Assembly (NCBI GenBank): GCA_017620395.1
Contig: JAFZQJ010000026.1
Coordinates: 62,001-126,000, forward strand
Length of the DNA: 64,000 nucleotides
From: Clostridia bacterium
Lineage (GTDB): Bacteria > Bacillota > Clostridia > Oscillospirales > RGIG8002
Direction: 5' to 3'
In this document: positions 1 through 64,000 of the stretch, piece by piece
How positions within the stretch are numbered: the stretch's first letter is position 1
How the letters are laid out: each line of letters starts with the position of its first letter
Notes under the pieces: generated by a model
What the model was told of the DNA's origin: nothing
The model's database searches: none
The model's input: the letters and a program-made list of their open reading frames with translations, nothing else
Translations under genes and position numbers: made by a program

Positions 1-845
1 GCTCGGATATCGAACGCGCGGTCGCCACCGGCGCGACGCTTGCCGCCGGCAGTATGCTTTCGCTCAAGCTCATCAACGAGGCGGGCGACAAAGCCGGCAA
101 AAAGGTGAAGGTGCATCTGCTCATAGACACCGGATTCAGCCATTCCGGTCTGCGCGACTTCGAATACGAGCGCGCCGCGAATATGCTTCCATCGCTGCGC
201 TACGTCAACGTTACCGGAATTTTCACGCAGTTCACCGAGAGCCACGCACAAAAGCCGCTTTTCACGGAGCTTCAAAACGAACGCTTCGAGAACGCCGTTA
301 AGTTTTTCTCAAAGAATATCGGCACGAAGCTGCTCGTCCACGCTGCGAATTCCTGCGCGGCGGTGAAATACCCCGAAACGCGCTACGACGCGGTGCGCAT
401 CGGCTCCGGCCTGATCGGCAGGATGCCCGCCGGCTTCGACGCGGGTCTGACGAAGATCGGCAGCCTCGAATGCGACGTCGCCGAGGTGAAACTCATCGAA
501 AAAGGTCAATACGTCGGTTACAGCCGGCAGTTCAAGACAAAGCGCAAGACCAAGCTCGCGCTGCTGCATATCGGTATGTCCGACGGGCTCGCCGAGGGCA
601 AACTGCCTTACGGCAGGAAGCGCATTTCAAAGCTGAAGGACGCCGTAAAAGGGCTTTTCAGAGCGTTTGACGACGACAGGATCTTCGGCCGGGTGAACGG
701 CAAAAAGGTCCCCGTCGTTGGCAAGATCTCGCAGCACTGCCTCGCGCTCGACGTGACAGACGTTGAATGCGAGGTCGGCGACGTAGTGCGCTTCAGCGCG
801 AACCCGCTGTTCGTTCCCGCCGGCGTGGAGAGAACGTATGTCTGA
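1..845 (+). CDS. Alanine racemase-like fold-type III PLP protein, 5' truncated by window edge
   Basis: The reading frame is open to the left edge (codons begin at base 3), so the N-terminus with the PLP lysine is missing. The visible part matches the end of the TIM barrel and the C-terminal beta domain of alanine racemases: a VHLLIDTGFSHSG strand, then ARIGSG-like VRIGSGLIGR, then VGYSRQF, which corresponds to the region of the second catalytic tyrosine. Two conserved stretches are unusual. The GYADG-type motif reads GMSDG, and the (C/S)MDQ motif near the C-terminus reads ISQHC. It may therefore be a racemase of another amino acid, or a non-racemase paralogue. It overlaps the next gene by 8 bases, which implies translational coupling to the decarboxylase-family gene. 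Confidence 0.8.
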   Translation, partial: SDIERAVATGATLAAGSMLSLKLINEAGDKAGKKVKVHLLIDTGFSHSGLRDFEYERAANMLPSLRYVNVTGIFTQFTESHAQKPLFTELQNERFENAVKFFSKNIGTKLLVHAANSCAAVKYPETRYDAVRIGSGLIGRMPAGFDAGLTKIGSLECDVAEVKLIEKGQYVGYSRQFKTKRKTKLALLHIGMSDGLAEGKLPYGRKRISKLKDAVKGLFRAFDDDRIFGRVNGKKVPVVGKISQHCLALDVTDVECEVGDVVRFSANPLFVPAGVERTYV

Positions 846-2151
846 GCTTGAACGCGCGATAAGAGAACACGCGGAGGGCTCGTTCGCCTCGTTCCATATG
901 CCCGGTCACAAGGGCAGAAGGCCGGACGGCGTTCTGCCGTACGAGCTTTACGGCTTCGACGTGACCGAGCTGCCGTTTTCCGACGAGCTTTTCGAGGCGG
1001 ACGGCGCGATCTCGCGGCTCGAAGCGGACGCCTCGCGCCTTTTCGGCAGCGGCGCGACGATGATCTCGCCCTTCGGCGCGACCTCCTGCATACAGGTTAT
1101 GACCGCGATCGCAGCCGCGAAGGGCAAGCTGCTTATCCCGAGAAACAGTCACTATTCCGTTTTCAACGCCGTCGGACTCTGCGGCGCGGAAGCGGTGCTG
1201 CTCACGCCCGAGCCGAGTGTCGCGACGCCGGCGGGCGTCGTTTCTCCCGAAGCGGCCGAAGCGGCGTTCAAGGCGGACGGCGGCATTTCCGCCATGTTCC
1301 TGACCTCGGTCGATTATTACGGATACGTCGCGGACGTCGCTGCGTTCGCGGAAATATGCCGCAAATATAACAAGCTTTTGCTGGTCGACAATTCCCACGG
1401 CGCGCACCTTCGCTTCGTCGAAGGGTTCAGGCACCCGCTTGAATGCGGCGCGGATATCGTCACCGATTCTATACATAAAACGATGCCGGCGATGACCGGC
1501 TCCGCGCTGCTGCATTTTGCCGATCACGCGCTCGCCGCGGAGGGCAAAAAACTGATGAAGCGCTTCTGCTCGTCAAGTCCGTCATACCCGATAATGCTCT
1601 CGATCGCCGCGGCGCTCGGCTGGGCGAAGGACGAGGGCGAAAAGGCGTATAACACGCTCGCGGAGCGGCTCGGGCGGCTGAAAAAGGATATTGAAGACTA
1701 CGGTTACTCCGTAACGCGCGGCGAGCCGTGCCGCCTTTACGTGACCGGCGGAAGCACTGGCCTTTCCGGCGCGGAAATATCCGCCCGCCTGAATAAGTTT
1801 GGCTGCGTGCCGGAGTTCGCTGACGAAAGCGGCGCGCTGCTTATGTTCTCCCCGATGAACACGGAGGAGGAGCTTTCGCGGCTGACCGGAGTTTTCATCG
1901 GCGCGGAAAGGAAAAACGCGGTATTGCCAAAGCCGGCGCGGCGTGATATAATACCCCGCAGGGCGATGAGCGTCGCGGACGCGTTCCGAGCTGAATGCGA
2001 GTGCGTTCCCGCCGCAGAAAGCGCCGGCAGGATCGCCGCCGAATGCATCGGCGTCTACCCGCCCGGACTTCCCGCGGTGATAACCGGCGAATATATCGAA
2101 ACGCTCCCGGAGGGGCTGAATATGAAACGAATCCTCGTGGTAAAGGAATAG
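838..2151 (+). CDS. Orn/Lys/Arg decarboxylase-family PLP protein (YaaO-like)
   Basis: A 437-residue fold-type I PLP enzyme. The N-terminus has the family signature SFHMPGHKGR (about 18-27). D184 in LLVDNSHGAH is the expected partner of the PLP pyridine nitrogen, and K214 in DSIHKTMPAMTG is the Schiff-base lysine. The length fits the short Bacillus YaaO/SpeA type without the wing domain of enterobacterial inducible decarboxylases. A yaaO-type gene sits upstream of tmk-holB-ricT in Bacillus, and here it lies directly upstream of holB (4 bases) with tmk missing. The substrate (arginine, lysine or ornithine) cannot be read from the sequence. It starts inside the end of the racemase-like gene. Confidence 0.88.
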   Translation: MSELERAIREHAEGSFASFHMPGHKGRRPDGVLPYELYGFDVTELPFSDELFEADGAISRLEADASRLFGSGATMISPFGATSCIQVMTAIAAAKGKLLIPRNSHYSVFNAVGLCGAEAVLLTPEPSVATPAGVVSPEAAEAAFKADGGISAMFLTSVDYYGYVADVAAFAEICRKYNKLLLVDNSHGAHLRFVEGFRHPLECGADIVTDSIHKTMPAMTGSALLHFADHALAAEGKKLMKRFCSSSPSYPIMLSIAAALGWAKDEGEKAYNTLAERLGRLKKDIEDYGYSVTRGEPCRLYVTGGSTGLSGAEISARLNKFGCVPEFADESGALLMFSPMNTEEELSRLTGVFIGAERKNAVLPKPARRDIIPRRAMSVADAFRAECECVPAAESAGRIAAECIGVYPPGLPAVITGEYIETLPEGLNMKRILVVKE

Positions 2152-2155
2152 CGGT

Positions 2156-3154
2156 ATGCAGTTTGATCTGACTGAACTGAAAGGGAATAAGGCGCTGCTT
2201 TCCGCGTTTTCATCCGCGGTGACGGCGGGAGCCGTGCCGCACACGTGGATAATCGAGGGGCCGGACGGCTCCGGCAGACATACCTTCGCGTCGCTTTTCT
2301 GCCGCGTGATGATGTGCGATGGCGAAACGCGCCCATGCGGCGTCTGCGGCAACTGCAAACGCGCCGCGGCGGGACACGTCGATGTGCATTACATCGTTCC
2401 GCTGAAAAGCGAAAACAAGACCGTCGGCGTCAGCGAGATCCGCGCACTTCGCGAAGAGGTGTATATCAACCCCACGAGCGCGAGATGCAAGGTGTATATC
2501 GTCGAGGACGCCGAGGCGGTGACTCCGCAGGGACAGAACGCCCTGCTGAAGCTTGCCGAGGAGCCGCCCGAGGGGGTGTACTTCCTCCTGCTGACGCATA
2601 ACCGCCACGGCCTGCTGCCTACGCTCGTTTCCCGCGCCGTCTGCTACTCGATGGAGCCGCTTTCGGAAGCGGACGCGAGGGCGGCGCTGGGCAAGGTGAG
2701 GGGCGCCGACGACGCAAAGATAGAGACGGCGATCCGCCTTTCCGGCGGCTTCGTCGGAGCCGCGAAAAGCTTTCTGAAGGGCGAAACACTCGCCGCCGGC
2801 ATAACCGCGGCGGAGAAGTTCCTGGGCGCGCTCGCCGCGGGCGACGAATACGCGCTGATGATGACCTTCTCATCGCTTCCCGACAGCCGCGACAAAGCGC
2901 GCAGTCTGCTGACGGCGATCGCGGCGGCGGTCGCGGAAACGGTGCGCGTCAAGGCGGGCGTGCCGGACGCGTCGAAGCTGCCTATCGAAGCGGCGGAGCG
3001 CAAGGCCGCTTCCGCGGTGGGGTATCAGACGCTGATCAACGTGTACGAATACGTTACGGCGGCGGAAAACGATATTTCCGCCTTCGTCAACGTCAACGCG
3101 GCCGTGACCGAGCTGACCGTAAAGGTCGCCGCGGCGCGCCGTGAGAATAAATGA
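2156..3154 (+). CDS. holB: DNA polymerase III clamp-loader subunit delta'
   Basis: A 332-residue AAA+ clamp-loader subunit that helps load the sliding clamp. A degenerate P-loop, GPDGSGRHT (about 35-43), has arginine and histidine where active loaders have GK(S/T), consistent with delta' not hydrolysing ATP. A zinc module follows with cysteines at about 54, 61, 64 and 67. The segment VEDAEAVTPQGQNALLKLAEEP is split here only to name it: VEDAE is the Walker B region and QNALLKLAEEP the sensor region. SRAVCYSM is close to the SRC-type arginine finger motif. The gene is followed by ricT, as in Bacillus. Confidence 0.93.
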   Translation: MQFDLTELKGNKALLSAFSSAVTAGAVPHTWIIEGPDGSGRHTFASLFCRVMMCDGETRPCGVCGNCKRAAAGHVDVHYIVPLKSENKTVGVSEIRALREEVYINPTSARCKVYIVEDAEAVTPQGQNALLKLAEEPPEGVYFLLLTHNRHGLLPTLVSRAVCYSMEPLSEADARAALGKVRGADDAKIETAIRLSGGFVGAAKSFLKGETLAAGITAAEKFLGALAAGDEYALMMTFSSLPDSRDKARSLLTAIAAAVAETVRVKAGVPDASKLPIEAAERKAASAVGYQTLINVYEYVTAAENDISAFVNVNAAVTELTVKVAAARRENK

Positions 3155-3183
3155 ATAACGCTCGGTGAGCGAGAGGTGATATT

Positions 3184-4044
3184 ATGACAGAAGTAGTAGG
3201 CATAAAGTTCAAGGAAGGCGGAAATATGTACTATTTCGCCCCCAACGGACTTAAACTTTCTCTGGGCGAAAACGCCGTCGTCGAGACCGCTCGCGGACTT
3301 GAATACGGTTCCGTCGTCCTCGCCAACAAGATGCTGGACGACTCCGAGATCGTTTCTCCGCTGAAAAACGTCGTACGCAAGGCGACGAAGTCGGACGACG
3401 AGGTCTACGAGAAAAACAAGGAAAAAGAAAAAGAAGCGCTCCGTATCTGCGAGAAGAAGGTCGCGGAGCACGGGCTCGAAATGCAGCTTGTCGACGTCGA
3501 ATACACCTTCGACCGCGGCAAGATACTGTTCTACTTCACCGCGGACGGCAGAGTCGACTTCCGCGAGCTCGTAAAAGACCTCGCGGCGACCTTCCGCACG
3601 AGGATCGAGCTGCGCCAGATCGGCGTGCGCGACGAGGCGAAGATGATCGGCGGGCTCGGCATCTGCGGCAGACCCTTCTGCTGCTGCGCGTTCCTGGACG
3701 ATTTCAAGCCGGTTTCCGTCAAGATGGCGAAGGAGCAGAACATGAGCCTCAACCCCGGCAAGATCTCCGGCACCTGCGGCCGCCTTATGTGCTGCTTGAA
3801 ATACGAGGAGGAGGCATACCGCTCGCTTTGGAAAATGACTCCCAAGGTCGGCGCGCAGGTCAGAACTCCGGACGGGAAGGGCACCGTCACCGAGGTCTCG
3901 CTGCTCCGCGGCGACCTGAAGGTCACGCTCGAGAAAGCGCCCGAGAGCGTCAGAAGCTACAAGCGCGACGAAGTCAAGCTTCTGAAGGACGGCGACATCA
4001 AGGTCGACAAGAAGGAAATGGACGACCTGAAGGACCTCGAATAG
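3184..4044 (+). CDS. ricT: PSP1-domain protein, RicT/YaaT family
   Basis: A 286-residue PSP1 protein. The Bacillus homologue forms the RicA-RicF-RicT complex, which binds Fe-S clusters, works with RNase Y in mRNA processing and promotes sporulation and competence. The cysteine cluster that ligates the clusters is visible at about C161, C166-C168, C198 and C203-C204 (GICGRPFCCC and GTCGRLMCC). A strong ribosome site (GAGAGGTGAT) precedes the ATG at 3184. RicA and RicF are not encoded nearby. A strong terminator follows at 4082-4105. Confidence 0.93.
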   Translation: MTEVVGIKFKEGGNMYYFAPNGLKLSLGENAVVETARGLEYGSVVLANKMLDDSEIVSPLKNVVRKATKSDDEVYEKNKEKEKEALRICEKKVAEHGLEMQLVDVEYTFDRGKILFYFTADGRVDFRELVKDLAATFRTRIELRQIGVRDEAKMIGGLGICGRPFCCCAFLDDFKPVSVKMAKEQNMSLNPGKISGTCGRLMCCLKYEEEAYRSLWKMTPKVGAQVRTPDGKGTVTEVSLLRGDLKVTLEKAPESVRSYKRDEVKLLKDGDIKVDKKEMDDLKDLE

Positions 4045-4081
4045 CCTTTTGCGCGCGAAATACGCGCCGCGGACGCCTTTG

Positions 4082-4105
4082 CGCCGCGATTTTCGGCGGT
4101 TTTTT
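4082..4105 (+). terminator. Intrinsic terminator after ricT
   Basis: CGCCG pairs with CGGCG around a 7-base loop (4087-4093), followed by a run of T at 4100-4105. It closes the decarboxylase-holB-ricT unit just upstream of a new promoter. Confidence 0.7.
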
Positions 4106-4116
4106 GAAAAAAAGTG

Positions 4117-4144
4117 TTGCATATTTCAGAATATGTGCTAAAAT
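4117..4144 (+). promoter_or_regulatory. Sigma-A promoter of ferredoxin gene
   Basis: TTGCAT at 4117-4122 and TAAAAT at 4139-4144 are separated by 16 bases, with an extended -10 (TGC) directly before the -10 box. The ATG at 4169 lies 25 bases downstream. Confidence 0.7.
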
Positions 4145-4168
4145 GTTACTCAAACGGAGGTGTTATGA

Positions 4169-4339
4169 ATGGCTTATTTTATCGGTGAAGAGTGCATCGC
4201 CTGCGGTTCCTGCGAGGCTGAATGCCCCAATTCCTGCATTTCTATGGGCGACGACAGATACGTGATCGACGCCGAACAGTGCATCGAGTGCGGCGCTTGC
4301 GCGTCCGTGTGCCCGGTGGATGCCCCGAAGCAGCAGTAA
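4169..4339 (+). CDS. Clostridial-type 2[4Fe-4S] ferredoxin
   Basis: A 56-residue electron carrier. Two CxxCxxCxxxCP motifs (cysteines at about 9, 12, 15, 19 and 38, 41, 44, 48) ligate two [4Fe-4S] clusters, as in the small ferredoxins that serve pyruvate:ferredoxin oxidoreductase and hydrogenase in anaerobes. The start is the ATG at 4169, after an ACGGAGGTG ribosome site. The ATG four bases earlier (4165) runs into a stop after seven codons. The gene has its own promoter and sits between ricT and trmN6, near the place that yabA occupies in Bacillus. The redox partner cannot be deduced. Confidence 0.93.
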
Positions 4340-4364
4340 TCTGCGCGCTTTGAGCTGAAAAATC

Positions 4365-4441
4365 GTACGCAACAGGGTGCGAGGCTGAAACGGAAAACGG
4401 AGATATCCGAGTCTGTTTTGTGCCGTGCGCCCTATTGTTGT
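4365..4441 (+). ncRNA. Structured RNA candidate between ferredoxin and trmN6
   Basis: Nested complementarity suggests a long imperfect hairpin. CAACA pairs with TGTTG and GGGTGC with GCGCCC (one G-T pair). AAAAC pairs with GTTTT, and a CGGA/TCCG tetraloop hairpin lies at the centre. I cannot assign it to a named family. It could be a processed 3' UTR of the ferredoxin mRNA, a leader of trmN6, or a small RNA. I see no separate promoter for it. Confidence 0.4.
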
Positions 4442-4456
4442 ATATAGACGGTATTT

Positions 4457-4474
4457 GCCGGCCGCGCGGCCGGC
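4457..4474 (+). repeat. Perfect 18-base GC palindrome before trmN6
   Basis: GCCGGCCGCGCGGCCGGC is a perfect palindrome ending 12 bases before the trmN6 ATG. It has no T run, so a simple terminator is unlikely. It could be a roadblock, a protein site, or a stem that limits access to the adjacent ribosome site TTGAGGTG. Confidence 0.55.
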
Positions 4475-4486
4475 CTTGAGGTGTTT

Positions 4487-5197
4487 ATGAAGGAAACGGT
4501 CGATCTCGGCGGCGGTTACACGCTCTTTCAGCCGAAGGGGGTATATCCCTGCGGCACCGACGCGGTGCTGCTCGCCGCCTTCGCCGCGGAGCGCGGGGAA
4601 GGCAGCCGTTTCTGCGACCTCTGCTCCGGCAGCGGAGTGATCCCCGTGCTCGTATGCAAACGAAGACCGGAGGTATCCTTCGCCGCCGTGGAAATATCCG
4701 GAACCGCCTGTGAAACCGCAGCGAAAAACGCTTCCGTCAACGGCTTCGGCGGCAGGATAAACGTGATAAACGGCGACGTCGGACGGGTTGACAAGCTGCT
4801 CGAAAAGGCGGCTTTCGACTGCGTCACCGTCAACCCGCCGTATATGAAGGCGGGCGGCGGCAAAGCGCCGTCTGACAGGCTGACAGAGATAGCCGTTCGC
4901 GAGACGCTCTGCACCGCCGCGGACGTCGTGAAAGCGGCGGCGTTTCTGCTTAGCGGCGGCGGCAGTCTGTTCATCGTCCACCGCGCCGAACGCAGGGACG
5001 AGATACTCGCGCTTATGCGCGAAAACTGCCTCTGCCCGAAGCTGATCCGTCCTATCGTGCACGAGCGCGGCGCGAAGGCGAAAACGTTCCTCGCGCAGGC
5101 GGTAAAGGGCGGCTCCGGCGAAGCGCAGGAGCGCCCGTTCATACTTTACGAAAACGGCGCGTACACCGCGGAAGCGGCGCGCGTCTACGGAGAGTGA
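4487..5197 (+). CDS. trmN6: tRNA1(Val) adenine-37 N6-methyltransferase-type enzyme
   Basis: A 236-residue Rossmann methyltransferase of the YabB/TrmN6 family, which methylates A37 of tRNA1(Val). SAM-binding motif I is DLCSGSGVIP (about 44-53). Catalytic motif IV is NPPY (116-119), typical of N6-adenine methylation. I chose the ATG at 4487, because the upstream in-frame GTG (4481) forms part of the ribosome site GAGGTG. It is followed by rsmI after 4 bases. The intervening yazA of Bacillus is absent. Confidence 0.88.
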   Translation: MKETVDLGGGYTLFQPKGVYPCGTDAVLLAAFAAERGEGSRFCDLCSGSGVIPVLVCKRRPEVSFAAVEISGTACETAAKNASVNGFGGRINVINGDVGRVDKLLEKAAFDCVTVNPPYMKAGGGKAPSDRLTEIAVRETLCTAADVVKAAAFLLSGGGSLFIVHRAERRDEILALMRENCLCPKLIRPIVHERGAKAKTFLAQAVKGGSGEAQERPFILYENGAYTAEAARVYGE

Positions 5198-5201
5198 AGC
5201 T

Positions 5202-6032
5202 ATGGTTTTTGAAAAAGGCACGCTCTATATAGTCGGAACGCCGATAGGCAATCTTTCCGACCTTTCGCCCCGCGCGGTCGAGGTTTTCGAGAACGCCGAT
5301 TTCATCGCGGCGGAGGACACCCGCGTGACGATGAAGCTGCTCAACAGCGTCGGCGTGAAGAAGCCGCTCGTCAGCTATTACGAACACAACGAAGCGACCC
5401 GCTCAGGCGAGATCGTCGAGCGGCTGAAGGCGGGGGAGATATGCGCCCTCGTCAGCGACGCGGGAATGCCGCTCATCTCCGATCCGGGCGGCGAAATCGT
5501 CGCGCTCTGCGTGAAAGAGGACGTTCCCGTCCGCGTTGTCCCCGGGCCGAGCGCCGTGATTTCCGCGCTCGCGGTCAGCGGGCTTGAAACGGGCAGGTTC
5601 GCCTTCGAGGGCTTCCTCTCGGTCAACGCCAAGCGCCGCAGGGAGCATCTGGACGAGGTGAAAAACGACCGCCGCACCCTCGTGTTTTACGAGGCGCCGC
5701 ATAAGCTCCGCCGTACCCTCGCGGATATGCTCGCCGTCTTCGGCGACCGCCGTATCGCGCTCTGCCGCGAGCTGACGAAGCTGCACGAGGAAACCGTGCG
5801 CACGACGCTTTCGGAGGCGTGCGCTTACTTTGAAGAAACCCCGCCGCGCGGCGAGTTCGTGCTCGTCGTCGAGGGCGCGAAGGACCGGGCGGAGCCTGAT
5901 TCTGCCGACGCGGAAGCGGTAATGCGCGAACTGCTCGCCTCCGGAATGAGCCGCAGCGCCGCGGCTAAGGAGACGGCTAAACGCACGGGGCTTTCGCGCG
6001 GCGAAGCGTACAAGCTCTGCGCCGGCGAATAG
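5202..6032 (+). CDS. rsmI: 16S rRNA (cytidine-1402-2'-O)-methyltransferase
   Basis: A 276-residue tetrapyrrole-methylase-fold enzyme that 2'-O-methylates C1402 of 16S rRNA. The family hallmarks are the N-terminal LYIVGTPIGNLSDLSPRA, AAEDTR (about 38-43), SDAGMPLISDPG, and a C-terminal helical extension with SRSAAAKETAKRTGLSR. The length matches the family. It is tightly linked to trmN6, as in Bacillus yabB-yabC. Confidence 0.95.
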   Translation: MVFEKGTLYIVGTPIGNLSDLSPRAVEVFENADFIAAEDTRVTMKLLNSVGVKKPLVSYYEHNEATRSGEIVERLKAGEICALVSDAGMPLISDPGGEIVALCVKEDVPVRVVPGPSAVISALAVSGLETGRFAFEGFLSVNAKRRREHLDEVKNDRRTLVFYEAPHKLRRTLADMLAVFGDRRIALCRELTKLHEETVRTTLSEACAYFEETPPRGEFVLVVEGAKDRAEPDSADAEAVMRELLASGMSRSAAAKETAKRTGLSRGEAYKLCAGE

Positions 6033-6041
6033 GAGACATAT

Positions 6042-6425
6042 ATGCTCGTTTACAAACGTAAAGCGCACTATCATGAAGTCGACAAAATGGGCGTCGTCCA
6101 CCACTCCAACTACGTCAAGTGGATGGAAGAGGCGCGCATAGAGGCCGTCGCGGAATTCGGGATCAGCTTCAAGGAGGCGGAGGAGAACGGCATTCTGTCG
6201 CCCATCGTCAATATTTCCGTCGACTACAAACGCCCCGTCACGTTCGGCGACGAGGTCGAGATCCGCGTTACGATCCTGAAATACACCGGCGCGGTCATGG
6301 AGCTCGGCTACGAGTTTTACAACCTGACGGCCGGCTGCCTCTGCACCGTGGCGACGTCGCGCAACTGCTTCGTCGTCGGCGGGCGCGTGACGTCGCTGAA
6401 AAAGGCGGCGCCGGAAGCGTCGTGA
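6042..6425 (+). CDS. Acyl-CoA thioesterase, 4HBT/YbgC family
   Basis: A 127-residue hot-dog-fold thioesterase. The N-terminal motif YHEVDKMGVVHHSNYVKWME contains the catalytic aspartate (about D15) of the 4-hydroxybenzoyl-CoA thioesterase group, and VDYKRPVTFGDEV forms the central strand. Such enzymes hydrolyse acyl-CoA or acyl-ACP thioesters; the acyl chain is unknown. An AGGAG ribosome site overlaps the rsmI stop codon, so the gene is probably co-transcribed with rsmI. Confidence 0.88.
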   Translation: MLVYKRKAHYHEVDKMGVVHHSNYVKWMEEARIEAVAEFGISFKEAEENGILSPIVNISVDYKRPVTFGDEVEIRVTILKYTGAVMELGYEFYNLTAGCLCTVATSRNCFVVGGRVTSLKKAAPEAS

Positions 6426-6497
6426 AGCTTCGCGCGATTTACGAAGCGCAGCAAACGGAGGCCGCGTCCGGACGCGGCGAATAACAGGAGGTCAACC

Positions 6498-7664
6498 ATG
6501 CTCAATTACGTCCACAGTATCCCCACGAAGCTTTACTTCGGCAAGGGGCAGATCAGCCGCCTCGACGGTATCCTCCGTCAGTTCGGCAGCAAAGTCCTGC
6601 TTACCTACGGCGGCGGCTCGATCAAGAAGATCGGGCTTTACGACGAGGTAATGCGTATCCTCAGCGACGGCGGCTTCACCGTGACCGAGCTTGCCGGCAT
6701 CGAGCCGAATCCGCGGATCGAATCGGTCGAGGAGGGCGTCCGTCTCTGCAAGGAGAACGATATCGACGTCATCCTCGCTGTCGGCGGCGGCAGCACTATC
6801 GACTGCTCGAAAGCCATCGCGACGGGCGTCTTTTACGAGGGCGACCTCTGGCAGATGGTCGCTTCGCGCCACGGCGTGCTGAAGGCGCTCCCGCTCGTGG
6901 ATATCCTCACGCTCAGCGCCACCGGCTCGGAGTTCGACGGCGGCGGAGTCATCACGAATCTTAAAACGAACGAGAAGCTCGGCAATATGTATACCTATCC
7001 CGCCGCGTCAATCTGCGACCCGACCTACACCTTCTCGGTGTCGAAGTACCAGACCGCCGCGGGAACCGCCGACATAATGAGCCACATCTTCGAGGGCTAC
7101 TTCTCGCGCACGGAGGACAGCGACCTTTCCGACTGCATCGCGGAGGGCGTGCTGAAGACCGCGATAAAATACCTTCCCGTCGCGCTCGCGGAGCCGGATA
7201 ACTACACCGCGCGCGCCAACCTGATGGCGATAGCGTCCGTCGCCTGCTCGGGCATTCCCGAGTACGGCAAGCAGGATACCGGCTGGCCGTGCCACTCGAT
7301 GGAGCACGAGCTTTCCGCGTTCTACGACATCACCCACGGCGTCGGGCTCGCGATACTGACTCCGCGCTGGATGCGTTTCATACTGAAAAAGGACCCCTCC
7401 TGCGCGTGGAGGTTCGTCAGATTCGCAAAGAACGTCTGGGGCTTCGACGGCGAGGATGAGCTTGCTCTCGCGAACGCGGGAATCGACAGGCTCGAGAGCT
7501 TCTTCAAAGAGTCGGGCATCCCGATGACGCTCCGCGAACTGAACATTGACGAAGAGCACTTTGAAGAGATGGCGGCGCACGCGAATTTCGGCGGCTACCT
7601 CAAAAACGCCTTCGTCGCGCTGACGAACGAAGACATTGTCGAGATATACAGAGCGTGCCTCTGA
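6498..7664 (+). CDS. Iron-containing alcohol dehydrogenase, butanol dehydrogenase (BdhA/YqhD) type
   Basis: A 388-residue group III metal-dependent alcohol dehydrogenase. The nucleotide motif GGGST lies at about 96-100. The predicted metal ligands are D192, H196, H266 and H280 (TADIMSHIFEG and WPCHSMEHELSAFYDITHG). The length and the N-terminal NYVHSIPTKLYFGKG fit NAD(P)H-dependent butanol dehydrogenases, which reduce aldehydes during fermentation. The actual substrate may be another aldehyde. A strong ribosome site (AGGAGG) precedes the ATG. The following SDR gene is 18 bases away. Confidence 0.92.
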   Translation: MLNYVHSIPTKLYFGKGQISRLDGILRQFGSKVLLTYGGGSIKKIGLYDEVMRILSDGGFTVTELAGIEPNPRIESVEEGVRLCKENDIDVILAVGGGSTIDCSKAIATGVFYEGDLWQMVASRHGVLKALPLVDILTLSATGSEFDGGGVITNLKTNEKLGNMYTYPAASICDPTYTFSVSKYQTAAGTADIMSHIFEGYFSRTEDSDLSDCIAEGVLKTAIKYLPVALAEPDNYTARANLMAIASVACSGIPEYGKQDTGWPCHSMEHELSAFYDITHGVGLAILTPRWMRFILKKDPSCAWRFVRFAKNVWGFDGEDELALANAGIDRLESFFKESGIPMTLRELNIDEEHFEEMAAHANFGGYLKNAFVALTNEDIVEIYRACL

Positions 7665-7682
7665 CGCTGAAAGGGGAGTATA

Positions 7683-8573
7683 ATTACGGCTCTTTCGGAA
7701 AAAACGAAGAAATACATAAAAGAGAACTGCGCCCGCTCCCTTGAGGGCAGGACCGTGCTGATAACCGGCGCGAACAGCGGTGTCGGCTTCAAGACGGCCG
7801 AAACGATGGCGTACCTCGGCGCGTCCGTGATTATGGCGTGCAGGAATCTTGAAAAAGCGTCGGACGCGCGCGAAAAGCTGCTCGCGGACTATCCCGAAGC
7901 GGATATCCGCGTGACGCGGCTCGACATGGCGGATTTCGCTTCGATAGACGCCTTTGCGGAGCAGCTGCCGGACGTTGACGTTTTCATCAACAACGCGGGG
8001 CTTTTCCACCGCCGCGGCGAGAAGACGAAGGACGGCTTCGATCTGGTGATGGGCACGAACTATATCGGCGTTTATTACCTGAGCGAAAAGATACTTCCGA
8101 AGCTCGCGGCGTCGGGGCGCGAGGTCGTGTATATCAACACGATCTCGATCATCCACAAGGTCGCGCGCGTGAAGCTTTCGCGCTTCGACGACAGCCGCGG
8201 CGCGTACGCGCGTTCCAAGCTCTGCCTTGCGCGCTATTCGCGCTATCTCGCGGAGAAGTACAAGGATACGAACGTCCGCGTTTATATGGTCCACCCCGGA
8301 ATCGCGAAGACGCCGATCGCGTCGCACTTCCTCGGCGGGATGGACGCGCTGTCGAAGATCGTGCCGATAAACTCAGCGGAGAAGTCGTCGCTCGCGGCGG
8401 CGTGGATACTGTCGCACGACGTTCCCGACGCCGGAGTCGTCGGGCCGAATAAGATATTCGGCGGCTGGGGCTACCCGAAGCTGAACCGCACCTGCCGCAG
8501 AGCGAAGCGGGATATAGAGCCGCTCGTGGAATTCACGAAAGAACAGATCGAAACCCGGAGGGCTGCGAATTGA
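7683..8573 (+). CDS. Short-chain dehydrogenase/reductase, apparent ATT start
   Basis: A classical SDR of about 296 residues. The NAD(P) motif is TGANSGVG (about 28-35), then NNAG, then the active site GAYARSKLCLARY with the YxxxK pair. No ATG, GTG or TTG gives a whole Rossmann strand. The first conventional in-frame codon (GTG 7755) would begin inside beta-strand 1 (RTVLITGANSG). The frame extends upstream through a plausible helical N-terminus (TALSEKTKKYIKENCARSL) to ATT at 7683, 4 bases after AAGGGGAG. I therefore propose an ATT start, or a sequencing error of an ATG. The substrate is unknown. The stop overlaps the next gene. Confidence 0.8.
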   Translation: MTALSEKTKKYIKENCARSLEGRTVLITGANSGVGFKTAETMAYLGASVIMACRNLEKASDAREKLLADYPEADIRVTRLDMADFASIDAFAEQLPDVDVFINNAGLFHRRGEKTKDGFDLVMGTNYIGVYYLSEKILPKLAASGREVVYINTISIIHKVARVKLSRFDDSRGAYARSKLCLARYSRYLAEKYKDTNVRVYMVHPGIAKTPIASHFLGGMDALSKIVPINSAEKSSLAAAWILSHDVPDAGVVGPNKIFGGWGYPKLNRTCRRAKRDIEPLVEFTKEQIETRRAAN

Positions 8574-9025
8574 TAAAACTTACCGGCGTTACCGAAGATA
8601 ACTGGCTCGAGGTCGCTTCTCTGACCGTCAGAGACGACCAGAAGGAATACCTCGCGCCCGCGATAGGCATTATCGCGAGAGGATACGTCTACCGCGACTG
8701 CAACGCGAGGGTTTTCGCGGTCGAAAACGACGGAACCGTCGTCGGCGTCGCGCTCGTCAGGGAGTTCGCCGACGAGCCGCTCGGATACGACCTGCAGCAG
8801 TTCATGATAGGCGCGGAGTTTCAGGGCAGGGGCTACGGCTCCGCCGCGCTCGCGCTGATCCTGGACGAGCTGCGAAAAGAAGGGCATTACGATCACGTCG
8901 AGGTCTGCGTGAAAAAAGCCGATCTCGCGGCGATACGCCTTTATGAAAAACACGGCTTCACCGATTCCGGATATATCGACGATGACGCGCCGGATTCGCT
9001 TAATATGATATGCCGCCTCTTTTGA
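8570..9025 (+). CDS. GNAT-family N-acetyltransferase
   Basis: A 151-residue GCN5-related acetyltransferase. The acetyl-CoA pyrophosphate loop is QGRGYGSAAL (motif A, about 84-93), and a C-terminal LYEKHGF motif is also present. The overall layout resembles small spermine/spermidine (SpeG/BltD)-like or generic GNATs. It uses a TTG start at 8570 behind CGGAGGG and overlaps the SDR stop codon by four bases (TTGA), so the two are translationally coupled. The acceptor substrate is unknown. Confidence 0.85.
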   Translation: MIKLTGVTEDNWLEVASLTVRDDQKEYLAPAIGIIARGYVYRDCNARVFAVENDGTVVGVALVREFADEPLGYDLQQFMIGAEFQGRGYGSAALALILDELRKEGHYDHVEVCVKKADLAAIRLYEKHGFTDSGYIDDDAPDSLNMICRLF

Positions 9026-9033
9026 TATTTCGC

Positions 9034-9062
9034 TTGCATTAACGGTAAAACCGTGATAGAAT
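9034..9062 (+). promoter_or_regulatory. Sigma-A promoter of folT
   Basis: TTGCAT at 9034-9039 and TAGAAT at 9057-9062 have 17-base spacing and an extended -10 (TGA). It lies directly upstream of the riboswitch. Confidence 0.75.
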
Positions 9063-9073
9063 AAACACGTCAT

Positions 9074-9168
9074 ACAGAGTAGGCGCGGACGCGTGAAGTG
9101 CCGTCGGGACGGGGAGTTGCCCGGCGGACGAAGGAACGTTCCGCGGTGTCCGCGCCGCATCCCGCTGT
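9074..9168 (+). ncRNA. Tetrahydrofolate (THF, class I) riboswitch
   Basis: The conserved folT/THF aptamer pieces occur in order: AGAGTAG, GCGT.AAGTG, GGACGGGG, ACGAAGG, CGGTG and CGCATCC. P1 is formed by ACAG (9074-9077) with CTGT (9165-9168). The downstream gene is the folate ECF transporter component FolT, the usual target. Beyond the aptamer an ATATCGG/CCGATAT hairpin (9171-9197) has CTTCCC in its loop region, which can pair with the GGGGAG of the ribosome site (9215-9222). This suggests translational control by sequestering that site; the expression platform is my inference. Confidence 0.92.
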
Positions 9169-9228
9169 CAATATCGGCTGAAATATCTTCCCGATATCAT
9201 TGCGAGAATGTATGGGGGAGGTATTGTT

Positions 9229-9966
9229 ATGAATGAAACAAAAACCGTAAACGAACGGCTCGTAAATCCGTTCAAGGTACTGAAGGCGTCGGCGCTGGAG
9301 CTGACGAAGCTGCCGACCGTCTGCGTGCTCGCGGTCATGCTCGCGTGCTGCTACGTCTTCGGAATGCTCACGATACCGCTGCTCGGGCAGGCGCTGCAGA
9401 TCAAGTTCTCGTTCCTGATCTACGCGCTCTGCGGCGCGCTGTACGGCCCCGTTCCGACGGTGCTGCTCGGCGTTATGGATCAGCTTCTCGTTGAAACGCT
9501 GATGAAGGGCAACGGCTTCCTGCTCGGCTACGTGATCTCATTCGCGTTCCGCGGGCTGCTTTTCGGCTCGCTGCTTTATCACCGCACGCTCCCGCAGAAG
9601 GGGCTCTCCGTCGGCCGCGTCGCGCTGACGAAGGCGGCGGACACGGTGTTTTACAACGTCCTGCTGAATACGTATCTGAACTATCACTACGGTTTCATAA
9701 GCGCGGGCTCGTTCGCCGCGGCGGTCACCGTCCGCGTCGGCAAGAACATAGTCCTGCTGCCGCTTGAAATATTCCTGCTCTGCGTCTTCCTCGCCGCGAT
9801 GCTCCGCGCGCTTCCGCATATCGGCGGACTGCCGGAGGTGAAGACGGAGAAGATAACGAAAAAGCAGACGGCGGTCATCATCTCCCTCGCCGCGCTCGGC
9901 CTGGGACTGCTGCTGGCGTATCTGTTCATACCTTCGTTCCGAGAGGTGTTGAAGTTTGGCTTATAG
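9229..9966 (+). CDS. folT: Folate ECF transporter substrate-binding component
   Basis: A 245-residue integral membrane S component with about six hydrophobic segments (for example VCVLAVMLACCYVFGML and FSFLIYALCGALYGPVP). It follows the FolT pattern of an early transport-fold motif and a GxLLGY helix. It captures folate and works with a shared EcfT/A/A' module encoded elsewhere. The start is the ATG at 9229 after GGGGGAGG; an in-frame ATG at 9208 would include the ribosome site. The THF riboswitch directly upstream supports folate as substrate. The end overlaps the next gene by 11 bases. Confidence 0.92.
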   Translation: MNETKTVNERLVNPFKVLKASALELTKLPTVCVLAVMLACCYVFGMLTIPLLGQALQIKFSFLIYALCGALYGPVPTVLLGVMDQLLVETLMKGNGFLLGYVISFAFRGLLFGSLLYHRTLPQKGLSVGRVALTKAADTVFYNVLLNTYLNYHYGFISAGSFAAAVTVRVGKNIVLLPLEIFLLCVFLAAMLRALPHIGGLPEVKTEKITKKQTAVIISLAALGLGLLLAYLFIPSFREVLKFGL

Positions 9967-11800
9967 CGATATCGAAAAAAGACTGACGGAAGTAAAGAAG
10001 CCCTCCCGCTACTGCGGCGGAGAGGTCAATTCCGTCATCAAAGATCCGGCTTCTACCGAGGTCAGCTACGCGTTCTGCTTCCCGGACCTCTACGAAGTCG
10101 GCATGTCGCATATCGGTATGAAGATACTCTATTCCGCGGCGAACCGGCTCGACTTCGTTCGCTGCGAGCGCGTTTTCGCGCCGGACCGCGATATGATAGA
10201 GCTTATGCGCGAGACGGATACGTCGCTTTTTTCGCTTGAGAACAAGCTGCCCGTCGCGTCCTTCGACCTCGTCGGATTCTCGCTTCAATACGAGCTTTCC
10301 TACACCACGATGCTTCAGATGCTGAAGCTCGCGGGCATTCCGCTTTACTCCCGCGACCGCGGCGAAGACGACCCGCTCGTCATCGTCGGAGGCCCGTGCT
10401 CTTACAACAGCGAGCCGATCGCCGACTTCGTCGACCTCGTCGTGCTCGGAGAAGGGGAGGAGGTCGGCGACGAAACGCTCGAGCTCATCCGCGCCTGCAA
10501 GCGCGAGGGCTGCGGCCGCGCCGAAACGCTCCGCCGCTTCGCCGGAATAAAGGGCATATACGTCCCGTCATTTTACGACGTCGAATACGACGGCGTGAAG
10601 ATCAGATCGATAACCCCTAACCGTCCGGAAGCGCCGGCGCGGATCAGAAAGCGCATCATCGAAGACCTCGACAAAGCGTTCTATCCGGAGAGCTACGTCG
10701 TGCCCTACGGCGAGATCGTCCACGACCGCGCCTCCGTCGAGGTGCAGCGCGGCTGTATACGCGGCTGCCGCTTCTGCCAGGCGGGGTTCATCTACCGCCC
10801 CTTCCGCACCAAGAGCGCCGCGACGCTCAACTTCACCGCGAAAACGCTCTGCGAAAACACCGGCTACGACGAGCTCTCGCTGCTTTCGCTCTCCACGAGC
10901 GACTACCCCGAATTGAGCGGCCTCGTCGACGGACTCAACGAGTGGGCGGAGCCGAAGGGGATAAACCTCGCGCTGCCTTCTCTGCGCGTCGACAACTTCT
11001 CGATCGAGCTGATGAAGCGCGTGCAGAAGCTCCGTAAAAGCGGACTTACCCTCGCGCCCGAAGCGGGCAGCGAGCGCATGCGCAACGTGATAAACAAAAA
11101 CGTGCACGAAGCGGACATAATGCGCGCCGTGAACGCGGCGTTCGGCGGCGGCTTCACCTCCGTCAAGCTCTACTTTATGCTCGGCCTGCCGTTTGAAACC
11201 GACGAGGATATCGTCGCCATAGCCGACACCGCGCAGAAGGTCGTAGACGCCTACTACGCGAGCGAGGGCAGGCAGAAGGGCAGGAGCGTTTCCGTTTCGC
11301 TCTCCGTCGCGGCGTTCGTGCCCAAGCCCTTCACTCCGTTCCAATATGTGCCGCAGGATACCGCGGAGGAGCACTCGCGCAAGCAGAAGCTCCTGCGCGA
11401 GCACGTCCGTTCCAACAAGATAAAGCTCTCCACGCACGACGCGGATACGTCGTATATCGAAGCGGTGCTCGCCCGCGGCGACCGCCGCCTCGTTCCCGCG
11501 ATGGCGCTCGCCGCCGAGCGCGGCGCCTATCTGGAGGGCTGGAGCGAGAACTTCTCGCTCGATTTCTGGAAAGAGATTTTCGCCGAATGCGGCGTAAACG
11601 GCGACGACTACGCCTGCCGCGAACGCGGTACGGACGAGCTGCTCCCGTGGTCGCATATAGACATAGGCGTAACTGACAGATTCTTCATATCCGAATACGA
11701 AAAAGCGAAGCAGGCGGCCGCCTCGCCCAACTGCGCCGAGAAATGCCTCGGCTGCGGCGCCGCGTCGCTGGGAGGGGGAAGGTACTGTGCGAAACGTTAG
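9956..11800 (+). CDS. TIGR03960-family radical SAM protein with B12-binding-like N-terminus
   Basis: A 614-residue radical SAM protein. The [4Fe-4S] motif CIRGCRFC (CxxxCxxC, about 267-274) sits in VQRGCIRGCRFCQAGF. The N-terminal 200 residues resemble the cobalamin-binding-type domain of this family, and the C-terminus has a CxxxCLGCG cluster (about 600-607). The reaction is not established. In Clostridia the family is almost always adjacent to a DUF2344 partner, as here. Translation starts at TTG 9956 inside the end of folT, behind GAGAGG. It overlaps the DUF2344 gene by 14 bases. Confidence 0.92.
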   Translation: MAYSDIEKRLTEVKKPSRYCGGEVNSVIKDPASTEVSYAFCFPDLYEVGMSHIGMKILYSAANRLDFVRCERVFAPDRDMIELMRETDTSLFSLENKLPVASFDLVGFSLQYELSYTTMLQMLKLAGIPLYSRDRGEDDPLVIVGGPCSYNSEPIADFVDLVVLGEGEEVGDETLELIRACKREGCGRAETLRRFAGIKGIYVPSFYDVEYDGVKIRSITPNRPEAPARIRKRIIEDLDKAFYPESYVVPYGEIVHDRASVEVQRGCIRGCRFCQAGFIYRPFRTKSAATLNFTAKTLCENTGYDELSLLSLSTSDYPELSGLVDGLNEWAEPKGINLALPSLRVDNFSIELMKRVQKLRKSGLTLAPEAGSERMRNVINKNVHEADIMRAVNAAFGGGFTSVKLYFMLGLPFETDEDIVAIADTAQKVVDAYYASEGRQKGRSVSVSLSVAAFVPKPFTPFQYVPQDTAEEHSRKQKLLREHVRSNKIKLSTHDADTSYIEAVLARGDRRLVPAMALAAERGAYLEGWSENFSLDFWKEIFAECGVNGDDYACRERGTDELLPWSHIDIGVTDRFFISEYEKAKQAAASPNCAEKCLGCGAASLGGGRYCAKR

Positions 11801-12410
11801 AGTCAGATACGAAAAGACCGGCGACGCGCGTTTCGTTTCCCATCTTGACCTCGTGCGCACCTTCGCCCGTGCCGTCAGACGCGCCGACCTGAACGTGTAT
11901 TACACCGAGGGCTTCAACCCGCATATAAAGATGAACTTCCTGCCGCCGCTTTCGCTCGGCTACGAGAGCCTGTGCGAAGCGTTCGATATGCGCCTGACGG
12001 ACGAAACGCCCTGCCCGGAGGTCGCGCGGCGGCTCCGCGCCGTGCTGCCCGACCTGCTGCGTGTGACCGACGCCTACGAGCCGGAGACCGACCTTTCCGA
12101 CGCCGCCTCCGTGCAGTATTCGCTGCGCTTTGACGCGGATCCGGACAAGGCGGCGGAAACGCTTTCGCGCGGCGGGCTTGTCATCGAGAAGAAGACGAAG
12201 CGCGGACAGATAACCGTCGACGTCCACGACGCGCTGATAAGCGCGGAAAGCGCGGACGGCGCGCTCGAGATAACGCTTCCGATGGGGGAGAGCTGCCTCA
12301 ATCCGCGCCACGTCGTCGAGGCGCTGAATACCTACGGCGGCTTTGGCATCGAAGACTTCCGCTGCGTCCGCAGGCAGCTTTTCGCCGCCGACGGCAGCGT
12401 GTTCAGGTAG
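11787..12410 (+). CDS. DUF2344 / TIGR03936 radical-SAM partner protein
   Basis: A 207-residue protein starting at GTG 11787 inside the end of the radical SAM gene, with MRNVRVRYEKTGDARFVSHLD typical of the family (first 20 residues carry the signature). NPHIKMNFLPPLSLGYES follows at about 50-67. It is probably a partner or substrate-handling subunit of the upstream enzyme; the function is unknown. Its last 50 bases (12357-12406) occur again at 14980-15029 with only synonymous changes. No terminator directly follows this copy. Confidence 0.88.
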   Translation: MRNVRVRYEKTGDARFVSHLDLVRTFARAVRRADLNVYYTEGFNPHIKMNFLPPLSLGYESLCEAFDMRLTDETPCPEVARRLRAVLPDLLRVTDAYEPETDLSDAASVQYSLRFDADPDKAAETLSRGGLVIEKKTKRGQITVDVHDALISAESADGALEITLPMGESCLNPRHVVEALNTYGGFGIEDFRCVRRQLFAADGSVFR

Positions 12411-12456
12411 TGGCGATCTCGATCGCCTGCGCAGCCGCGCAGTATATAGTGTTCGT

Positions 12457-12543
12457 GTCATCCTGAGAGAGCGCGAAGCGCGAACCGAAGGATCTCACAC
12501 CGTCAGCAACCGGCAGGGGATTCCTCACTTCATTCGGAATGAC
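12457..12543 (+). repeat. Dispersed GTCATYCNGAG-type repeat, inverted pair
   Basis: The element starts GTCATCCTGAGAG and has CGAAGGATCTCAC internally. It ends with ATTCGGAATGAC, so two related units face each other, each beginning GTCATYC at its outer end. A single related unit lies at 41985-42017. This is the common TCATTCCGAG...CGAAGGATC family of short intergenic repeats found in many gut bacterial genomes. It fills the gap between the DUF2344 and MBL genes. Confidence 0.7.
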
Positions 12544-12577
12544 ATTACCGCGCTCAAACTCAAAAGGAGAAAACCAC

Positions 12578-13402
12578 ATGAAGATCAAATACCTCGGCAC
12601 CGCCGCCGCGGAGGCGATACCGGCGCTGTTCTGCACCTGCGAGACCTGCCGCGAAGCGCGGAAGGCGGGCGGCCGCGAACTGCGTCTGCGTTCGCAGGCG
12701 CTTATCAACGATACGCTGCTCATCGATCTCAACGGCGACACCGCCGCGAACGCGCAACGCTTCGGGCTGGATATGACGCGCGTTTTCCATTGCCTGATAA
12801 CCCACGTCCACAGCGACCACTTCTGCGTGCCGGAGTTTTTCTACGTCAGCCCCGGCTTTACACACCGCGACGGAATGCCGCCGCTGACCGTGCACGGCAG
12901 CGAAGACGTCGCCGAAGCGCTTGAAAAGAGCGTCGCCGCCGCAAAGGGCGCGCTCGTCTGCCGTTTCGAGCCGCCGTTCGCGCCGTTCGACGCGGGCGGC
13001 GTGCGCGTGACCGCGCTGAAGGCGAGCCACGGCATTCCTCATCCGTATATCTACCTGCTCGAGCAGGATGGCAAGTCGATCCTCTACGCGCACGACACCG
13101 GCCCCTTCCCTGAGGAAACCTGGGATTACCTCGGTCGGTCGAACGTCCGGCTGTCGCTCGTTTCGCTCGACTGCAACGACGGCGACGTTGACGATATCGA
13201 ATACGACGGACATATGTGCGTCGGTCGCTGCAAAAGGGTGCGCGACAGACTGAAGTCGCTTGGGATTGCGGACGAAAGCGCCGTTTTCGTGCTCAACCAC
13301 TTTTCGCATAACGGCGTCCGCACCCTCTACCGCGATATGTCGAAGATCGCCGAACGCGAGGGCTTTATCGCCTCATACGACGGACTTGAACTGACGGTGT
13401 AA
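12578..13402 (+). CDS. MBL-fold metallohydrolase, PhnP-like
   Basis: A 274-residue metallo-beta-lactamase-fold hydrolase. The metal motif is THVHSDHF, with H76, H78, D80 and H81. Later ligands are in SHGIPHPYIY, YAHDTG and a C-terminal LNHFSHNG. Cysteines near the N-terminus (FCTCETC) recall the extra zinc site of PhnP phosphodiesterases. The ATG at 12578 is preceded by AAAAGGAG; an upstream in-frame ATG lies inside the repeat element. The substrate is probably a phosphodiester or cyclic phosphate, but that is inference. Confidence 0.87.
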   Translation: MKIKYLGTAAAEAIPALFCTCETCREARKAGGRELRLRSQALINDTLLIDLNGDTAANAQRFGLDMTRVFHCLITHVHSDHFCVPEFFYVSPGFTHRDGMPPLTVHGSEDVAEALEKSVAAAKGALVCRFEPPFAPFDAGGVRVTALKASHGIPHPYIYLLEQDGKSILYAHDTGPFPEETWDYLGRSNVRLSLVSLDCNDGDVDDIEYDGHMCVGRCKRVRDRLKSLGIADESAVFVLNHFSHNGVRTLYRDMSKIAEREGFIASYDGLELTV

Positions 13403-13449
13403 CGCCGCCGTTCCGTGCGAAGCAAGCCGAAAGCCGTTCGAAATACCGT

Positions 13450-13482
13450 GCGCCTTCCTCATCCGGGGGAGGCGCCGTTTTT
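13450..13482 (+). terminator. Intrinsic terminator after MBL hydrolase
   Basis: GCGCC...GGCGC stem extended by TTCCTC/GGGGGA with G-T pairs, then a short T run at 13478-13482. Confidence 0.6.
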
Positions 13483-13507
13483 GCGCGCGTAAGGGCGGGT
13501 GTTTTTC

Positions 13508-13545
13508 AAAAATCGGTTGACCGATTTTCAATTCTGTGATAAAAT
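13508..13545 (+). promoter_or_regulatory. Promoter with inverted repeat over the -35 box (dockerin gene)
   Basis: TTGACC (13517-13522) and TAAAAT (13540-13545, preceded by TGA) are 17 bases apart. The -35 lies in the centre of AAAATCGG-TTGA-CCGATTTT (13509-13528), a good candidate repressor site. Confidence 0.65.
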
Positions 13546-13608
13546 ATATATGTAATACTGACCGCTTGACGCGATTTCGCGCAGATAAAAACAACGGAGG
13601 AAAAAAGA

Positions 13609-14862
13609 ATGAAAAGAAACATTTTCAAAAATCTGATTTCCGTGGCGGTAGCAGCGGCTATGCTGCTTGCGGCGCTTTCGGCGGCGCCGGCTGCGTCCGC
13701 GGGCGACGCGAGCGCCACCGTCCTGCGCGTGAGAAGCTCGAAGGACTTTCACGACGCGCTCTGGCAAACCGACGATAATGAAACTTACACGGTCGTCATT
13801 CGCATGGAGGACGATATCAAGGTCGAGCTTGATTCCAGTGAGCAGCTTGTCTGGATGAACGGGTATGACAATTATAATCTTATCCTCGACCTGAACGGCC
13901 ACGTCCTCGACCTCGGCTCATGCGTTCTGAAGGTCTGGAACTATGCATGCAACGCGACGTATCATCTGACAGACACCGTCGGCACCGGAAAGATACTGAC
14001 CGATACGACCGCCCACGCGGTCACTTTCCACAGCACAGAAGTTATGCACAACCAGCCCTTCACGGTAGACGTCAACGGCGTGACGTTCGAAAACGCGGGC
14101 ACGGCGGGCGACGCCTTCTACGTTGACGGCGACAACGGCGAGAATCAAACCATTGTGATCAAGGACGCGACCTTTATCAATTATGGTACCGCGTTCGATT
14201 ACTCGAGCGTCGAGAATGTCATAATAAAGAATATGAGGCGCAGCACTACGAACGGCACGGTGGGATTTGCCCAGGTCGGCAGAACCGTCGGGGAAGCGAT
14301 TGCCGACGGCTTCGAGCTGAGTTATTACAGATATGAATACCCGGATTATTTCGAGGAGATCGCGGCAAGCGATACGATCATCGCCGGGATACCCGTTTAC
14401 GAGGGCTACGACGCAGTCGTCCGTCCGACCGTTGCGGAGGCGCAATACGCCGCGACGTTCGATCCAAACGGCGGCAGCGGAACGATGGAATCAGTTTACC
14501 GTGCCAGCGAAGGTCCGTTCGCGTTCCCGGAATGCGGCTTCACCGCGCCTTCGGGCAAGCATTTCGTCTGCTGGATGATGGGCGGCAGGGTCTATCTGCC
14601 CGGTGAAGTTCTGTTTATGGACTATAACTTCGGCATCGCCGCGGTATGGAGCGACGGAGTCAAGGGCGATATGGACGGCGACGATGAGATTACCGTCGCG
14701 GACGCGCTGAAAGCGCTGCGTATCGCCGCGAAGCTCGTTGAGGCGACTGAAGAAGATCTGCGGATCGGAGATATCGACGGCAACGGCAAAATCGAGGTAA
14801 ACGACGCGCTGGCGATACTTCGCGTAGCCGCGAAGCTGGCGGATCAAAGCTCGCTCGGATAA
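13609..14862 (+). CDS. Secreted dockerin type I protein
   Basis: 417 residues. A class I signal peptide (MKRNIFKNLISVAVAAAMLL, ending near AAPAASAG) leads a region rich in beta-strands, probably a beta-helix-like segment (FTVDVNGVTFENAG and similar). FDPNGGSGTMESVY is an InlB B-repeat-like stretch. The C-terminus (about 349-413) is a dockerin with two calcium-loop repeats, GDMDGDDEITVADALKALR and GDIDGNGKIEVNDALAILR. It therefore probably docks on a cohesin-bearing surface scaffold. No glycoside hydrolase domain is recognisable. Ribosome site CGGAGGAAA. Confidence 0.85.
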   Translation: MKRNIFKNLISVAVAAAMLLAALSAAPAASAGDASATVLRVRSSKDFHDALWQTDDNETYTVVIRMEDDIKVELDSSEQLVWMNGYDNYNLILDLNGHVLDLGSCVLKVWNYACNATYHLTDTVGTGKILTDTTAHAVTFHSTEVMHNQPFTVDVNGVTFENAGTAGDAFYVDGDNGENQTIVIKDATFINYGTAFDYSSVENVIIKNMRRSTTNGTVGFAQVGRTVGEAIADGFELSYYRYEYPDYFEEIAASDTIIAGIPVYEGYDAVVRPTVAEAQYAATFDPNGGSGTMESVYRASEGPFAFPECGFTAPSGKHFVCWMMGGRVYLPGEVLFMDYNFGIAAVWSDGVKGDMDGDDEITVADALKALRIAAKLVEATEEDLRIGDIDGNGKIEVNDALAILRVAAKLADQSSLG

Positions 14863-14933
14863 ACCGCGGTGATGGGCTGTTAAGCGAAAACGCCGACAGC
14901 GCAGTCCTTTTCTGCATGGTGGTAAAACATATT

Positions 14934-14965
14934 AAAAACGGCTCACAATTTCGTGAGCCGTTTTT
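14934..14965 (+). terminator. Intrinsic terminator after dockerin gene
   Basis: AAAAACGGCTCAC pairs with GTGAGCCGTTTTT around a 6-base loop. It can act in both directions. Confidence 0.85.
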
Positions 14966-14979
14966 GTTAATTATCCGGT

Positions 14980-15032
14980 TTCCGGTGCGTCCGCAGGCAG
15001 CTTTTCGCCGCCGACGGCAGCGTATTCAGATG
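14980..15032 (+). pseudogene. Detached second copy of the DUF2344 gene 3' end
   Basis: Bases 14980-15029 match 12357-12406 at 48 of 50 positions and at equal length, and a TGA (15030-15032) ends the frame. Both differences, and the altered last codon context (AGG TAG against AGA TGA), are synonymous: FRCVRRQLFAADGSVFR is encoded in both places. This copy is followed by a strong terminator, as expected for an operon end. It looks like the original or a recombined 3' end, separated from its gene by about 2.6 kb. Confidence 0.75.
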
Positions 15033-15042
15033 AATAGCAAGT

Positions 15043-15076
15043 AAAAAAGCGCACGCCCGCGGGCGTGCGCTTTTTT
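15043..15076 (+). terminator. Strong intrinsic terminator downstream of DUF2344 remnant
   Basis: GCGCACGCCC and GGGCGTGCGC form a perfect 10-pair stem flanked by A6 and T6. It may originally have ended the radical SAM-DUF2344 operon. Confidence 0.85.
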
Positions 15077-15193
15077 ATCGCGATCACTTGTTAAGCCCTA
15101 TTATTATTCGGAGTTTATTGTTTCATAAACAAAGTCCGTGACGGCGTTGTGTTATGATTTTCAACAAAAATATTAAGATATAACAATAAACTA

Positions 15194-15222
15194 TTGACAA
15201 ATTGACGATTTTTATTTATCAT
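15194..15222 (+). promoter_or_regulatory. Sigma-A promoter of secreted M23 gene
   Basis: TTGACA (15194-15199), 17 bases, TATCAT (15217-15222). The AT-rich stretch 15077-15193 before it holds no gene or RNA that I recognise. Confidence 0.65.
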
Positions 15223-15267
15223 AAAGTTTGTGGGAAACCACAATACATTATTAAAGGAGGCATACCT

Positions 15268-16704
15268 ATGAAAGCGAAACTGTTGAGACTGTCAATTGCT
15301 ATGGTGCTTATAGCAGCGATCGCGGTATTACCGCAAACGCCCGCATTCGCCTTACCTGATTCACAGGAGGCGGAATTCAAGGACATACGCAGTTACGAAA
15401 AGTGGCTTCCCGCTTCGCTCGGCATCGAAATACCGAACGTAAATCTGTTCGCCGTTCGCGACGACAGACCGTTGGACGAAGTGGAAATTCAGGAGGCCGT
15501 GACGTTCGGAGCGAGCCGGAACGAAGCGAAAAAAATGACGCTCAGCGAACTGCTCGACTTCCTCGGCTCAAAAAAGCTCACGCCACAGTCTAAAGAAAAT
15601 ATGCGCATATTATTCCCCGAACTCTCGAAAGAGCAGATCGACGAAATGACCTATAAGGATTATGAAAACTATAGTTATGCCCAAACCCATAAGGCTCTTA
15701 CCCCTGATGAGAAAACGCTTGAGGAACTGGAGCGGCGCGGTATAACGCTTGATGATTTTATTTACCTTCACAAGTGCTATGAGGACGATGCAAGCATTCT
15801 CGCCGAAAACGACGCGGTACTGCGCTCCGCGCTGAAAAAGTACTATTTATTCAAGCTTGATTACGCCCAAGCGGTGTCAAACGACAGCGATTACCGGAAC
15901 GCAACTGTACCGCAAAGCGAAAAAGAAGATGCTGAGCCGACGCGCTACGACTCTTCTCTTTACGAGACTGTCGCAAGCTTCCAAAGATATAAGTTTAACC
16001 CCGATTCTTTTTTGAGGACGACTTATACCCACATCTACAGACACAGACAGAATCAGGAAGTCGCTGTGTTGAGCGCCTATTACGCCATCTATGCGTCGTC
16101 CACACCAGACCCTAATCCTGATACTTATTATTTTACCAATCTGTACGGCACTTTCTCTGAAAGTCATCAGGGCGCACACGAGGGCGTCGATATGGTGTAC
16201 TCCTTTAACGGAAACAATACTCCAAACGTCCACTCGATAACGCCCGGAACGGCATCTATACCTCCGAACGATGCCAGTAACGGTGCAGTTAAAGTTACCC
16301 ATAGCAGTTACGGCTCGGCGATATACGCTCATATGACAAACAGGATTGTCAGCGGCAACAACACGGCTACTGTATCTGCAGGCGCCGTAATAGGGAAGCA
16401 AGGTGATGTGGGGTATGCCAACGGCAAGCATGTGCATTTTGAAATCGCAACCTCTATGCAACCATGTGGTAATGATGTTCTTACGTCCGCATCACCCTAT
16501 CTGTTTATGCACACCTATAACGGACAACACCTTGCGCCTGTTAATGATAATCAATGGACGAACTATGGGAGTCCTATTTATCATCGCGGCGCCTGTAGTT
16601 TTTTGGGATGCTCCGGGTATGCATACGCTTATCATGTCCCGAATGCTGCGGGTAATAGGTGTACGGTGTGCGGATACGTTGGCACTATTGTGGGTCCGTC
16701 CTGA
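15268..16704 (+). CDS. Secreted M23-family metallopeptidase-like protein
   Basis: 478 residues with a signal peptide (hydrophobic LSIAMVLIAAIAVLPQTPAFA). A helical middle region follows, then a C-terminal LytM/M23-like domain. HEGVDMVYSF supplies the first His/Asp pair, and GKHVHFEI the HxH zinc motif. The fold probably targets peptidoglycan peptides; the domain is divergent, so another role is possible. The last 30 residues contain CSFLGCSG and CTVCGYVG cysteine pairs. The start ATG 15268 follows AAAGGAGG. Codon use is visibly more AT-rich than in neighbouring housekeeping genes. Confidence 0.83.
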   Translation: MKAKLLRLSIAMVLIAAIAVLPQTPAFALPDSQEAEFKDIRSYEKWLPASLGIEIPNVNLFAVRDDRPLDEVEIQEAVTFGASRNEAKKMTLSELLDFLGSKKLTPQSKENMRILFPELSKEQIDEMTYKDYENYSYAQTHKALTPDEKTLEELERRGITLDDFIYLHKCYEDDASILAENDAVLRSALKKYYLFKLDYAQAVSNDSDYRNATVPQSEKEDAEPTRYDSSLYETVASFQRYKFNPDSFLRTTYTHIYRHRQNQEVAVLSAYYAIYASSTPDPNPDTYYFTNLYGTFSESHQGAHEGVDMVYSFNGNNTPNVHSITPGTASIPPNDASNGAVKVTHSSYGSAIYAHMTNRIVSGNNTATVSAGAVIGKQGDVGYANGKHVHFEIATSMQPCGNDVLTSASPYLFMHTYNGQHLAPVNDNQWTNYGSPIYHRGACSFLGCSGYAYAYHVPNAAGNRCTVCGYVGTIVGPS

Positions 16705-16742
16705 TACAGTTGATTCATCTACCCGAAAAGGAGAATCCGCTT

Positions 16743-17462
16743 ATGAAAAGAATCGTTGCGTTTCTTTTTATCCCAGTTATGCTGTTTTTGTTTTGCGCCT
16801 GCGGGAAGCCGTCGGCGCCGGTAAGCAGCTCCGCGCCTCCGGAATCGTCGAATGAAGAGTCGCAATATACCGATCCAGGTCCGAGCGATATTATAATATA
16901 CCCCGAGCTCAACGCCGTCACGCCGAACGCCGGTGCGAGAAAGATGATATCCGAAGACGTCGATCTGTTTGGGCTGAGCGACAAAACGATGCGTGAGGAT
17001 CTTGTGCGGATATTCGGAGAGCCGAAAGAAGTGACTAAAGTGGGCGATGTCAGTGAATACGAAAAAACGATATACGTCTATGACGGTATGCGGTTTACGT
17101 TCATCGACGCGCTTTACGGTGAGCCGTTTAGCCATCCGGACTTATACGTAGCGGAGTTCAGAAGGGACGATTTGACGTATCCCGGAGGGATAAAGCTCGG
17201 CGATTCGCTCTATGACGTAGTAGTAAAATTCCCGCAGGAGCGCGACTACCGATCAGAAGCTATGTACGGCGATCCGATGGATAAGTTTACGACCGGCTTT
17301 GCGAAGTTGCTCGATTACGACGTGCTCACTCAAGACGAGGGTAATTACTCCTTACTGCTCTGCTGCGGCTGGTGGCCGACGGTATGCATCAACTTCGACG
17401 ACAATCTGAAAGTTAAGTCCGTTTATATTTACTATCATAGCGACGGTATCGGCTATCCGTAA
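16743..17462 (+). CDS. Putative lipoprotein of unknown function
   Basis: 239 residues. The N-terminus MKRIVAFLFIPVMLFLFCAC ends in a lipobox-like LFCAC (cysteine about 18 or 20), followed by a Ser/Pro linker. No catalytic domain is recognised. The body has LREDLVRIFGEPKEVTKVGD-like features: a small beta-rich fold with a GxP turn, as in SmpA/OmlA-like lipoproteins (reading is mine, low certainty). It starts 38 bases after the M23 gene with AAAAGGAG, so it is probably co-transcribed. Confidence 0.75.
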   Translation: MKRIVAFLFIPVMLFLFCACGKPSAPVSSSAPPESSNEESQYTDPGPSDIIIYPELNAVTPNAGARKMISEDVDLFGLSDKTMREDLVRIFGEPKEVTKVGDVSEYEKTIYVYDGMRFTFIDALYGEPFSHPDLYVAEFRRDDLTYPGGIKLGDSLYDVVVKFPQERDYRSEAMYGDPMDKFTTGFAKLLDYDVLTQDEGNYSLLLCCGWWPTVCINFDDNLKVKSVYIYYHSDGIGYP

Positions 17463-17485
17463 TACCGTAAAAGATCATAAAACGG

Positions 17486-17513
17486 CAACGCCCCGAGCTG
17501 ACTCGGGGCGTTG
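17486..17513. terminator. Bidirectional terminator between convergent units
   Basis: AACGCCCCGAG and CTCGGGGCGTT form an 11-pair stem with a CTGA loop between the lipoprotein gene (+) and the DegV gene (-). Confidence 0.75.
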
Positions 17514-17531
17514 TTTAGCGTTTTATTGTAT

Positions 17532-18431
17532 TTATTTATTCAGTTGTCTGATCTTCGGGTCGCCGTAGAAGCCGAGGATTATCGTGCCGGGGCCGACGGA
17601 GGAGCCGACGCCCTGATTGACGACGCCGAAGTGGAAGTTTATCTTCTTATCGGGGAAGAAGCTCTGTATCGCGTCCGCGACCTCCTTCGCGTCCTCCTCG
17701 CAGTCGGCGTGAGCGATGCAGACGTTGTTGTTCGCGTCGAGGTCGGCGTAGTCGCGCACGTATTCCGCGCTTCTTATCAGCGAGGCCTTTCTGCCTCTGA
17801 CTTTCTCGACGGCGACGTTGTGGCCGGTCTCGTCGTAGACGATCATCGGCTTGACGCTCAGCAGCCCGCCGAAGAAGGCGGCGGAGGCGCTGATGCGTCC
17901 GGCGCGGCGCAGATAGGAGAGGTTATCGACCGTGCCGGCTTCGTTGAAGTGCTCTCTGTTGTCGAGCACCCATTGATGCACGTCTTCGATGCTCATTCCC
18001 GCGTCGCGCTTTTTGGCGGCTTCGATGACCATCATCGCCAGCGAATAGCAGCAGTTGTAGGTATCCACGCAGATTATCTTCCTGTCGGGGAACTCCTTCT
18101 GCAGCTTTTCCTTCGCGGCGATGCTTTCAAGCACGGAGCCGGAGAGCGCGTTGCAGCAGGAGAGCGAGAGCACGTCGCGCCCTTCTTCGAGCGCCGTACG
18201 GAACGCCGCCTCATACTCCGCCGCGGAGACCTGCGAGGAGGAGAACTTCGCGCCGCTTCTGACTATGTCGTAATACTCTTTCGGCTCGAAGTTGGTCCAG
18301 TCGCGGTCGACGTCGTGCTCGACGCCGTCGATGTAGATGTGCATAGGCAGCGATTCCGCAATGCCGTATTCTTTGAGCTGTTCGCTGCTCAGGTTGCTGC
18401 TCGAGTCTGTAAAGATCGCAAATTTTTCCAT
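17532..18431 (-). CDS. DegV family fatty-acid-binding protein (FakB-like)
   Basis: A 299-residue DegV protein. The N-terminal FAIFTDSSSNLS and the SSSQVSAAEY (TSQPS-like) loop around residue 80 line the fatty-acid carboxylate site; SGSV follows. In Firmicutes, FakB/DegV proteins present exogenous fatty acids to the kinase FakA for phosphorylation. Its position 11 bases after a FakA-like gene, transcribed in the same direction, supports that role. Chain preference is not deducible. Confidence 0.92.
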   Translation of the reverse strand: MEKFAIFTDSSSNLSSEQLKEYGIAESLPMHIYIDGVEHDVDRDWTNFEPKEYYDIVRSGAKFSSSQVSAAEYEAAFRTALEEGRDVLSLSCCNALSGSVLESIAAKEKLQKEFPDRKIICVDTYNCCYSLAMMVIEAAKKRDAGMSIEDVHQWVLDNREHFNEAGTVDNLSYLRRAGRISASAAFFGGLLSVKPMIVYDETGHNVAVEKVRGRKASLIRSAEYVRDYADLDANNNVCIAHADCEEDAKEVADAIQSFFPDKKINFHFGVVNQGVGSSVGPGTIILGFYGDPKIRQLNK

Positions 18432-18442
18432 GTCCGTTCTCC

Positions 18443-20107
18443 TTATTCAAGAATGATGATGAAGTCGTAGACTTCCTGCATACCGTCTATTTCGTAGAAT
18501 TCTTTGCCGGAGTAATGCGACGCGAACGCTTCGCGCACCTTTTCCTTGTCCGCTTCATCGGCGTCGGCGCCGTAGATGACGGTGGCGATGTCCTTTTCGG
18601 CTATGCCGAGCGCGTCGCAGAGAGAGATCAGCGCCTCCGTCTTGTCGGGGGAGGAGGAGAGTATCTTTTTGTTGGTGAAGCCTATGTAGTCGTTGTTTTT
18701 GACAGAAACGTCGTTGTATTCAACGCTGCGTATCGCGCGGCAGACCATTCCGGTCAGCGCGTAGTCCATATTCTCGATGAAGTTCCGCTTTATCGCCTCC
18801 GCGTCGCCGGAGCTGTAGTCGAGCATCGAGAGCGCGGCGTAGGCCTGCCCGAGGTTGACCGACGGGACGACGTGTATCGCGGACTTGTCGTAGATCCGTC
18901 CCGCCTGGTCGGCGGCCATGAAGATGTTGGAGTTGTTGGGGAAGACGTAGATGTTGTCGGCGTTGATCTTATCGAAGGCGTCGATGAAATCCTTTATCGA
19001 GGGGTTCTTGCCCTGACCGCCGTCTATTATGAAGTCGACGCCGAGCTCCTTGAATATGTCTATTATGCCGCTGCCCGTCGTAACGACGCAGGTGGCGAAT
19101 TTCATGCGCTTCTTCTGCGCCTGCGGCAGCTCGGCGGCCTTTCTGCGCTCCTGCTCGTTGTGCTGGAGCATCATGTTCTCGATCTTGACCGTGAGGAATT
19201 CGCCGAACTGCTGGCAGAACTCCAGCGCCTTCGACGGAGTCATCGTGTGGACGTGCACCTTGACGGCGGAGCCTTCCTTGAACGCGACGATGGAGTCGCC
19301 GATCGCGGAGAGGTAGTCTATTATAACCTGCTCGTCGAAGGCGTCGACGTCGCACTTCGCGCTCATCAGCCTCAGCATGAACTCCGTGCAGTAGCCGAAT
19401 TCGAACTTGTCGTCTTTGCCGAAAAGGGAGATATCCACGCTCGCGGGGGCGGCCGCCGCGGATTCGCCGAGCGCGACGTCGTTGCCCTTGATGGCCTCAT
19501 AAGCGCCTTCGGCGATGAGGTAGAGCCCCGCGCCGCCGCTGTCGATGACGCCCGCCTCCTTCAGCACGTCCAGAAGCTCCGGCGTGTTGGCGAGCGAAGC
19601 GTTCATGCGCTTGACCAGCATATCGGTGAATTCGCCGAGCGTCGTTTCCTCGTTGATCAGCGGAAAAATATCGTCGACGGATTCGCGCGCGACGGTGAGT
19701 ATCGTGCCTTCAACGGGAGTGACGACCGTTTCGTAAGCGCGTTTCGAGCCGCTTATGAAGGCGTTCGCGATGTCGTTTATCGAAGCCGTCTCCACGCCAT
19801 CGAGTCCGGTGCTTATCCCGTAGAATATCTGCGAAAGGATAACACCGCTGTTTCCGCGAGCGGAGAGCAGCATACCGCTCGCGAGAGCGCGCGCTTTTTT
19901 GCAGACGGAGTTCGCCGGCTCCTTTTCCATCTCCTTGATGCCGCCGGAGATCGTGCGGAACATATTGTCGCCGGTGTCTCCGTCGGGGATGGGGAAGACG
20001 TTGAGGTCGTTTATCTCCTTGATATTCTGTTGGAGCTTTGCGGCTCCGCTGACGGCGAACTTCTCGAACATAAAGCCGTCAACGAGCTTGAAGTCGTAAT
20101 AGTTCAT
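18443..20107 (-). CDS. fakA: DAK2-domain fatty acid kinase FakA (YloV-like)
   Basis: 554 residues. An N-terminal DAK2 (DhaL-like) kinase domain contains NVFPIPDGDTGDNMF, the Asp-rich Mg-ATP site. A middle domain and a C-terminal DegV-like domain (FATCVVTTGSGIIDIFKELG) follow. It phosphorylates FakB-bound fatty acids to acyl phosphates for PlsX/PlsY. I use the ATG at 20107; a TTG codon directly before it is an alternative. The gene is second of a three-gene minus-strand unit. Confidence 0.92.
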   Translation of the reverse strand: MNYYDFKLVDGFMFEKFAVSGAAKLQQNIKEINDLNVFPIPDGDTGDNMFRTISGGIKEMEKEPANSVCKKARALASGMLLSARGNSGVILSQIFYGISTGLDGVETASINDIANAFISGSKRAYETVVTPVEGTILTVARESVDDIFPLINEETTLGEFTDMLVKRMNASLANTPELLDVLKEAGVIDSGGAGLYLIAEGAYEAIKGNDVALGESAAAAPASVDISLFGKDDKFEFGYCTEFMLRLMSAKCDVDAFDEQVIIDYLSAIGDSIVAFKEGSAVKVHVHTMTPSKALEFCQQFGEFLTVKIENMMLQHNEQERRKAAELPQAQKKRMKFATCVVTTGSGIIDIFKELGVDFIIDGGQGKNPSIKDFIDAFDKINADNIYVFPNNSNIFMAADQAGRIYDKSAIHVVPSVNLGQAYAALSMLDYSSGDAEAIKRNFIENMDYALTGMVCRAIRSVEYNDVSVKNNDYIGFTNKKILSSSPDKTEALISLCDALGIAEKDIATVIYGADADEADKEKVREAFASHYSGKEFYEIDGMQEVYDFIIILE

Positions 20108-20119
20108 CAAATCAGTCCG

Positions 20120-21238
20120 TTATATGGTTTTTTTGAAGCAGCGCCTGCGCTTGTTCTGCACTCTGTCAAAGTGCTTCATGAGGTTGAGTATATGGTGGTT
20201 GTCTTCGAGCATGAGGTTCGTCTCGAGGTGGTGCAGGTCGCTCTTCTGCAAAAAGTCGATAAGCAGACCTATCATCGCGGTGACGACGCCTTTTGACTCA
20301 TACTCCGGCAGAATGCCGATAAGCCCGAGGTCGATGACCTTCGGGCGCTTTTTGGAGCGCAGGAAGCGGATGAGGAAGGGGAGAGTGATATGCCCCTTCG
20401 ACTTCCTGACCGCGTCGGAGATGGACGGGAACATGAGCGAGAAGCCGACTGTGCGGTTCTCCTTGTCCTTTATCATCATTATGTCGTGCGGACGGACGAC
20501 AAGCTTGAAATCCTTTATGTAGTTGTCGACTATTTCCTGATTCAGCGGCATCGTGCCGTAAAGGCGGGCGTACGTCTTTTCGATGACGTCGAAGATGCCG
20601 TTGATGTGCACGTCGACGAGCTCCTTTATAGAGTCGGCCTGATAGAGATGCAGTCCGTACTTGTCGAGCATGCGGTTGCTGACGCGGATGATCTTTTCCG
20701 GGCTTTCCGTCGGACTGTAAAGCTGGCATTCGAGCCAGTCGGTGTCCTTCTCGAAGCCGGAGGCCTCTATGAGCTTCTGATAATAGGGGTAGTTGTACTG
20801 TTCTTCGAAGGTCTGGAACTGATCGAAGCCCTCGATCAGCAGCCCCTCGCGCTCAAGGTCGGAGTAGCCGAGCGGGCCGACGAACTCCTCCATGCCCTTG
20901 TCCTTCGCCCACTTTTCGACGGCGGCGAAGAGCGCGCCGGAGACTTTTTCGTCGTCGACGGAGTCGAAGCGGGTGAAGCGGACGCGCTTCTGATCCCACT
21001 TTTCGTTCGCTTCGCGCTGGATGATGCCCTGAATGCGCCCGACGGTCTTTCCGTCCTCATAAGCGATATAGCAGACGGTGTCGCAGACCTTGTTAAAAGG
21101 GTAGTCCGGCTTGAAAATATCAAACTCCCCGCCGTAAAGCATCGGCACGAAGTATTCGTTGCCCTCGTACAGCTTCAGCGGGAAGCGGACGAAATCCTTT
21201 TGTTCCTTCTTGGTTTTGACCTCTCGGATTTCCAACAC
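20120..21238 (-). CDS. YghO-like GNAT-fold acyltransferase
   Basis: 372 residues. The N-terminal block (KEQKDFVRFPLKLYEGNEYF, WVP-like FVPML) and the GPLGYSDLEREGLLIEGFD segment are typical of a group related to E. coli YghO and N-acyl amino acid synthase-like GNATs. The C-terminal half has a second GNAT core ending in TNLMLEDNHHILNLMKHFD. The substrate is unknown. Its place as first gene before fakA and degV suggests an acyl donor related to fatty-acid metabolism. GTG start at 21238 after AAGGAG. Confidence 0.75.
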   Translation of the reverse strand: MLEIREVKTKKEQKDFVRFPLKLYEGNEYFVPMLYGGEFDIFKPDYPFNKVCDTVCYIAYEDGKTVGRIQGIIQREANEKWDQKRVRFTRFDSVDDEKVSGALFAAVEKWAKDKGMEEFVGPLGYSDLEREGLLIEGFDQFQTFEEQYNYPYYQKLIEASGFEKDTDWLECQLYSPTESPEKIIRVSNRMLDKYGLHLYQADSIKELVDVHINGIFDVIEKTYARLYGTMPLNQEIVDNYIKDFKLVVRPHDIMMIKDKENRTVGFSLMFPSISDAVRKSKGHITLPFLIRFLRSKKRPKVIDLGLIGILPEYESKGVVTAMIGLLIDFLQKSDLHHLETNLMLEDNHHILNLMKHFDRVQNKRRRCFKKTI

Positions 21239-21278
21239 GTTCAGTCACTCCTTTTTGAAAGAGTTTATATATGTGTCA

Positions 21279-21307
21279 ATTCTATCACAGAAGTATGAAA
21301 AATTCAA
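21279..21307 (-). promoter_or_regulatory. Promoter of the acyltransferase-fakA-degV operon
   Basis: On the minus strand TTGAAT (21307-21302) and TAGAAT (21284-21279) are 17 bases apart, with TGA before the -10. Confidence 0.65.
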
Positions 21308-21347
21308 TACAAAATAAAAACCTTGTCGTTTCCGGTCGGAAGTGTGT

Positions 21348-21432
21348 TATAATATATTCGTTGACGGCGGAGAAAACTTTTTTCAAAAAAACGAAAAAAA
21401 GACTTGATTTATTCGGAATTGTGTGTTATTAT
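21348..21432 (+). promoter_or_regulatory. Two tandem promoters of rplS
   Basis: P1 has TATAAT at 21348-21353 with a weak -35 (TTGTCG, 19-base spacer). P2 is TTGATT (21404-21409), 17 bases, TATTAT (21427-21432). Both share a TCGGAA.TGTGTTAT context. Confidence 0.6.
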
Positions 21433-21440
21433 GTCTCGGT

Positions 21441-21520
21441 TATAAAAGGGAATTTCCGCTGTCCCGCGGCCGAAAGCGGCCGCCGAAGTATGGGAGAATG
21501 AAGTTTCCGGAAGGGAAAGA
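21441..21520 (+). promoter_or_regulatory. Possible L19 leader (autoregulatory 5' UTR)
   Basis: The rplS 5' UTR can form a GC hairpin (GCGGCC...GGCCGC, around 21465-21482) with a GAAAGC loop, and a TTCC/GGAA element next to the ribosome site. The position fits the known Firmicutes ribosomal L19 leader, but the match is not decisive. Confidence 0.35.
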
Positions 21521-21871
21521 ATGAATATGGACTATGTAAAAATGCTTTCTGAGCAGCAGCTCAAAGAGGAGATCCCTCAGTTTTCGATCGGCGACACCGT
21601 CAGAGTGCACGTTCTGATCAAAGAGGGCTCGCGTGAGAGAATCCAGGTTTTCGAGGGTATCGTGATCGCCCGCAAGAACGGCGGCATTTCCGAGACCTTC
21701 ACCGTCAGACGCGTAACCTACGGCGTCGGCGTCGAGAGAACCTTCCTTCTCCATTCCCCGAAGGTCACCAAGATCGAGGTCACGAGAAAGGGTAAAGTTC
21801 GCAGAAGCAAGCTTTATTATCTGCGCGACAGAGTCGGTAAGGCGGCCAAGACGAAGCAGTCGTTCAAATAA
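21521..21871 (+). CDS. rplS: 50S ribosomal protein L19
   Basis: A 116-residue large-subunit protein at the 30S-50S interface. It carries the diagnostic [14 protein letters not shown], the [16 protein letters not shown] block, and [13 protein letters not shown] near the centre; KLYYLRD lies at the C-terminal end. Length is normal. It leads into lepB and rbgA, as in many Bacillota. Confidence 0.97.
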
Positions 21872-21879
21872 GCAACGGG

Positions 21880-21902
21880 AAGGGGACGCAAGTCCCCTTT
21901 TT
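21880..21902 (+). terminator. Short terminator or attenuator after rplS
   Basis: GGGGAC and GTCCCC with a GCAA loop followed by five T. It may reduce read-through into lepB. Confidence 0.65.
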
Positions 21903-21925
21903 GCAATGTTTCAAGAGGTTTTCGT

Positions 21926-22870
21926 ATGTCTGATTTCGACAGAGAAAAATACGGAGATTACGAAGAAGCGATGAAACGGGTTCTGTCCGACCCCATCTTC
22001 AACGACATTGAAGCTGAGGCCGCGAAGCCGGCTGCGCCGCAGGCGAAGCCCGCCGAGGAATCCGCCGCGCCTTCATACGCTCCCGCCGAGCCGGAGCCCG
22101 CGGAGCCGGAGCCCGCGGAGCCGGAGCCGGTATCGTATGAAACGGCGCCGGAAGAACCGGTGCGCCGCGAAGCGGTTCCGGAAGCCGCGGAAACGTCCCG
22201 GGAGGAAGCCGCTTACGTTTCTTCTCACACGGAGCAGTCGGAGGAATATCTGCCTCCCGTCGCCGCGGCGTCCGACGGCAAAAAGAAGCCGCGCAGGGAC
22301 ACCGTCACCGGCGTTTTCGAGTGGGTGGAATCCGCAATCTTTGCTGTCGTGGTTGTCATTCTGCTGTTCACTTTCATCTTCCGCATAGTCGGTATTGACG
22401 GCAGATCCATGGTCCCGACGCTGCAGGACGCAGACAGGGTTGTGATAAGCAATCTTTTCTATACTCCGAAGACCGGCGACATCATCGTTCTCGACACGAG
22501 CGAAGATACTATCTTCTTCAATGGCAGACAGTATTCAAAGCCGCTTATTAAGCGCGTTATCGCGACCGGCGGACAGACCGTCGAGGTTACAAGCTCCGAG
22601 AACGGCGTTCAGAAGGTGCTCGTCGACGGCGTGGAGTTGAAAGAGGATTATATCAACTTCCAGACCTTAACGCACAGCGGCGGACAGGCGAAGCTGACCG
22701 TGCCGAACGGCTATGTCTTCGTTATGGGCGATAACCGCGGCGAGAGTCTTGATTCGCGTTCCTTCGGCTGCATAAGCGAAAACGCGATAGTGGGCAGAGC
22801 GCTGTTCAGGATATTCCCGCTGTCCGAAATGGGACTGCTGACGACTGACGATCCTTATGGAGAACATTAA
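21926..22870 (+). CDS. lepB: Signal peptidase I with long acidic N-terminal extension
   Basis: 314 residues. A cytosolic N-terminal segment of about 110 residues is rich in Ala, Pro and Glu and includes tandem AEPEP units (about 53-68). One transmembrane helix follows (about 131-153), then the catalytic domain. Catalytic serine S161 is in GRSMVPTL, and general-base lysine K209 in KPLIKRVIATGG. MGDNRGESLDSR is box E. This is the conventional Ser/Lys enzyme, distinct from the Ser/His SipW enzymes at 46107 and 48449. The gene overlaps rbgA by 14 bases. Confidence 0.94.
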   Translation: MSDFDREKYGDYEEAMKRVLSDPIFNDIEAEAAKPAAPQAKPAEESAAPSYAPAEPEPAEPEPAEPEPVSYETAPEEPVRREAVPEAAETSREEAAYVSSHTEQSEEYLPPVAAASDGKKKPRRDTVTGVFEWVESAIFAVVVVILLFTFIFRIVGIDGRSMVPTLQDADRVVISNLFYTPKTGDIIVLDTSEDTIFFNGRQYSKPLIKRVIATGGQTVEVTSSENGVQKVLVDGVELKEDYINFQTLTHSGGQAKLTVPNGYVFVMGDNRGESLDSRSFGCISENAIVGRALFRIFPLSEMGLLTTDDPYGEH

Positions 22871-23723
22871 CTGGTACCCCGGCCATATGCGCAAGACCGA
22901 GCGGCAGATCGCGAAGGATCTGACGCTCGTCGACGCAGTTATAGAAATACTTGACGCGCGTATTCCGCGCAGCAGCAAGAATCCGGATATGGAGCGCATA
23001 ACGCGCTCGAAGCCGCGCGTCCTTGTCTTCAACAAGATCGACCTTGCCGACCCCGACCTCTCGACGAGGTGGGCGGAGCATTACAAGAAGCAAGGCTATA
23101 AGTGTGTTTTCTGCGACTGCAAAAGCGGACGCGGGGTAAATAAAGTACTGCCCGCCGTGCGCGAGCTTCTCGCTGACAAAATCAGCGCCAGAGCGGCGAA
23201 GGGCATGGGTGGAATGGCGATTCGAGCCCTTGTCGCGGGCATCCCGAACGTCGGAAAATCCTCCCTCATCAACCGCCTCGTCGGCAGCGGCAAGGCGAAG
23301 GTGGAGGATCGCCCGGGCGTAACGCGCGAAAACCGTTGGATTACTCTCGCGGACGGTACCGAACTCATGGACACCCCCGGTATCCTCTGGCCGAAGCTCG
23401 ATGCGGAAAGCGGCCCGAAGCTCGCCTTCACCGGCGCGATAACCGACCGCATAACCGATACCGAAGGCCTTGCCGCGCAGCTGCTTGAGTTCGTGCGCGA
23501 CATCTATCCGGATTTCATCGGTGCGCGCTACGGAGTGGAAGCCGCCGCCGGCTTCGAAATGCTCGAAGCGGTCGGCCGCCGCCGCGGCTGTATGGTCAAG
23601 GGCGGGGAGATAGACACGCTCCGCGCGTCCGAGCTCGTGCTCGACGATTTCAGGGGCGGAAAGCTCGGCAGGATCACCCTCGACCTGCCGGACGGGGAAC
23701 GGACGATTGCAGATGAAGGATAA
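22857..23723 (+). CDS. rbgA: Ribosome biogenesis GTPase RbgA (YlqF)
   Basis: A 288-residue circularly permuted GTPase needed for late 50S assembly. G4 NKID (59-62) comes before G1 GIPNVGKSSL (about 128-137), then G3 DTPG. The N-terminal INWYPGHMRKT is the family signature. Translation begins within the end of lepB. In Bacillus the gene is likewise between rplS and rnhB. Confidence 0.96.
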   Translation: MENINWYPGHMRKTERQIAKDLTLVDAVIEILDARIPRSSKNPDMERITRSKPRVLVFNKIDLADPDLSTRWAEHYKKQGYKCVFCDCKSGRGVNKVLPAVRELLADKISARAAKGMGGMAIRALVAGIPNVGKSSLINRLVGSGKAKVEDRPGVTRENRWITLADGTELMDTPGILWPKLDAESGPKLAFTGAITDRITDTEGLAAQLLEFVRDIYPDFIGARYGVEAAAGFEMLEAVGRRRGCMVKGGEIDTLRASELVLDDFRGGKLGRITLDLPDGERTIADEG

Positions 23724-24324
23724 TTCTTCGCTTTTCGAATACGATTCCGCGATCCGCGCCGAAGCGGGCGTCGAGCTGCTCTGCGGCGTCGACGAAGCGG
23801 GAAGAGGCCCCCTCGCGGGTCCGGTCTGCGCCGCCGCGGTCATTCTGCCCGAAGGAGTCCGCATACCGGGCGTAAACGACTCCAAAAAGATATCAGAGCC
23901 GAAGCGCGAGGAGCTGTTCGGCGTTATAACCGAAACCGCGCTCGCGTGGGCGGTCGCGTTTTCGGACGAGAAAGAGATAGACGAGATTAACATACTCAAC
24001 GCCGCGATGCTGGCGATGAAACGCGCGGTTGAAGCCCTCGCCGAAAAGCCGCAGCTCGCGCTTATCGACGGCAACCGCGTTCCGAAGCTTTCGGTACCGG
24101 CGCGTTTCGTGATAAAGGGCGACGCGACCAGCGCGTCGATCGCCGCGGCGTCGATACTCGCGAAGGTCAGCCGTGACCGGCTGATGTACGAATACGACGC
24201 GAGGTTCCCCGAATACGGCTTCGCGCAGCACAAGGGCTACGGCACGAAGCAGCATTACGACGCGATAGACCGCTTCGGAGTGCTGGAAATACACAGAAAA
24301 ACCTTTTTGAAGGGCAGGGCGTGA
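23713..24324 (+). CDS. rnhB: Ribonuclease HII
   Basis: 203 residues. It cleaves RNA in RNA-DNA hybrids. The N-terminal GVDEAGRGPLAGPV holds the DE metal pair and the GRG motif that recognises the ribonucleotide junction. DSKKIS and IDGN supply further conserved positions, and GDATSASIAAASILAKV follows. It starts at ATG 23713, with TTG 23707 as alternative, and overlaps rbgA by 11 bases. Confidence 0.96.
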   Translation: MKDNSSLFEYDSAIRAEAGVELLCGVDEAGRGPLAGPVCAAAVILPEGVRIPGVNDSKKISEPKREELFGVITETALAWAVAFSDEKEIDEINILNAAMLAMKRAVEALAEKPQLALIDGNRVPKLSVPARFVIKGDATSASIAAASILAKVSRDRLMYEYDARFPEYGFAQHKGYGTKQHYDAIDRFGVLEIHRKTFLKGRA

Positions 24325-24327
24325 CAC

Positions 24328-24720
24328 ATGTACACCCGAGCCGCGTCGAACGGTAAATGGGGCGAAATATACGCGGCGCGTATGCTTCGCGAAAAGGGCG
24401 GTTACGAGTTGATCGCCTGCGATTACCGCGTCCGCGGAGGCGAGATAGACCTCATCGCGATACACAAGGAGCTGCTTGTTTGCGCCGAGGTGAAGGCCCG
24501 CGGTAAAAACGCGATAGGCGAGCCGCGCGAATGGGTGACTGAGTCGAAACGCCGCAAGCTCATCACCGCCGCGAAGCTCTTTCTGGCGCGGGACGGCCGA
24601 CGCCTTCAGCCGCGCTTCGACGTAATAGAGGTGTGGCTGGACGACTCGTCGCTCCCGCCGAAACTATTGAAAATCAACCACATCGAAAACGCGTTCAGCT
24701 GCGAGGACGAAATATTCTGA
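24328..24720 (+). CDS. YraN / UPF0102 nuclease-fold protein
   Basis: A 130-residue protein with a restriction-endonuclease-like fold: GKWGEIYAARMLREKG, then GGEIDLIA and CAEVKAR, the D-x(n)-ExK active-site pattern. The physiological role in this family is poorly known. It follows rnhB by 3 bases, a common arrangement. Confidence 0.9.
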   Translation: MYTRAASNGKWGEIYAARMLREKGGYELIACDYRVRGGEIDLIAIHKELLVCAEVKARGKNAIGEPREWVTESKRRKLITAAKLFLARDGRRLQPRFDVIEVWLDDSSLPPKLLKINHIENAFSCEDEIF

Positions 24721-24766
24721 TTACAGCGGCGCGTTACGCTTTTTAATGTACCTACGGAGGTAAAAT

Positions 24767-26242
24767 ATGAGATACCGCAGCACCAGAAACGAAAGCGAAT
24801 ACGTCTCCTCCGCGAGAGCGATCGTCAACGGCATCGCTCCCGACGGCGGACTTTACATACCCGAGAGCATCCCGCGTCTGACCGGCGAAGACGTCGCCGC
24901 GATAATGGAATGCGATTACGGGAAGACCGCGCTGACGGTGCTGAAAAAGTACCTCACGGACTTCACCGAAGCAGAGCTTGCGGAAATGGTGAACGCCGCC
25001 TACGCCTCCTTCGATACGCCGGACGTCGTTCCGCTCACGAAGCTTTCCGGCGCGGACTACGCGCTCGAGCTCTGGCACGGGCCGACCTCCGCATTCAAGG
25101 ACGTCGCGCTGCAGATCCTGCCGTACTTCATCACCGCCGCCGCGAAAAAGACGGGGCTCGACAAGACCGTGCACATCCTCGTTGCGACTTCCGGCGACAC
25201 CGGCAAGGCGGCTCTGGAGGGCTTCAGCGGCGTCGAGGGCACGAAGATAACCGTCTTCTATCCCGCCGACGGCGTCAGCGATATGCAGAAGCTTCAGATG
25301 ACGACGCAGGAGGGCGAAAACGTCCGCGTCAGCGGCATCGCCGGCAACTTCGACGACGCTCAGACCGGAGTCAAGCGCATCTTCGCGGATCCGGCTATCG
25401 CGGAAAAACTCGCCGCGCGCGGCGAAGTCCTTTCCAGCGCGAACTCGATAAACTGGGGACGCCTCGTGCCGCAGATAGTCTACTACGTCCACGCGTGGGC
25501 GCAGCTGAAAAAGCAGGGCGCCGCGCTTGACGGCGGCTTCAACGTCGTCGTGCCGACCGGCAACTTCGGCAACATCCTCGCCGCATACTACGCGAAGATG
25601 ATGGGCGCGCCGATAAACAAACTCGTCTGCGCCTCCAACAGAAACCGCGTGCTGACCGACTTCTTCGCCACCGGCGAATACGATAAGAACCGCGAGTTCT
25701 ACACCACCGAATCGCCGTCGATGGATATACTCATCTCATCGAACCTCGAGCGCTTGCTCAGCTATCTGGCCGACGGCTCCGCGGAAGCGGTACGCGGCTT
25801 TATGAAATCTCTTGCCGAAACCGGAAGCTACGGCGTTACGGACGAGATGGAACGACGCGCGGCGGAACTCTTCTTTGCCTCCTGCGCGAATGACTCCGAG
25901 ACGTCCGCGGCGATCGGAAAGACCTTCGCGGAAACCGGCTATCTGCCCGATACCCACACTGCCGTCGGCATAAAGGTCTGCGGCGACTACCGCGCCGCGA
26001 CGGGCGACGAACGCCCCTGCGTCATCGCCTCTACCGCCTCGCCGTATAAGTTCCCCGCCGCCGTGCTCGGCGCGATAGGGGAGAGCGCAGAAGGCGCGCC
26101 ATTCGAGCTGATCGAGCGCCTCGAGGCGAAGACCGGCGTTCCCGCGCCCGCCCGCATTTCCGCGCTGAAGGGTAAGGCGGTGCGCTTTTCCGGTGTCTGC
26201 CGCCCCGGGGATATGGCGGCGGTCGTGCTTGAGCAGAGGTGA
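24767..26242 (+). CDS. thrC: Threonine synthase
   Basis: A 491-residue fold-type II PLP enzyme that converts O-phosphohomoserine to threonine. N-terminal YRSTRNESEYVS and GLYIPESIP are typical of the bacterial class. The PLP lysine is in HGPTSAFKDVALQ, and the phosphate-binding loop is ATSGDTGKAALEGF. PTGNFGN completes the cofactor site. Own ribosome site ACGGAGG. Confidence 0.96.
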   Translation: MRYRSTRNESEYVSSARAIVNGIAPDGGLYIPESIPRLTGEDVAAIMECDYGKTALTVLKKYLTDFTEAELAEMVNAAYASFDTPDVVPLTKLSGADYALELWHGPTSAFKDVALQILPYFITAAAKKTGLDKTVHILVATSGDTGKAALEGFSGVEGTKITVFYPADGVSDMQKLQMTTQEGENVRVSGIAGNFDDAQTGVKRIFADPAIAEKLAARGEVLSSANSINWGRLVPQIVYYVHAWAQLKKQGAALDGGFNVVVPTGNFGNILAAYYAKMMGAPINKLVCASNRNRVLTDFFATGEYDKNREFYTTESPSMDILISSNLERLLSYLADGSAEAVRGFMKSLAETGSYGVTDEMERRAAELFFASCANDSETSAAIGKTFAETGYLPDTHTAVGIKVCGDYRAATGDERPCVIASTASPYKFPAAVLGAIGESAEGAPFELIERLEAKTGVPAPARISALKGKAVRFSGVCRPGDMAAVVLEQR

Positions 26243-26246
26243 ACGG

Positions 26247-26933
26247 ATGGCGGTATACACCATTGCCGATTTGCACCTTTCATTCGGCACCGACAAGCCG
26301 ATGAACGTCTTCAACGGCTGGCAGAACTACGAGGAGCGCCTGAAGTCGAACTGGCTCGAGACCGTCGGACCGGACGATACCGTAGTGCTCGCGGGCGACT
26401 TTTCCTGGGGAATGGATCTGCCGCAGACGCTGCCCGACTTCCGCTTTATCGATGAACTTCCGGGCGAAAAGCTGCTCGTCAAGGGCAACCACGACTACTG
26501 GTGGACGACGGTCAAAAAGATGACCGAATTCCTCGATGAAAACGGCCTGACAACGATAAAGTTCCTGCATAACAACTCTTACGTTCGAGCCGGCGTCAGC
26601 CTGTGCGGCACGCGCGGTTGGCTTTATAATCAGCCGACGGAGCTTGATAAGAAAGTCTTCAACCGCGAGTTGATGCGGCTCGAAGCTTCGCTCGTTTCCG
26701 CGGAAGATGGAATGGAACGCGTCGCGTTCCTGCACTATCCGCCGGTCTTTTCAGGTACCGCGTGCGTCGAGGTCGCAGACCTGCTTGCGAAATACGGCGT
26801 GCGCCGCTGTTACTTCGGGCACATCCACGTTCGCGACAGCGAGTTCCGCGACGGATTCTCTTACGGTGGCGTGGAATACAAGCTCGTTTCGAGTATCTGC
26901 GCGGACTTTCGTCCGGTCAAGGTGGCGGAATAA
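26247..26933 (+). CDS. Calcineurin-like metallophosphoesterase
   Basis: 228 residues. Dimetal motifs occur in order: IADLHLS (D-x-H), GDFSWG (GD), GNHDYW (GNHD), then HYPP and FGHIHV. The length and order resemble YkuE/YaeI-like or small Ser/Thr-phosphatase-like enzymes; the substrate is unknown. The start at ATG 26247, 4 bases after thrC, follows AGAGGTG, so it is co-translated with thrC. Confidence 0.88.
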   Translation: MAVYTIADLHLSFGTDKPMNVFNGWQNYEERLKSNWLETVGPDDTVVLAGDFSWGMDLPQTLPDFRFIDELPGEKLLVKGNHDYWWTTVKKMTEFLDENGLTTIKFLHNNSYVRAGVSLCGTRGWLYNQPTELDKKVFNRELMRLEASLVSAEDGMERVAFLHYPPVFSGTACVEVADLLAKYGVRRCYFGHIHVRDSEFRDGFSYGGVEYKLVSSICADFRPVKVAE

Positions 26934-26954
26934 ATAAAAACGGCAAAAAAACGA

Positions 26955-26983
26955 TTGACAAACACCCGCGTCTACTATATAAT
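26955..26983 (+). promoter_or_regulatory. Consensus sigma-A promoter of secD-secF
   Basis: Exact TTGACA (26955-26960), 17 bases, exact TATAAT (26978-26983). It is the strongest promoter sequence in the window. Confidence 0.85.
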
Positions 26984-27083
26984 GTATATTTGATAGTCTG
27001 TTATCAAGTGATACTGTCAAAAACCGCGCCCGACGGATTGCCGTCCGAGCGCGTAAAACCGAATTATTCGGAGGGGAAGTCAA

Positions 27084-28382
27084 ATGAGACAAAAAGCAAA
27101 GCCCGTCTTCTTTATCGTGCTTGCGGCTATCCTGTTTCTGACTTACGTAGCCTTTTTCGGCTTGTACAGATACTACGGTGATATGTCGTCCGGCATTTCC
27201 GGAGCGGGCAAGATCAGGTGGGGAATAGACATCCGCGGCGGCGTGGACGCCACCTTCCAGCCTGACACGACAGAAGAAGTTACGGACGAAAACATCGACG
27301 GTGCGATTACCATATTGCAGCAGCGTCTTGACGACAAGGGCATCTCCGACAGCGAAGTCATCGGGGACTATTCCGCCGACCGCATCATCGTCCGTTTCCC
27401 GTGGAAGGCCGACGAATCCAACTTTGATCCGGAGACCGCCATCAAGGAAATAGGCGAGACCGCGCTGCTCAGTTTCAAGGATCCCAGCGGCGAGACCGTT
27501 CTGACCGGAGCGGACGTCAACCAGGCGACTGCGGGTTACGACCAGCAGAACGCCCAGTACATAGTCTCCCTCGATCTTAACAGCGAGGGTTCGACGAAGT
27601 TCGCGACCGCGACGAGCGCCAACGTCGGCAAACAGATCAGCATTTATCTCGACGACGAGCTGATTTCCTCGCCCGTCGTCAACGAGGCGATAACCAACGG
27701 CAGAGCGTCCATCAGCGGCAGCTTCAAGGAGTATTCCGAGGTCAAGGCGCTGGCGGACAAGATCAACGCCGGTTCGCTGCCCTTCTCGATGAAGGTCGAG
27801 ACCTACTCCACCATCAGCCCGACGCTCGGCGAAGACGCGCTTGACGTTATGCTTCTCTCGGCCGCCATCGCGCTCGGACTTATCGCGCTCTTTATGCTCT
27901 GGAGATACAAGGTGCCCGGACTCGTCGCGATCATTTCGATTGTAGGTCAGGTCTCCTGCACCATCCTCGCGATCAACGGATTCATCTTCGTGCTTCCGGT
28001 GTTTGCGGCTCAGACTCTTACCTTGCCCGGTCTTGCCGGTATCATCCTCGCCGTCGGTATGGGCGTTGACGCCAACGTCATCACCGCCGAGAGGATAAAG
28101 GAAGAGGTTATCGCCGGCAGGACCATCGACGGCGCCATCGAAGCCGGCTACAAGAAGGCGTGGAGCTCCATTCTGGACGGCAACGTAACGACGTTCATCG
28201 TCGCGTTCATCCTTTACATAATGGGCAGCGGCACGATCAAGTCCTTCGGTTTCACCCTCGGAGTCGGCGTTCTGCTGAACTTCGTGATGGGCGTTTTCGC
28301 TTCCAGGCAGATGCTGAGAGGCATTTCCAAGTTCAAGGTCTTCCGCAAGGTGACCCTTTACGGAGGTGCGAAAAATGCGTAA
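27084..28382 (+). CDS. secD: Protein translocase subunit SecD
   Basis: 432 residues. One N-terminal helix, an extracytoplasmic P1 domain with GIDIRGGVDATF (D1 motif), then five C-terminal helices with GLAGIILAVGMGVDANVI, the proton-relay motif region, and TLGVGVLLNFVMGVF. With SecF it completes export through SecYEG by proton-motive force. Separate secD and secF genes follow each other here, unlike the fused Bacillus SecDF. Confidence 0.95.
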   Translation: MRQKAKPVFFIVLAAILFLTYVAFFGLYRYYGDMSSGISGAGKIRWGIDIRGGVDATFQPDTTEEVTDENIDGAITILQQRLDDKGISDSEVIGDYSADRIIVRFPWKADESNFDPETAIKEIGETALLSFKDPSGETVLTGADVNQATAGYDQQNAQYIVSLDLNSEGSTKFATATSANVGKQISIYLDDELISSPVVNEAITNGRASISGSFKEYSEVKALADKINAGSLPFSMKVETYSTISPTLGEDALDVMLLSAAIALGLIALFMLWRYKVPGLVAIISIVGQVSCTILAINGFIFVLPVFAAQTLTLPGLAGIILAVGMGVDANVITAERIKEEVIAGRTIDGAIEAGYKKAWSSILDGNVTTFIVAFILYIMGSGTIKSFGFTLGVGVLLNFVMGVFASRQMLRGISKFKVFRKVTLYGGAKNA

Positions 28383-29583
28383 GAGATATTATGATTTCTG
28401 CAAAAACAGCAAGTGGTTCGTGCTTTGTATAGCTGTTGTTTACGTTGCGACTATTGCGATGGCGTTCATCAGCGGCATCGGAGTTGACATCAAGTTTACC
28501 GGCGGCGCGCTGCTGAAATACAGTTACACCGGCGGCACCGTGGATCTCAAGAACATCGAGAGCATTGCGGAAAGCACGCTCGGCAGAGACGTTACCGTTC
28601 AGGAAAACACCGATTCCTCCGGCAACAAAATGATAACCATCAGCGTTGCCAACAGAGCCGGCACGCAGGTCAAAGACGAACCCGCGGCCGCGGGCGAAGA
28701 AGACGCTGCCGCGAGCAGCGAGGAAACCCCCATCGCCGATGCTCCGGTCGTCGGCGATACCAACGCCGGAGAAAAGGTTGAGAATCACGAACTCGACGCC
28801 GCCGAAGGTGAAGTCACCACCACCGGCGCCGAAGACGGCGAGGTTACGACCACCGGTGCAGAAGACGGCGAAGTTACCACGACCGGCGCCGAAGACGGTG
28901 AAACCGCCGAAGCCGCCGAAGCCGCCGCTTCGGCCAAGTCCGAGGCGGACGTCTACGCCGTCAACGTCGAAGAAGAAGCCGCGCTGAAAGAAGCCATCCA
29001 GAAGGCGTACCCCGACGTCACCTTCACCAACGCGGGCTCCAACAGCGTCTCCGCTTCGATGGGTAAAGAAACCCTCATTAAGAGCCTCATCGCGGTACTC
29101 ATCGCCGTCGGTCTGATGCTCATTTACATAGCGATCCGCTTCCGCAAGATAGGCGGCTGGAGAGCGGGTTTCTGCTCGATCGTTTCGCTGCTTGTTTCCC
29201 TCTCCTTCGTGTTCGCGACCTTCGTGATTATGGGCAGCTCCCTGAGCGAGAATTTCATCGCCGTCATGCTGACCATCCTCGGCTACGCGATCAACAACAC
29301 GATAATCATCTATGACCGCGTCCGCGAGAACAAGGCGAAGCTCGGCCGCGGCAGAGTGGACTACGTCAAGCTGGTCAACGACAGTATGAACGAAACGCTG
29401 ACGAGAACGATCAACACGACTATAACGACCTCCATCGCCATCGGCACGGTCGCCGTAATGTCAATCGTGTTCAACATCGAATCCATCATCAGCTTCGCGT
29501 TCCCGATGCTTGTCGGCATCATCGCCGGCACGCTTTCCACGCTGTTCATTTCCGGACCGCTGTGGGTAAAGCTCCAGAAATAA
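28375..29583 (+). CDS. secF: Protein translocase subunit SecF with expanded extracytoplasmic loop
   Basis: 402 residues; typical SecF is about 300. Helix 1 and IKFTGGALLKYSYTGG are normal. An insertion of about 100 acidic residues then occupies the extracytoplasmic domain, including three tandem copies of the decapeptide EVTTTGAEDG (near 28811-28900). The C-terminal five-helix core is normal (MLTILGYAINNTIIIYDRVR). The start is ATG 28375 after CGGAGGTG, overlapping secD by 8 bases. Confidence 0.93.
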   Translation: MRKRYYDFCKNSKWFVLCIAVVYVATIAMAFISGIGVDIKFTGGALLKYSYTGGTVDLKNIESIAESTLGRDVTVQENTDSSGNKMITISVANRAGTQVKDEPAAAGEEDAAASSEETPIADAPVVGDTNAGEKVENHELDAAEGEVTTTGAEDGEVTTTGAEDGEVTTTGAEDGETAEAAEAAASAKSEADVYAVNVEEEAALKEAIQKAYPDVTFTNAGSNSVSASMGKETLIKSLIAVLIAVGLMLIYIAIRFRKIGGWRAGFCSIVSLLVSLSFVFATFVIMGSSLSENFIAVMLTILGYAINNTIIIYDRVRENKAKLGRGRVDYVKLVNDSMNETLTRTINTTITTSIAIGTVAVMSIVFNIESIISFAFPMLVGIIAGTLSTLFISGPLWVKLQK

Positions 29584-29590
29584 TAACGCT

Positions 29591-29618
29591 CAGACGGCTG
29601 GCTTCGGTCAGCCGTCTG
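29591..29618 (+). other. Strong hairpin between secF and nrdR without T run
   Basis: CAGACGGCTG pairs with CAGCCGTCTG (10 pairs, 8-base loop), followed by CATATAATC instead of a T run. It may slow 3' decay or attenuate; it is not a classic terminator. Confidence 0.55.
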
Positions 29619-29647
29619 CATATAATCAAGATGACGGAGGAACCTGA

Positions 29648-30115
29648 ATGAAAGGTATGAAATGCCCCTTCTGCGCCTATGAGGAAAGTAAGGTCATAGA
29701 TTCCCGTCCCACCGATGACAACGAGCGTATCCGCCGCCGCAGGGAGTGCCTGAAATGCGGCGAACGCTTCACGACTTACGAGGCGATCGAGCGCATACCG
29801 CTGATCGTCATCAAAAAGGACGGTTCGCGCGAACCGTTCAGCGCGGAGAAGCTGCTGCGGCAGATGCTCATCGCGTGCGGAAAGCGCGCCGTGCCGACCG
29901 AACGCATCGAGCGCGCCGTGTTCGATATCGAGGCGTCGCTGCAGAATTCGCTGCTGCGCGAGGTGGAGTCCTCACGCATCGGCGAGCTTGCGTTGGAAAA
30001 GCTGCGTGATATAGACGAGGTAGCGTACGTGCGATTCGCTTCGGTCTATAAGGAGTTCCGCGACGTGGAAAGCTTTATGGCGGAGCTTCAGCAGCTCAAA
30101 CGCGAACAGGAATAA
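29648..30115 (+). CDS. nrdR: Transcriptional repressor NrdR
   Basis: 155 residues. The N-terminal zinc ribbon (CPFC at about 5-8 and CLKC further on) binds NrdR boxes upstream of ribonucleotide reductase genes, and IRRRRECLKCGERFTTYE is diagnostic. The ATP-cone domain (IKKDGSREPFSAEKL) senses dATP/ATP. No nrd gene lies in the window. Ribosome site ACGGAGG. Confidence 0.96.
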   Translation: MKGMKCPFCAYEESKVIDSRPTDDNERIRRRRECLKCGERFTTYEAIERIPLIVIKKDGSREPFSAEKLLRQMLIACGKRAVPTERIERAVFDIEASLQNSLLREVESSRIGELALEKLRDIDEVAYVRFASVYKEFRDVESFMAELQQLKREQE

Positions 30116-30130
30116 TATTTCACAAGCGAA

Positions 30131-30165
30131 ACGGAGCAGGGAAACCTGCTCCGTTAAACTTTTTC
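30131..30165 (+). terminator. Intrinsic terminator after nrdR
   Basis: ACGGAGCAGG and CCTGCTCCGT with a GAAA loop and T5 shortly after. Confidence 0.8.
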
Positions 30166-30350
30166 TACAACGTAATGTCCGTGAGTAAAAGCCGGTTCTT
30201 TTTACCGTAAGCCGTTTCGGGATGGATAGTTACGGAGAAACCGTATAGACGCGCACTTGCGGGGATACGTATGCCGCCTCCGGCACGGAGCCTTGTCTTA
30301 CCAGCCGGCGGGAGCGGTTTTGTTCTGTGAAAAAAACAAATTATTTCACG
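30166..30350. other. Intergenic stretch with no recognised gene
   Basis: About 185 bases with no credible coding frame and no named RNA. It holds short inverted repeats (CCGTAA/TTACGG and GTGAAA/TTTCAC, the latter at 30327-30349 just before the next promoter). It may be a decayed gene or an upstream control region of the HTH gene. Confidence 0.4.
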
Positions 30351-30379
30351 TTGACAACCGGGTGGCAGCATAATAAAAT
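30351..30379 (+). promoter_or_regulatory. Promoter of orphan HTH gene
   Basis: TTGACA (30351-30356), 17 bases, TAAAAT (30374-30379). An imperfect GTGAAA/TTTCAC hairpin ends one base before the -35. Confidence 0.7.
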
Positions 30380-30450
30380 AATCGTATGAAAGCAACGTTT
30401 GCGGCGAATGCAGACGGACGCGGGTTATTATGATGAAGGGGGCGCCGGTT

Positions 30451-30954
30451 ATGGCAGGATCCGAAAGAAAATATACGCTTTCCGACGTTGCGCTGCTGAC
30501 GAATATTTCGACGCGCACGCTGCGCAAGCTGACGAACGCCGGCGTCATAAAAGGGAAAGTCGTTAAAGGGAAAAGGGAGTTCGATTTCAAAGAGCTTGCG
30601 GAAACGCTCAATCACCCCGACGTCGTATCCGTCGCCCGAAAGAGGCAGAGGGCGGCTGTTACCGACGGGTTCATAGAATCCGATTCGCCGTTCGCGATGC
30701 AGCTCGTCAGCTTTTATCTGCCTACATATGACGAGCTTTTGCTTCATGAAATGATAGACGCCGCGCTTGACTGTAACGAACGCTATTCCGTGCGGGTGTG
30801 TTTCTTTTTCAAAAACGGCGGTCTGCGCGTGGAATGCTTCGGCGGGATAGAAGACGTGAAAAAAGTTGTTAATGAATTCGCGCAGAAGCCGGAGCTTCAG
30901 GACGTATTCAGATCAATGCGTGCAAGAGCGCGTGAAAAGTCTTCGGCGAAATGA
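30451..30954 (+). CDS. Orphan MerR-like HTH protein
   Basis: 167 residues. The N-terminus (YTLSDVALLTNISTRTLRKL, then NAGVIKGKVVKGKREF) is a MerR-type winged helix with a wing-like basic loop. The C-terminal 100 residues are not recognised; they contain LVSFYLPTYDELLLHEMIDA and CFFFKNGGLRVECFGG, which look like an alpha/beta ligand or dimer domain. I start at ATG 30451 after GAAGGGGG; ATGs at 30430 and 30433 are alternatives but include that ribosome site. It is monocistronic, between two terminators. Confidence 0.7.
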   Translation: MAGSERKYTLSDVALLTNISTRTLRKLTNAGVIKGKVVKGKREFDFKELAETLNHPDVVSVARKRQRAAVTDGFIESDSPFAMQLVSFYLPTYDELLLHEMIDAALDCNERYSVRVCFFFKNGGLRVECFGGIEDVKKVVNEFAQKPELQDVFRSMRARAREKSSAK

Positions 30955-31020
30955 CGTCTTACTCATTGCTGGCGCGGGAGCGAGCCGCGGTCAACCGCCG
31001 GTAACGGCGATAATAAACAA

Positions 31021-31078
31021 AAAGTGTGCAGTCGAAAACGAACACGGTTTTTCGCTTTCTGCTGCACACTTGTTTTTT
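31021..31078. terminator. Long two-part terminator between convergent genes
   Basis: AAGTGTGCAG pairs with CTGCACACTT, and an inner CGAAAA/TTTTCG stem is nested. T6 follows on plus; on minus the transcript ends with a run derived from AAAA. Confidence 0.75.
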
Positions 31079-31089
31079 CGCGGTTATTA

Positions 31090-31836
31090 TTATTCTCCGA
31101 TCAGATCGTCCATCGAATACATGCCGTTTTCCTTCGCGGAGATGAACTGCGCGGCCTTGACCGCGCCGACGGCGAAGATGTCGCGCGAAAGCGCCGTATG
31201 CTTCAGCGTGACGACCTCGTCCTTGCCGGCGAATATGACTTCGTGGTCGCCGACTATCGTGCCTCCGCGCACGGAGGATATGCCTATCTCTTTCTTGTCG
31301 CGCTTCTGCCTGCGGGAGTGGCGGTCGTAGACGTAGACGGGCTCTTCGGGCAGCGCGCCGGAGATCGCGTCCGCGAGCATTATCGCGGTGCCGCTGGGCG
31401 CGTCGAGCTTGCGGTTGTGGTGCATCTCGACTATCTCGATATCAAAGGAATCGTAGAGTATCGACGCCGCTTTCTTCGCAAGACCGGCGAGCAGGTTGAC
31501 GCCGAAGGACATATTGTATGAAAAGAATACCGGCACCTGCGCGGAAGCCTTACGCATATATTCGATCTGCTCGTCCGAAATGCCCGTCGTCGCGATGACC
31601 GCGGGCGTTTTCGTTTTCACGGCGTAGTCGATTATGCCCTTCAGCAGGGAGGGGTGGGAGAAGTCGATAACACAGTCGAACTTGCCAGTGACCTCCGAAA
31701 TATCGGAGCAGACGGGGAAACCGAGCTCGGCAGCGACCTTGTCGACGCCGGCTGCGGGTTCGTGTCCGTATTCGCGGGCGACGGCGGCGACCGCCCTGCC
31801 CATGGCGCCTGCGGCGCCGCAAATCAGAATCTTCAT
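31090..31836 (-). CDS. dapB: 4-hydroxy-tetrahydrodipicolinate reductase
   Basis: 248 residues. The N-terminal dinucleotide fold is ILICGAAGAMGRAV, and the catalytic segment is EMHHNRKLDAPSGTA (the E(L/I)HH motif with the lysine). It performs the second committed step of the DAP/lysine pathway. It is the last gene of the minus-strand asd-dapA-dapB operon. Confidence 0.96.
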   Translation of the reverse strand: MKILICGAAGAMGRAVAAVAREYGHEPAAGVDKVAAELGFPVCSDISEVTGKFDCVIDFSHPSLLKGIIDYAVKTKTPAVIATTGISDEQIEYMRKASAQVPVFFSYNMSFGVNLLAGLAKKAASILYDSFDIEIVEMHHNRKLDAPSGTAIMLADAISGALPEEPVYVYDRHSRRQKRDKKEIGISSVRGGTIVGDHEVIFAGKDEVVTLKHTALSRDIFAVGAVKAAQFISAKENGMYSMDDLIGE

Positions 31837-31861
31837 CTTAAACTTCCTTTTCGGTTTGCCG

Positions 31862-32761
31862 TCAGACGATAAGCGCCTCCGGCATAGCGCTCGCGAGTTC
31901 GCTGTGCAGGCGCTCCTCGTTTTTGCCGGAGATCTTCGTCAGCGGCATGCGGAGCGAGCCGTCGCACCAGCCGAGCAGCTTCATCGCTTCTTTGACGGGG
32001 ATGGGGTTGACGTCGCAGAAGAGCGCTTCGATAAGCGGGTGGAACTTCAGCTGCAGCGCGAGGGATTCCTTCAGCTTGCCGTCAAACCAGTATTGGCATA
32101 TATCGTGCGTTTCACGCGGCAGGCAGTTGGCGAGGACGGAAATTACGCCTATGCCGCCGAGCGAGAGGATCGGCACAATCTGGTCGTCGTTGCCGGAATA
32201 GATCTGCAGGTCGTCGCCGCAGAGGTAAGCGGTGCGCATTATTTGCGAAATATTGCCGGAAGCTTCTTTTATCGCGACGATGTTCGGGTGTTTCGCGAGC
32301 TCCGCGCAGGTCTCGGGCAGGATGTTGACTCCGGTACGGGAGGGGACGTTGTAGAGTATCATCGGGATATTCACTCTGTCCGCGACGCACTCGAAGTGCT
32401 TGACGAGTCCGGCCTGCGAGCATTTGTTGTAGTAAGGCGTGACGGCGAGCAGCGCGTCCGCTCCGGCTTCCGCGGCGTAGCGCGAAAGGTCGAGGAAATA
32501 CGCCGTGTCGTTGCTTCCGGTTCCGGCGATGACGGGTATTCTGCCGGCGACGGTCTTCACCGCGAAGCTGATGGCGTTGCGGTGTTCGGCGTCAGTAAGC
32601 GTCGAGGATTCGCCGGTAGTGCCGCAGATGATGACTGCGTCGGTGCCGTTCTCAATCTGGTAATTCAGTATTCTTTCGAGCGCGGGGTAGTCAATGGCGC
32701 CTCCGTCGATGAACGGGGTAATAATGGCTACGCCGGAGCCCTTAAAAACGATCTTCTTCAT
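31862..32761 (-). CDS. dapA: 4-hydroxy-tetrahydrodipicolinate synthase
   Basis: A 299-residue TIM-barrel Schiff-base aldolase. CGTTGESSTL binds pyruvate, ILYNVPSRTGVN contains the catalytic tyrosine, and the Schiff-base lysine is in IVAIKEASGN. It condenses pyruvate with aspartate semialdehyde supplied by the preceding asd gene. Gaps to asd and dapB are about 31 and 25 bases. Confidence 0.96.
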   Translation of the reverse strand: MKKIVFKGSGVAIITPFIDGGAIDYPALERILNYQIENGTDAVIICGTTGESSTLTDAEHRNAISFAVKTVAGRIPVIAGTGSNDTAYFLDLSRYAAEAGADALLAVTPYYNKCSQAGLVKHFECVADRVNIPMILYNVPSRTGVNILPETCAELAKHPNIVAIKEASGNISQIMRTAYLCGDDLQIYSGNDDQIVPILSLGGIGVISVLANCLPRETHDICQYWFDGKLKESLALQLKFHPLIEALFCDVNPIPVKEAMKLLGWCDGSLRMPLTKISGKNEERLHSELASAMPEALIV

Positions 32762-32792
32762 ATCTGTTCTGCCTTTCGTAAAAATTGCAGTA

Positions 32793-33872
32793 TCAGTCGA
32801 TGTAGCCCTCGGCGCAGAGCAGCTCGGCCATCAGCACGGCTCCGCCCGCGGCGCCTCTCAGTGTGTTGTGGGAGAGGGAAACGAACTTCATGTCGAAAAG
32901 ATTATCCTCGCGGAGACGTCCCACGGTTATGCCCATGCCGCCGTAGATGTCGCGGTCGAGCGCGGTCTGCGGGCGGTTGTCTTCTTCGAAATAGGTGATG
33001 AACTGCTCGGGAGCTGAGGGGAGCTTCAGCTCCTGCGGACGTCCCTTGAAGTTCTTCCATATCTCCTTGACCTCGTCGAAGGACGGAGGATTCTCAAACG
33101 AAGCGAAGACCGCCGCGAGGTGTCCGTCTGAAACGGGCACGCGCACGCACTGCGCGGTGATGACGGGGGAGGAGGCGAGCTTTATCTCGCCGCCGTCGAT
33201 GTTGCCCCAGATCTTCAGCGGCTCGACTTCGCTTTTTTCCTCTTCGCCGCCGATATATGGGATCACGTTGTCAGCGATCTCGGGGAAGGTGGCGAACGTC
33301 TTGCCCGCGCCGCTTATCGCCTGATATGTGCAGACGGCGATGGATTTCAGCCCGAACCTGCGCAGCGGTGACAGCGCCGGAACGTAGCCCTGGATAGAGC
33401 AGTTCGGCTTGACGGCGACGAAGCCGCGCTTCGTGCCGAGCCGCGCGCGCTGGACGGGTATTATCTCCGCGTGCTGCGGGTTGATCTCCGGGATGAGCAT
33501 GGGAACGTCGGGCGTCAGGCGGTGCGCCGAGTTGTTGGAAACGACGGGGCATTCGCGCATGGCGTATTTGTTCTCGAGCTCGCGTATCTCCGCCTTCGGC
33601 ATATCGACCGCGCAGAAAACGAAGTCGACCGACGTGGCTATTTTGTCTATATCCTGCTCCGCGTCGAGCACGACCATATCCTTTACGCTTTCCGGCATTG
33701 CGGAGGCAAGCTTCCAGCGCCCTTCCATCAGTTCGCCGTAGGGCTTTCCCGCGGAGCGGGAGCTGGCGGCGAGCAGCGCGATATCGAAATTCGGGTGCTT
33801 GTCGAGCAAGGTGATGAAACGCTGACCGACCATACCGGTCGCGCCGATTATTCCGACTTTGTAATTTTTCAT
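32793..33872 (-). CDS. asd: Aspartate-semialdehyde dehydrogenase (archaeal/fungal-type)
   Basis: 359 residues. GIIGATGMVGQRF is the NADP fold, the catalytic cysteine is in VAVKPNCSIQGYVPAL, and SDGHLAAVF supplies the histidine. Sequence style (PNCSIQG and PVSDGH) fits the archaeal/fungal-type branch rather than the E. coli type. The start is ATG 33872; the frame is open upstream but has no ribosome site or homology there. It feeds dapA and, through homoserine, thrC. Confidence 0.95.
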   Translation of the reverse strand: MKNYKVGIIGATGMVGQRFITLLDKHPNFDIALLAASSRSAGKPYGELMEGRWKLASAMPESVKDMVVLDAEQDIDKIATSVDFVFCAVDMPKAEIRELENKYAMRECPVVSNNSAHRLTPDVPMLIPEINPQHAEIIPVQRARLGTKRGFVAVKPNCSIQGYVPALSPLRRFGLKSIAVCTYQAISGAGKTFATFPEIADNVIPYIGGEEEKSEVEPLKIWGNIDGGEIKLASSPVITAQCVRVPVSDGHLAAVFASFENPPSFDEVKEIWKNFKGRPQELKLPSAPEQFITYFEEDNRPQTALDRDIYGGMGITVGRLREDNLFDMKFVSLSHNTLRGAAGGAVLMAELLCAEGYID

Positions 33873-33955
33873 GTGTATCAGGTCCTTTCGCGGCCGGCGT
33901 TCTGCGCTGTTACATAGTATGCCGCTTGCGCAAAAACTACCACACCTATCATAGT

Positions 33956-33983
33956 AGTATACCATAATATAAGAAAATGGCAA
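33956..33983 (-). promoter_or_regulatory. Promoter of asd-dapA-dapB
   Basis: On the minus strand TTGCCA (33983-33978), 16 bases, TATACT (33961-33956). The leader is only about 80 bases, too short for a lysine riboswitch. Confidence 0.6.
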
Positions 33984-34062
33984 TAGCAAAATGAAAAATT
34001 TTACGCTTTTATCCGCAAAATTATTCGCTGCGGCGTACCTGTATAAAAATATAAGAATCCAC

Positions 34063-34091
34063 TTGAAAAGCCGCCGCTGATTTGATATAAT
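34063..34091 (+). promoter_or_regulatory. Sigma-A promoter of mtaD
   Basis: TTGAAA (34063-34068), 17 bases, TATAAT (34086-34091) with TGA before the -10. Confidence 0.75.
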
Positions 34092-34140
34092 AATAATTCG
34101 TGAATACCGCTTTGCCGCGTTTGCGGAGAAAGGTGATAAT

Positions 34141-35418
34141 ATGAAAAAGCTCATCAAAAACATAACTGCGATAACCCCATCCGGAGAGGTGCGCGGATGC
34201 GTCGGCGTCGACGGCAAGATCATCGACTATATCGGCGCGGCTGAGCCTGCCGGGTACGACGAGATAATAGACGGCAGAAACGCGATAGCGGTTCCAGGCT
34301 TCGTGAATGCTCACGCGCATCTGCCGATGGTGCTTTTCCGCGGATACGCGGAGGATATGGCGCTCCAGCCGTGGCTTTTTGAGAAGATATTTCCCGCGGA
34401 GGACAAGCTGACTCCCGAGCTCGTGAAATGGGCGTCCCGCGTTGCGATCGCGGAGATGCTTGCGGGCGGAACCACGTCCTTCTCCGATATGTACTATTTC
34501 TGCGACGAGATCATTTCCGCCGCCCTCGACACCGGCATCAAGGCGAATATCTCACGCGGCGTTTCCGCCTTCGCCGAGACGGACGCGTCGAAGCTCGTTT
34601 CTTTCCGCGAGACGGAGGAGCTTTTCGACAAGTTCGACGGCGCGGGTGAAGGCAGGATAAAAATCGACGCCTGCCTGCACAGCGAATACACCAACAACGA
34701 AGCGATTTGCCGCGCTATGGCGGATTACGCGCTTGAAAAGAGCGCGGTGCTTCACGTCCACGTTTCCGAGACCGAAACCGAGCACCGTGAGTGTATCGAG
34801 CGCCACGGTCTAACGCCGACGGCGTTCCTCGAGAAGTGCGGATGCTTCAGGTCGCCGGTTCTCGCGGCGCACTGCGTCTGGGTGACGGACGGGGATATCG
34901 CGATCATGGCGGCGAACGGCGCATCCGCCGCGCATAATCCCTCCAGCAACCTGAAGCTCGGCAGCGGCGTCGCCCGCGTTACCGATATGCTCGCCGCCGG
35001 AGTAAACGTCTGCCTCGGAACGGACGGCTGTTCTTCAAATAATAACACCGATATGTTCACCGAGCTCCATCTCGCGTCGCTGTGCGCCAAGGGCTTCCGC
35101 CGCGATCCGCAGGCGCTGCCGGCCTCGCAGGCGTTCGCGCTCGCGAACGCTGCCGGCGCGAAGGCGCAGGGCAGGGCGGATACCGGCGTCCTCGAGGTCG
35201 GCAAGCGCGCCGATATCGCGCTCGTCGGAACGGACGCGCCGCATATGCATCCGACCTATAACGCCACCGTCGCAATCGTTCAGTCCGCCCGCGCGGCCGA
35301 CGTCGCGCTGACGATGGTGGACGGCGAGGTGCTTTACAAAGATGGCGAGTTCAAGACTCTCGACGTCGAGGAGGCGATCTTCGAAATGGAGAAGCTCGTC
35401 GATAAAACTTACAGATAG
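34141..35418 (+). CDS. mtaD: S-adenosylhomocysteine/5-methylthioadenosine deaminase-type amidohydrolase
   Basis: 425 residues. Metal ligands occur in NAHAHLPMVLFRG, VLHVHVSETETEH, LAAHCVWV and LGTDGCSSNNNTDMF; these signatures match the TrzA/AtzB/MtaD group. It would deaminate SAH, MTA or related adenosine derivatives to inosyl compounds. Exact preference cannot be fixed from sequence. Ribosome site AAAGGTGAT. Confidence 0.88.
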   Translation: MKKLIKNITAITPSGEVRGCVGVDGKIIDYIGAAEPAGYDEIIDGRNAIAVPGFVNAHAHLPMVLFRGYAEDMALQPWLFEKIFPAEDKLTPELVKWASRVAIAEMLAGGTTSFSDMYYFCDEIISAALDTGIKANISRGVSAFAETDASKLVSFRETEELFDKFDGAGEGRIKIDACLHSEYTNNEAICRAMADYALEKSAVLHVHVSETETEHRECIERHGLTPTAFLEKCGCFRSPVLAAHCVWVTDGDIAIMAANGASAAHNPSSNLKLGSGVARVTDMLAAGVNVCLGTDGCSSNNNTDMFTELHLASLCAKGFRRDPQALPASQAFALANAAGAKAQGRADTGVLEVGKRADIALVGTDAPHMHPTYNATVAIVQSARAADVALTMVDGEVLYKDGEFKTLDVEEAIFEMEKLVDKTYR

Positions 35419-35430
35419 AAGGAAACGATA

Positions 35431-36141
35431 ATGACCGAGGAAGCGAAAAGACTTGTCAAGGACAGATATGAGTTTCGGGATCTCGTCGACATAATGGCGC
35501 TGCTGCGCAGTGAAAACGGCTGCCCGTGGGATCGCGCACAGACTCACGAGAGCATTCGCAAGAACTTCATCGAAGAGACCTACGAGGCGTGCGAGGCGAT
35601 CGATAATCACGATACCGCCAATCTCCGCGAGGAGCTCGGTGACGTGCTGCTCCAGGTGCTTTTCCACGCGCAGATGGAGCGCGAGGCCGGCCGCTTCGAT
35701 ATAAACGACGTCATCACCGAGGTCTGCGAAAAGCTCGTCGTCCGCCATCCGCATATTTTCGGCGACGTTTCCGCGGACACTCCCGAAAAAGTGCTTGAAA
35801 ACTGGGAGGACATCAAGATCCGCACGAAGGGCCAGACGGACGGAAAAAAGCGTCTTGAGGACGTGCCGAAGTCTCTTCCGGCGCTGATGCGTTCCTACAA
35901 GGTGGTCAAGCGCGCGGAAAAGGCGGGAACGGATCTCGGGACTCCCGAGGAGCTCAGCGCCGAAACGTCTGCGCTTTTGGACGGGTTTTTGAAGGCGGAA
36001 CAGGCCGAAAAAGAGCGAATTATGGGCAAAATGCTGATAAATATTGTTATTTTGGCAAAAAAATTTGAAATTGAGCCCGAAGAAACCTTGACAAAAGCCA
36101 TAAATTGGTATATCATATCTTACAAGGGAACCGGAGAATAA
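35431..36141 (+). CDS. mazG: Nucleoside triphosphate pyrophosphohydrolase MazG
   Basis: 236 residues with two MazG all-alpha domains. NGCPWDRAQTHESIRKN and FIEETYEACEAID carry the EExxE-type metal site, and REELGDVLLQVLFHA follows. It hydrolyses NTPs or dNTPs to monophosphates. The Bacillus counterpart yabN is a fusion with a methylase; here only MazG is present. It heads the mazG-hup-rqcP-yabP-yabQ-divIC-yabR cluster. Confidence 0.95.
   Translation: MTEEAKRLVKDRYEFRDLVDIMALLRSENGCPWDRAQTHESIRKNFIEETYEACEAIDNHDTANLREELGDVLLQVLFHAQMEREAGRFDINDVITEVCEKLVVRHPHIFGDVSADTPEKVLENWEDIKIRTKGQTDGKKRLEDVPKSLPALMRSYKVVKRAEKAGTDLGTPEELSAETSALLDGFLKAEQAEKERIMGKMLINIVILAKKFEIEPEETLTKAINWYIISYKGTGE
36088..36116 (+). 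promoter_or_regulatory. Internal promoter for hup inside the mazG 3' end
   Basis: TTGACA (36088-36093), 17 bases, TATCAT (36111-36116), within the last 54 bases of mazG. It would give HU its own, stronger supply. Confidence 0.55.
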
Positions 36142-36211
36142 TATCCGGACAAGCCCTTGAATATGGTCAACGAACCGCAGAAGCGGTTAATTTTGAAGGA
36201 GGAAATAAACC

Positions 36212-36484
36212 ATGACCAAGACCGAACTCATCGCAATCATTGCCAAGGAAGCCGACCTGCCGAAGGCTAAGGCCGAGAAAGCCCTCGCCGCCACTCTCGA
36301 CGGCATCAAGAAGGCCCTCAAGAAGGGTGACAAAGTCCAGTTTGTCGGATTCGGCACTTTCGAAGTCAGGAAGCGCCCCGCCAGAAAGGGCAGAAATCCC
36401 CAGAGCGGCAAAGAGATCACCATCAAGGCCTCCAAGGTCCCCGCTTTCAAGGCCGGCAAAGCCCTGAAGGACGCTGTCAAATAA
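36212..36484 (+). CDS. hup: Nucleoid-associated protein HU
   Basis: 90 residues, the standard length. [20 protein letters not shown] starts the dimerisation body; the DNA-binding arm has [19 protein letters not shown] with the intercalating proline region. AAGGAGGAAA gives a strong ribosome site. It is the only HU gene seen here and has its own terminator. Confidence 0.97.
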
Positions 36485-36502
36485 TTAGTGATTCTTAATG
36501 AA

Positions 36503-36533
36503 AATGACCGGGGCGTACGCTCCGGTCATTTTT
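36503..36533 (+). terminator. Intrinsic terminator after hup
   Basis: AAATGACCGG and CCGGTCATTT stem with T run. Its position leaves rqcP dependent on read-through or a weak promoter. Confidence 0.8.
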
Positions 36534-36547
36534 CACACGGAGGCAGT

Positions 36548-36793
36548 ATGAGGGTAGATAAGTTTTTGAAAGTCAGCCGCATCATCAAGCGCCGCACGGT
36601 CGCCAACACCGCCTGCGACGGCGGCAGAGTCAGTATAAACGGCAAAAGCGTAAAGCCGTCCCACGAGGTCAACGTCGGGGACGTGATAGAGGTCTCCTTC
36701 GGCACCGGCAAGGTGAAGGCGGAGATACTTTCCGTCGCTCCGACCGCCGCGAAGGCGGACGCGCCGTCGATGTATCGTATAATCGAAGAATGA
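36548..36793 (+). CDS. rqcP: S4-domain ribosome quality control protein RqcP (YabO)
   Basis: 81 residues, a single S4 RNA-binding fold: MRVDKFLKVSRIIKRRTVAN then GGRVSINGKSVKPSHEV. RqcP helps RqcH add alanine tails to nascent chains on obstructed 50S subunits. The start is ATG 36548 after CACGGAGG. The location next to yabP and mazG is as in Bacillus. Confidence 0.93.
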   Translation: MRVDKFLKVSRIIKRRTVANTACDGGRVSINGKSVKPSHEVNVGDVIEVSFGTGKVKAEILSVAPTAAKADAPSMYRIIEE

Positions 36794-36816
36794 TGCGAAA
36801 AACAGAATAAGGAGCC

Positions 36817-36848
36817 GCCGCCGTTCATAGTATGGGACGGCGGATTTT
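36817..36848 (+). terminator. Terminator-like hairpin between rqcP and yabP
   Basis: CCGCCGT and ACGGCGG stem, then T6. A partial terminator would separate growth-phase genes from the sporulation pair. Confidence 0.7.
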
Positions 36849-36880
36849 TTCGCCCATAATCATCGGAGGAGTGGGAGCGA

Positions 36881-37153
36881 ATGGCGGAAAACACAGCGGA
36901 CAGACGGCACGATGTTTCTGTCGTCGGCAGAAAAAAGGTGACGCTGACGGGAGTCGAGGACGTGGTGAGCTACGACGACGGCCGGATAGCGCTTAAAACT
37001 TCGCTCGGAGGGCTCGTTATAGCGGGCAGTGGTCTCAAGCTCGGCAGACTCGACACTTCGGGCGGCGGCGCCGAGATAGAGGGGACAGTAAGAGCGCTCG
37101 AATATACCGACGGCGTCGGCGAAAAGGGCTTTTTCAGAAAGATTTTCCGCTGA
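36881..37153 (+). CDS. yabP: Sporulation protein YabP
   Basis: 90 residues. RKKVTLTGVEDVVSYDDGRI and TSLGGLVIAGSGLKL match YabP, which is required for spore coat or cortex steps after engulfment. It directly overlaps yabQ by one base (TGATG). Strong ribosome site GGAGGAG. Confidence 0.92.
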   Translation: MAENTADRRHDVSVVGRKKVTLTGVEDVVSYDDGRIALKTSLGGLVIAGSGLKLGRLDTSGGGAEIEGTVRALEYTDGVGEKGFFRKIFR

Positions 37154-37701
37154 TGCGTTTTTTTGACGATACCGGCGCAGTGCTGCTCAATATGCTGAGG
37201 ATTGCCGCGTTCGGAGCTGCGGCCGAGCTTGCGCTCGAGATGATCAACGGCTGGATCTCCGCTGTCAGACCGAATAAAAAGGCGCTCTTCGCCGCCGACC
37301 TCGCCTGGAGCGTCTGCGTCGCCTTGAGCTTTTTTATGCTGCTTCTCGCTTACGCGGACGGAAGTCTGCGTCTGCTTTGGTTTGCATGCGCCGCGGCCGG
37401 ATTCTTTACGTTCAGACGTCTGTCGGGGAGGTGCGCGAGACGGGTTTTTGCCGTCTGCTTTCGCTTCGCGGCGAGAGCGTGCGGCTTCGTTCGTTCGCGT
37501 ATCATCGCACCGTGCTTATACATCTCGAAAAAAACCGCAATTTTTTTCTCAAAACCCTTGATATTTTTTGCGCGTTGTATTAAAATGACAACGAATAGTA
37601 TAAAATCCGGGAGAATTGAACGTAGGATTGTCAGGAGAAAGCGCAGATGGCTTCGAGAAAGAAAAAAAGCGCAAAAGGCAAGGGGACGCTGCTCAGAATA
37701 G
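37153..37701 (+). CDS. yabQ: Spore cortex biosynthesis protein YabQ
   Basis: 182 residues, a membrane protein with about three or four hydrophobic segments (IAAFGAAAELALEMINGW, VCVALSFFMLLLAYA, LLWFACAAAGFFTF) and a very basic C-terminal tail (RRIVRRKRRWLRERKK). It is needed for cortex formation in Bacillus. The tail overlaps divIC by 55 bases. Confidence 0.88.
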   Translation: MRFFDDTGAVLLNMLRIAAFGAAAELALEMINGWISAVRPNKKALFAADLAWSVCVALSFFMLLLAYADGSLRLLWFACAAAGFFTFRRLSGRCARRVFAVCFRFAARACGFVRSRIIAPCLYISKKTAIFFSKPLIFFARCIKMTTNSIKSGRIERRIVRRKRRWLRERKKAQKARGRCSE

Positions 37702-37940
37702 CGGTGGTTCTTTTCCTGTGCTTTGTCTGCTACACGATAGTCAAGCTGCAGATCGGCATCTCGCAGATGCGTTCGCGCCTCGCTGACATCGAAAAGGAAA
37801 ACGCCGCGATTGAGATGGAGATTGAGGAAAAGAAGATAACGCTTCAGGAAGGCGCGACGAAGGAGAACGTGGAGCGCATAGCGCGCGAGACTCTCAATTA
37901 CGTTTATCCGGACGAGATCATCTACACGGATCTGCCGTGA
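37647..37940 (+). CDS. divIC: Septum formation initiator DivIC/FtsB
   Basis: 97 residues. A short basic N-terminus, one transmembrane helix (about 15-35), then a heptad coiled coil (MRSRLADIEKENAAIEMEIE) and the conserved RIARETLNYVYPDE. It is part of the divisome FtsL-DivIC-DivIB complex. Its place after yabQ is as in Bacillus. Confidence 0.93.
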   Translation: MASRKKKSAKGKGTLLRIAVVLFLCFVCYTIVKLQIGISQMRSRLADIEKENAAIEMEIEEKKITLQEGATKENVERIARETLNYVYPDEIIYTDLP

Positions 37941-37965
37941 TGCCGCAGGAGGGCGCAGCAACTAT

Positions 37966-38421
37966 ATGCCAATAAGCGTTGGTGACATTTATGAGGGTAC
38001 AGTGACCGGAATAACCAATTTCGGCGCTTTCGTCGCACTGCCGGAAGGCAAATCCGGTATGGTCCACATTTCCGAGGTGGCTAACGTTTACGTCAAGGAC
38101 ATAAACGAATTTGTCAAGGACAAGCAGACCGTAAGAGTGAAGGTTGTTGCGATAGACGAAAAGGGCAAGATCAGCCTTTCCATGAAGCAGGCTGCGGAGT
38201 CCGCTCCGGAGCAGCCGAAGCGCCGCGAGGAGAAACCCGCGCCGGTGCGCGAGCCTCTGAAAAATCCTCCCGTCTTCGGGGACGGCTGGACGCCCGAGAT
38301 CACCGACAACGCCGATTTCGAAGGAATGATGGCGAAGTTCAAGAAACAAAGCGAGGAGAAGATGAGCGACTTCAAGCGCAGCAGAGACGTCAAGCACGGG
38401 AGTTACTCGAGAAGAAGATAA
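37966..38421 (+). CDS. yabR: S1 RNA-binding domain protein (YabR)
   Basis: 151 residues. One S1 domain at the N-terminus (DIYEGTVTGITNFGAFVALP, SGMVHISEVAN, GKISLSMKQA), then a charged Pro/Glu/Lys tail. The C-terminal SDFKRSRDVKHGSYSRRR is basic. It is a general-stress or translation-associated member of the family. It ends the yab cluster. Confidence 0.93.
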   Translation: MPISVGDIYEGTVTGITNFGAFVALPEGKSGMVHISEVANVYVKDINEFVKDKQTVRVKVVAIDEKGKISLSMKQAAESAPEQPKRREEKPAPVREPLKNPPVFGDGWTPEITDNADFEGMMAKFKKQSEEKMSDFKRSRDVKHGSYSRRR

Positions 38422-38422
38422 T

Positions 38423-39583
38423 ATGCTTATAAAAAACGCAAAGATTTTTATGCCCGACGGCGACGTTATGGAGAACGCCTGGCTTTCCACCCGCGAGGGA
38501 AAGATCCGCGAGATAGGAAAGATGACCGAGGCGCTTACTCACTTTGACGGTGAGGTCTATGACGCTGCCGGCGGTTTTTTACTGCCCGGATTCATAGATC
38601 CGCACACCCACCTCGGTATGTGGGAGGATTCCCTCGGATTTGAGGGCGCGGACGGGAACGAGGAGACCGATCCGGCCACGCCGCAGCTCCGTGCTATCGA
38701 CGGAGTCAACCCCATGGACAGGTGCTTTTCCGAAGCGCTCGACTACGGCGTTACGACCGTCGTGACCGGCATGGGCAGCGCGAATCCCGTGGGAGGACAG
38801 ATGCTCGTGATGAAGACCTTCGGCAGCTGCGTCGACGATATGGTCATCAGGAATCCGATCGCGATCAAATTCGCGCTGGGAGAAAACCCGAAGACCGTCT
38901 ACAACGGTCAGAAGCAGGCTCCGATGACGCGTATGGCGACCGCTTCGATAATCAGAGAAACGCTTTTTAAGGCGAAGAAGTATATGGAAAAGCAGCGGAA
39001 GGCTGCGCTCGACGACGACGAGGACGAGCCGGACTTCGATATGAAGTGTGAGGCGCTTATCCCGCTTCTGAAGGGCGAGATCGCGGCGCATTTCCACGCT
39101 CACCGGGCCGACGACATCTTCACCGCGATACGCATAGCCGACGAGTTCGGGCTGAACCTCAAGATAGTCCACGGCACGGACGCCGCGTGCATAGCGAAGC
39201 GCCTTGCCGAACGCGGTATCGACGTTTTTGTCGGGCCGATAATAAGCGACCGCTGCAAGCCGGAGCTCAGCTCGAAGTCGGATTCCACCGCCGCCGAGCT
39301 TTCCGCCGCCGGAGTCAGAGTTTCGATAACGACCGACCACAACGTCGTGCCGATCCAGCACCTGCTGACGTCCGCGCAGATAGCGATGCGCGCCGGTCTT
39401 TCCAAGCGCGACGCGTTCCGCGCCGTCACCGTCAATCCCGCGAAGGCGCTGGGGCTCGAATCACGCGTCGGCAAGCTTGCCGTAGGGCTTGACGCGGATA
39501 TGTCGGTCTTTGCCGAAGACCCGTTTGAGACCGTCGCCGCTAAGCCCGTGATGGTATGCGTCGACGGCAGACGCGTCAGATAA
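38423..39583 (+). CDS. Amidohydrolase of the imidazolonepropionase-like group
   Basis: 386 residues. Metal ligands in DPHTHLGMWED, HFHAHRADDI, KIVHGTDA and TTDHNVVPI. Members of this group are annotated as generic amidohydrolases or isoaspartyl-dipeptidase-like proteins; the substrate is unknown. It begins two bases after yabR. Confidence 0.88.
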   Translation: MLIKNAKIFMPDGDVMENAWLSTREGKIREIGKMTEALTHFDGEVYDAAGGFLLPGFIDPHTHLGMWEDSLGFEGADGNEETDPATPQLRAIDGVNPMDRCFSEALDYGVTTVVTGMGSANPVGGQMLVMKTFGSCVDDMVIRNPIAIKFALGENPKTVYNGQKQAPMTRMATASIIRETLFKAKKYMEKQRKAALDDDEDEPDFDMKCEALIPLLKGEIAAHFHAHRADDIFTAIRIADEFGLNLKIVHGTDAACIAKRLAERGIDVFVGPIISDRCKPELSSKSDSTAAELSAAGVRVSITTDHNVVPIQHLLTSAQIAMRAGLSKRDAFRAVTVNPAKALGLESRVGKLAVGLDADMSVFAEDPFETVAAKPVMVCVDGRRVR

Positions 39584-39606
39584 TCTTTATTCGGAAGTGA
39601 AAACAA

Positions 39607-39894
39607 ATGGCTGAAATACTCGAAGCCGCAATGGTAATTCTGTTCGGCGTATCGTGGCCGACGTCTATAATCAAATCCTACCGCGCCCGTACGGCGAAGG
39701 GGAAAAGCCTCCTTTTCCTGTGCTTTATCTTCTTCGGCTACGTCTGCGGCATCGTTGCGAAGATCATCGCAGGCAACATCACCTACGTTTTCGCGTTCTA
39801 CGTGCTGAATCTGCTCATGGTCGGAGCGGATATAGCGCTCTACTTCCGCAACAGAAAGCTCGACCGCGCGAAAAACGATCCGGAGGCGGCTTGA
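39607..39894 (+). CDS. PQ-loop / SemiSWEET-like small membrane protein
   Basis: 95 residues with three helices (MVILFGVSWPTSIIKSY, LLFLCFIFFGYVCGIVAKII, VFAFYVLNLLMVGADIAL). The WPxSIIKSYRxR pattern is typical of PQ-loop repeats of half-transporters. The substrate is unknown. Confidence 0.8.
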   Translation: MAEILEAAMVILFGVSWPTSIIKSYRARTAKGKSLLFLCFIFFGYVCGIVAKIIAGNITYVFAFYVLNLLMVGADIALYFRNRKLDRAKNDPEAA

Positions 39895-39926
39895 CAGGCC
39901 CCGGAGCTTACACAAAATTGTAACAA

Positions 39927-39960
39927 AAAAGTTACAAATCGGAAACGGTTTGTAACTTTT
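39927..39960. terminator. Terminator / inverted repeat with TTGTAAC arms
   Basis: AAAAGTTACAAATCG and CGGTTTGTAACTTTT with a GAAA loop and T-rich 3' side. Part of it is repeated near the next promoter. Confidence 0.75.
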
Positions 39961-40036
39961 ATTGTTATTATTCACAATAAATTCGGGAAAATCAAGTTGT
40001 TATCTTGTGCACATTGCCGAAAAAGTATCAAAAGTA

Positions 40037-40064
40037 TTGCAAAAAAGTTACAAACGGGTATAAT
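40037..40064 (+). promoter_or_regulatory. Promoter of LysM-G5-M23 gene
   Basis: TTGCAA (40037-40042), 16 bases, TATAAT (40059-40064). The spacer carries AAAAAAGTTACAAA, identical to a segment of the terminator about 115 bases upstream. The TGTAAC-like words recall WalR sites (inference). Confidence 0.7.
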
Positions 40065-40130
40065 ATTATTGTACGAAACCCGTTTGCGGGAAACGGCGGT
40101 TCGCCGCCGGGAAACAAAGGTGGAATAATC

Positions 40131-41933
40131 GTGCCCGATAACAACAACGCAAATAATAATAAACGTGTCCGCACCGCCAGGTATTCGCCTGCGCACGCCT
40201 CTGGGAGAAAGACCTCGACCGGTATCGTCGCGTTCGGCAAGAATCTGAAGCGCGGATTCAAGAGACTTTTCAGGAAGACCGGCCGCGGTCTCGGATCGCT
40301 CTTTGCCGCCTGCGGCAGGGGATTCAAAAAGACCGGCGCCTGGTTCAGGCTCCATTTCGGCGACGATATCGGCGCCGTGAAGGCGTTTTGCGCGAGGATG
40401 AAAACCAAGGACACTAAGTTCAAAAACGAGGTTCGCGAGTTCTTCGCCGCGATCGGCAGGGACTTCAAAACCTTCTTCGGAATGTTCTCTAAGGAATCGC
40501 GCAAACGCACGGTCGCCGCTGCCAAAAGGAAGCTCACGGCGGTCGGGGAGCGCGTTTCCGAGCGCGGTTTCTTCGCGTGGGCGGCGAACAGCGTGAAGCT
40601 GCATTCGCGTTTCATAATAACCGTAGCGATGATATTCAGCATCGTTCTGTTCACGTCGATATACGCGGCGAACGCGTACGCGATGAACAGCGTTGCGGTC
40701 ATAGTCAACGGTGAGAACATCGGCGCGGTCAGCAGCATAGATCAGTTCGACGAATCCGTCCGCATGGTCGAGGAGCGCGTCTCGCTCGGCACGAACGGCG
40801 AATACAAGCTCGGTCTGGACATCAAATACGAGTTCACGACCTCTTCTCCTTCGGACATATACACGACCTACGAAATGATAGATAAGATCCTGCGATTCTC
40901 CGGCACGAGCATAGTTGACGCCTACGGGCTTTACGTTGACGGCGAGCTGTGGGCGGTCTGCCGCGATAAGGAAACGGTCGATAACGTGATAGCCTCCGTG
41001 CTTGCGCCGTATCAGGCGAAGCAGACCGAGTCCGGCGCGACCGTCGCGTTTACTCAGGATATCGAGACCGTTTACGGGCTTTACCCGGCGGGACTGCTCT
41101 GCAGTGAAGAGGATCTGAAATCGATACTCGGCGACGTCGAAGGCTACAAGAGCTACCGCATACAGACGGGCGACACGCTCGAGAATATCGCGATGATGAA
41201 CGACACCACCGTCGACGCGCTGAAGGAACTCAACCCCGACCTTCCCGAGGAGCTCGTCGTCGGCACGGATATCAACGTCGCGAAGAACGACGGCAAGCTT
41301 TCAGTCAAAACCGTCGTCCGCAGGACCTACCAGAAAACCATCAAATACAAGACCGTCAAGACCAGGACGAAGACCCTCGCCGCCGGCACGACCAAGGTCG
41401 AGCAGAAGGGCGAGAACGGACTGAAGGAGATCGTCTCCGACTTCGTTTATATCGACGGCGAACTGACCGAAGAAGTCATCGTTTCCGAGAAGACGATCAA
41501 GAAGGTCGTTGACGAAAAGATCCTCGTCGGCACCAAGTCGACCGGAGGCGGCGGCGGAGTATCCACCGGCAACTACATGCGCCCGGTATCCGGCGGCTAC
41601 GTATCCAGCAAATACGGATACAGAGGCAGGGAGTTCCACACCGGCGTCGATATCGCCTGCCCGAAGGGCACTCCGATAATGGCGGCTGACGGCGGCACCG
41701 TCACGGTCGCCACCTACGGCAACAGCGGCTACGGATACCATATCATCATAAATCATGCTAACGGCGAACAGACGCTTTACGGTCACTGCAGCGCGCTCTA
41801 CGTCCACGTCGGCGAGAAGGTCGACAAGGGCCAGGTCATCGCCGCGGTCGGCCAGACCGGACGCGCCTACGGCTACCACCTCCACTTCGAGGTCCGCCGC
41901 AACGGCAAGCACGTCTACCCCGGCATAGGATAA
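40131..41933 (+). CDS. Membrane-anchored LysM-G5-M23 peptidoglycan endopeptidase
   Basis: 600 residues. A basic cytoplasmic N-terminus with amphipathic repeats, one transmembrane helix (about 160-180), then LysM (YRIQTGDTLENIAMMNDTT, about 341-385). A G5 domain follows (about 391-471), then a Gly-rich linker and a C-terminal M23 domain (about 500-600) with HTGVDIACPKGTP and YGYHLHFEV as zinc motifs. It should cleave cell-wall cross-links. GTG 40131 is chosen because AAAGGTGG lies 8 bases upstream; the frame is open earlier without a ribosome site. Confidence 0.93.
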   Translation: MPDNNNANNNKRVRTARYSPAHASGRKTSTGIVAFGKNLKRGFKRLFRKTGRGLGSLFAACGRGFKKTGAWFRLHFGDDIGAVKAFCARMKTKDTKFKNEVREFFAAIGRDFKTFFGMFSKESRKRTVAAAKRKLTAVGERVSERGFFAWAANSVKLHSRFIITVAMIFSIVLFTSIYAANAYAMNSVAVIVNGENIGAVSSIDQFDESVRMVEERVSLGTNGEYKLGLDIKYEFTTSSPSDIYTTYEMIDKILRFSGTSIVDAYGLYVDGELWAVCRDKETVDNVIASVLAPYQAKQTESGATVAFTQDIETVYGLYPAGLLCSEEDLKSILGDVEGYKSYRIQTGDTLENIAMMNDTTVDALKELNPDLPEELVVGTDINVAKNDGKLSVKTVVRRTYQKTIKYKTVKTRTKTLAAGTTKVEQKGENGLKEIVSDFVYIDGELTEEVIVSEKTIKKVVDEKILVGTKSTGGGGGVSTGNYMRPVSGGYVSSKYGYRGREFHTGVDIACPKGTPIMAADGGTVTVATYGNSGYGYHIIINHANGEQTLYGHCSALYVHVGEKVDKGQVIAAVGQTGRAYGYHLHFEVRRNGKHVYPGIG

Positions 41934-41945
41934 TTCAGCATTATG

Positions 41946-41975
41946 AAACGGCTCCGCGTTTTGCGGAGCCGTTTT
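41946..41975 (+). terminator. Intrinsic terminator after M23 gene
   Basis: AAACGGCTCCGC and GCGGAGCCGTTT around GTTTT. Confidence 0.85.
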
Positions 41976-41984
41976 CGTATGTCT

Positions 41985-42017
41985 GTCATTCCGAGGGCGA
42001 AGCCCGAAGGATCCCCC
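41985..42017 (+). repeat. Single unit of the GTCATYC dispersed repeat
   Basis: GTCATTCCGAGGGCGAAGCC continuing to CGAAGGATC, same family as 12457-12543. It contains a GGGC/GCCC stem. Confidence 0.65.
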
Positions 42018-42038
42018 GTATTTCGCAGCCGTGCGGGA

Positions 42039-42599
42039 TCAGTCTTCCGGCCCGAGCTGGCCTTTCGCCCAGTGCTTGCGGCAGAGGCTGGTATAGCTCT
42101 CGTTGCCGCCGATGACGACCTGTTCGCCGGTCTTCGTGACCTTGCCGTTCAGCAGACGTGCGTTGCAGGTGGCTTTCCTGCCGCACCAGCATATCGTTTT
42201 TACCTCCTCGATGGAGTCCGCCCACGCGAGCAGCCATTGGCTGCCCTCGAAAAGGTTGCCCTTGAAGTCGGCGCGAAGTCCGTAAGCGACGACGGGGACG
42301 TTTTCCTCGTCCACGATGCGCACCAGCTCCTCGACCTGCGCCTTCGTCAGAAACTGCGCCTCGTCGACGATGACGGCGTCGTACTTTTTGACGTCCACGC
42401 CGCCGAGCTCCTCCATATATACGCAGTCCGCGCGCAGTCCGGAGCGCGAGACGACGACGTGTTCGCCGTCGCGGTCGTCCACGCGTGGCTTGACCATGAG
42501 CGCGTTCTGTCCGCGTTCGGCGTAGTTATACTGCACCATGATCGCGTTCGCGGTCTTGCTCGAGCCCATCGCTCCGTAGCGGAAATACAGCTTTGCCAT
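42039..42599 (-). CDS. tdk: Thymidine kinase
   Basis: 186 residues. The P-loop is YGAMGSSKT, then VIVDEAQFL (Walker B with the catalytic Glu). YGLRADF follows, and the zinc-binding cysteines are in CWCGRKATC plus a later C. It salvages thymidine to dTMP. The start ATG 42599 follows ACGGAGG. Confidence 0.95.
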   Translation of the reverse strand: MAKLYFRYGAMGSSKTANAIMVQYNYAERGQNALMVKPRVDDRDGEHVVVSRSGLRADCVYMEELGGVDVKKYDAVIVDEAQFLTKAQVEELVRIVDEENVPVVAYGLRADFKGNLFEGSQWLLAWADSIEEVKTICWCGRKATCNARLLNGKVTKTGEQVVIGGNESYTSLCRKHWAKGQLGPED

Positions 42600-42668
42600 A
42601 AAAGCGCCTCCGTTTCTTTGCATCATTATACCACACCGAAGCGGAAAAGGGAAGAGGATTTGCGTAAT

Positions 42669-42698
42669 AAAAAAGGCGCCCGGTCGGGACGCCTTTTT
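42669..42698 (-). terminator. Terminator after queT (minus strand)
   Basis: AAAAAGGCG and CGCCTTTTT form a symmetric stem with T runs on both strands. Confidence 0.75.
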
Positions 42699-42710
42699 GA
42701 GGGGCTTCTG

Positions 42711-43256
42711 TTAAAACAGCTCGGTTCTGCGGTTGATGCGGTTGAGCAGCACCATGAGCGCGATGCCGAGGATATAGCAGACGGCGGCTTCGCCGGCGCC
42801 GACGGTCAGCGCGTGGAGCCCGAGCACCGCGAACTTCGAGGTCGCGCCGAGGGCGGCGGTCACTCCGTAGCCGTAGTAGAGCACGAAGGGGATGATCAGC
42901 GCGTTGAAGACGACGGGCGGCAGCGGCACGAGCAGCTTCGCTCCGAGCGCGACGCGCTCGGTCTGCCCGACCTTGAAGGCGCGTCCGATGAAATAGCTCG
43001 CGATCGCGGCGAGCAGCGTCGCCAGCGAGCCGAAAACGACGTCGATCCACGTGCCGCCGAGTATGTTCGCGACGGCGCAGCCGATCGTCAGTCCGGGGAT
43101 GGCGGCGGGCGTGAACGCGGGCAGCACGCAGAGCGCTTCGGAAAGGCGGAACTGGATGCCCGCGGACGAGATCTCCCACAGCACCATCGTCAGCGCGGCG
43201 TAAAGCGCGGCGGTCAGCGCCGCGGTCACAAGGTACCTTACACTTTTGTTTTTCAT
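42711..43256 (-). CDS. queT: Queuosine precursor ECF transporter S component QueT
   Basis: 181 residues and about five or six helices. ALTMVLWEISSAGIQFRLSE and LGGTWIDVVFGS are typical QueT segments. It binds preQ1, preQ0 or queuine-type precursors for the ECF module. The ATG at 43256 is preceded by ACGGAG. A structured leader lies directly upstream, as expected for a preQ1-regulated gene. Confidence 0.92.
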   Translation of the reverse strand: MKNKSVRYLVTAALTAALYAALTMVLWEISSAGIQFRLSEALCVLPAFTPAAIPGLTIGCAVANILGGTWIDVVFGSLATLLAAIASYFIGRAFKVGQTERVALGAKLLVPLPPVVFNALIIPFVLYYGYGVTAALGATSKFAVLGLHALTVGAGEAAVCYILGIALMVLLNRINRRTELF

Positions 43257-43323
43257 TTTTTTAACTCCGTAGTTTTGTTTTTTCGGCCTTGCGGCGTGGG
43301 TGAGGATGGTTCCGAACTCACCG
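43257..43323 (-). ncRNA. Structured queT leader, candidate preQ1 riboswitch
   Basis: On the minus strand GGTGAG (43322-43317) and CTCACC (43304-43299) form stem 1. The loop TTCGG (43316-43312) can pair with CCGAA (43286-43282), giving an H-type pseudoknot. A small GCC-GCAA-GGC hairpin sits between stem 1 and the pseudoknot strand. An A-rich tail and ACTACGGAG (ribosome site) follow. The loop TCGGAACCAT resembles what I recall of the preQ1-III class. The class assignment is provisional. Confidence 0.55.
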
Positions 43324-43329
43324 AGGGCG

Positions 43330-43358
43330 ATTATAACACAGGCGCGCGCGAATTGCAA
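43330..43358 (-). promoter_or_regulatory. Promoter of queT
   Basis: On the minus strand TTGCAA (43358-43353), 17 bases, TATAAT (43335-43330). Transcription would begin at the 5' end of the pseudoknot. Confidence 0.8.
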
Positions 43359-43395
43359 GCGAAAGTTTCGCCGCCCGAAATACAAAAAATATCTC

Positions 43396-43424
43396 TTGAC
43401 AAAGGCGGCGCGGTATGTTATCAT
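43396..43424 (+). promoter_or_regulatory. Promoter of the tRNA-Ser pair
   Basis: TTGACA (43396-43401), 17 bases, TATCAT (43419-43424), about 16 bases before the first tRNA. Confidence 0.75.
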
Positions 43425-43440
43425 TCATCTGTTGCGTTAC

Positions 43441-43527
43441 GGAGAGATGTCCGAGCGGTTTAAGGAGCCGGTCTTGAAAACCGGTGACCCGAAAGGGCCG
43501 AGGGTTCGAATCCCTCTCTCTCCGCCA
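43441..43527 (+). tRNA. tRNA-Ser (anticodon TGA)
   Basis: Acceptor GGAGAGA pairs with TCTCTCC, discriminator G, encoded CCA. The anticodon stem CCGGT/ACCGG holds the loop CTTGAAA with TGA at 43475-43477. The T loop GGTTCGAATCC and a long variable arm are present, as for serine. Confidence 0.96.
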
Positions 43528-43570
43528 ATTTCTCTCATAATGAAATTACATAGGCGTTTATCGTCACCAT

Positions 43571-43660
43571 GGAGAAGTACCCAAGTGGTGAAGGGGCTCC
43601 CCTGCTAAGGGAGTAGGCTTGTAACAGGGCGCAAGGGTTCAAATCCCTTCTTCTCCGCCA
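43571..43660 (+). tRNA. tRNA-Ser (anticodon GCT)
   Basis: Acceptor GGAGAAG with CTTCTCC, encoded CCA, anticodon stem CTCCC/GGGAG with loop CTGCTAA (GCT at 43604-43606). Long variable arm and T loop GGTTCAAATCC. Confidence 0.96.
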
Positions 43661-43665
43661 GCATG

Positions 43666-43695
43666 GCACCCCGCGTCGCGGGGTGCTTTTGTTTT
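43666..43695 (+). terminator. tRNA operon terminator
   Basis: GCACCCCGC and GCGGGGTGC with a GTC loop, then T4 G T4. Confidence 0.85.
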
Positions 43696-43738
43696 ATCCT
43701 TTCCCGCGCCCCGCGCATATACTGCGAGGGGTGATAGT

Positions 43739-44443
43739 ATGAAAAAACTCCGCAGTCCGTTCGCCTGCGCGGTAAGGCGCACGGCGGACTACCCGAACTA
43801 CCCGGGCGGCGCGTACCACGGCGGGGAGGACTACGTTCCCGTCGACAAGGCGCCCGAATCGAACTGGGATATCTACGCCGTTTCCGGCGGCGAGGTATAT
43901 ATCGCGAAAAAGCAGAAGGGCGGCTACGCGGGCGGCTACGGCGCTTACGGCAACTATATCGTCTATATATGCGATAACGGCCTGTGGGTGCTCTGCGCCC
44001 ACCTCGCGAAGCTCCCGTGTGTGAAGGCGGGGGAGCGTCTCGCCGCGGGCGAGCTGATCGGCGTCGCCGGCGCGACAGGGAACGTCACCGGCCGTCACCT
44101 GCATATCGAGGTCGCGGATATGCGCGGCGTCGAATGCGACCGCGCGGACTGGTACGCCGCCTTCGAGGCGCGCCGCGTCCGCCCGAGCGACTATATCGAT
44201 TTCAACGACTACAGGGAAGAGGGCTTCTTCGTGAAAGTGTGGAAAAACGGCAGCACCGTCGAATACGTTTATCAGACGACGGCGGACTGCAAAGCGCGGC
44301 GCGGCCGTATCGGCTCGCTCGCGCCTTACGAAAGCTGCGAGTGCCGCGGGATCATCGACGGCGTCTACCTCGTCGTCTACCGCGTAAACGGCACGAACGC
44401 GCAGAAATGCGGCTTCGTCCGCTACTCCGGCGGCGTAAAGTAG
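43739..44443 (+). CDS. M23-like peptidase without signal peptide
   Basis: 234 residues. YHGGEDYVP is the HxxxD-type metal region and GRHLHIEV the HxH motif, with LCAHLAKLP between. The C-terminal 90 residues look like an SH3-type wall-binding module (AEFEARRVRPSDYIDF region, then VKVWKNGSTVEYVY). There is no signal peptide or membrane segment. This is usual for phage or phage-derived endolysins, or for proteins released by lysis. It follows two tRNA-Ser genes. Good ribosome site GAGGGGTGAT. Confidence 0.8.
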   Translation: MKKLRSPFACAVRRTADYPNYPGGAYHGGEDYVPVDKAPESNWDIYAVSGGEVYIAKKQKGGYAGGYGAYGNYIVYICDNGLWVLCAHLAKLPCVKAGERLAAGELIGVAGATGNVTGRHLHIEVADMRGVECDRADWYAAFEARRVRPSDYIDFNDYREEGFFVKVWKNGSTVEYVYQTTADCKARRGRIGSLAPYESCECRGIIDGVYLVVYRVNGTNAQKCGFVRYSGGVK

Positions 44444-44446
44444 GCG

Positions 44447-44475
44447 TTGACCTCGCGGCCAAAAGGTGGTATAAT
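44447..44475 (+). promoter_or_regulatory. Promoter of zinc-ribbon gene
   Basis: TTGACC (44447-44452), 17 bases, TATAAT (44470-44475). Confidence 0.75.
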
Positions 44476-44509
44476 ACCGGTATCACTTAAACGGAAAGGA
44501 CGTTGTGAC

Positions 44510-44866
44510 ATGAGCATTCTGAAGTGGGTCATCAAGGACGCCGTCGAGGAGGGCGTTTCCTACGGCGCACGCAAGGCGCTGCAACCGAAGGTCGACGCCT
44601 ATACCAACAAGGTCGCGCAGGAAGCCTTCGCCGAGGCGACGAAAAACGACGCCGCCGTTCAGGCCGCGCTCGAGGCGGCGAAGAATATGAAGATTTGCCC
44701 CTCCTGCGGGACCGGCTGTTCGCTTGAGATGAAGTTCTGCACCAACTGCGGCGCGAAGCTGCCGGAGCTCGCCGTCGGCGCGGGATTCTACTGCCCGAAC
44801 TGCGGCAAACAGAACGGCGACGACGCGAAGTTCTGCGTCGGCTGCGGCAAGCCTCTCAACCACTGA
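44510..44866 (+). CDS. Double zinc-ribbon protein of unknown function
   Basis: 118 residues. A helical N-terminal half (VIKDAVEEGVSYGARKALQP) is followed by two zinc ribbons: CPSCGTGC...CTNCGAKLPE and CPNCGKQNGD...CVGCGKPLN. Such small ribbon proteins are common in gut Clostridia; the role is unknown. It starts at ATG 44510 after GGAAAGGA. Confidence 0.8.
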   Translation: MSILKWVIKDAVEEGVSYGARKALQPKVDAYTNKVAQEAFAEATKNDAAVQAALEAAKNMKICPSCGTGCSLEMKFCTNCGAKLPELAVGAGFYCPNCGKQNGDDAKFCVGCGKPLNH

Positions 44867-44882
44867 TACCGCGCTTTTTCCG

Positions 44883-44917
44883 CGAGCGCCGTCCTTCGGG
44901 GCGGCGCTCGTTTTTTT
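44883..44917 (+). terminator. Terminator after zinc-ribbon gene
   Basis: CGAGCGCCG and CGGCGCTCG stem with T7. Confidence 0.85.
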
Positions 44918-44934
44918 ACATACGTCCGGCGGTA

Positions 44935-44963
44935 TTGATTTTTCTTGTCCGATATGCTATAAT
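44935..44963 (+). promoter_or_regulatory. Promoter of PlsC-like gene
   Basis: TTGATT (44935-44940), 17 bases, TATAAT (44958-44963). Confidence 0.7.
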
Positions 44964-45029
44964 ACCTAATATTGTACACAAGATGCCGCCGGGGCAAATA
45001 CGCGAAAACAATATGGGGGCTTCCGCTTA

Positions 45030-45851
45030 ATGAGCCGTAAAATACGTAACTTTTACTACTATGACGAACGAAACGACGATTTCGCAAACAACGGAATAGA
45101 GACCAAACCGCTGCCCGCGGACTACGAATATCTGCCGAAGAGCCGTCTTTTCCGTTTTTTCAAGCCGCCGGTCTACTTTTTCGTGCGCGGGATCTGCGCG
45201 CTTTGTGAAAAGACGGGGATCGCGATGCGCGGAAAGAACCAAAAGGTGCTGAAGAACAGGGAAGACCGCTCTAAGGGATACTTCATCTACGGCAACCACA
45301 CGTCGTCGTTTTCCGACGCCGTCACCGGCGCGGTGGCGACGTTTCCGCGGCAGTGCTACGTCGTCTGTAACCCCGACGCGCTCTCGATAAAAGGCATCCG
45401 CACGCTCGTCCGCTTCGTCGGGGCGCTGCCGACGCCGTCTTCGCGCAGGAATTACGCCGACTTCGGCGCCGCCGTGGGGACGCTGTACGAGAAGGGGCGT
45501 CCGATAGTGATTTATCCCGAGGCGCATATCTGGCCGAAGTATAACGCGATCCGCGACTTCGGCGACGTGTCGTTTTCATTTCCCGTCAAGCTCGGTGCGC
45601 CGTGCTTCGTCAAAACTACGGTGTACAAAAAGAAACGCGGCGGCCGCACAAAGGGCTTTGTGATATACGACGGTCCGTTTTATGCGGACGCCTCACTCGG
45701 TGAAAGGGAGGCGCGCGCGGAGCTTTGCGCGCGCGTCAAGGCGTGTATGCGCGCGCGTGCGGAGGAATACGGCTCCGCGCTCGATGAAAATTACAGATAT
45801 ATAAAAGTCGATTCACCGGATCTGGTGCGTGCCGAAGCGGTAGACGGGTAG
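45030..45851 (+). CDS. PlsC-like lysophospholipid acyltransferase family protein
   Basis: 273 residues. GNHTSSFSDAV is in the position of the NHxxxxD block, but with five residues between His and Asp (H-x5-D by my reading). IVIYPEAHIWPKYNAI replaces the EGTRS block. It lacks a clear long transmembrane helix. It is probably an acyltransferase acting on glycerol-3-phosphate derivatives or glycolipids; the spacing change makes the reaction uncertain. Confidence 0.75.
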   Translation: MSRKIRNFYYYDERNDDFANNGIETKPLPADYEYLPKSRLFRFFKPPVYFFVRGICALCEKTGIAMRGKNQKVLKNREDRSKGYFIYGNHTSSFSDAVTGAVATFPRQCYVVCNPDALSIKGIRTLVRFVGALPTPSSRRNYADFGAAVGTLYEKGRPIVIYPEAHIWPKYNAIRDFGDVSFSFPVKLGAPCFVKTTVYKKKRGGRTKGFVIYDGPFYADASLGEREARAELCARVKACMRARAEEYGSALDENYRYIKVDSPDLVRAEAVDG

Positions 45852-45926
45852 TTTTTTCCGACCTTTTTAGGATGTTCCGGATAGCGAAAACAAGACGTGA
45901 AGTGCGAAAAAAATATAATTTTTCTC

Positions 45927-45955
45927 TTGACATATGGGAAAATATGAGCTATACT
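45927..45955 (+). promoter_or_regulatory. Promoter of the SipW/TasA-like locus
   Basis: TTGACA (45927-45932), 17 bases, TATACT (45950-45955). A 5' UTR of about 145 bases follows with a GGGGTCAGCCCC hairpin and no named riboswitch that I recognise. Confidence 0.7.
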
Positions 45956-46106
45956 TTTAATGATTTGATGTAGTTTTATGCTGTCTTTTGGTGCGCATAT
46001 GCGGCAAAAGGCTTCATAAAGCGCATTTTCGCATTTGTTTTTTTGTGTTTTAAGGCGAAATACAGCATGGGGTCAGCCCCTTCCGCGATGGGTTTCGGAG
46101 GTTCAA

Positions 46107-47162
46107 ATGAGGCAGAAAAAAGAAAATGTGAATACCGCTGTTGATGAACAGACCGCCGTCGAGCAGGAATCGACCGTGAAAAAGGTTTTTAACATAGTTA
46201 AGAGAGTTTTCACGTGGATCGTCGTCGTGTTTGCCGTGTTTATGATGATATTCACCATAATCTCGACAACGACCTTCAACCGCAGGGACAGAGGACTGTT
46301 CGGATACAAGATGTTCATCGTTCTTTCAGACTCCATGAGCATCTCGGAGCAGGATACCACCGCCGAGGATAAAGCGGGCATCCACTTCAACGCCGGCGAC
46401 CTCATCTTCAGCAAGAATCTCGACCCCGAGGACTGCGTCCAGCTTCAGCCGGGCGACGTAGTCACCTTCCAGTCGCAGAACGGCGACAACTTCGGCGAGG
46501 TCGTCACCCATAAGATCAGAAGGATCACCAAGACCGCTGAGGGCAGCCTCGGTTTCGTCACCTACGGTATCAACACGAATACCGACGACGAAACCATCGT
46601 AACGCCCGATTTCGTCCTCGGCAAATACGCCGGCAGGATCCCGAAGCTCGGCACCTTCCTCAGCTTCCAGAAGTCCACCGTCGGTTACATAACCTGCATA
46701 TTCGTGCCCTTCGTGATTCTTATAATCATTCAGGGCGTTAAGAGCATCCGCCTGTTCCGGGTTTACAAGAAGGAGCAGCACGCCGAGCTCGACGCCGAGA
46801 AGGCGGAACTCGCCGCGCAGAAGGCGGAGACCGAAAAGATGATGCGCGAAATGCTTGAGCTCAAGGCTCAGCTTTCCGGTCAGCAGACGCCGCAGCAGGC
46901 CGCTTCTCCCGTTCAGGAAGCGCCGCAGCCCGCGGCGGCTCCCGAACCCGTGCCCGCGGTAATACCCGCGCCGGAAGCGAAACCCGCTCCCGCGCCGCAG
47001 CCCGAACAGGCTCCCGCCGAGGATCCGCTCGCGGCGGAAAAGGCGGAACTTGAGGCGAAGAAGGCGGAGACCGAGCGTATGATGCGCGAAATGATGGAGC
47101 TCAAAGCCAAGCTCGACGCGCAGCTCAATCAACCGAAAGACGGCTCCGAAGGAGCGGAATAA
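46107..47162 (+). CDS. sipW: SipW-type signal peptidase I with cytoplasmic coiled-coil tail
   Basis: 351 residues. First transmembrane helix about 35-55, catalytic Ser S76 in VLSDSMS, and general-base His H135 in EVVTHKIRR (Ser/His as in archaeal and SipW enzymes, not Ser/Lys). A second helix lies near the middle (YITCIFVPFVILIII). The remaining 120 residues should be cytoplasmic. They contain two near-identical coiled-coil units (AEKAELAAQKAETEKMMREM and AEKAELEAKKAETERMMREM) joined by a Pro/Ala-rich linker. ATG 46107 follows TCGGAGG. It heads the matrix-type locus. Confidence 0.9.
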   Translation: MRQKKENVNTAVDEQTAVEQESTVKKVFNIVKRVFTWIVVVFAVFMMIFTIISTTTFNRRDRGLFGYKMFIVLSDSMSISEQDTTAEDKAGIHFNAGDLIFSKNLDPEDCVQLQPGDVVTFQSQNGDNFGEVVTHKIRRITKTAEGSLGFVTYGINTNTDDETIVTPDFVLGKYAGRIPKLGTFLSFQKSTVGYITCIFVPFVILIIIQGVKSIRLFRVYKKEQHAELDAEKAELAAQKAETEKMMREMLELKAQLSGQQTPQQAASPVQEAPQPAAAPEPVPAVIPAPEAKPAPAPQPEQAPAEDPLAAEKAELEAKKAETERMMREMMELKAKLDAQLNQPKDGSEGAE

Positions 47163-47238
47163 TCACCCGAAGCGGTATATGCGGCGCATCCGTGACGATA
47201 ATACGAATGCGTTATTGAATGGATAGGAGGCAACGGCT

Positions 47239-48429
47239 TTGTTCAGAAATGAAAAGCAACAACTGAAAAAGCGTAAGAATGCGGCGCTGAAGGTGCTGCT
47301 GTTGTCTGCGTTCGTTACTTTTATGTGTTTCTCTATGCTTGTCGGCACGACCTACGCGTGGCTGACGGACAGCGTCACGAGCGGTAAGAACAGGATCGTT
47401 TCCGGCAGTCTGGATATTCAGATGAACTACTATAACGGCACGGAGTTCGTTTCGGCCGAAGGCAACGTCTTTGAGGACGTTACCTGGCAGCCCGGTGCCG
47501 AAACGCACCGCCTTATACAAATTTACAACAACAGCGATATGCCCGTCAAGTTTGCGTTCAAGGCGAACGTAATGAACGAATACGGCAGCATAAACACTCA
47601 GGGAAACAGTTTTCTGCTTTCCGATTCTCTGGTCTCTTATCAGGCGACGTATAAATATAGCGAGCTGACCGCCGCCCAGACCGCTTTGGGCAGTATTGAA
47701 GCGACCTGCAAGAATTTGCAGAAGAATGCTTTCTCGGGCTTCGAGCTGATAAACAACAATTCCGATCTCATCGAACCCGGCGAATCCAATTACATTCTCC
47801 TCGCGCTTTATATGCCGGAAACCGGCGTCGAAAACTCTACCGTTAAAGACGGAATGCCGTTGCCCGAGTTCGACATCGAACTTGCTTTGACTGCCACTCA
47901 GGCGTCCGGGACTCAGGATTCCTTCGGTTCCGTTCCCGGTAACAGCGCCGTTCCTATCGAGAGTGTTAACAAGGCGAAGGTTACCTACGTGCTCGCCCCG
48001 GATACGCTCCTTTACGAAAAGGAAGACGAGAATCACAACAAGTATTATGAAATAAAGGACGCCGCCGATTTCGCAAGATTCGCAACCGCTGTCAACAAAG
48101 GAAATAACTTCGCCGGCAAGACCGTCAAACTGACTTGTGAGGAAGAAATCGACCTCGACGGCGCCGCCTGGCCGCTGACAGGCGATTTTGCCGGAACTTT
48201 CGACGGCAATAACAAGACGATCAAAAACTTCAGTGTTTCGGCTACGGATACCAACGACGTTGTGCTCTTCAAGCTTATCAACGGCGGTACCGTTACCGGC
48301 GGAACAGTCAAGAACCTCAAAGTTGACGGCGTTGCCGCGACCATATCTTACACCAGCGGCGATCCTAAAGCCGGCAGTTATACCGGCAGCGTACCCGAAA
48401 CCGGAATAATCACGGTAGTTATCGCTTAA
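47239..48429 (+). CDS. SipW-dependent TasA/CalY-like surface protein A
   Basis: 396 residues, TTG start after AGGAGG. The N-terminus (VTFMCFSMLVGTTYAWLTDS, then GKNRIVSGSLDIQM) is a SipW-type signal peptide followed by the TasA/CalY-like beta domain. The C-terminal third has a GLUG-like strand-turn unit (GDFAGTFDGNNKTIKNFSV). It is the largest subunit and directly precedes the second SipW peptidase. Role as a fibre or matrix subunit is inferred. Confidence 0.8.
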   Translation: MFRNEKQQLKKRKNAALKVLLLSAFVTFMCFSMLVGTTYAWLTDSVTSGKNRIVSGSLDIQMNYYNGTEFVSAEGNVFEDVTWQPGAETHRLIQIYNNSDMPVKFAFKANVMNEYGSINTQGNSFLLSDSLVSYQATYKYSELTAAQTALGSIEATCKNLQKNAFSGFELINNNSDLIEPGESNYILLALYMPETGVENSTVKDGMPLPEFDIELALTATQASGTQDSFGSVPGNSAVPIESVNKAKVTYVLAPDTLLYEKEDENHNKYYEIKDAADFARFATAVNKGNNFAGKTVKLTCEEEIDLDGAAWPLTGDFAGTFDGNNKTIKNFSVSATDTNDVVLFKLINGGTVTGGTVKNLKVDGVAATISYTSGDPKAGSYTGSVPETGIITVVIA

Positions 48430-48448
48430 CGCCTTTCCGGAGGAGCAT

Positions 48449-49108
48449 ATGAGCAAAGATAAAAGCACAAATGCCCCGCGCAGTACATGGCGCAAGGTCT
48501 GGAATATCGTCTCCATCGTTCTTGTGGCGATAGTCGTGCTCGCGGCTGTTCTGCTTATGGGCGCAAAAGTTATCGGACTAAGAACATATAATGTCATATC
48601 AAATTCGATGAGTCCGAAGTATGTAAAAGGCGATTTGATTTATGTAAGGCCTGTGGATGTGGAAGATATTCCTCAAGAGATTAAAGAGGGCGATGTAATT
48701 AGTTTCGTCATGGATCCGGACAAACCCGAAGATGATGTAGACGAAGCCAAGAAAAAGAGCGGCGACTTGTTAGTCGCTACCCATAGAGTTTGGCGAATGG
48801 ATGTAGAGAACAGTCGGATTATCACAAAAGGTGATGCCAACCCATCGCCGGATGTTGAGCCGCGTCACTTCAAAAACGTAATCGGCAAAGTTGTGTTCAA
48901 GCTTCCGTTGCTCGGTGATGTTGCCGACTGGGTGCAGAACCCGCCCGGAACCTACATAGCGGTCACCGTCGGCGCGGTGCTGTTGATTCTCGTCTTCCTG
49001 CCCGATATGATAGGGAAGAGGGTAAAGGCGAAAACGGGGCAGAACGTTATTGTGGAAGACGTCCCCACGGCTGAAGAGAAGCCGGACGGCGACGATAACT
49101 TTCAATAA
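48449..49108 (+). CDS. sipW: Second SipW-type signal peptidase I
   Basis: 219 residues. Helix about 19-40, catalytic S53 in VISNSMSP, H112 in VATHRVWRM, and a C-terminal helix (YIAVTVGAVLLILVFLP). A shorter tail than the first paralogue. Upstream ribosome site CGGAGGAG. Presence of two SipW enzymes within 3 kb suggests substrate specialisation. Confidence 0.9.
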   Translation: MSKDKSTNAPRSTWRKVWNIVSIVLVAIVVLAAVLLMGAKVIGLRTYNVISNSMSPKYVKGDLIYVRPVDVEDIPQEIKEGDVISFVMDPDKPEDDVDEAKKKSGDLLVATHRVWRMDVENSRIITKGDANPSPDVEPRHFKNVIGKVVFKLPLLGDVADWVQNPPGTYIAVTVGAVLLILVFLPDMIGKRVKAKTGQNVIVEDVPTAEEKPDGDDNFQ

Positions 49109-49146
49109 ATAATAATATAGTATTCTCTTGAAAAGGAGCATCAACT

Positions 49147-49983
49147 ATGAAAAAAAAGATAATCGTTGTATCCGCAATCGTCGCGCTGGTTGCCATCGCG
49201 CTGGTCGGCTCTTCGCTCGCGTTCTTCCGCGACGCTGATGAGAAGGCGAACGTATTTGTGTTCGGCAGCGTCGACATCGAGCAGCATGAGAAGGACAGAG
49301 ACGGCAACGACTTCGTTGACAACAGCATCCTGATGCCCGTCATCGATACGACTCTCGGCACCGACAGCGAGTCCGCGACCACGAGAGACGCCAACGGAAT
49401 GCCCACCGACGAGAACTTCCGCGATAAGATCGTCACCGTCGAGAACGTCGGCAGCGAAGACGCTTACGTCCGCACCTACATAGCCGTTCCGAAGGCGCTT
49501 GACGACGCGGGTATCATTAAGCGCGATATCAAGGCCGGCACCGACTGGACCGCCGTTTCCGCGGATCCCGTTGCGGTCATCACTAAAGACGGCATCGAGT
49601 ATAACGTCTACGCGTACTACTACAACGCCATTCTTCCGGACGGCGAGACCACTCCCGCTCTGCTCAACGGCGTCTATCTCGATTATAAGACCGACTGCAA
49701 GACCGCGGTTGATGCAAACGGCGTTACGCAGCTGACTCATCTGACTTATCCCGGCGCCACCGCGGTTGTCGAGGTTCCCGTCGATGATTTCGCCATCGGC
49801 ACCCCCGGCACCGATCCCGCCGTTAATCCGACCGAATACAAGAGCTACGTCCTCGTCGCCACCGAAGGCGTACAGGCCCGCGGCTTTGCGAACGCCGCCG
49901 CCGCCACCAACAGCGCGTTCGGCGATTTCTCCACGATGAGCGCAGCCGACGCGACCGCGCACTTTGACGGCTTCTGGAACTGA
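49147..49983 (+). CDS. SipW-dependent TasA/CalY-like surface protein B
   Basis: 278 residues. Signal MKKKIIVVSAIVALVAIALV with SSLAFFRDADEKANVFVFGSV at the cleavage and beta-strand junction (first 20 residues of that stretch carry the SipW signature LAFFRD). Long acidic beta-rich body; no catalytic motif. It is closest in layout to protein C, and both start with MKKK plus an isoleucine/valine-rich core. Matrix function is inferred. Confidence 0.82.
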   Translation: MKKKIIVVSAIVALVAIALVGSSLAFFRDADEKANVFVFGSVDIEQHEKDRDGNDFVDNSILMPVIDTTLGTDSESATTRDANGMPTDENFRDKIVTVENVGSEDAYVRTYIAVPKALDDAGIIKRDIKAGTDWTAVSADPVAVITKDGIEYNVYAYYYNAILPDGETTPALLNGVYLDYKTDCKTAVDANGVTQLTHLTYPGATAVVEVPVDDFAIGTPGTDPAVNPTEYKSYVLVATEGVQARGFANAAAATNSAFGDFSTMSAADATAHFDGFWN

Positions 49984-50008
49984 CGTTCCGGACTTATTCG
50001 GGTTTTAG

Positions 50009-50077
50009 AGGAGAACCTGTTTGTCGTAACACGTGAGCGACAAAATCTCCTTTGAAATAATTTTCAAAGAAAGGAGA
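50009..50077 (+). promoter_or_regulatory. Alternating hairpins that can hide the protein C ribosome site
   Basis: TCTCCT (50046-50051) can pair with AGGAGA upstream (50009-50014), with an inner TTGTCG/CGACAA stem. Alternatively it pairs with the AGGAGA of the ribosome site downstream (50072-50077) through a TTTGAAA/TTTCAAA helix. The two pairings exclude each other. Confidence 0.6.
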
Positions 50078-50087
50078 AGACTACTGT

Positions 50088-50762
50088 ATGAAGAAAAAGG
50101 TTCTTGTCGTTGCAGCTATTGTTGCTATCATCTCCATTCTGTCGGTAGGCACTTTGGCGTGGTACAGCGATTCGCAGGAGAAGGTCAATAAGTTCATCGT
50201 GTCCTCTGATCAGAACGGTGACCCCGATTTCTCCGTTGAAGTGCAGGAGTCTGTTGACGATACCACGAGCGACGTCGTGCCGACCGTTATAACAGACACC
50301 GACGGCAATCCCACCGGACTCCAGTATGACGGCATACTTCCCGGCGACTTCCTGTCGAAGGAGCCGAAGGCTGTCAACACCGGCGCTTATGATGAATACA
50401 TCAGAATTACCGTAACGCTGGTTCCCGATGACGCTGCCGCGTGGGCCGCGATGGTTCCTGACTTCAAGCTGAACGACTACCTCCAGGATGTTGACGCCAA
50501 CTTCGTGTTCGACGGCGTTTCCGCCGACGGCCTTACCGCCACTTATTACTACAATAAGATTCTGGCTCCCGATGAGGCTACCGAAGACGTGTTCAAGGGC
50601 TTCAACGTTCCTGACGTCGAGATGACCACCGCCAGCGGTGTCGTCTCTCTTGACCTGAAGGTCAAGGCTGACGCTGTCCAGACGAGAAACATCGTCAATC
50701 CTGACGATTACGCCACCGTCGCGCTCGCCGCGAAGGACGCGTTCACACGTCTGGGCGCGTAA
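50088..50762 (+). CDS. SipW-dependent TasA/CalY-like surface protein C
   Basis: 224 residues. N-terminus MKKKVLVVAAIVAIISILSV then GTLAWYSDSQEKVNKFIVSS is the typical SipW signal (xAWxxDxxxxxxN pattern). Beta-rich body with AVNTGAYDEYIRI resembling TasA strands. No enzymatic motif. Preceded by the switch-like hairpins at 50009-50077. Confidence 0.83.
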   Translation: MKKKVLVVAAIVAIISILSVGTLAWYSDSQEKVNKFIVSSDQNGDPDFSVEVQESVDDTTSDVVPTVITDTDGNPTGLQYDGILPGDFLSKEPKAVNTGAYDEYIRITVTLVPDDAAAWAAMVPDFKLNDYLQDVDANFVFDGVSADGLTATYYYNKILAPDEATEDVFKGFNVPDVEMTTASGVVSLDLKVKADAVQTRNIVNPDDYATVALAAKDAFTRLGA

Positions 50763-50842
50763 CCAACTTTTCCCCGTGTTTCTTAACGTAGCATGACATG
50801 CGTTTTGAATAGCAAAACACAAAATTAATCTCGAGATTCAGT

Positions 50843-50902
50843 CCGCTCGAATCCGCAAAAGTTCGAGCGGCGAACAAAGGGCTTGAAGACTCAAACCCTT
50901 TG
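50843..50902 (+). other. Two tandem hairpins before protein D gene
   Basis: CCGCTCGAA (50843-50851) pairs with TTCGAGCGG (50862-50870). CAAAGGG (50875-50881) with CCCTTTG (50896-50902), extended by CTTGA/TCAA. No T runs, so processing sites, stabilisers or attenuators are more likely than terminators. Confidence 0.6.
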
Positions 50903-50944
50903 TCCGCCAGGAAAGATTTGTCCCAGTTTTTAAGGAGGAAGCGT

Positions 50945-51499
50945 ATGGCAAAAGTAAAATTATGCTTTATTGCGTTTCTGATGTTAATAATGTCCCTGCT
51001 GTCCTTTGACACCGTCGCGTATTACACCGTAACGGGTACGGCGCGTAACGTCATAACCTTCGGCGACATCCCGTCGGAAGTTATCGAAACGACCGCCACC
51101 GGCGACGACTTCCCTGAGGGCGGCGTATACGTCATGCCCGGCGATATCGTAAGCAAGATCGTCAAGGTTGCTAACAAATCCGAGCATCCGTTCTACGTCA
51201 GAGTCAAGCTTGTCAAGGGCTCCGACAACGTCGAGCTCACGCCCGAGGAGTGCCTCGCCATCGAGACCGACACCGTCAACTGGACGTATATGGAAGACGG
51301 ATATTACTATTACAACAAGGCAGTTCCCGGCTACGGCGTGACCGAGCCTCTGTTCAAGGAGGTCGAGGTCGTCGGCGAAAAGATCACGAAGGAGCAGATA
51401 GGCTCCATCCTGACCGTCACCGTTAAGACCTTCGTCGTACAGAGCGAGAACAACGCCGACACTCCGTTTGAGGCCGTTGGTTGGCCCGAAGAAAGTTGA
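50945..51499 (+). CDS. TasA/CalY-like surface protein D
   Basis: 184 residues from ATG 50945 (ribosome site AAGGAGG). The N-terminal FIAFLMLIMSLLSFDTVAYY then TVTGTARNVITFG is a SipW-type signal with the YY-turn in place of WFTD, so cleavage is less certain than for B, C or F. Body with GGVYVMPGDIVSKIVKVANK, a TasA-like strand. It precedes the membrane-anchored protein E. Confidence 0.72.
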   Translation: MAKVKLCFIAFLMLIMSLLSFDTVAYYTVTGTARNVITFGDIPSEVIETTATGDDFPEGGVYVMPGDIVSKIVKVANKSEHPFYVRVKLVKGSDNVELTPEECLAIETDTVNWTYMEDGYYYYNKAVPGYGVTEPLFKEVEVVGEKITKEQIGSILTVTVKTFVVQSENNADTPFEAVGWPEES

Positions 51500-51507
51500 G
51501 GCGGCTG

Positions 51508-52140
51508 ATGAAAAGAACAGCGAAGTTTTTTGCAATGTTGATAGTTGCCGCGCTCCTGCTTGCAGGCGCAGTACCCGCGTTCGCCTATAACGGCGAGGTC
51601 GTTTACGACGGCAACGCTAAGGAGTTCGTCTTCGCGCCCGGCAGCGAGTATTCGCCCACGGACCTTTTCCCGGATCTCAAAAACGTAATGCCGGGTGACA
51701 GTCTCACGCAGAAGATAACCGTCCGCAACACCGCGGATAAAAAGGTCGACGTCAAGATCTATATGCGTTCGCTCGGAGCGCAGGAGGGAACCGAAGACTT
51801 CCTTTCCCAGCTTTCCATGAAGGTTATCGAGAGCTCCGACAAGACGTTGTTTGACGCGCCTGCGGATCAGACCGACGGACTCACGGATTGGGTTCTGCTC
51901 GGGACGCTGCATTCCGGCGGCGAAACCGATCTGACCGTTCAGCTCGACGTTCCGGCGACTATCGGAAACGAGTTCAGGGGCGCCATCGGCTACATAGACT
52001 GGGAGTTCAAAGTCGAAGAGATCCCCGTCGAAGAGCCGAACACGGGCGACGAAGGGCTGCCGGTGTGGCCGTTCATCGCGGGCGGCGCTGCGCTTGTTCT
52101 CATAGCGATCCTGCTTGTTGTTTTCAAGCGTAAGAAGTAA
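51508..52140 (+). CDS. Conventionally exported, C-terminally anchored protein E
   Basis: 210 residues. Class I signal (MLIVAALLLAGAVPAFA) rather than SipW type; a beta-rich body (PGDSLTQKITVRNTADKKVD) resembling TasA-fold or adhesion strands. The C-terminus is EPNTGDEG, then a hydrophobic helix and KRKK. EPNTG is a variant of the sortase LPxTG site. It could be the wall or membrane anchor of the fibre. No sortase gene lies in the window. Confidence 0.8.
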   Translation: MKRTAKFFAMLIVAALLLAGAVPAFAYNGEVVYDGNAKEFVFAPGSEYSPTDLFPDLKNVMPGDSLTQKITVRNTADKKVDVKIYMRSLGAQEGTEDFLSQLSMKVIESSDKTLFDAPADQTDGLTDWVLLGTLHSGGETDLTVQLDVPATIGNEFRGAIGYIDWEFKVEEIPVEEPNTGDEGLPVWPFIAGGAALVLIAILLVVFKRKK

Positions 52141-52176
52141 TTTGTTTAACACAGTATTTTTTGGGAGGAACTTAGA

Positions 52177-52863
52177 ATGAAGAAAGCGACAAAGACAGCT
52201 CTTTGCGTAAGCATCGCTTTGCTTATTTTGTGGAGCCTCCTCGGCGCCGGCGCCTCGCTGGCGTGGTTCACGGACACCGTGACCGACGTTCGCAATCAGT
52301 TCATCATCGGCGTCGCCGATATCAGAGTATCATATTACAGCCTCGTTCCCAACCCGACTTACGATTTCAGAGAGCTCCTGCCGACGACTACGGATTTGTT
52401 CGACGATCAGGCGCTTTACGAGCCCGGATATACAAAGGTCGTTTATATAAAAGTCGAGAATCTCGGCAGCATCCCGGTCGATTTCAAGCTTTCCGTCACG
52501 GCCAACAGCTGGGTCGACGGCAGAAATTCGCTTGGCAACGTGATACATCTTCCGTCGTATCTGAAGTTCGGTGTTCTTGTCGACAACAACCTTACCGATC
52601 TGACCGCCGCGGTGAACGCGGTCGGCGGTCGTCCGGATGCGCGCAACATAGCGGCGCTGGATATGGACGATTATGAAGAGCTCAATCATTACAACAGCAA
52701 CAGCGCGTCCCTTGACGTCAACGAAACGAAGTACGCCGCCATTGTCGTCTATATGCCCGAGGACGTCGGCAACGTCGCCAACTACGTCGGCGATACTCAG
52801 CCGACCGTCAACCTCGGCGTGACCGTGCTCGCTTCGCAGAAGGGAACCATCGACCAGCTTTGA
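52177..52863 (+). CDS. SipW-dependent TasA/CalY-like surface protein F
   Basis: 228 residues. SipW signal with GASLAWFTDTVTDVRNQFII, and FKLSVTANSWVDGRNSLGN near the middle similar to protein A. The layout (PGYTKVVYIKVENLGSIPVDF) is TasA-like. No enzymatic motif. The gap to protein G contains a CAAGCGC/GCGCTTG hairpin. Confidence 0.82.
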   Translation: MKKATKTALCVSIALLILWSLLGAGASLAWFTDTVTDVRNQFIIGVADIRVSYYSLVPNPTYDFRELLPTTTDLFDDQALYEPGYTKVVYIKVENLGSIPVDFKLSVTANSWVDGRNSLGNVIHLPSYLKFGVLVDNNLTDLTAAVNAVGGRPDARNIAALDMDDYEELNHYNSNSASLDVNETKYAAIVVYMPEDVGNVANYVGDTQPTVNLGVTVLASQKGTIDQL

Positions 52864-52869
52864 TAACCG

Positions 52870-52886
52870 CAAGCGCCGAGCGCTTG
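52870..52886 (+). other. Hairpin between protein F and G genes
   Basis: CAAGCGC (52870-52876) pairs with GCGCTTG (52880-52886), loop CGA, no T run. Confidence 0.5.
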
Positions 52887-52967
52887 AATCTTGATAAAAC
52901 GCCTCTTTGCGCAGCGCCTGCCGTGCACCGTCGTTAAAAAGTGGCTTTGAAAGGAGAAAAGGCGATA

Positions 52968-53573
52968 ATGTCTGAAAAGGTTTTTACCAAAAAAATGACA
53001 CTGTCAATATGCCTGATATTACTATGCTTGTGCGCCATCTCCATATCTGCCGGAGCGTTCTTTTCGGATACGGCGAAGTCCAATACGAAGACGTTCTCGA
53101 CCGCCACTTATGACCTGACTATCACGGCGACGAAGCAGGTGACTGAAAACTCGACGACAACGACGGAAAGCGTTACTGCGACTGCTGCCGATCCTCATAT
53201 TTACGAGTTTACAATACTTCCTGATGCGGATAAAGATGAGGGTTACTCGGTAAGACTACAGATTAAAACCGAAATAACAGCAACGTCGTCCGGATATTGT
53301 AAAATCGTAATCAAGGATAAAGAAGCTCCGACAACGGTCCTTGGTACGTATTATTCAAAGCAAATCGCAAAAGCGAATGCGGCAAACGCCGATATCACAA
53401 CGCTTCGCGATATCAAGATTATTACAGAAAAAGCGATAATTGTCGAATTCATTCCTCTCTGGGGAACGTATTCCGGTAATGATGCGCTGGCAAATAACAA
53501 GATTATCAACGTGGCTGCTGCCGGCACAATAACCCTTTCCGATCCGCCCGATCCGCCTTCCACTAATCCGTAA
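52968..53573 (+). CDS. SipW-dependent TasA/CalY-like surface protein G
   Basis: 201 residues. ATG 52968 after AAAGGAG; an earlier in-frame GTG at 52941 would include that site. Signal with LLCLCAISISAGAFFSDTAK and TFSTATYDLTITATKQ beta start. Thr/Ser-rich beta body, short PPDPPSTNP end. Last gene of the locus. Confidence 0.8.
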   Translation: MSEKVFTKKMTLSICLILLCLCAISISAGAFFSDTAKSNTKTFSTATYDLTITATKQVTENSTTTTESVTATAADPHIYEFTILPDADKDEGYSVRLQIKTEITATSSGYCKIVIKDKEAPTTVLGTYYSKQIAKANAANADITTLRDIKIITEKAIIVEFIPLWGTYSGNDALANNKIINVAAAGTITLSDPPDPPSTNP

Positions 53574-53588
53574 TCAAATAGTTGCTTT

Positions 53589-53617
53589 AACCGGCGGCCG
53601 TAAGGCCGCCGGTTTTT
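53589..53617 (+). terminator. Terminator closing the SipW/TasA-like locus
   Basis: CCGGCGGCC and GGCCGCCGG with a GTAA loop and T5. Confidence 0.9.
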
Positions 53618-53677
53618 GTTACGCGAAAAACCGGCGCAATTTCTCATCTTTCACTTTTCATTTTCAAAACCTCGTGG

Positions 53678-53683
53678 TATAAT
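53678..53683 (+). promoter_or_regulatory. Probable -10 box of uvrB-uvrA-galT
   Basis: TATAAT at 53678-53683; the -35 (TTTCAT, 16 bases upstream) is weak. Confidence 0.5.
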
Positions 53684-53721
53684 ATACAATATGTTACTAT
53701 GAGAGATTGCGGGGTGATCGC

Positions 53722-55685
53722 GTGGATAGATTTCAGCTCATTTCCGAATACAAGCCGACCGGCGATCAGCCGCAGGCGATAGACAAGCTCGCGAGCGGAG
53801 TAGAGAAGGGCTTTCGCGAGCAGGTGCTGCTCGGCGTCACCGGCTCGGGCAAGACCTTCACGATGGCGAACGTCATAGCGCGTGTGAACCGCCCGACGCT
53901 TGTGCTCGTGCATAACAAAACGCTCGCCGCGCAGCTTTGCAGCGAGCTGAAGGAGTTCTTTCCGAATAACGCCGTTGAATACTTCGTGTCGTATTACGAC
54001 TACTACCAGCCGGAAGCGTACATCCCCGCGACCGACTCATATATCGAAAAAGACTGCGCGATAAACGACGAGATCGACAAGCTCCGCCACTCCGCGACCT
54101 GCTCGCTTTCGGAGCGGCGCGACGTGATCGTCGTTTCATCCGTCTCCTGCATCTACACGCTCGGCAACCCGATCGACTACCGCAACATGATAATCTCGCT
54201 GCGCCCGGGCATGAAGTGGGATCGCGACGCGCTTATCCGCAAGCTCGTTTCGCTGAAATACGAGCGAAACGATATCAACTTCGTCCGCAACAAGTTCCGC
54301 GTCCGCGGCGACGTCGTGGAGATTTATCCCGCGTACAACACCGACACCGCGATCCGCGTCGAGCTTTTCGGCGATGAGGTCGAACGCCTGACCGAGATAA
54401 ACGTCCTGACCGGCAAGGTGAAGGCTGAACTGAACCACGCCGGCATCTATCCCGCGTCGCACTACATCGTTTCAGACGAGAAGCGCGAGGAGGGGCTGCG
54501 CCGCATAGAAGAGGAAATGCGCGAACGCGTCGAGTTTTTCCGCGCGCACGACCGCCTCATCGAAGCGCAGCGCATCGAGCAGCGTACGATGTACGATATC
54601 GAAATGCTGCGTGAGACCGGCTTCTGCAACGGCATCGAGAACTACTCCCGCGTGCTCGCGGGCAGGGAACCGGGCGCCGTGCCGTTCACGCTGCTCGACT
54701 ACTTTCCGAGCGACTTCCTGCTCATGGTGGACGAATCGCACGTCACCGTGCCGCAGGTCAGAGCGATGTACGCCGGCGACCGCGCGCGCAAAGAAACGCT
54801 CGTCGAATACGGCTTCCGCCTGCCGTCCGCATTCGACAACCGCCCGCTGAACTTCAAGGAGTTCAACGAGCGCCTCAACCAGATAATTTACGTTTCCGCG
54901 ACGCCCGCGGAATACGAGCTGGAACGTGCCTCCGCCGTCGCGGAGCAGATAATCCGCCCGACCGGCCTGCTCGATCCGGAGATCTCCGTCCGCCCGACCG
55001 AGAATCAGATCGACGACCTCGTCGGCGAAATAAACGCGCGCATCGAAGCGCAGGAGCGCGTCCTCGTCACGACGATGACGAAGAAGATGGCGGAGGACCT
55101 CTCCGCGTATCTGGAAACGCTCGGCATCAAGGTCAGATACCTGCACCACGATGTCGACACGATCGAGCGAATGGAGATAATCCGCGACCTGCGCCTCGGC
55201 GAATTCGACGTACTGGTCGGCATAAACCTCCTGCGCGAAGGCCTCGACATCCCCGAAGTTTCGCTCGTCGCGATCCTCGACGCCGACAAGCAGGGCTTCC
55301 TGCGCAGCGGCACTTCGCTCATACAGACCATCGGCCGCGCCGCGCGAAACGCCAACGGCAAGGTCATCATGTACGGCGACGAGGTCACCTCCGCGATGGA
55401 ATACGCCATCCGCGAGACCGACCGCCGCCGCGGCATACAGGCGGCGTACAACGCCGCGAACGGCATAATTCCGCAGACTATAAAAAAGGACGTCCGCGAC
55501 ATAATCGAGATCTCCACGAAGGAGAAGACCGAGAACATCAACGTCCGCAGACTTTCCGCGAAGGAGCGCGCCCGCCTCGTCGAACAGCTCACAAAGGAGA
55601 TGAAGGCGGCGGCGAAGCTGCTTGAATTCGAGCACGCGGCGTTCCTTCGCGATAAGATAAGAAGCATCGAAAACGGAGAGGGCTA

Positions 55686-55686
<1 letters not shown>
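53722..55686 (+). CDS. uvrB: Excinuclease ABC subunit B
   Basis: 654 residues from GTG 53722, after GCGGGGTGAT. Walker A GVTGSGKT (38-45), the beta-hairpin region with [19 protein letters not shown] (DE-x-H box), and the C-terminal UVR motif ([20 protein letters not shown]). Part of nucleotide excision repair. The frame also has a TTG at 53707, but GTG fits the ribosome site better. Overlaps uvrA by one base (TAATG). Confidence 0.97.
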
Positions 55687-58515
<2,829 letters not shown>

Positions 58516-58523
<8 letters not shown>

Positions 58524-59496
58524 ACTCAGATGGCACCCGCTTATCAAAGACTGGGTAATGATCGCGTCCAACAGACAGAACAGGCCGCAGATGCCGAAAA
58601 ACGACTGCCCCTTCTGTCCCGGCTCCGGCAAGGTTCCGGATAACTACGACGTCTATATGTACCCCAACGACTTCCCGGCGCTGAGCCAGACTCCGCCGAC
58701 TCCCGACCCCGTCGCGACCGACTTCTTCAAGACCGCGGAAGCGTACGGCAAATGCGAGGTCATACTGTATTCGCCCGACCATACCAAGCCGATCCGCGAG
58801 CTGACAGACGAGCATATGCTCAAGCTCGTCGACCTGTGGGTAGAGCGCTTCAACGCGATGAAAGCCGACGAGCGCATAAAGTACGTCTTCATCTTCGAGA
58901 ACAGAGGCGAAGTCGTCGGCGTCACGATGCCGCACCCGCACGGCCAGATCTACGGCTATTCATTTATGCCGAAAAAGCTCTGCCTCGAGCTCGACAGCGC
59001 GAAGGAGCACAAGGAGCAGACCGGCAAATGCCTCTACTGCGACCTGATCGAGAACGAAGTCAAAGAGCAGAAACGTATAATCTTCGAGAACGAATATTTC
59101 ACCGTTTTCCTGCCGTTTTTCTGCGAATACCCTTACGGCGTCTATATTATGTCGAAGGCGCACAAGGGCGATATCACGGAGTTCACCGCGGAAGAGCGCT
59201 TCGCGCTCGGCGCGACGATACGCCGCGTTTCGGGAACGCTCGATTCGCTTTTCGGCACGAACTTCCCGTATATGATGTGTATGCACAACGCGCCGGTCAA
59301 CAGCGGCGACACGAGCGGATACTTCCACTTCCACGTCGAATTCTTCCCGCCGATGCGCTCGGACGTCAAGCAGAAGTTCAACGCGTCCAGCGAAACGGGC
59401 GCGTGGGCGCACTGCAACCCCACAGCGCCGGAGGAAAAAGCGGAGGAGCTCCGCGCCGCCTATAAACGCTTCCTTGAAGCCGACTCAAAGAGATAA
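58516..59496 (+). CDS. galT: Galactose-1-phosphate uridylyltransferase
   Basis: 326 residues from ATG 58516 (site TTTGGAGG), overlapping uvrA by 8 bases. The zinc-binding CPFC and HPHGQ (the nucleophile histidine is in [10 protein letters not shown]) are the GalT hallmarks. It transfers UMP from UDP-glucose to galactose-1-phosphate in the Leloir pathway. galK and galE are not in the window. Coupling to uvrBA is unusual, but distance and overlap suggest co-transcription. Confidence 0.94.
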
Positions 59497-59502
59497 ATGT
59501 AT

Positions 59503-59538
59503 AAAGCTCCCCTTTCGAATCGAAAGGGGAGCTTTTAT
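59503..59538 (+). terminator. Intrinsic terminator after galT
   Basis: AAAGCTCCCCTTTCG and CGAAAGGGGAGCTTT, near-perfect, T4 at the end. Confidence 0.9.
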
Positions 59539-59558
59539 TTACAAAAATCGGCAATAAT

Positions 59559-59590
59559 TGTGACCTTTCCCGCGCGTTTTGCGGGTATAT
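59559..59590 (+). promoter_or_regulatory. Candidate ECF-type self-promoter
   Basis: TGTGACCTTT (59559-59568) and CGGGTATAT (59582-59590) stand where an ECF -35/-10 pair is expected. CCCGC/GCGGG also forms a hairpin between them. Confidence 0.5.
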
Positions 59591-59638
59591 AGGTGAAAGA
59601 GTCTTTCAGAAAGCGAATACGAAGAGAGGAGGAAAAGC

Positions 59639-60193
59639 GTGAGCGACGCAGAAATAGTCAGGCTGTTTCTCGACCGCGACGAGTCCGCACCCGCCGTGGC
59701 GGAGAAGGCGTACGGCGCATACTGCCTGTATATAGCGCGGAACGTGCTTGGCGATCAGCGCGACGCGGAGGAATGCCTGAACGACGCGTTGCTCGCGGCG
59801 TGGGAAAGCATCCCGCCGCAGCGGCCGGAGAACCTGAAAACCTACCTCGGCAAGCTGACGCGCGACTTCGCCGTCGACCGATGGCGGCGGAACAACGCGC
59901 AGAAGCGCCGCCCCGTCTCCCTTGCTTCGCTCGACGAGCTGGAAGGGCTGGTCGCCGACTGCGGCGCCGCAGATATCGGAGAACGGGAGCTCACGCAGCT
60001 TATTTCGACTTTTCTACGATCCGAAGGCGAGACCGAGAGAAACGTTTTTATCCGCAGATACTGGTATTACGACAGTATAGACGCGATCTCAAAGCGCTTC
60101 GGTTTGGGCAAGAGCAACGTGAAAATGACGCTCAAGCGCGTGCGCGAACGCCTCGCCGTATATTTAAGGAAGGAAGGTTACAATGAATATTGA
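59639..60193 (+). CDS. ECF-type RNA polymerase sigma factor
   Basis: 184 residues from GTG 59639 after GAGGAGG. Region 2 with LNDALLAAWESIPP and LTRDFAVDRWRR, region 4 with IDAISKRFGLGKSNVKMTLK and RVRERLAVYLRKEG. The layout is that of ECF sigma factors of Clostridia with a membrane partner gene downstream (11-base overlap). The stimulus is unknown. Confidence 0.9.
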   Translation: MSDAEIVRLFLDRDESAPAVAEKAYGAYCLYIARNVLGDQRDAEECLNDALLAAWESIPPQRPENLKTYLGKLTRDFAVDRWRRNNAQKRRPVSLASLDELEGLVADCGAADIGERELTQLISTFLRSEGETERNVFIRRYWYYDSIDAISKRFGLGKSNVKMTLKRVRERLAVYLRKEGYNEY

Positions 60194-61535
60194 TAATATA
60201 AAAAACGCAATAGGGAACATCGACGACGACCTTATCGAAGCCGCCGACACGCAGCCGCAGAAAAAGGCGAAAACGTCCGTATTTGCGGAGAAGCCGTGGC
60301 TGAAATGGGCTGCCGCGGTGGTCGCGATAGCCGTTATCGCCGGCGGCGTGCTCATCACGCTGAACGTGACGGGAACTATCGGCTCGGTCACCGAAAACGA
60401 CCTGAATCTCGGCCGCCAGGAACCGCTCAACGCATCTTCCGGATTTGTGTCGTCTGATGAAAGCAGCGACGAAAGCAGCGACGAAAGCAGCGACGAAAGC
60501 ACCGCCGCGCCGGAGATCATATACAGTTCCGAAGGCGAATACGGCGGCACTATAAGAATGAGAAAAGACACCTTTGATCCGGCGCTCATCGCGGGGTATG
60601 ACGGCGATGATATGTATGTTATCCGCGACGGTCAGAAGTTTAAGATCGAATTGCTTACAGACGAAGAATTGAAAGAAATCGCACTGGCGCAATTCAAAGA
60701 GCCGGAAATCATAGTTGAAGACGGAGTAAAATACTACGTATTCAACGGCGTCAAGAATAGGTTATACGATAAATCCGATGGGATCGGCGAAGAAAACAGA
60801 AGAGTTTTTGACAGAATAAGATTATCGGGAAGCGATAATATCAGAGAAATCACAAAAGACGTTACAGAGGACGTGGTGTATAGTATCGACGGAAAGCCCG
60901 TTACTTTCTCATACAGTAAGTCGGATGTGATCGTTACCAATAAAGCGCGCGATCTGAAGGGCGAAACGTCATCATACGTCGTTGACTGCTACTGTGACGA
61001 AGCAGGGAACAGTATAACGATGTTTGAGGGCTCCGCCGAACTGAAATCCTACAAATCAGCCGATTGGCACAACGTTTATGAAAAACGCATAACGCTTGAA
61101 GAGGCGAGAGCGGTCGGTATCAGAGTAGCGGCGAACAGCTCGCTGAATATGGGGGATATTTCGCGCGCGGAAAGCTCGGCAATACAGGACAGCACCGGCA
61201 GGATATTCGTTGATATCAAAACGCCAAAAGGATCGATAGAGGTAGCGCTTGACGAAACGGGCGGATTGCAGGAGATCCACGTCGTCAGGGACGCTTCGCA
61301 GTATGTTTCAAGAGACCGTATTGAAGCGGCAAGGGCGAAAATAGAAGCGAAACTTGCGGAATTGAATAAATCAAACAACAGACTGTATGTGCTTGGGACT
61401 GAAATCGTCGAATCGCGCGGCGAAAAAGTATACGCGGCGTTTGAGATAACGATTTACCCGTCTTATTACGGTTCGACTTGGTGGGCTGATAATGACGTGG
61501 AAGGGTATACTACTTATTATTACTGTGTGATATAG
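60183..61535 (+). CDS. Putative membrane anti-sigma partner
   Basis: 450 residues. A cytoplasmic N-terminus (about 1-38) is followed by one transmembrane helix (LKWAAAVVAIAVIAGGVLIT). A Ser/Asp/Glu tandem repeat (SDES units, bases 60456-60503) comes next, and then a large extracytoplasmic body. The layout fits anti-sigma or sigma-regulated sensor proteins; no named domain was assigned. Overlap with the sigma gene supports partnership. Confidence 0.75.
   Translation: MNIDNIKNAIGNIDDDLIEAADTQPQKKAKTSVFAEKPWLKWAAAVVAIAVIAGGVLITLNVTGTIGSVTENDLNLGRQEPLNASSGFVSSDESSDESSDESSDESTAAPEIIYSSEGEYGGTIRMRKDTFDPALIAGYDGDDMYVIRDGQKFKIELLTDEELKEIALAQFKEPEIIVEDGVKYYVFNGVKNRLYDKSDGIGEENRRVFDRIRLSGSDNIREITKDVTEDVVYSIDGKPVTFSYSKSDVIVTNKARDLKGETSSYVVDCYCDEAGNSITMFEGSAELKSYKSADWHNVYEKRITLEEARAVGIRVAANSSLNMGDISRAESSAIQDSTGRIFVDIKTPKGSIEVALDETGGLQEIHVVRDASQYVSRDRIEAARAKIEAKLAELNKSNNRLYVLGTEIVESRGEKVYAAFEITIYPSYYGSTWWADNDVEGYTTYYYCVI
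60456..60503 (+). repeat. Four 12-base tandem repeats encoding SDES units
   Basis: Units of GAYGAAAGCAGC, the first with T for C and the last ending ACC. They could change in number between strains and lengthen the spacer after the membrane helix. Confidence 0.85.
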
Positions 61536-61590
61536 CGATATAGGCGTTATTTCCTTTCCCGTTTTCGCCTCGCGTAACAACCGAAAAAAC

Positions 61591-61622
61591 AAAACGCCCC
61601 TCACGACCGTGAGGGGCGTTTT
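61591..61622. terminator. Bidirectional terminator
   Basis: AAAACGCCCCTCAC and GTGAGGGGCGTTTT with a GACC loop, between convergent genes ending at 61535 (+) and 61634 (-). Confidence 0.9.
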
Positions 61623-61633
61623 ACTGCGTGTTA

Positions 61634-62389
61634 TCAGACCGCGTCGTCGATATGCTCCTGCGTTTCCGCTTGCGATTCTTGCGTCCTCGCTTTGTCGCGG
61701 CGTTTTTTCGTTATCACGCCGTAGATTATAAGTCCTACCGCGCTGATGACGAGCGTCGCGGAGGTAACGACTATCGCGAGGGTGTAGTCCTTCACGCCGA
61801 GCGCGTTGCCGGCGACGACGGAGGTGATGATCGAAGGGATCCGCGCAAACGTGGTTATCAGCAGCCACCTGTGCCATTTTATCGGCGTCAGACCGCCGAC
61901 GTATGAGAGCAGGTCCTTCGGCGTGCCGGGGATGAAAAAGAGTATGAACGCGATGAGCTCAAGCCGCTTCTCGTTCTGCAGGAACTTTACCGACTCTATC
62001 TTCTCCTTCGGGAAGAACGCTTCCACCGCCTTCATACCGAAATAGCGCGTGAAGGCGAAGATCAGCGCGCCGCCGATGAAAACGCCGATAAGGCAGAGCG
62101 CGAGCCCTTCGAAAACGCCGAAAGCGTAGCCGGCGCCGAGCTCCAGCGGCTCGCCGGGTATTATCGCGACGACGACCTGGAGCACCTGCATCCCGATGAA
62201 GGCGAGCTTGCCGACGAAGCCGTGCGCGTTCACCCATTCGCGGAACTGCTCCGGCTCCTTGACGAAGCGCAGCATCGGCCGGCCGACAAACCACGCTGTC
62301 GCCGCGAAAAACGCGATCATCACCGCTATCGAGACTATCGTTATTATCTTTTTCGCTTTTGGGGAAAGATGCGTTTCCCGTTTTTCCAT
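61634..62389 (-). CDS. TVP38/TMEM64 (VTT-domain) family membrane protein
   Basis: 251 residues with about five or six helices. IIPGEPLELGAGYAFG and FIPGTPKDLLSYVGG are the two P-loop-like re-entrant motifs of the DedA/VTT superfamily, associated with lipid scrambling or C55-P transport in other members. Charged C-terminal tail. It lies two bases after the recombinase gene on the minus strand. Confidence 0.88.
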   Translation of the reverse strand: MEKRETHLSPKAKKIITIVSIAVMIAFFAATAWFVGRPMLRFVKEPEQFREWVNAHGFVGKLAFIGMQVLQVVVAIIPGEPLELGAGYAFGVFEGLALCLIGVFIGGALIFAFTRYFGMKAVEAFFPKEKIESVKFLQNEKRLELIAFILFFIPGTPKDLLSYVGGLTPIKWHRWLLITTFARIPSIITSVVAGNALGVKDYTLAIVVTSATLVISAVGLIIYGVITKKRRDKARTQESQAETQEHIDDAV

Positions 62390-62391
62390 AT

Positions 62392-63387
62392 TCAGTCCTC
62401 GCTGTCTTCGGTGCGCTTTTTCGTGTCTGCCCGGCGCTTCGCCTTGCCGAGCGGGTTGCTTTCCATCGCCGCCTGCACCTGCTCGTCGCGCACGTGGGTG
62501 TATATCTGCGTCGTGCTCAGGCTTTCGTGCCCGAGCACGTCCTGAAGCACGCGGATGTCCGCGCCGTTCTGGTACATCAGCGTAGCGGCGGTGTGCCTCA
62601 GCTTGTGGACGGAAAGGTGCTTGCCGCCGAGTCCGGCGCGGTCGAGCGCCGTGTAGACGACGTGCTGAACGGTCTTCGGACTTATGCGCCGCCCGAGGCG
62701 GCTCAGAAAGAGCGCGTCCTTATCCTTCACGCCGTTGACGGGGCGGGTAGGGAGGTAGTCGTTTATCGCGTCGCGGCACATCTGATTGAGGAATAGCGTC
62801 CGCTGCTTGTTGCCCTTGCCGGTCACGGTGAGGAAGTCGTCCTTGACGTCGCTGACGTTTATCCCGACAAGCTCGCTCAGTCGCATTCCGCAGTTGAGGA
62901 AAAGCGTTATCATGCAGTAGTCGCGCGCTTTGTAGGGCCCGTCCACCGCGTCGAGCAGGTTGACGCTGTCGTCGACGGTGAGGTATTTCGGCAGCGCGCG
63001 TTTCAGCTTCGGCGTTTCAAGCTCGCGGGCGGGGCTGTCCGCGATCATGCCGTTATGCAGCAGGTATTTGTAGAAGCCGCGTATCGCGGAGCACTTGCGG
63101 GCGCGCGCGGCGGCCTGGTTGCTGCGTTCAACTGCGGTGAAGGTGATGAATTCGAGGATGTCCGAATAGGTCACGCCCTTTATGAAGTCTTCGGTTATAT
63201 CCGCGATATCCGTTTCGTCGAAGGGCTTGTCCGTCAGCCCGCGGTAGTGCTTCATGAAGCGGAAAAAGAGCTTTAAGTCGGTATAATACTGGCTGACCGT
63301 CAGGTTCGATTTGCCCTTGACGGTAGTCAGATAGTTGAGATATTTGCGCACGAGCTCCGGCGCGTCGCTGTAAACCCTGCCGACCAT
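62392..63387 (-). CDS. Tyrosine recombinase, XerC/XerD type
   Basis: 331 residues. An N-terminal SAM-like core-binding domain (PELVRKYLNYLTTVKGKSNL), then the catalytic domain: GMRLSELVGI (Arg I), HKLRHTAATL (HxxR), GHESLSTTQIYTHV (His and Tyr nucleophile). It resembles a chromosome-dimer XerC/D enzyme or an integrase of the same size; no dif-like site or element end was found. An inverted repeat overlaps its promoter. Confidence 0.9.
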   Translation of the reverse strand: MVGRVYSDAPELVRKYLNYLTTVKGKSNLTVSQYYTDLKLFFRFMKHYRGLTDKPFDETDIADITEDFIKGVTYSDILEFITFTAVERSNQAAARARKCSAIRGFYKYLLHNGMIADSPARELETPKLKRALPKYLTVDDSVNLLDAVDGPYKARDYCMITLFLNCGMRLSELVGINVSDVKDDFLTVTGKGNKQRTLFLNQMCRDAINDYLPTRPVNGVKDKDALFLSRLGRRISPKTVQHVVYTALDRAGLGGKHLSVHKLRHTAATLMYQNGADIRVLQDVLGHESLSTTQIYTHVRDEQVQAAMESNPLGKAKRRADTKKRTEDSED

Positions 63388-63409
63388 GCCTTTCTCCTTT
63401 CAATTATAC

Positions 63410-63452
63410 AAAATCACTTTGTTATTATATCATAGGCTTTTGTGATTTTCAA
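63410..63452 (-). promoter_or_regulatory. Promoter of recombinase gene with flanking inverted repeat
   Basis: On the minus strand TTGAAA (63452-63447), 17 bases, TATAAT (63429-63424). AAAATCAC (63410-63417) and GTGATTTT (63442-63449) flank the -10 as an inverted repeat. Confidence 0.7.
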
Positions 63453-63515
63453 GAATTAAAGCGCATAAAAACAGGCAATAATAACTGCGTAGAATGTTTT
63501 GAAAGGAAAAAGCGT

Positions 63516-64000
63516 ATGAAAGCAGTTATTATGGCGGGCGGGGAAGGGACGCGGCTCAGACCTCTGACCTGTGATATGCCGAAGCCGATGGCGCCGCTCT
63601 GCGGCAGGCCGGTGATGGACTACACGCTGGAGCTTCTCGCGCGGCACGGCTTCGGCGAAGCGGCGGTCACGCTGATGTATATGCCGCAGGCGATAAGCGA
63701 ACACTTCGGCGGCGAGGCGCACGGAGTCAAACTGCGCTACTTCGTCGAGGACGAGCCGCTCGGCACGGCGGGGAGCGTGAAACGCGCGTCCGCGGACTTC
63801 GGCGGCGACTTCCTCGTAATAAGCGGCGACGGGCTCTGCGACTTCGACCTCGGCAAGATACGCGAATACCACGAAGCGAAGGGCGGCGCGGCGACAATCG
63901 TGCTGAAGGGGATGCCGAATCCGCTCGAATACGGGCTCGTCATGACGGACGCGGACGGGCGCGTCACGCGCTTCCTTGAGAAGCCCGACTGGGCGCAGGC
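63516..64000 (+). CDS. Sugar nucleotidyltransferase, 3' end outside window
   Basis: 161 residues are visible. MKAVIMAGGEGTRLRPLTCD is the NTP-transferase signature, then DMPKPMAPLCGRPVMDYTLE, EDEPLGTAGSV and ISGDGLCDFDLG (the metal-binding DG). It is a mannose-1-phosphate guanylyltransferase/glucose-1-phosphate-type NDP-sugar pyrophosphorylase, possibly fused to a phosphomutase downstream. Ribosome site GAAAGGA. Confidence 0.9.
   Translation, partial: MKAVIMAGGEGTRLRPLTCDMPKPMAPLCGRPVMDYTLELLARHGFGEAAVTLMYMPQAISEHFGGEAHGVKLRYFVEDEPLGTAGSVKRASADFGGDFLVISGDGLCDFDLGKIREYHEAKGGAATIVLKGMPNPLEYGLVMTDADGRVTRFLEKPDWAQ

Follow-up and report, generated by a model that had tools for sequence, protein, structure and literature searches.

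Introduction

In homology-facilitated illegitimate recombination, a process established in three naturally competent species and in Escherichia coli (PMC3240628), one side of a foreign DNA piece is joined to the recipient through homology and the opposite side illegitimately, which accounts for the insertion of a gene whose flank is duplicated or truncated. The arrangement that we describe here has the same outline, but the events of that study took place in the laboratory with known donors, whereas the present case is known from sequence, with a donor and a direction that are presumptive at most. A similar recombination has been proposed for the displaced immunity genes and shifted effector 3' ends of the Vibrio cholerae type VI secretion system (T6SS), and the same idea has been applied to orphan Rhs/CDI 3' regions in work cited there (PMC5361080). 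In the V. cholerae effector/immunity arrays, as at our locus, new modules displace older 3' parts downstream in truncated form; the leftovers in V. cholerae are effector ends and immunity genes, perhaps under selection, whereas those found here are short tails, of no apparent use, from genes of a housekeeping type (PMC5361080). Small variable segments of bacterial genomes, which like ours are short and mostly lack signs of a mobile element, have been attributed largely to illegitimate recombination, in a study whose focus, as far as its available account goes, lies elsewhere than on duplicated gene tails bracketing accessory genes (PMC2884548). Our literature search, whose scope left most subscription papers outside, found no report on duplicated housekeeping-gene tails.

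The DNA under study, hereafter the window, is a stretch of 64,000 nucleotides on contig C26 of a Clostridia genome (G000; 1.93 Mb, 35 contigs). It was compared within a set of four genomes of the same genus (G000 to G003), all of them probably metagenome assemblies.

Results

The tail of the DUF2344 gene is duplicated in the window

The DUF2344 gene of the window (11787 to 12410, plus strand; Pfam PF10105, E 2.8e-44) occupies the same place in G001, G002, and G003. As a preliminary description of this DNA had reported, its end is present twice, positions 12357 to 12406 and 14980 to 15029 being identical without gaps at 48 of 50 bases (blastn E 1.7e-15). The duplication is real and, once extended through the stop codon, covers 54 bases on the plus strand, 12357 to 12410 in the parent gene and 14980 to 15033 in the second copy, 49 of which agree. 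All three codons that differ are synonymous (CGC/CGG, GTG/GTA, and AGG/AGA), so that both copies translate as FRCVRRQLFAADGSVFR, and the stop codon is TAG in the first copy and TGA in the second, exactly the pattern that had been claimed. A perfect palindrome at 15042 to 15077 lies 3' of the second copy and no palindromic terminator was seen after the first, which confirmed that the terminator follows the second copy only. We also looked for a separate gene to which the second copy could belong and found no long gene around it and no in-phase open frame upstream. The view that the second copy is what remains of a gene end next to inserted DNA was supported.

It had further been suggested that this gene end came from a related strain. 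Of its 51 coding bases, the relic indeed shares 50 with the G002 allele and 48 with its own parent gene, and this part of the suggestion stood, while a relic of 54 bp is too short for a confident placement by lineage. A viral origin of the tail was tried and rejected, its 35-base core having no exact match in viral_contigs. G000 and G002 each contain the 18-base core of the palindrome a single time, at this locus; as proof of homology between these two loci the terminator was rejected, since its flanks mismatch and G003 carries it behind an unrelated gene.

The MBL hydrolase is core and the MBL/DegV gap is the accessory site

A search of 59 genomes for the DUF2344 gene gave matches in 12, G000 counted. 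Full-length matches were confined to the same genus (91% identity in G001, 95% in G002, and 83% in G003), and those in eight more distant genomes were short. The common order is a radical-SAM gene, DUF2344, an MBL-fold hydrolase, and then, on the opposite strand, a DegV-family gene. The hydrolase of the window (12578 to 13402, plus strand; Pfam PF12706, E 9.4e-9) has orthologues directly 3' of DUF2344 in all three same-genus relatives, and its identity to the G002 copy, about 97%, continues from DUF2344 without a break. The DegV gene (17532 to 18431, minus strand; Pfam PF02645, E 1.6e-56), present in all four genomes, forms the right-hand core border. In G003, two overlapping contigs (C21 and C24) carry MBL, a terminator, and DegV with nothing else between them, so that a relative with an empty, unscarred site exists. 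The conserved adjacency of MBL and DUF2344, together with the empty gap of G003, thus showed that the MBL hydrolase is a core gene and that the accessory site lies between the convergently oriented MBL and DegV genes.

In the window, the MBL/DegV gap contains an accessory, secreted dockerin-like gene (13609 to 14862, plus strand; Pfam Dockerin_1, E 0.0084, under the cut-off), its own terminator (14934 to 14965, plus strand; a hairpin followed by a T run), the relic, the palindromic terminator, an accessory M23-family peptidase gene, probably secreted (15268 to 16704, plus strand; Pfam PF01551, E 2.2e-9), and, paired with the latter, an accessory gene for a putative lipoprotein (16743 to 17462, plus strand), so read from its N terminus and belonging to no Pfam family. 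Within the bracket formed by the two tails, the dockerin-like gene alone is accessory; the M23/lipoprotein pair lies outside it. The short DUF2344/MBL gap (12411 to 12577) differs in each relative, and the dispersed repeat noted earlier within it (12440 to 12560) is genuine, parts of it recurring on contigs C13, C9, and C12 of G000. In G001, both contigs stop inside the MBL/DegV gap, one having 191 and the other 167 bases of other sequence before its end; the two ends share a 50-base inverted repeat (41 of 50 bases) flanking the halves of a terminator.

Searches for the dockerin-like gene in G001 to G003 returned nothing beyond matches of 25 to 33 bases, and copies of its C-terminal module are found at many sites of G000. 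Relatives of the M23 pair were seen at other places in G000, G002, and G003; those of the lipoprotein candidate, 45 to 70% identical, lie beside M23 relatives on G000:C13, G002:C74, and G003:C34. These pairs occupy another convergent gap, next to a carB-dapF fusion, and no gene-tail relic was found near them in the stretches examined.

In G002 the same gap holds other cargo and the tail of another gene

The order in G002 is MBL, a frame of 1,030 codons composed of an extracytoplasmic function (ECF) sigma part and an unknown part, a relic of the MBL tail, a terminator, and DegV; both the cargo and the gene that left its tail thus differ from those of G000. The relic is an in-phase piece of the MBL tail, 138 bp long and with its own stop (L025, 9839 to 9976), and starts nine bases past the stop codon of the cargo. 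Of its 138 bases, 111 agree with the MBL gene of G002 itself; the codon changes comprise 14 synonymous and 6 nonsynonymous ones, a synonymous excess with a binomial P of about 3e-5 if 25% of changes are assumed to be synonymous by expectation. Judged by these changes, the relic looks unlike a product of random decay and like the working gene end of another lineage, its nearest alleles being, in a tie, the MBL genes of G002 and G000.

We then compared identity profiles on the two sides of the insert. To the left, as far as about 14 kb, G000 and G002 share about 97% identity, and neither is nearer to G001 than the other. To the right, over about 3 kb, identity to G001 is 81 to 87% in G002 versus 85 to 90% in G000, and over the same tract G002 alone is mostly lowered in identity to G003 too; the difference between G000 and G002 ends near window position 20.5 kb. 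This DegV-side tract of about 3 kb in G002 therefore looks imported, and because the profiles agree with the other-lineage character of the relic, the latter is best read as the left edge of the imported tract. Foreign DNA next to a homologous anchor was found in G002 only. The DegV gene of G000 has a normal distance to G001; a donor of the same lineage would leave no signal. Elsewhere on the contig, divergent tracts alternate with tracts of 97% identity, suggesting that exchange between lineages is frequent along it.

A scan for displaced tails yields a third case

Across 58 stretches from the four genomes, 1,605,640 bases in all, we took 3,291 open frames of 150 codons or longer and searched within 15 kb of each for a further, truncated copy of its tail, setting aside tandem relatives and dispersed repeats. 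Three of the six tail rows were dropped, two on C12 as dispersed repeats of the GTCATCCTGAG type and one on C20 as neighbouring related sequence, and the truncated tails left after filtering were those of DUF2344 in G000, MBL in G002, and a beta-eliminating-lyase-type (aldolase) gene in G003. Fourteen rows matched gene heads or middles and were put down to repeats or tandem relatives; six of them (four on G3_L108, two on G3_L123) were inspected as DNA, the other eight being judged by their place only. Two more rows, whose open frames were short (C12 of G000 and C34 of G003), were classed as repeats, the other rows being pairs of long open frames, and two further hits from a scan were dropped as dispersed repeats. 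The scans were not fully sensitive, as one filter missed the G002 case through a one-base gap. In all three cases the relic has the orientation of its parent and lies close to it. It is also downstream of the parent each time, an agreement with a probability of 1 in 8 by chance from direction alone.

The third case lies at another locus, on G003:C3 (L107). Behind the aldolase gene come three others, for an ECF sigma factor, an unknown product, and a dockerin protein above the Pfam cut-off, and then, 3.4 kb downstream, an aldolase tail of about 78 bases. This relic is 96% identical to the G000 allele over its best 72 bases, while the whole genes are 88% alike. Compared with its own gene it shows 2 synonymous and 6 nonsynonymous codon changes; some of the latter sit at codons of the left edge that are perhaps not part of the relic. 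To its right are dispersed repeats and a phage replisome-organiser-like gene, not core DNA. On sequence comparison, each of the three tails resembles an allele of another lineage.

Discussion

We consider it probable that the second DUF2344 copy is a scar of recombination between lineages in which one end was joined by homology and the other illegitimately. On this reading the convergent MBL/DegV gap would be a site that gains and exchanges accessory genes. An incoming piece of DNA from another lineage would start inside the tail of a core gene; its core side would be joined through homologous recombination and its other side illegitimately, just past an accessory gene, and the accessory gene would end up with a truncated tail of 50 to 138 bp behind it, complete with a stop and a terminator of its own. 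In G002, the anchor would be the DegV side and the illegitimate end would fall in the MBL tail, nine bases behind the cargo stop, while in G000 a piece beginning in the DUF2344 tail would have been joined behind the dockerin terminator. We infer the import in G000 by analogy; that homology acted on one side only, which way the DNA moved, and that it entered through transformation or some other route are likewise inferences. Some parts of a DNA uptake system appear to be present, since DprA was recognized in all four genomes and a ComEC-type competence protein in G000. Ku was found in none of the four genomes, making end joining of the Ku type unlikely. Several points speak against such a scar: the DegV gene of G000 is not divergent and no foreign tract is visible beside it; the G000 relic, at 54 bp, is too short for assignment to a lineage; the M23 pair, between relic and DegV, has no known donor carrying DUF2344 directly upstream; the G003 relic has its 2 versus 6 codon changes and a right-hand side that is not core; and the comparison spans four genomes, probably all assembled from metagenomes.

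Among the alternatives, a local tandem duplication within one genome, followed by a deletion leaving only the tail of the second copy, would explain why relic and parent share orientation and lie close together in all three cases. We nevertheless regard it as unlikely, since the G002 relic is about 20% diverged, mostly at synonymous positions, a divergence at the level of lineages, and borders a foreign tract; since none of the three relics has its own parent alone as the nearest allele; and since three independent survivals of a tail only, each beyond accessory genes, would have to be a coincidence. The preliminary description had instead taken everything between the two copies (repeat, MBL hydrolase, and dockerin gene) as a single insert that may have brought along the DUF2344 end of a related strain. 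The coordinates of the bracket and the purely synonymous differences fit this proposal, and the dockerin-like gene is accessory as it requires, but the hydrolase is not: it adjoins DUF2344 in three of three relatives and continues at about 97% to G002 with an unbroken identity profile. A relative with DUF2344 directly before the 15042 to 15077 terminator, which had been predicted, was not found among the same-genus genomes examined; G002 has a different, short terminator right after DUF2344, and its next gene is still MBL. We therefore judge insertion of the block as one piece very unlikely.

Some genomic islands target the 3' ends of genes and bring their own copy of the tail. A site-specific integrative element of this sort would produce the same geometry, namely, an intact gene, cargo, and a displaced tail; yet no recombinase is encoded in the 3.3 kb of G002 cargo or in the G003 cargo, nor did any recombinase family turn up in the cargo frames scanned. 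The target, moreover, is not constant, with tails of DUF2344, MBL, and aldolase of 54, 138, and about 78 bp, and in G002 the body and tail of MBL are of one lineage, so that we hold such an element to be most improbable. The same agreement of MBL body and tail disfavoured Campbell-type integration of a small circle in G002. A chimera of metagenome assembly, joining the alleles of two strains, would be easier to accept in genomes that are apparently many-contig metagenome assemblies, two of which break at this very gap. Against it, similar structures occur in three genomes, and the junctions lie inside contigs of 190 kb in G000 and 116 kb in G002; this origin also seems to us very doubtful. Finally, the tail repeats might act as cassettes without a transposase, with RecA recombining parent tail and relic so that the cargo is cut out cleanly, and the tailed cargo reentering any relative at the same gene end, a speculation to which we give little credence.

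Compared with known scars, the leftovers described here are ordinary gene tails and the cargo is secreted or regulatory, its types over the three cases being dockerin, M23, ECF sigma, and unknown genes. No toxin/immunity system was found among the cargo or the relics (DUF2344, MBL, and beta-eliminating-lyase type). The process is thus a known one and not a new system, and its recurrence on ordinary gene tails is a modest novelty.

For the cross-lineage scar that we favour, duplicated gene tails offer a simple, searchable mark of the entry of accessory genes without a mobile element. Should the pattern prove wider, such entries could be counted, dated by the divergence of their relics, and ascribed to a named donor lineage, and the spread of cellulosome-type and regulatory genes among uncultured rumen bacteria would become testable. 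If the tails did act as cassettes, convergent gaps would serve this rumen genus as ports through which secreted and regulatory genes are exchanged.

A second convergent gap with related genes

Relatives of the accessory M23/lipoprotein gene pair of the window were found to occupy a second convergent gap, which lies between a carB-dapF fusion gene and an exchanger-like gene. They are present there in the genome of the window itself (G000; L063 8470-10240) and in two relatives of the same genus (G002, L061 8488-10872; G003, L062 550-2520), the copy number of the small lipoprotein-like genes varying among the three genomes. The fusion gene, as assigned by Pfam run on the L063 copy, unites the carbamoyl-phosphate synthase large chain and diaminopimelate epimerase in one frame of 1343 codons (L063 4113-8144 and L061 11060-15091). 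Such a fusion is not known from other bacteria.

Further observations

Both contigs of a third relative, G001, end in the gap between the convergent MBL hydrolase and DegV genes (L026 1-191 and L049 8639-8805), where the contig ends bear a 50-base inverted repeat (41/50) that flanks the two halves of one terminator, and the sequence reads as if DNA had entered the terminator hairpin.

An ECF sigma gene lies downstream of the aldolase (beta-eliminating-lyase-type) gene in both G000 and G002, with different partner genes (L133 4022-5014, 330 codons, and L134 5889-6827, 312 codons), neither of which matched a Pfam family. The aldolase tails are likewise unlike, while the rest of the region is 95 to 98% identical. 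One of the four genomes, G002, also harbors a 1030-codon frame (L025 6737-9829) in which an ECF sigma factor is fused to an extended portion containing TPR-like and DUF3108-like segments.

Finally, the dockerin-like module that the window gene carries (14662-14866) recurs at dozens of places across the genome, and the organism therefore probably possesses a large dockerin set.

What the first reader, a model, noticed from the sequence alone, without database searches (positions are those of the whole stretch)
46107..53573. Multi-subunit SipW/TasA-like surface-fibre locus with two dedicated signal peptidases
Two SipW-type Ser/His signal peptidases alternate with five proteins having clear SipW-type signals (47239, 49147, 50088, 52177, 52968), a sixth with a weaker one (50945), and one conventionally exported anchored protein. 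B. subtilis has one SipW and two main substrates (TasA, TapA). Here the bodies differ in size (184-396 residues) and one ends in a GLUG-like region. The layout suggests a hetero-oligomeric fibre or camelysin-like surface layer. The function is inferred; the signal peptides and protease motifs are visible.
Basis: partly seen in the sequence, partly recalled or inferred. Interest (0 to 1): 0.85.

Follow-up and report, generated by a model that had tools for sequence, protein, structure and literature searches.

The report
Two-peptidase TasA-like surface fibre operon
A rumen bacterium carries one operon that joins two separate kits for exporting and building TasA-like surface fibres, each with its own special signal peptidase, on what looks like one wall-anchored base; relatives of the kit are common in gut Clostridia but apparently undescribed.

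Summary
46107-53573 encodes nine co-oriented genes between an 11/12 promoter match and a strong terminator: two SipW-type (Ser-His-Asp) signal peptidases (SipA, SipB), six subunits with aromatic-P1'/P2' SipW-type signals, and one conventionally exported PxTG-anchored protein. All nine genes are in order in congeners. The anchor has relatives in at least 186 genome stretches, mostly from gut and rumen Clostridia.

(1) SipA and SipB are separate clades. Where the systems lie apart, SipA operons hold only A-type substrates (S1/S5/S6; 14 A, 0 B) and SipB operons B-type (S2/S3/S4). The window locus therefore looks like a merger of two single-peptidase operons. (2) The "conventional" anchor is itself TasA-like: profile match to TasA far above shuffles, and the AlphaFold model's best folds are the archaeal bundling pilin (Z 8.9) and TasA (Z 7.9). 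It carries a sortase-type signal, unlike the sortase-independent Bacillus and C. perfringens systems. (3) SipB-only relatives insert a large, often VWA/SpaA-like protein before the anchor, suggesting tip-shaft-base fibres.

Fibre assembly, donor-strand exchange and peptidase-substrate pairing are inferred, not shown. New variant of a known kind.

The parts
45927..45955 (+). sigma-70-like promoter TTGACA-17-TATACT upstream of SipA
   Evidence: 11/12 match, the best in the region; consensus match only
46107..47162 (+). SipA: SipW-type signal peptidase with a long duplicated Glu/Lys/Ala/Pro-rich C-terminal extension
   Evidence: TIGR02228 56.8 bits over cut-off; Ser/His/Asp kept, GD Asp replaced by Ile (Thr or Ile in all 22 orthologs); own clade 100/98
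47239..48429 (+). S1: A-type SipW substrate, long form, with a variable C-terminal beta-rich region
   Evidence: SipW-type signal AWLTDS; TTG start with good RBS; fastest-diverging subunit with S6
48449..49108 (+). SipB: second SipW-type signal peptidase
   Evidence: TIGR02228 72.5 bits over cut-off, Pfam Peptidase_S26 over cut-off; Ser/His/Asp/Asp; own clade
49147..49983 (+). S2: B-type (BsaA-like) subunit
   Evidence: TIGR04090 below cut-off; profile of S2/S3 matches TasA, score 30.8 against null 11.9 +/- 2.2
50088..50762 (+). S3: B-type subunit
   Evidence: TIGR04088 over cut-off; same profile as S2
50945..51499 (+). S4: core B-type (BsaA-like) subunit, almost always beside the anchor or the adhesin
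   Evidence: TIGR04090 36 bits; 56/60 orthologs match; S4-S2/S3 profile match 99.8%; P1'/P2' aromatic in nearly all orthologs
51508..52140 (+). ANC: TasA-like anchor/base; conventional signal peptide, beta-sandwich, EPNTGDE sorting signal, TM segment, KRKK
   Evidence: TasA profile score 36.4 against null 13.7 +/- 3.0; AF2 pLDDT 84.6, AbpA Z 8.9, TasA Z 7.9; LPXTG_anchor over cut-off
52177..52863 (+). S5: short A-type SipW substrate
   Evidence: TIGR04088 over cut-off; AF2 pLDDT 75; TasA fibre Z 7.2 over 148 residues
52968..53573 (+). S6: fast-evolving SipW substrate that accompanies SipA
   Evidence: SipW-type signal, P2' aromatic in 25/25 orthologs; follows S5 or SipA in relatives
53589..53614 (+). 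intrinsic terminator just after S6
   Evidence: 11-bp stem, 9 GC pairs, 4-nt loop, T tail
21926..22870 (+). context: housekeeping (bacterial P-type) signal peptidase I that could process ANC
   Evidence: TIGR02227 121.8 bits at G000:C26:84325-84822

Best explanation
One operon makes a wall-anchored, multi-subunit TasA-like surface fibre. The six subunits leave by Sec and stay tethered by signal peptides whose cut sites carry aromatic residues at P1'/P2', which ordinary signal peptidase cuts poorly. SipB releases the BsaA-like B-type subunits (S2, S3, S4) and SipA releases the A-type subunits (S1, S5, S6). Each freed N-terminus starts with the TasA-like aromatic donor strand and complements the next beta-sandwich, giving a heteropolymer. 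ANC, exported by the ordinary peptidase, is a TasA-like domain that sortase links to the wall, so it is the base of the fibre. S1 and S6, which vary fastest, are the exposed or adhesive parts. The locus arose by merging two single-peptidase operons. Shown by computation: gene content, synteny, active-site residues, cut-site signature, TasA-like sequence or fold of ANC and S2/S3, module structure. Inferred: polymerisation, donor-strand exchange, which peptidase cuts what, sortase linkage, surface role.
For: Peptidases and signals. ANC and S2/S3 profiles match TasA 8aur well above 40 shuffles. ANC model: AbpA Z 8.9, TasA 7.9/7.5, then FimG and other donor-strand pilins. S5 aligns to the TasA fibre chain over residues 1-194, Z 7.2. 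SipA-only operons: 14 A-type, 0 B-type; SipB-only: 103 B-type, with A-type almost only in two-peptidase-type or cut loci. SipA in 15/17 readable type II operons against 0/15 type I, p 2.4e-7. PxTG in 69/80 anchors and two sortases in the genome. Single-operon signals. Literature: TasA donor-strand fibres (PMC9674648, PMC10151520), SipW-dependent BsaA polymers (PMC7395162), aromatic P2' blocks LepB (PMC10269814).
Against: No experiment on these proteins. S5 and S6 have no sequence link to TasA, and S5's best fold hits are tied with glycosidase N-terminal domains. S2-S4 and S6 were not modelled. Curated cut-offs for BsaA (TIGR04090) and camelysin (PF12389) are not met. One type II operon (L084) has S5 but only SipB. 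Some anchors have degenerate sorting signals. Related species are not independent counts.
Confidence: 0.68

Rival explanations
1. Two independent fibres or matrices share one operon only for co-expression: a SipB/B-type/ANC fibre, and a SipA/A-type set of surface proteins (S1, S5, S6), with no mixed filament.
For: The modules stand alone in G050, G349 and G437. Module A elsewhere has its own TasA-like PxTGD anchor. A-type and B-type profiles match only weakly (E 0.012), and S5 has no sequence link to TasA.
Against: In type II loci the genes are interleaved (S1 between SipA and SipB; S4-ANC-S5-S6 contiguous), with a single anchor, in many families.
Confidence: 0.35
2. The SipW substrates are monomeric or membrane-associated surface proteins (camelysin-like layer, or Ig-like wall binders of the WxLIP kind) and form no fibre.
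For: Two S5 orthologs weakly match WxLIP_PGBD, and WxLIP is among S5 fold hits at Z 6.8. Camelysin was named as a protease-like surface protein.
Against: Conserved TasA-like N-terminal strand. ANC's best folds are fibre-forming pilins. BsaA relatives form very stable polymers (PMC7395162).
Confidence: 0.12
3. SipA is a degenerate regulator or chaperone rather than a peptidase, and SipB processes all substrates.
For: All 22 SipA sequences lack the first Asp (GD to GT/GI) and many carry a C-terminal extension. L084 has S5 with only SipB.
Against: Ser, His and second Asp are kept in every SipA; SipB also loses the first Asp in about a quarter of loci. SipA occurs as the only SipW-type peptidase of A-type operons, and is strongly conserved (60% mean column identity).
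Confidence: 0.12

Closest known systems
Clostridium perfringens sipW-bsaABCRSD operon (PMC7395162)
   Same: SipW-type peptidase plus several secreted BsaA-like proteins; S2-S4 are distant BsaA-family relatives
   Different: One SipW there; polymerisation needs no srtB and BsaA has no LPXTG signal; a two-component system lies in the operon. Here there are two SipW, A-type substrates, and a PxTG TasA-like anchor
Bacillus subtilis tapA-sipW-tasA (PMC9674648, PMC10151520)
   Same: SipW processing, aromatic P2' cut site, TasA-like sandwich and N-terminal strand; ANC could play TapA's initiator part
   Different: One SipW, two substrates; TapA is itself a SipW substrate and not wall-anchored by sortase; here ANC is conventionally exported
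Bacillus cereus sipW-calY/tasA with CapP (PMC13082335, PMC10151520)
   Same: More than one camelysin-type subunit, mixed filaments, separate assembly factor
   Different: Described as sortase-independent; one SipW
Archaeal bundling pilin AbpA of Pyrobaculum (PDB 7ueg)
   Same: Best fold match of ANC (Z 8.9)
   Different: Archaeal homopolymeric pilus; no sortase anchor
Sortase-assembled Gram-positive pili
   Same: VWA/SpaA-type large protein in some sister loci, wall anchor with PxTG signal
   Different: Shaft subunits here carry no sorting signal and no pilin sortase lies in the locus; assembly is presumed non-covalent

Membership tests
SipW / ER-type signal peptidase I | Match to TIGR02228 over curated cut-off | tested here: met
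   SipA 56.8, SipB 72.5 against 51.85
SipW / ER-type signal peptidase I | Catalytic Ser and His (not Lys), plus Asp | tested here: met
   Ser, His and second Asp in both; first Asp absent in SipA
Bacillus SipW equivalog (NF046067) | Curated cut-off of 190 bits | tested here: not met
   69.7 and 57 bits: related, not orthologous by that model
BsaA family (TIGR04090) | Curated cut-off of 60 bits | tested here: not met
   S2 24.5, S3 19.7, S4 36.0 bits
TasA/camelysin (PF12389) | Pfam gathering score of 22.5 | tested here: not met
   Best 18.7 bits, S3
TasA superfamily fold | TasA/AbpA-type beta-sandwich: ANC | tested here: met
   AF2 pLDDT 84.6; AbpA Z 8.9, TasA Z 7.9 and 7.5 as the top rows; profile match. 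Top Z is near the background level of 7-8, so the profile match carries weight
TasA superfamily fold | TasA-type beta-sandwich: S5 (A-type) | tested here: inconclusive
   Whole-length TasA fibre match Z 7.2, tied with unrelated domains
TasA-like donor-strand fibre | Filament formed by N-terminal donor-strand exchange | not testable with these tools
   Only the N-terminal signature was seen
Sortase-anchored protein | C-terminal PxTG motif, TM segment, positive tail, sortase in genome | tested here: met
   TIGR01167 20.4 against 15.9; two sortases; PxTG in 69/80 relatives
Sortase-assembled pilus | Sorting signal on shaft subunits and pilin sortase in the locus | tested here: not met
   Only ANC carries a sorting signal; the only sortases found are elsewhere on contig C26, outside the window
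GLUG repeat protein | Pfam GLUG match in S1 | tested here: not met
   No GLUG match; DUF3060 below cut-off

The most novel reading that the evidence does not exclude
A usher-free pilus built like a chaperone-usher pilus: a TasA-fold base fixed to the wall by sortase, a shaft of donor-strand-linked A-type and B-type subunits released by two non-interchangeable SipW peptidases, and (in sister loci) a VWA tip adhesin. The use of two peptidases would set subunit order or stoichiometry.
Probability: 0.27. Interest if true: 0.8.

Novelty: new variant of a known kind. Interest (0 to 1): 0.6.

Why it matters
TasA-type fibres are known from Bacillus, C. perfringens and archaea, and the bacterial systems described are reported as sortase-independent or not anchored that way. 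Here a TasA-like base with a sorting signal is a conserved partner of SipW operons across gut and rumen Clostridia, with evidence that two SipW lineages each follow their own substrate class. That gives a natural test of signal-peptidase specificity, and a candidate adhesion or biofilm fibre in mostly uncultured gut bacteria.

Tried and rejected
Sequence search of PDB with S3, S4 and S5, and with profiles of S2/S3, S4, S5 and ANC: no TasA or other credible hit, so fold and shuffled-control profile comparisons were used instead. GLUG domain: not found by Pfam. S5 and S6 as direct TasA relatives by sequence: scores at the shuffle level. 'SipA is dead because it lost an Asp': rejected as the first choice, since the second Asp is universal and SipB loses the first too. 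A camelysin metalloprotease role: no test supports it. Papers on a sortase-anchored TasA system, or on two SipW in one locus: none found in the held library in seven searches; absence there is not proof. A first counting of SipA by distance alone (16/23 against 0/18) was replaced by a count of operons whose start is readable.
Full report
Observation. The window holds nine co-oriented genes from 46107 to 53573, after an acyltransferase-like gene and before uvrB-uvrA. The best promoter match of the region (TTGACA-17-TATACT, 45927-45955) lies upstream of the first gene, and an 11-bp GC-rich terminator (53589-53614) follows the last, so one operon is likely. I call the genes SipA, S1, SipB, S2, S3, S4, ANC, S5, S6. 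All have plausible ribosome-binding sites; ANC starts at 51508.

Peptidases. Both pass TIGR02228 and resemble Bacillus SipW without reaching that equivalog's cut-off. Ser, His and the second Asp are kept in both lineages. All 22 SipA sequences replace the first (GD) Asp by Thr or Ile; SipB does so (by Leu or Ile) in about a quarter of loci. The human signal peptidase complex has a Ser-His-Asp triad (PMC13385932); which of the two Asp residues is catalytic I take from memory, so SipA activity is likely but untested. A maximum-likelihood tree separates SipA and SipB with 100/98 support, with long-branch warnings that mainly concern two other genomic copies.

Signals. At the predicted cut the orthologs of S2-S6 carry aromatic P1' and P2' residues (S4 60/60, S5 43/43, S6 25/25, S2/S3 82% at P2'), and ANC orthologs never do at P2' (0/73). 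E. coli LepB cuts such sites poorly while SipW cuts TasA, which has Phe at P2' (PMC10269814). ANC is therefore probably handled by the ordinary peptidase, whose gene is also in the window.

Relatedness of the subunits. S2, S3 and S4 form one BsaA-like group (S4 against S2/S3, 99.8%), below the curated BsaA cut-off. Aligned to TasA (sequence checked against PDB 8aur), the S2/S3 profile scores 30.8 against 11.9 +/- 2.2 for 40 shuffles, ANC 36.4 against 13.7 +/- 3.0, and S4 21.4 against 12.8 +/- 2.0; S5 and S6 are at background. The ANC match covers PGDxLTxxxxxxN...EDFLSQ. The ANC model (pLDDT 84.6, pTM 0.80) has AbpA (Z 8.9) and TasA (Z 7.9 and 7.5) as its four best rows, followed by FimG and other donor-strand pilins; Foldseek also ranks TasA first. 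The S5 model (pLDDT 75) matches the TasA fibre over its whole length at Z 7.2, tied with other domains, so A-type membership stays open.

Anchor. ANC ends in EPNTGDE, a hydrophobic segment and KRKK, over the LPXTG cut-off. 69 of 80 relatives keep PxTG, most often PPQTGD. The genome has two sortases, on the same contig but outside the window.

Distribution and architecture. A scan of GTDB genomes found 186 stretches encoding ANC relatives, of which 80 loci were read. Two layouts dominate. Type I: SipB, B-type subunits, S4, a large secreted protein, a small subunit, ANC. Of four large proteins scanned, two have VWA and three show SpaA/DUF7601-like traces near the C-terminus. Type II, as in the window: SipA, SipB, B-type and long A-type subunits, S4, ANC, S5, S6. 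Among operons whose start is readable and that hold a peptidase, SipA is in 15/17 type II and 0/15 type I. In a sample of 391 Clostridia genomes, ANC relatives occur in 12 (5 of them close, at 230 bits or more), and true SipA (239 bits or more; the next match has 115) in 7, including all five with close ANC.

Two modules. In G050, G349 and G437, SipA is not linked to ANC/SipB but sits in its own operon with A-type long subunits and/or S6, a small subunit, and a separate TasA-like PxTGD or degenerate anchor, while the SipB operon is type I or a SipB-less remnant. Counting by profile, SipA-only operons hold 14 A-type and 0 B-type subunits. SipB-only operons hold 103 B-type, and the 29 A-type there come from two-peptidase-type loci, most of them cut by contig ends or by my gap rule, plus the exception L084 and the tandem locus L113. 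The simplest history is that the type II locus merges two single-peptidase fibre operons and keeps one anchor. Species are related and the counts are not independent; the p-values should be read with that in mind.

Within the genus, S1 (46-76% identity) and S6 (48-95%) diverge most, and S4, ANC and S5 least (82-96%); dN/dS is 0.27-0.33 for S1 and 0.20-0.29 for S6, against 0.06-0.15 for S4, ANC and S5. This fits exposed S1/S6 on a constrained scaffold, but all values are below 1.

Mechanism and rivals. I judge a wall-anchored TasA-like heteropolymer most likely (0.68). Chief rival: two separate assemblies sharing an operon. Polymerisation, strand exchange, peptidase pairing in vivo and sortase linkage are inferences.

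Known systems. C. perfringens sipW-bsaABCRSD and B. cereus sipW-calY/tasA already have several subunits, so many substrates is not new. Two SipW lineages with distinct substrate classes in one operon, and a TasA-like base with a sorting signal, were not found in the papers held.

Noticed in passing
window 47239-49108: Between the window and its closest congener L028, synonymous divergence is far higher in the S1 3' part and SipB (dS about 0.9-1.0) than in S2, S6 and UvrB (about 0.1), which suggests allele exchange around S1-SipB.
   Followed up: partly
own genome contigs C3, C4 and C18 (loci L035, L036, L037): At least five further long A-type SipW-signal proteins lie outside the operon, in pairs on C4 and C18, with no SipW-type peptidase found beside them.
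   Followed up: partly
L005:6206-18601 (own contig C30): Two more SPase-like proteins (304 and 444 aa) lie near a 1956-aa protein with a SipW-like signal and no Pfam match.
   Followed up: no
window 46107-47162, C-terminal third: SipA carries a duplicated AEKAELxxxKAETExMMREMxELKA segment with Pro/Ala linkers; purpose unknown.
   Followed up: no
L113: A type II and a type I fibre locus lie in tandem on one contig.
   Followed up: no
window 9073-9169: THF riboswitch upstream of a likely folate-related membrane transporter gene.
   Followed up: no
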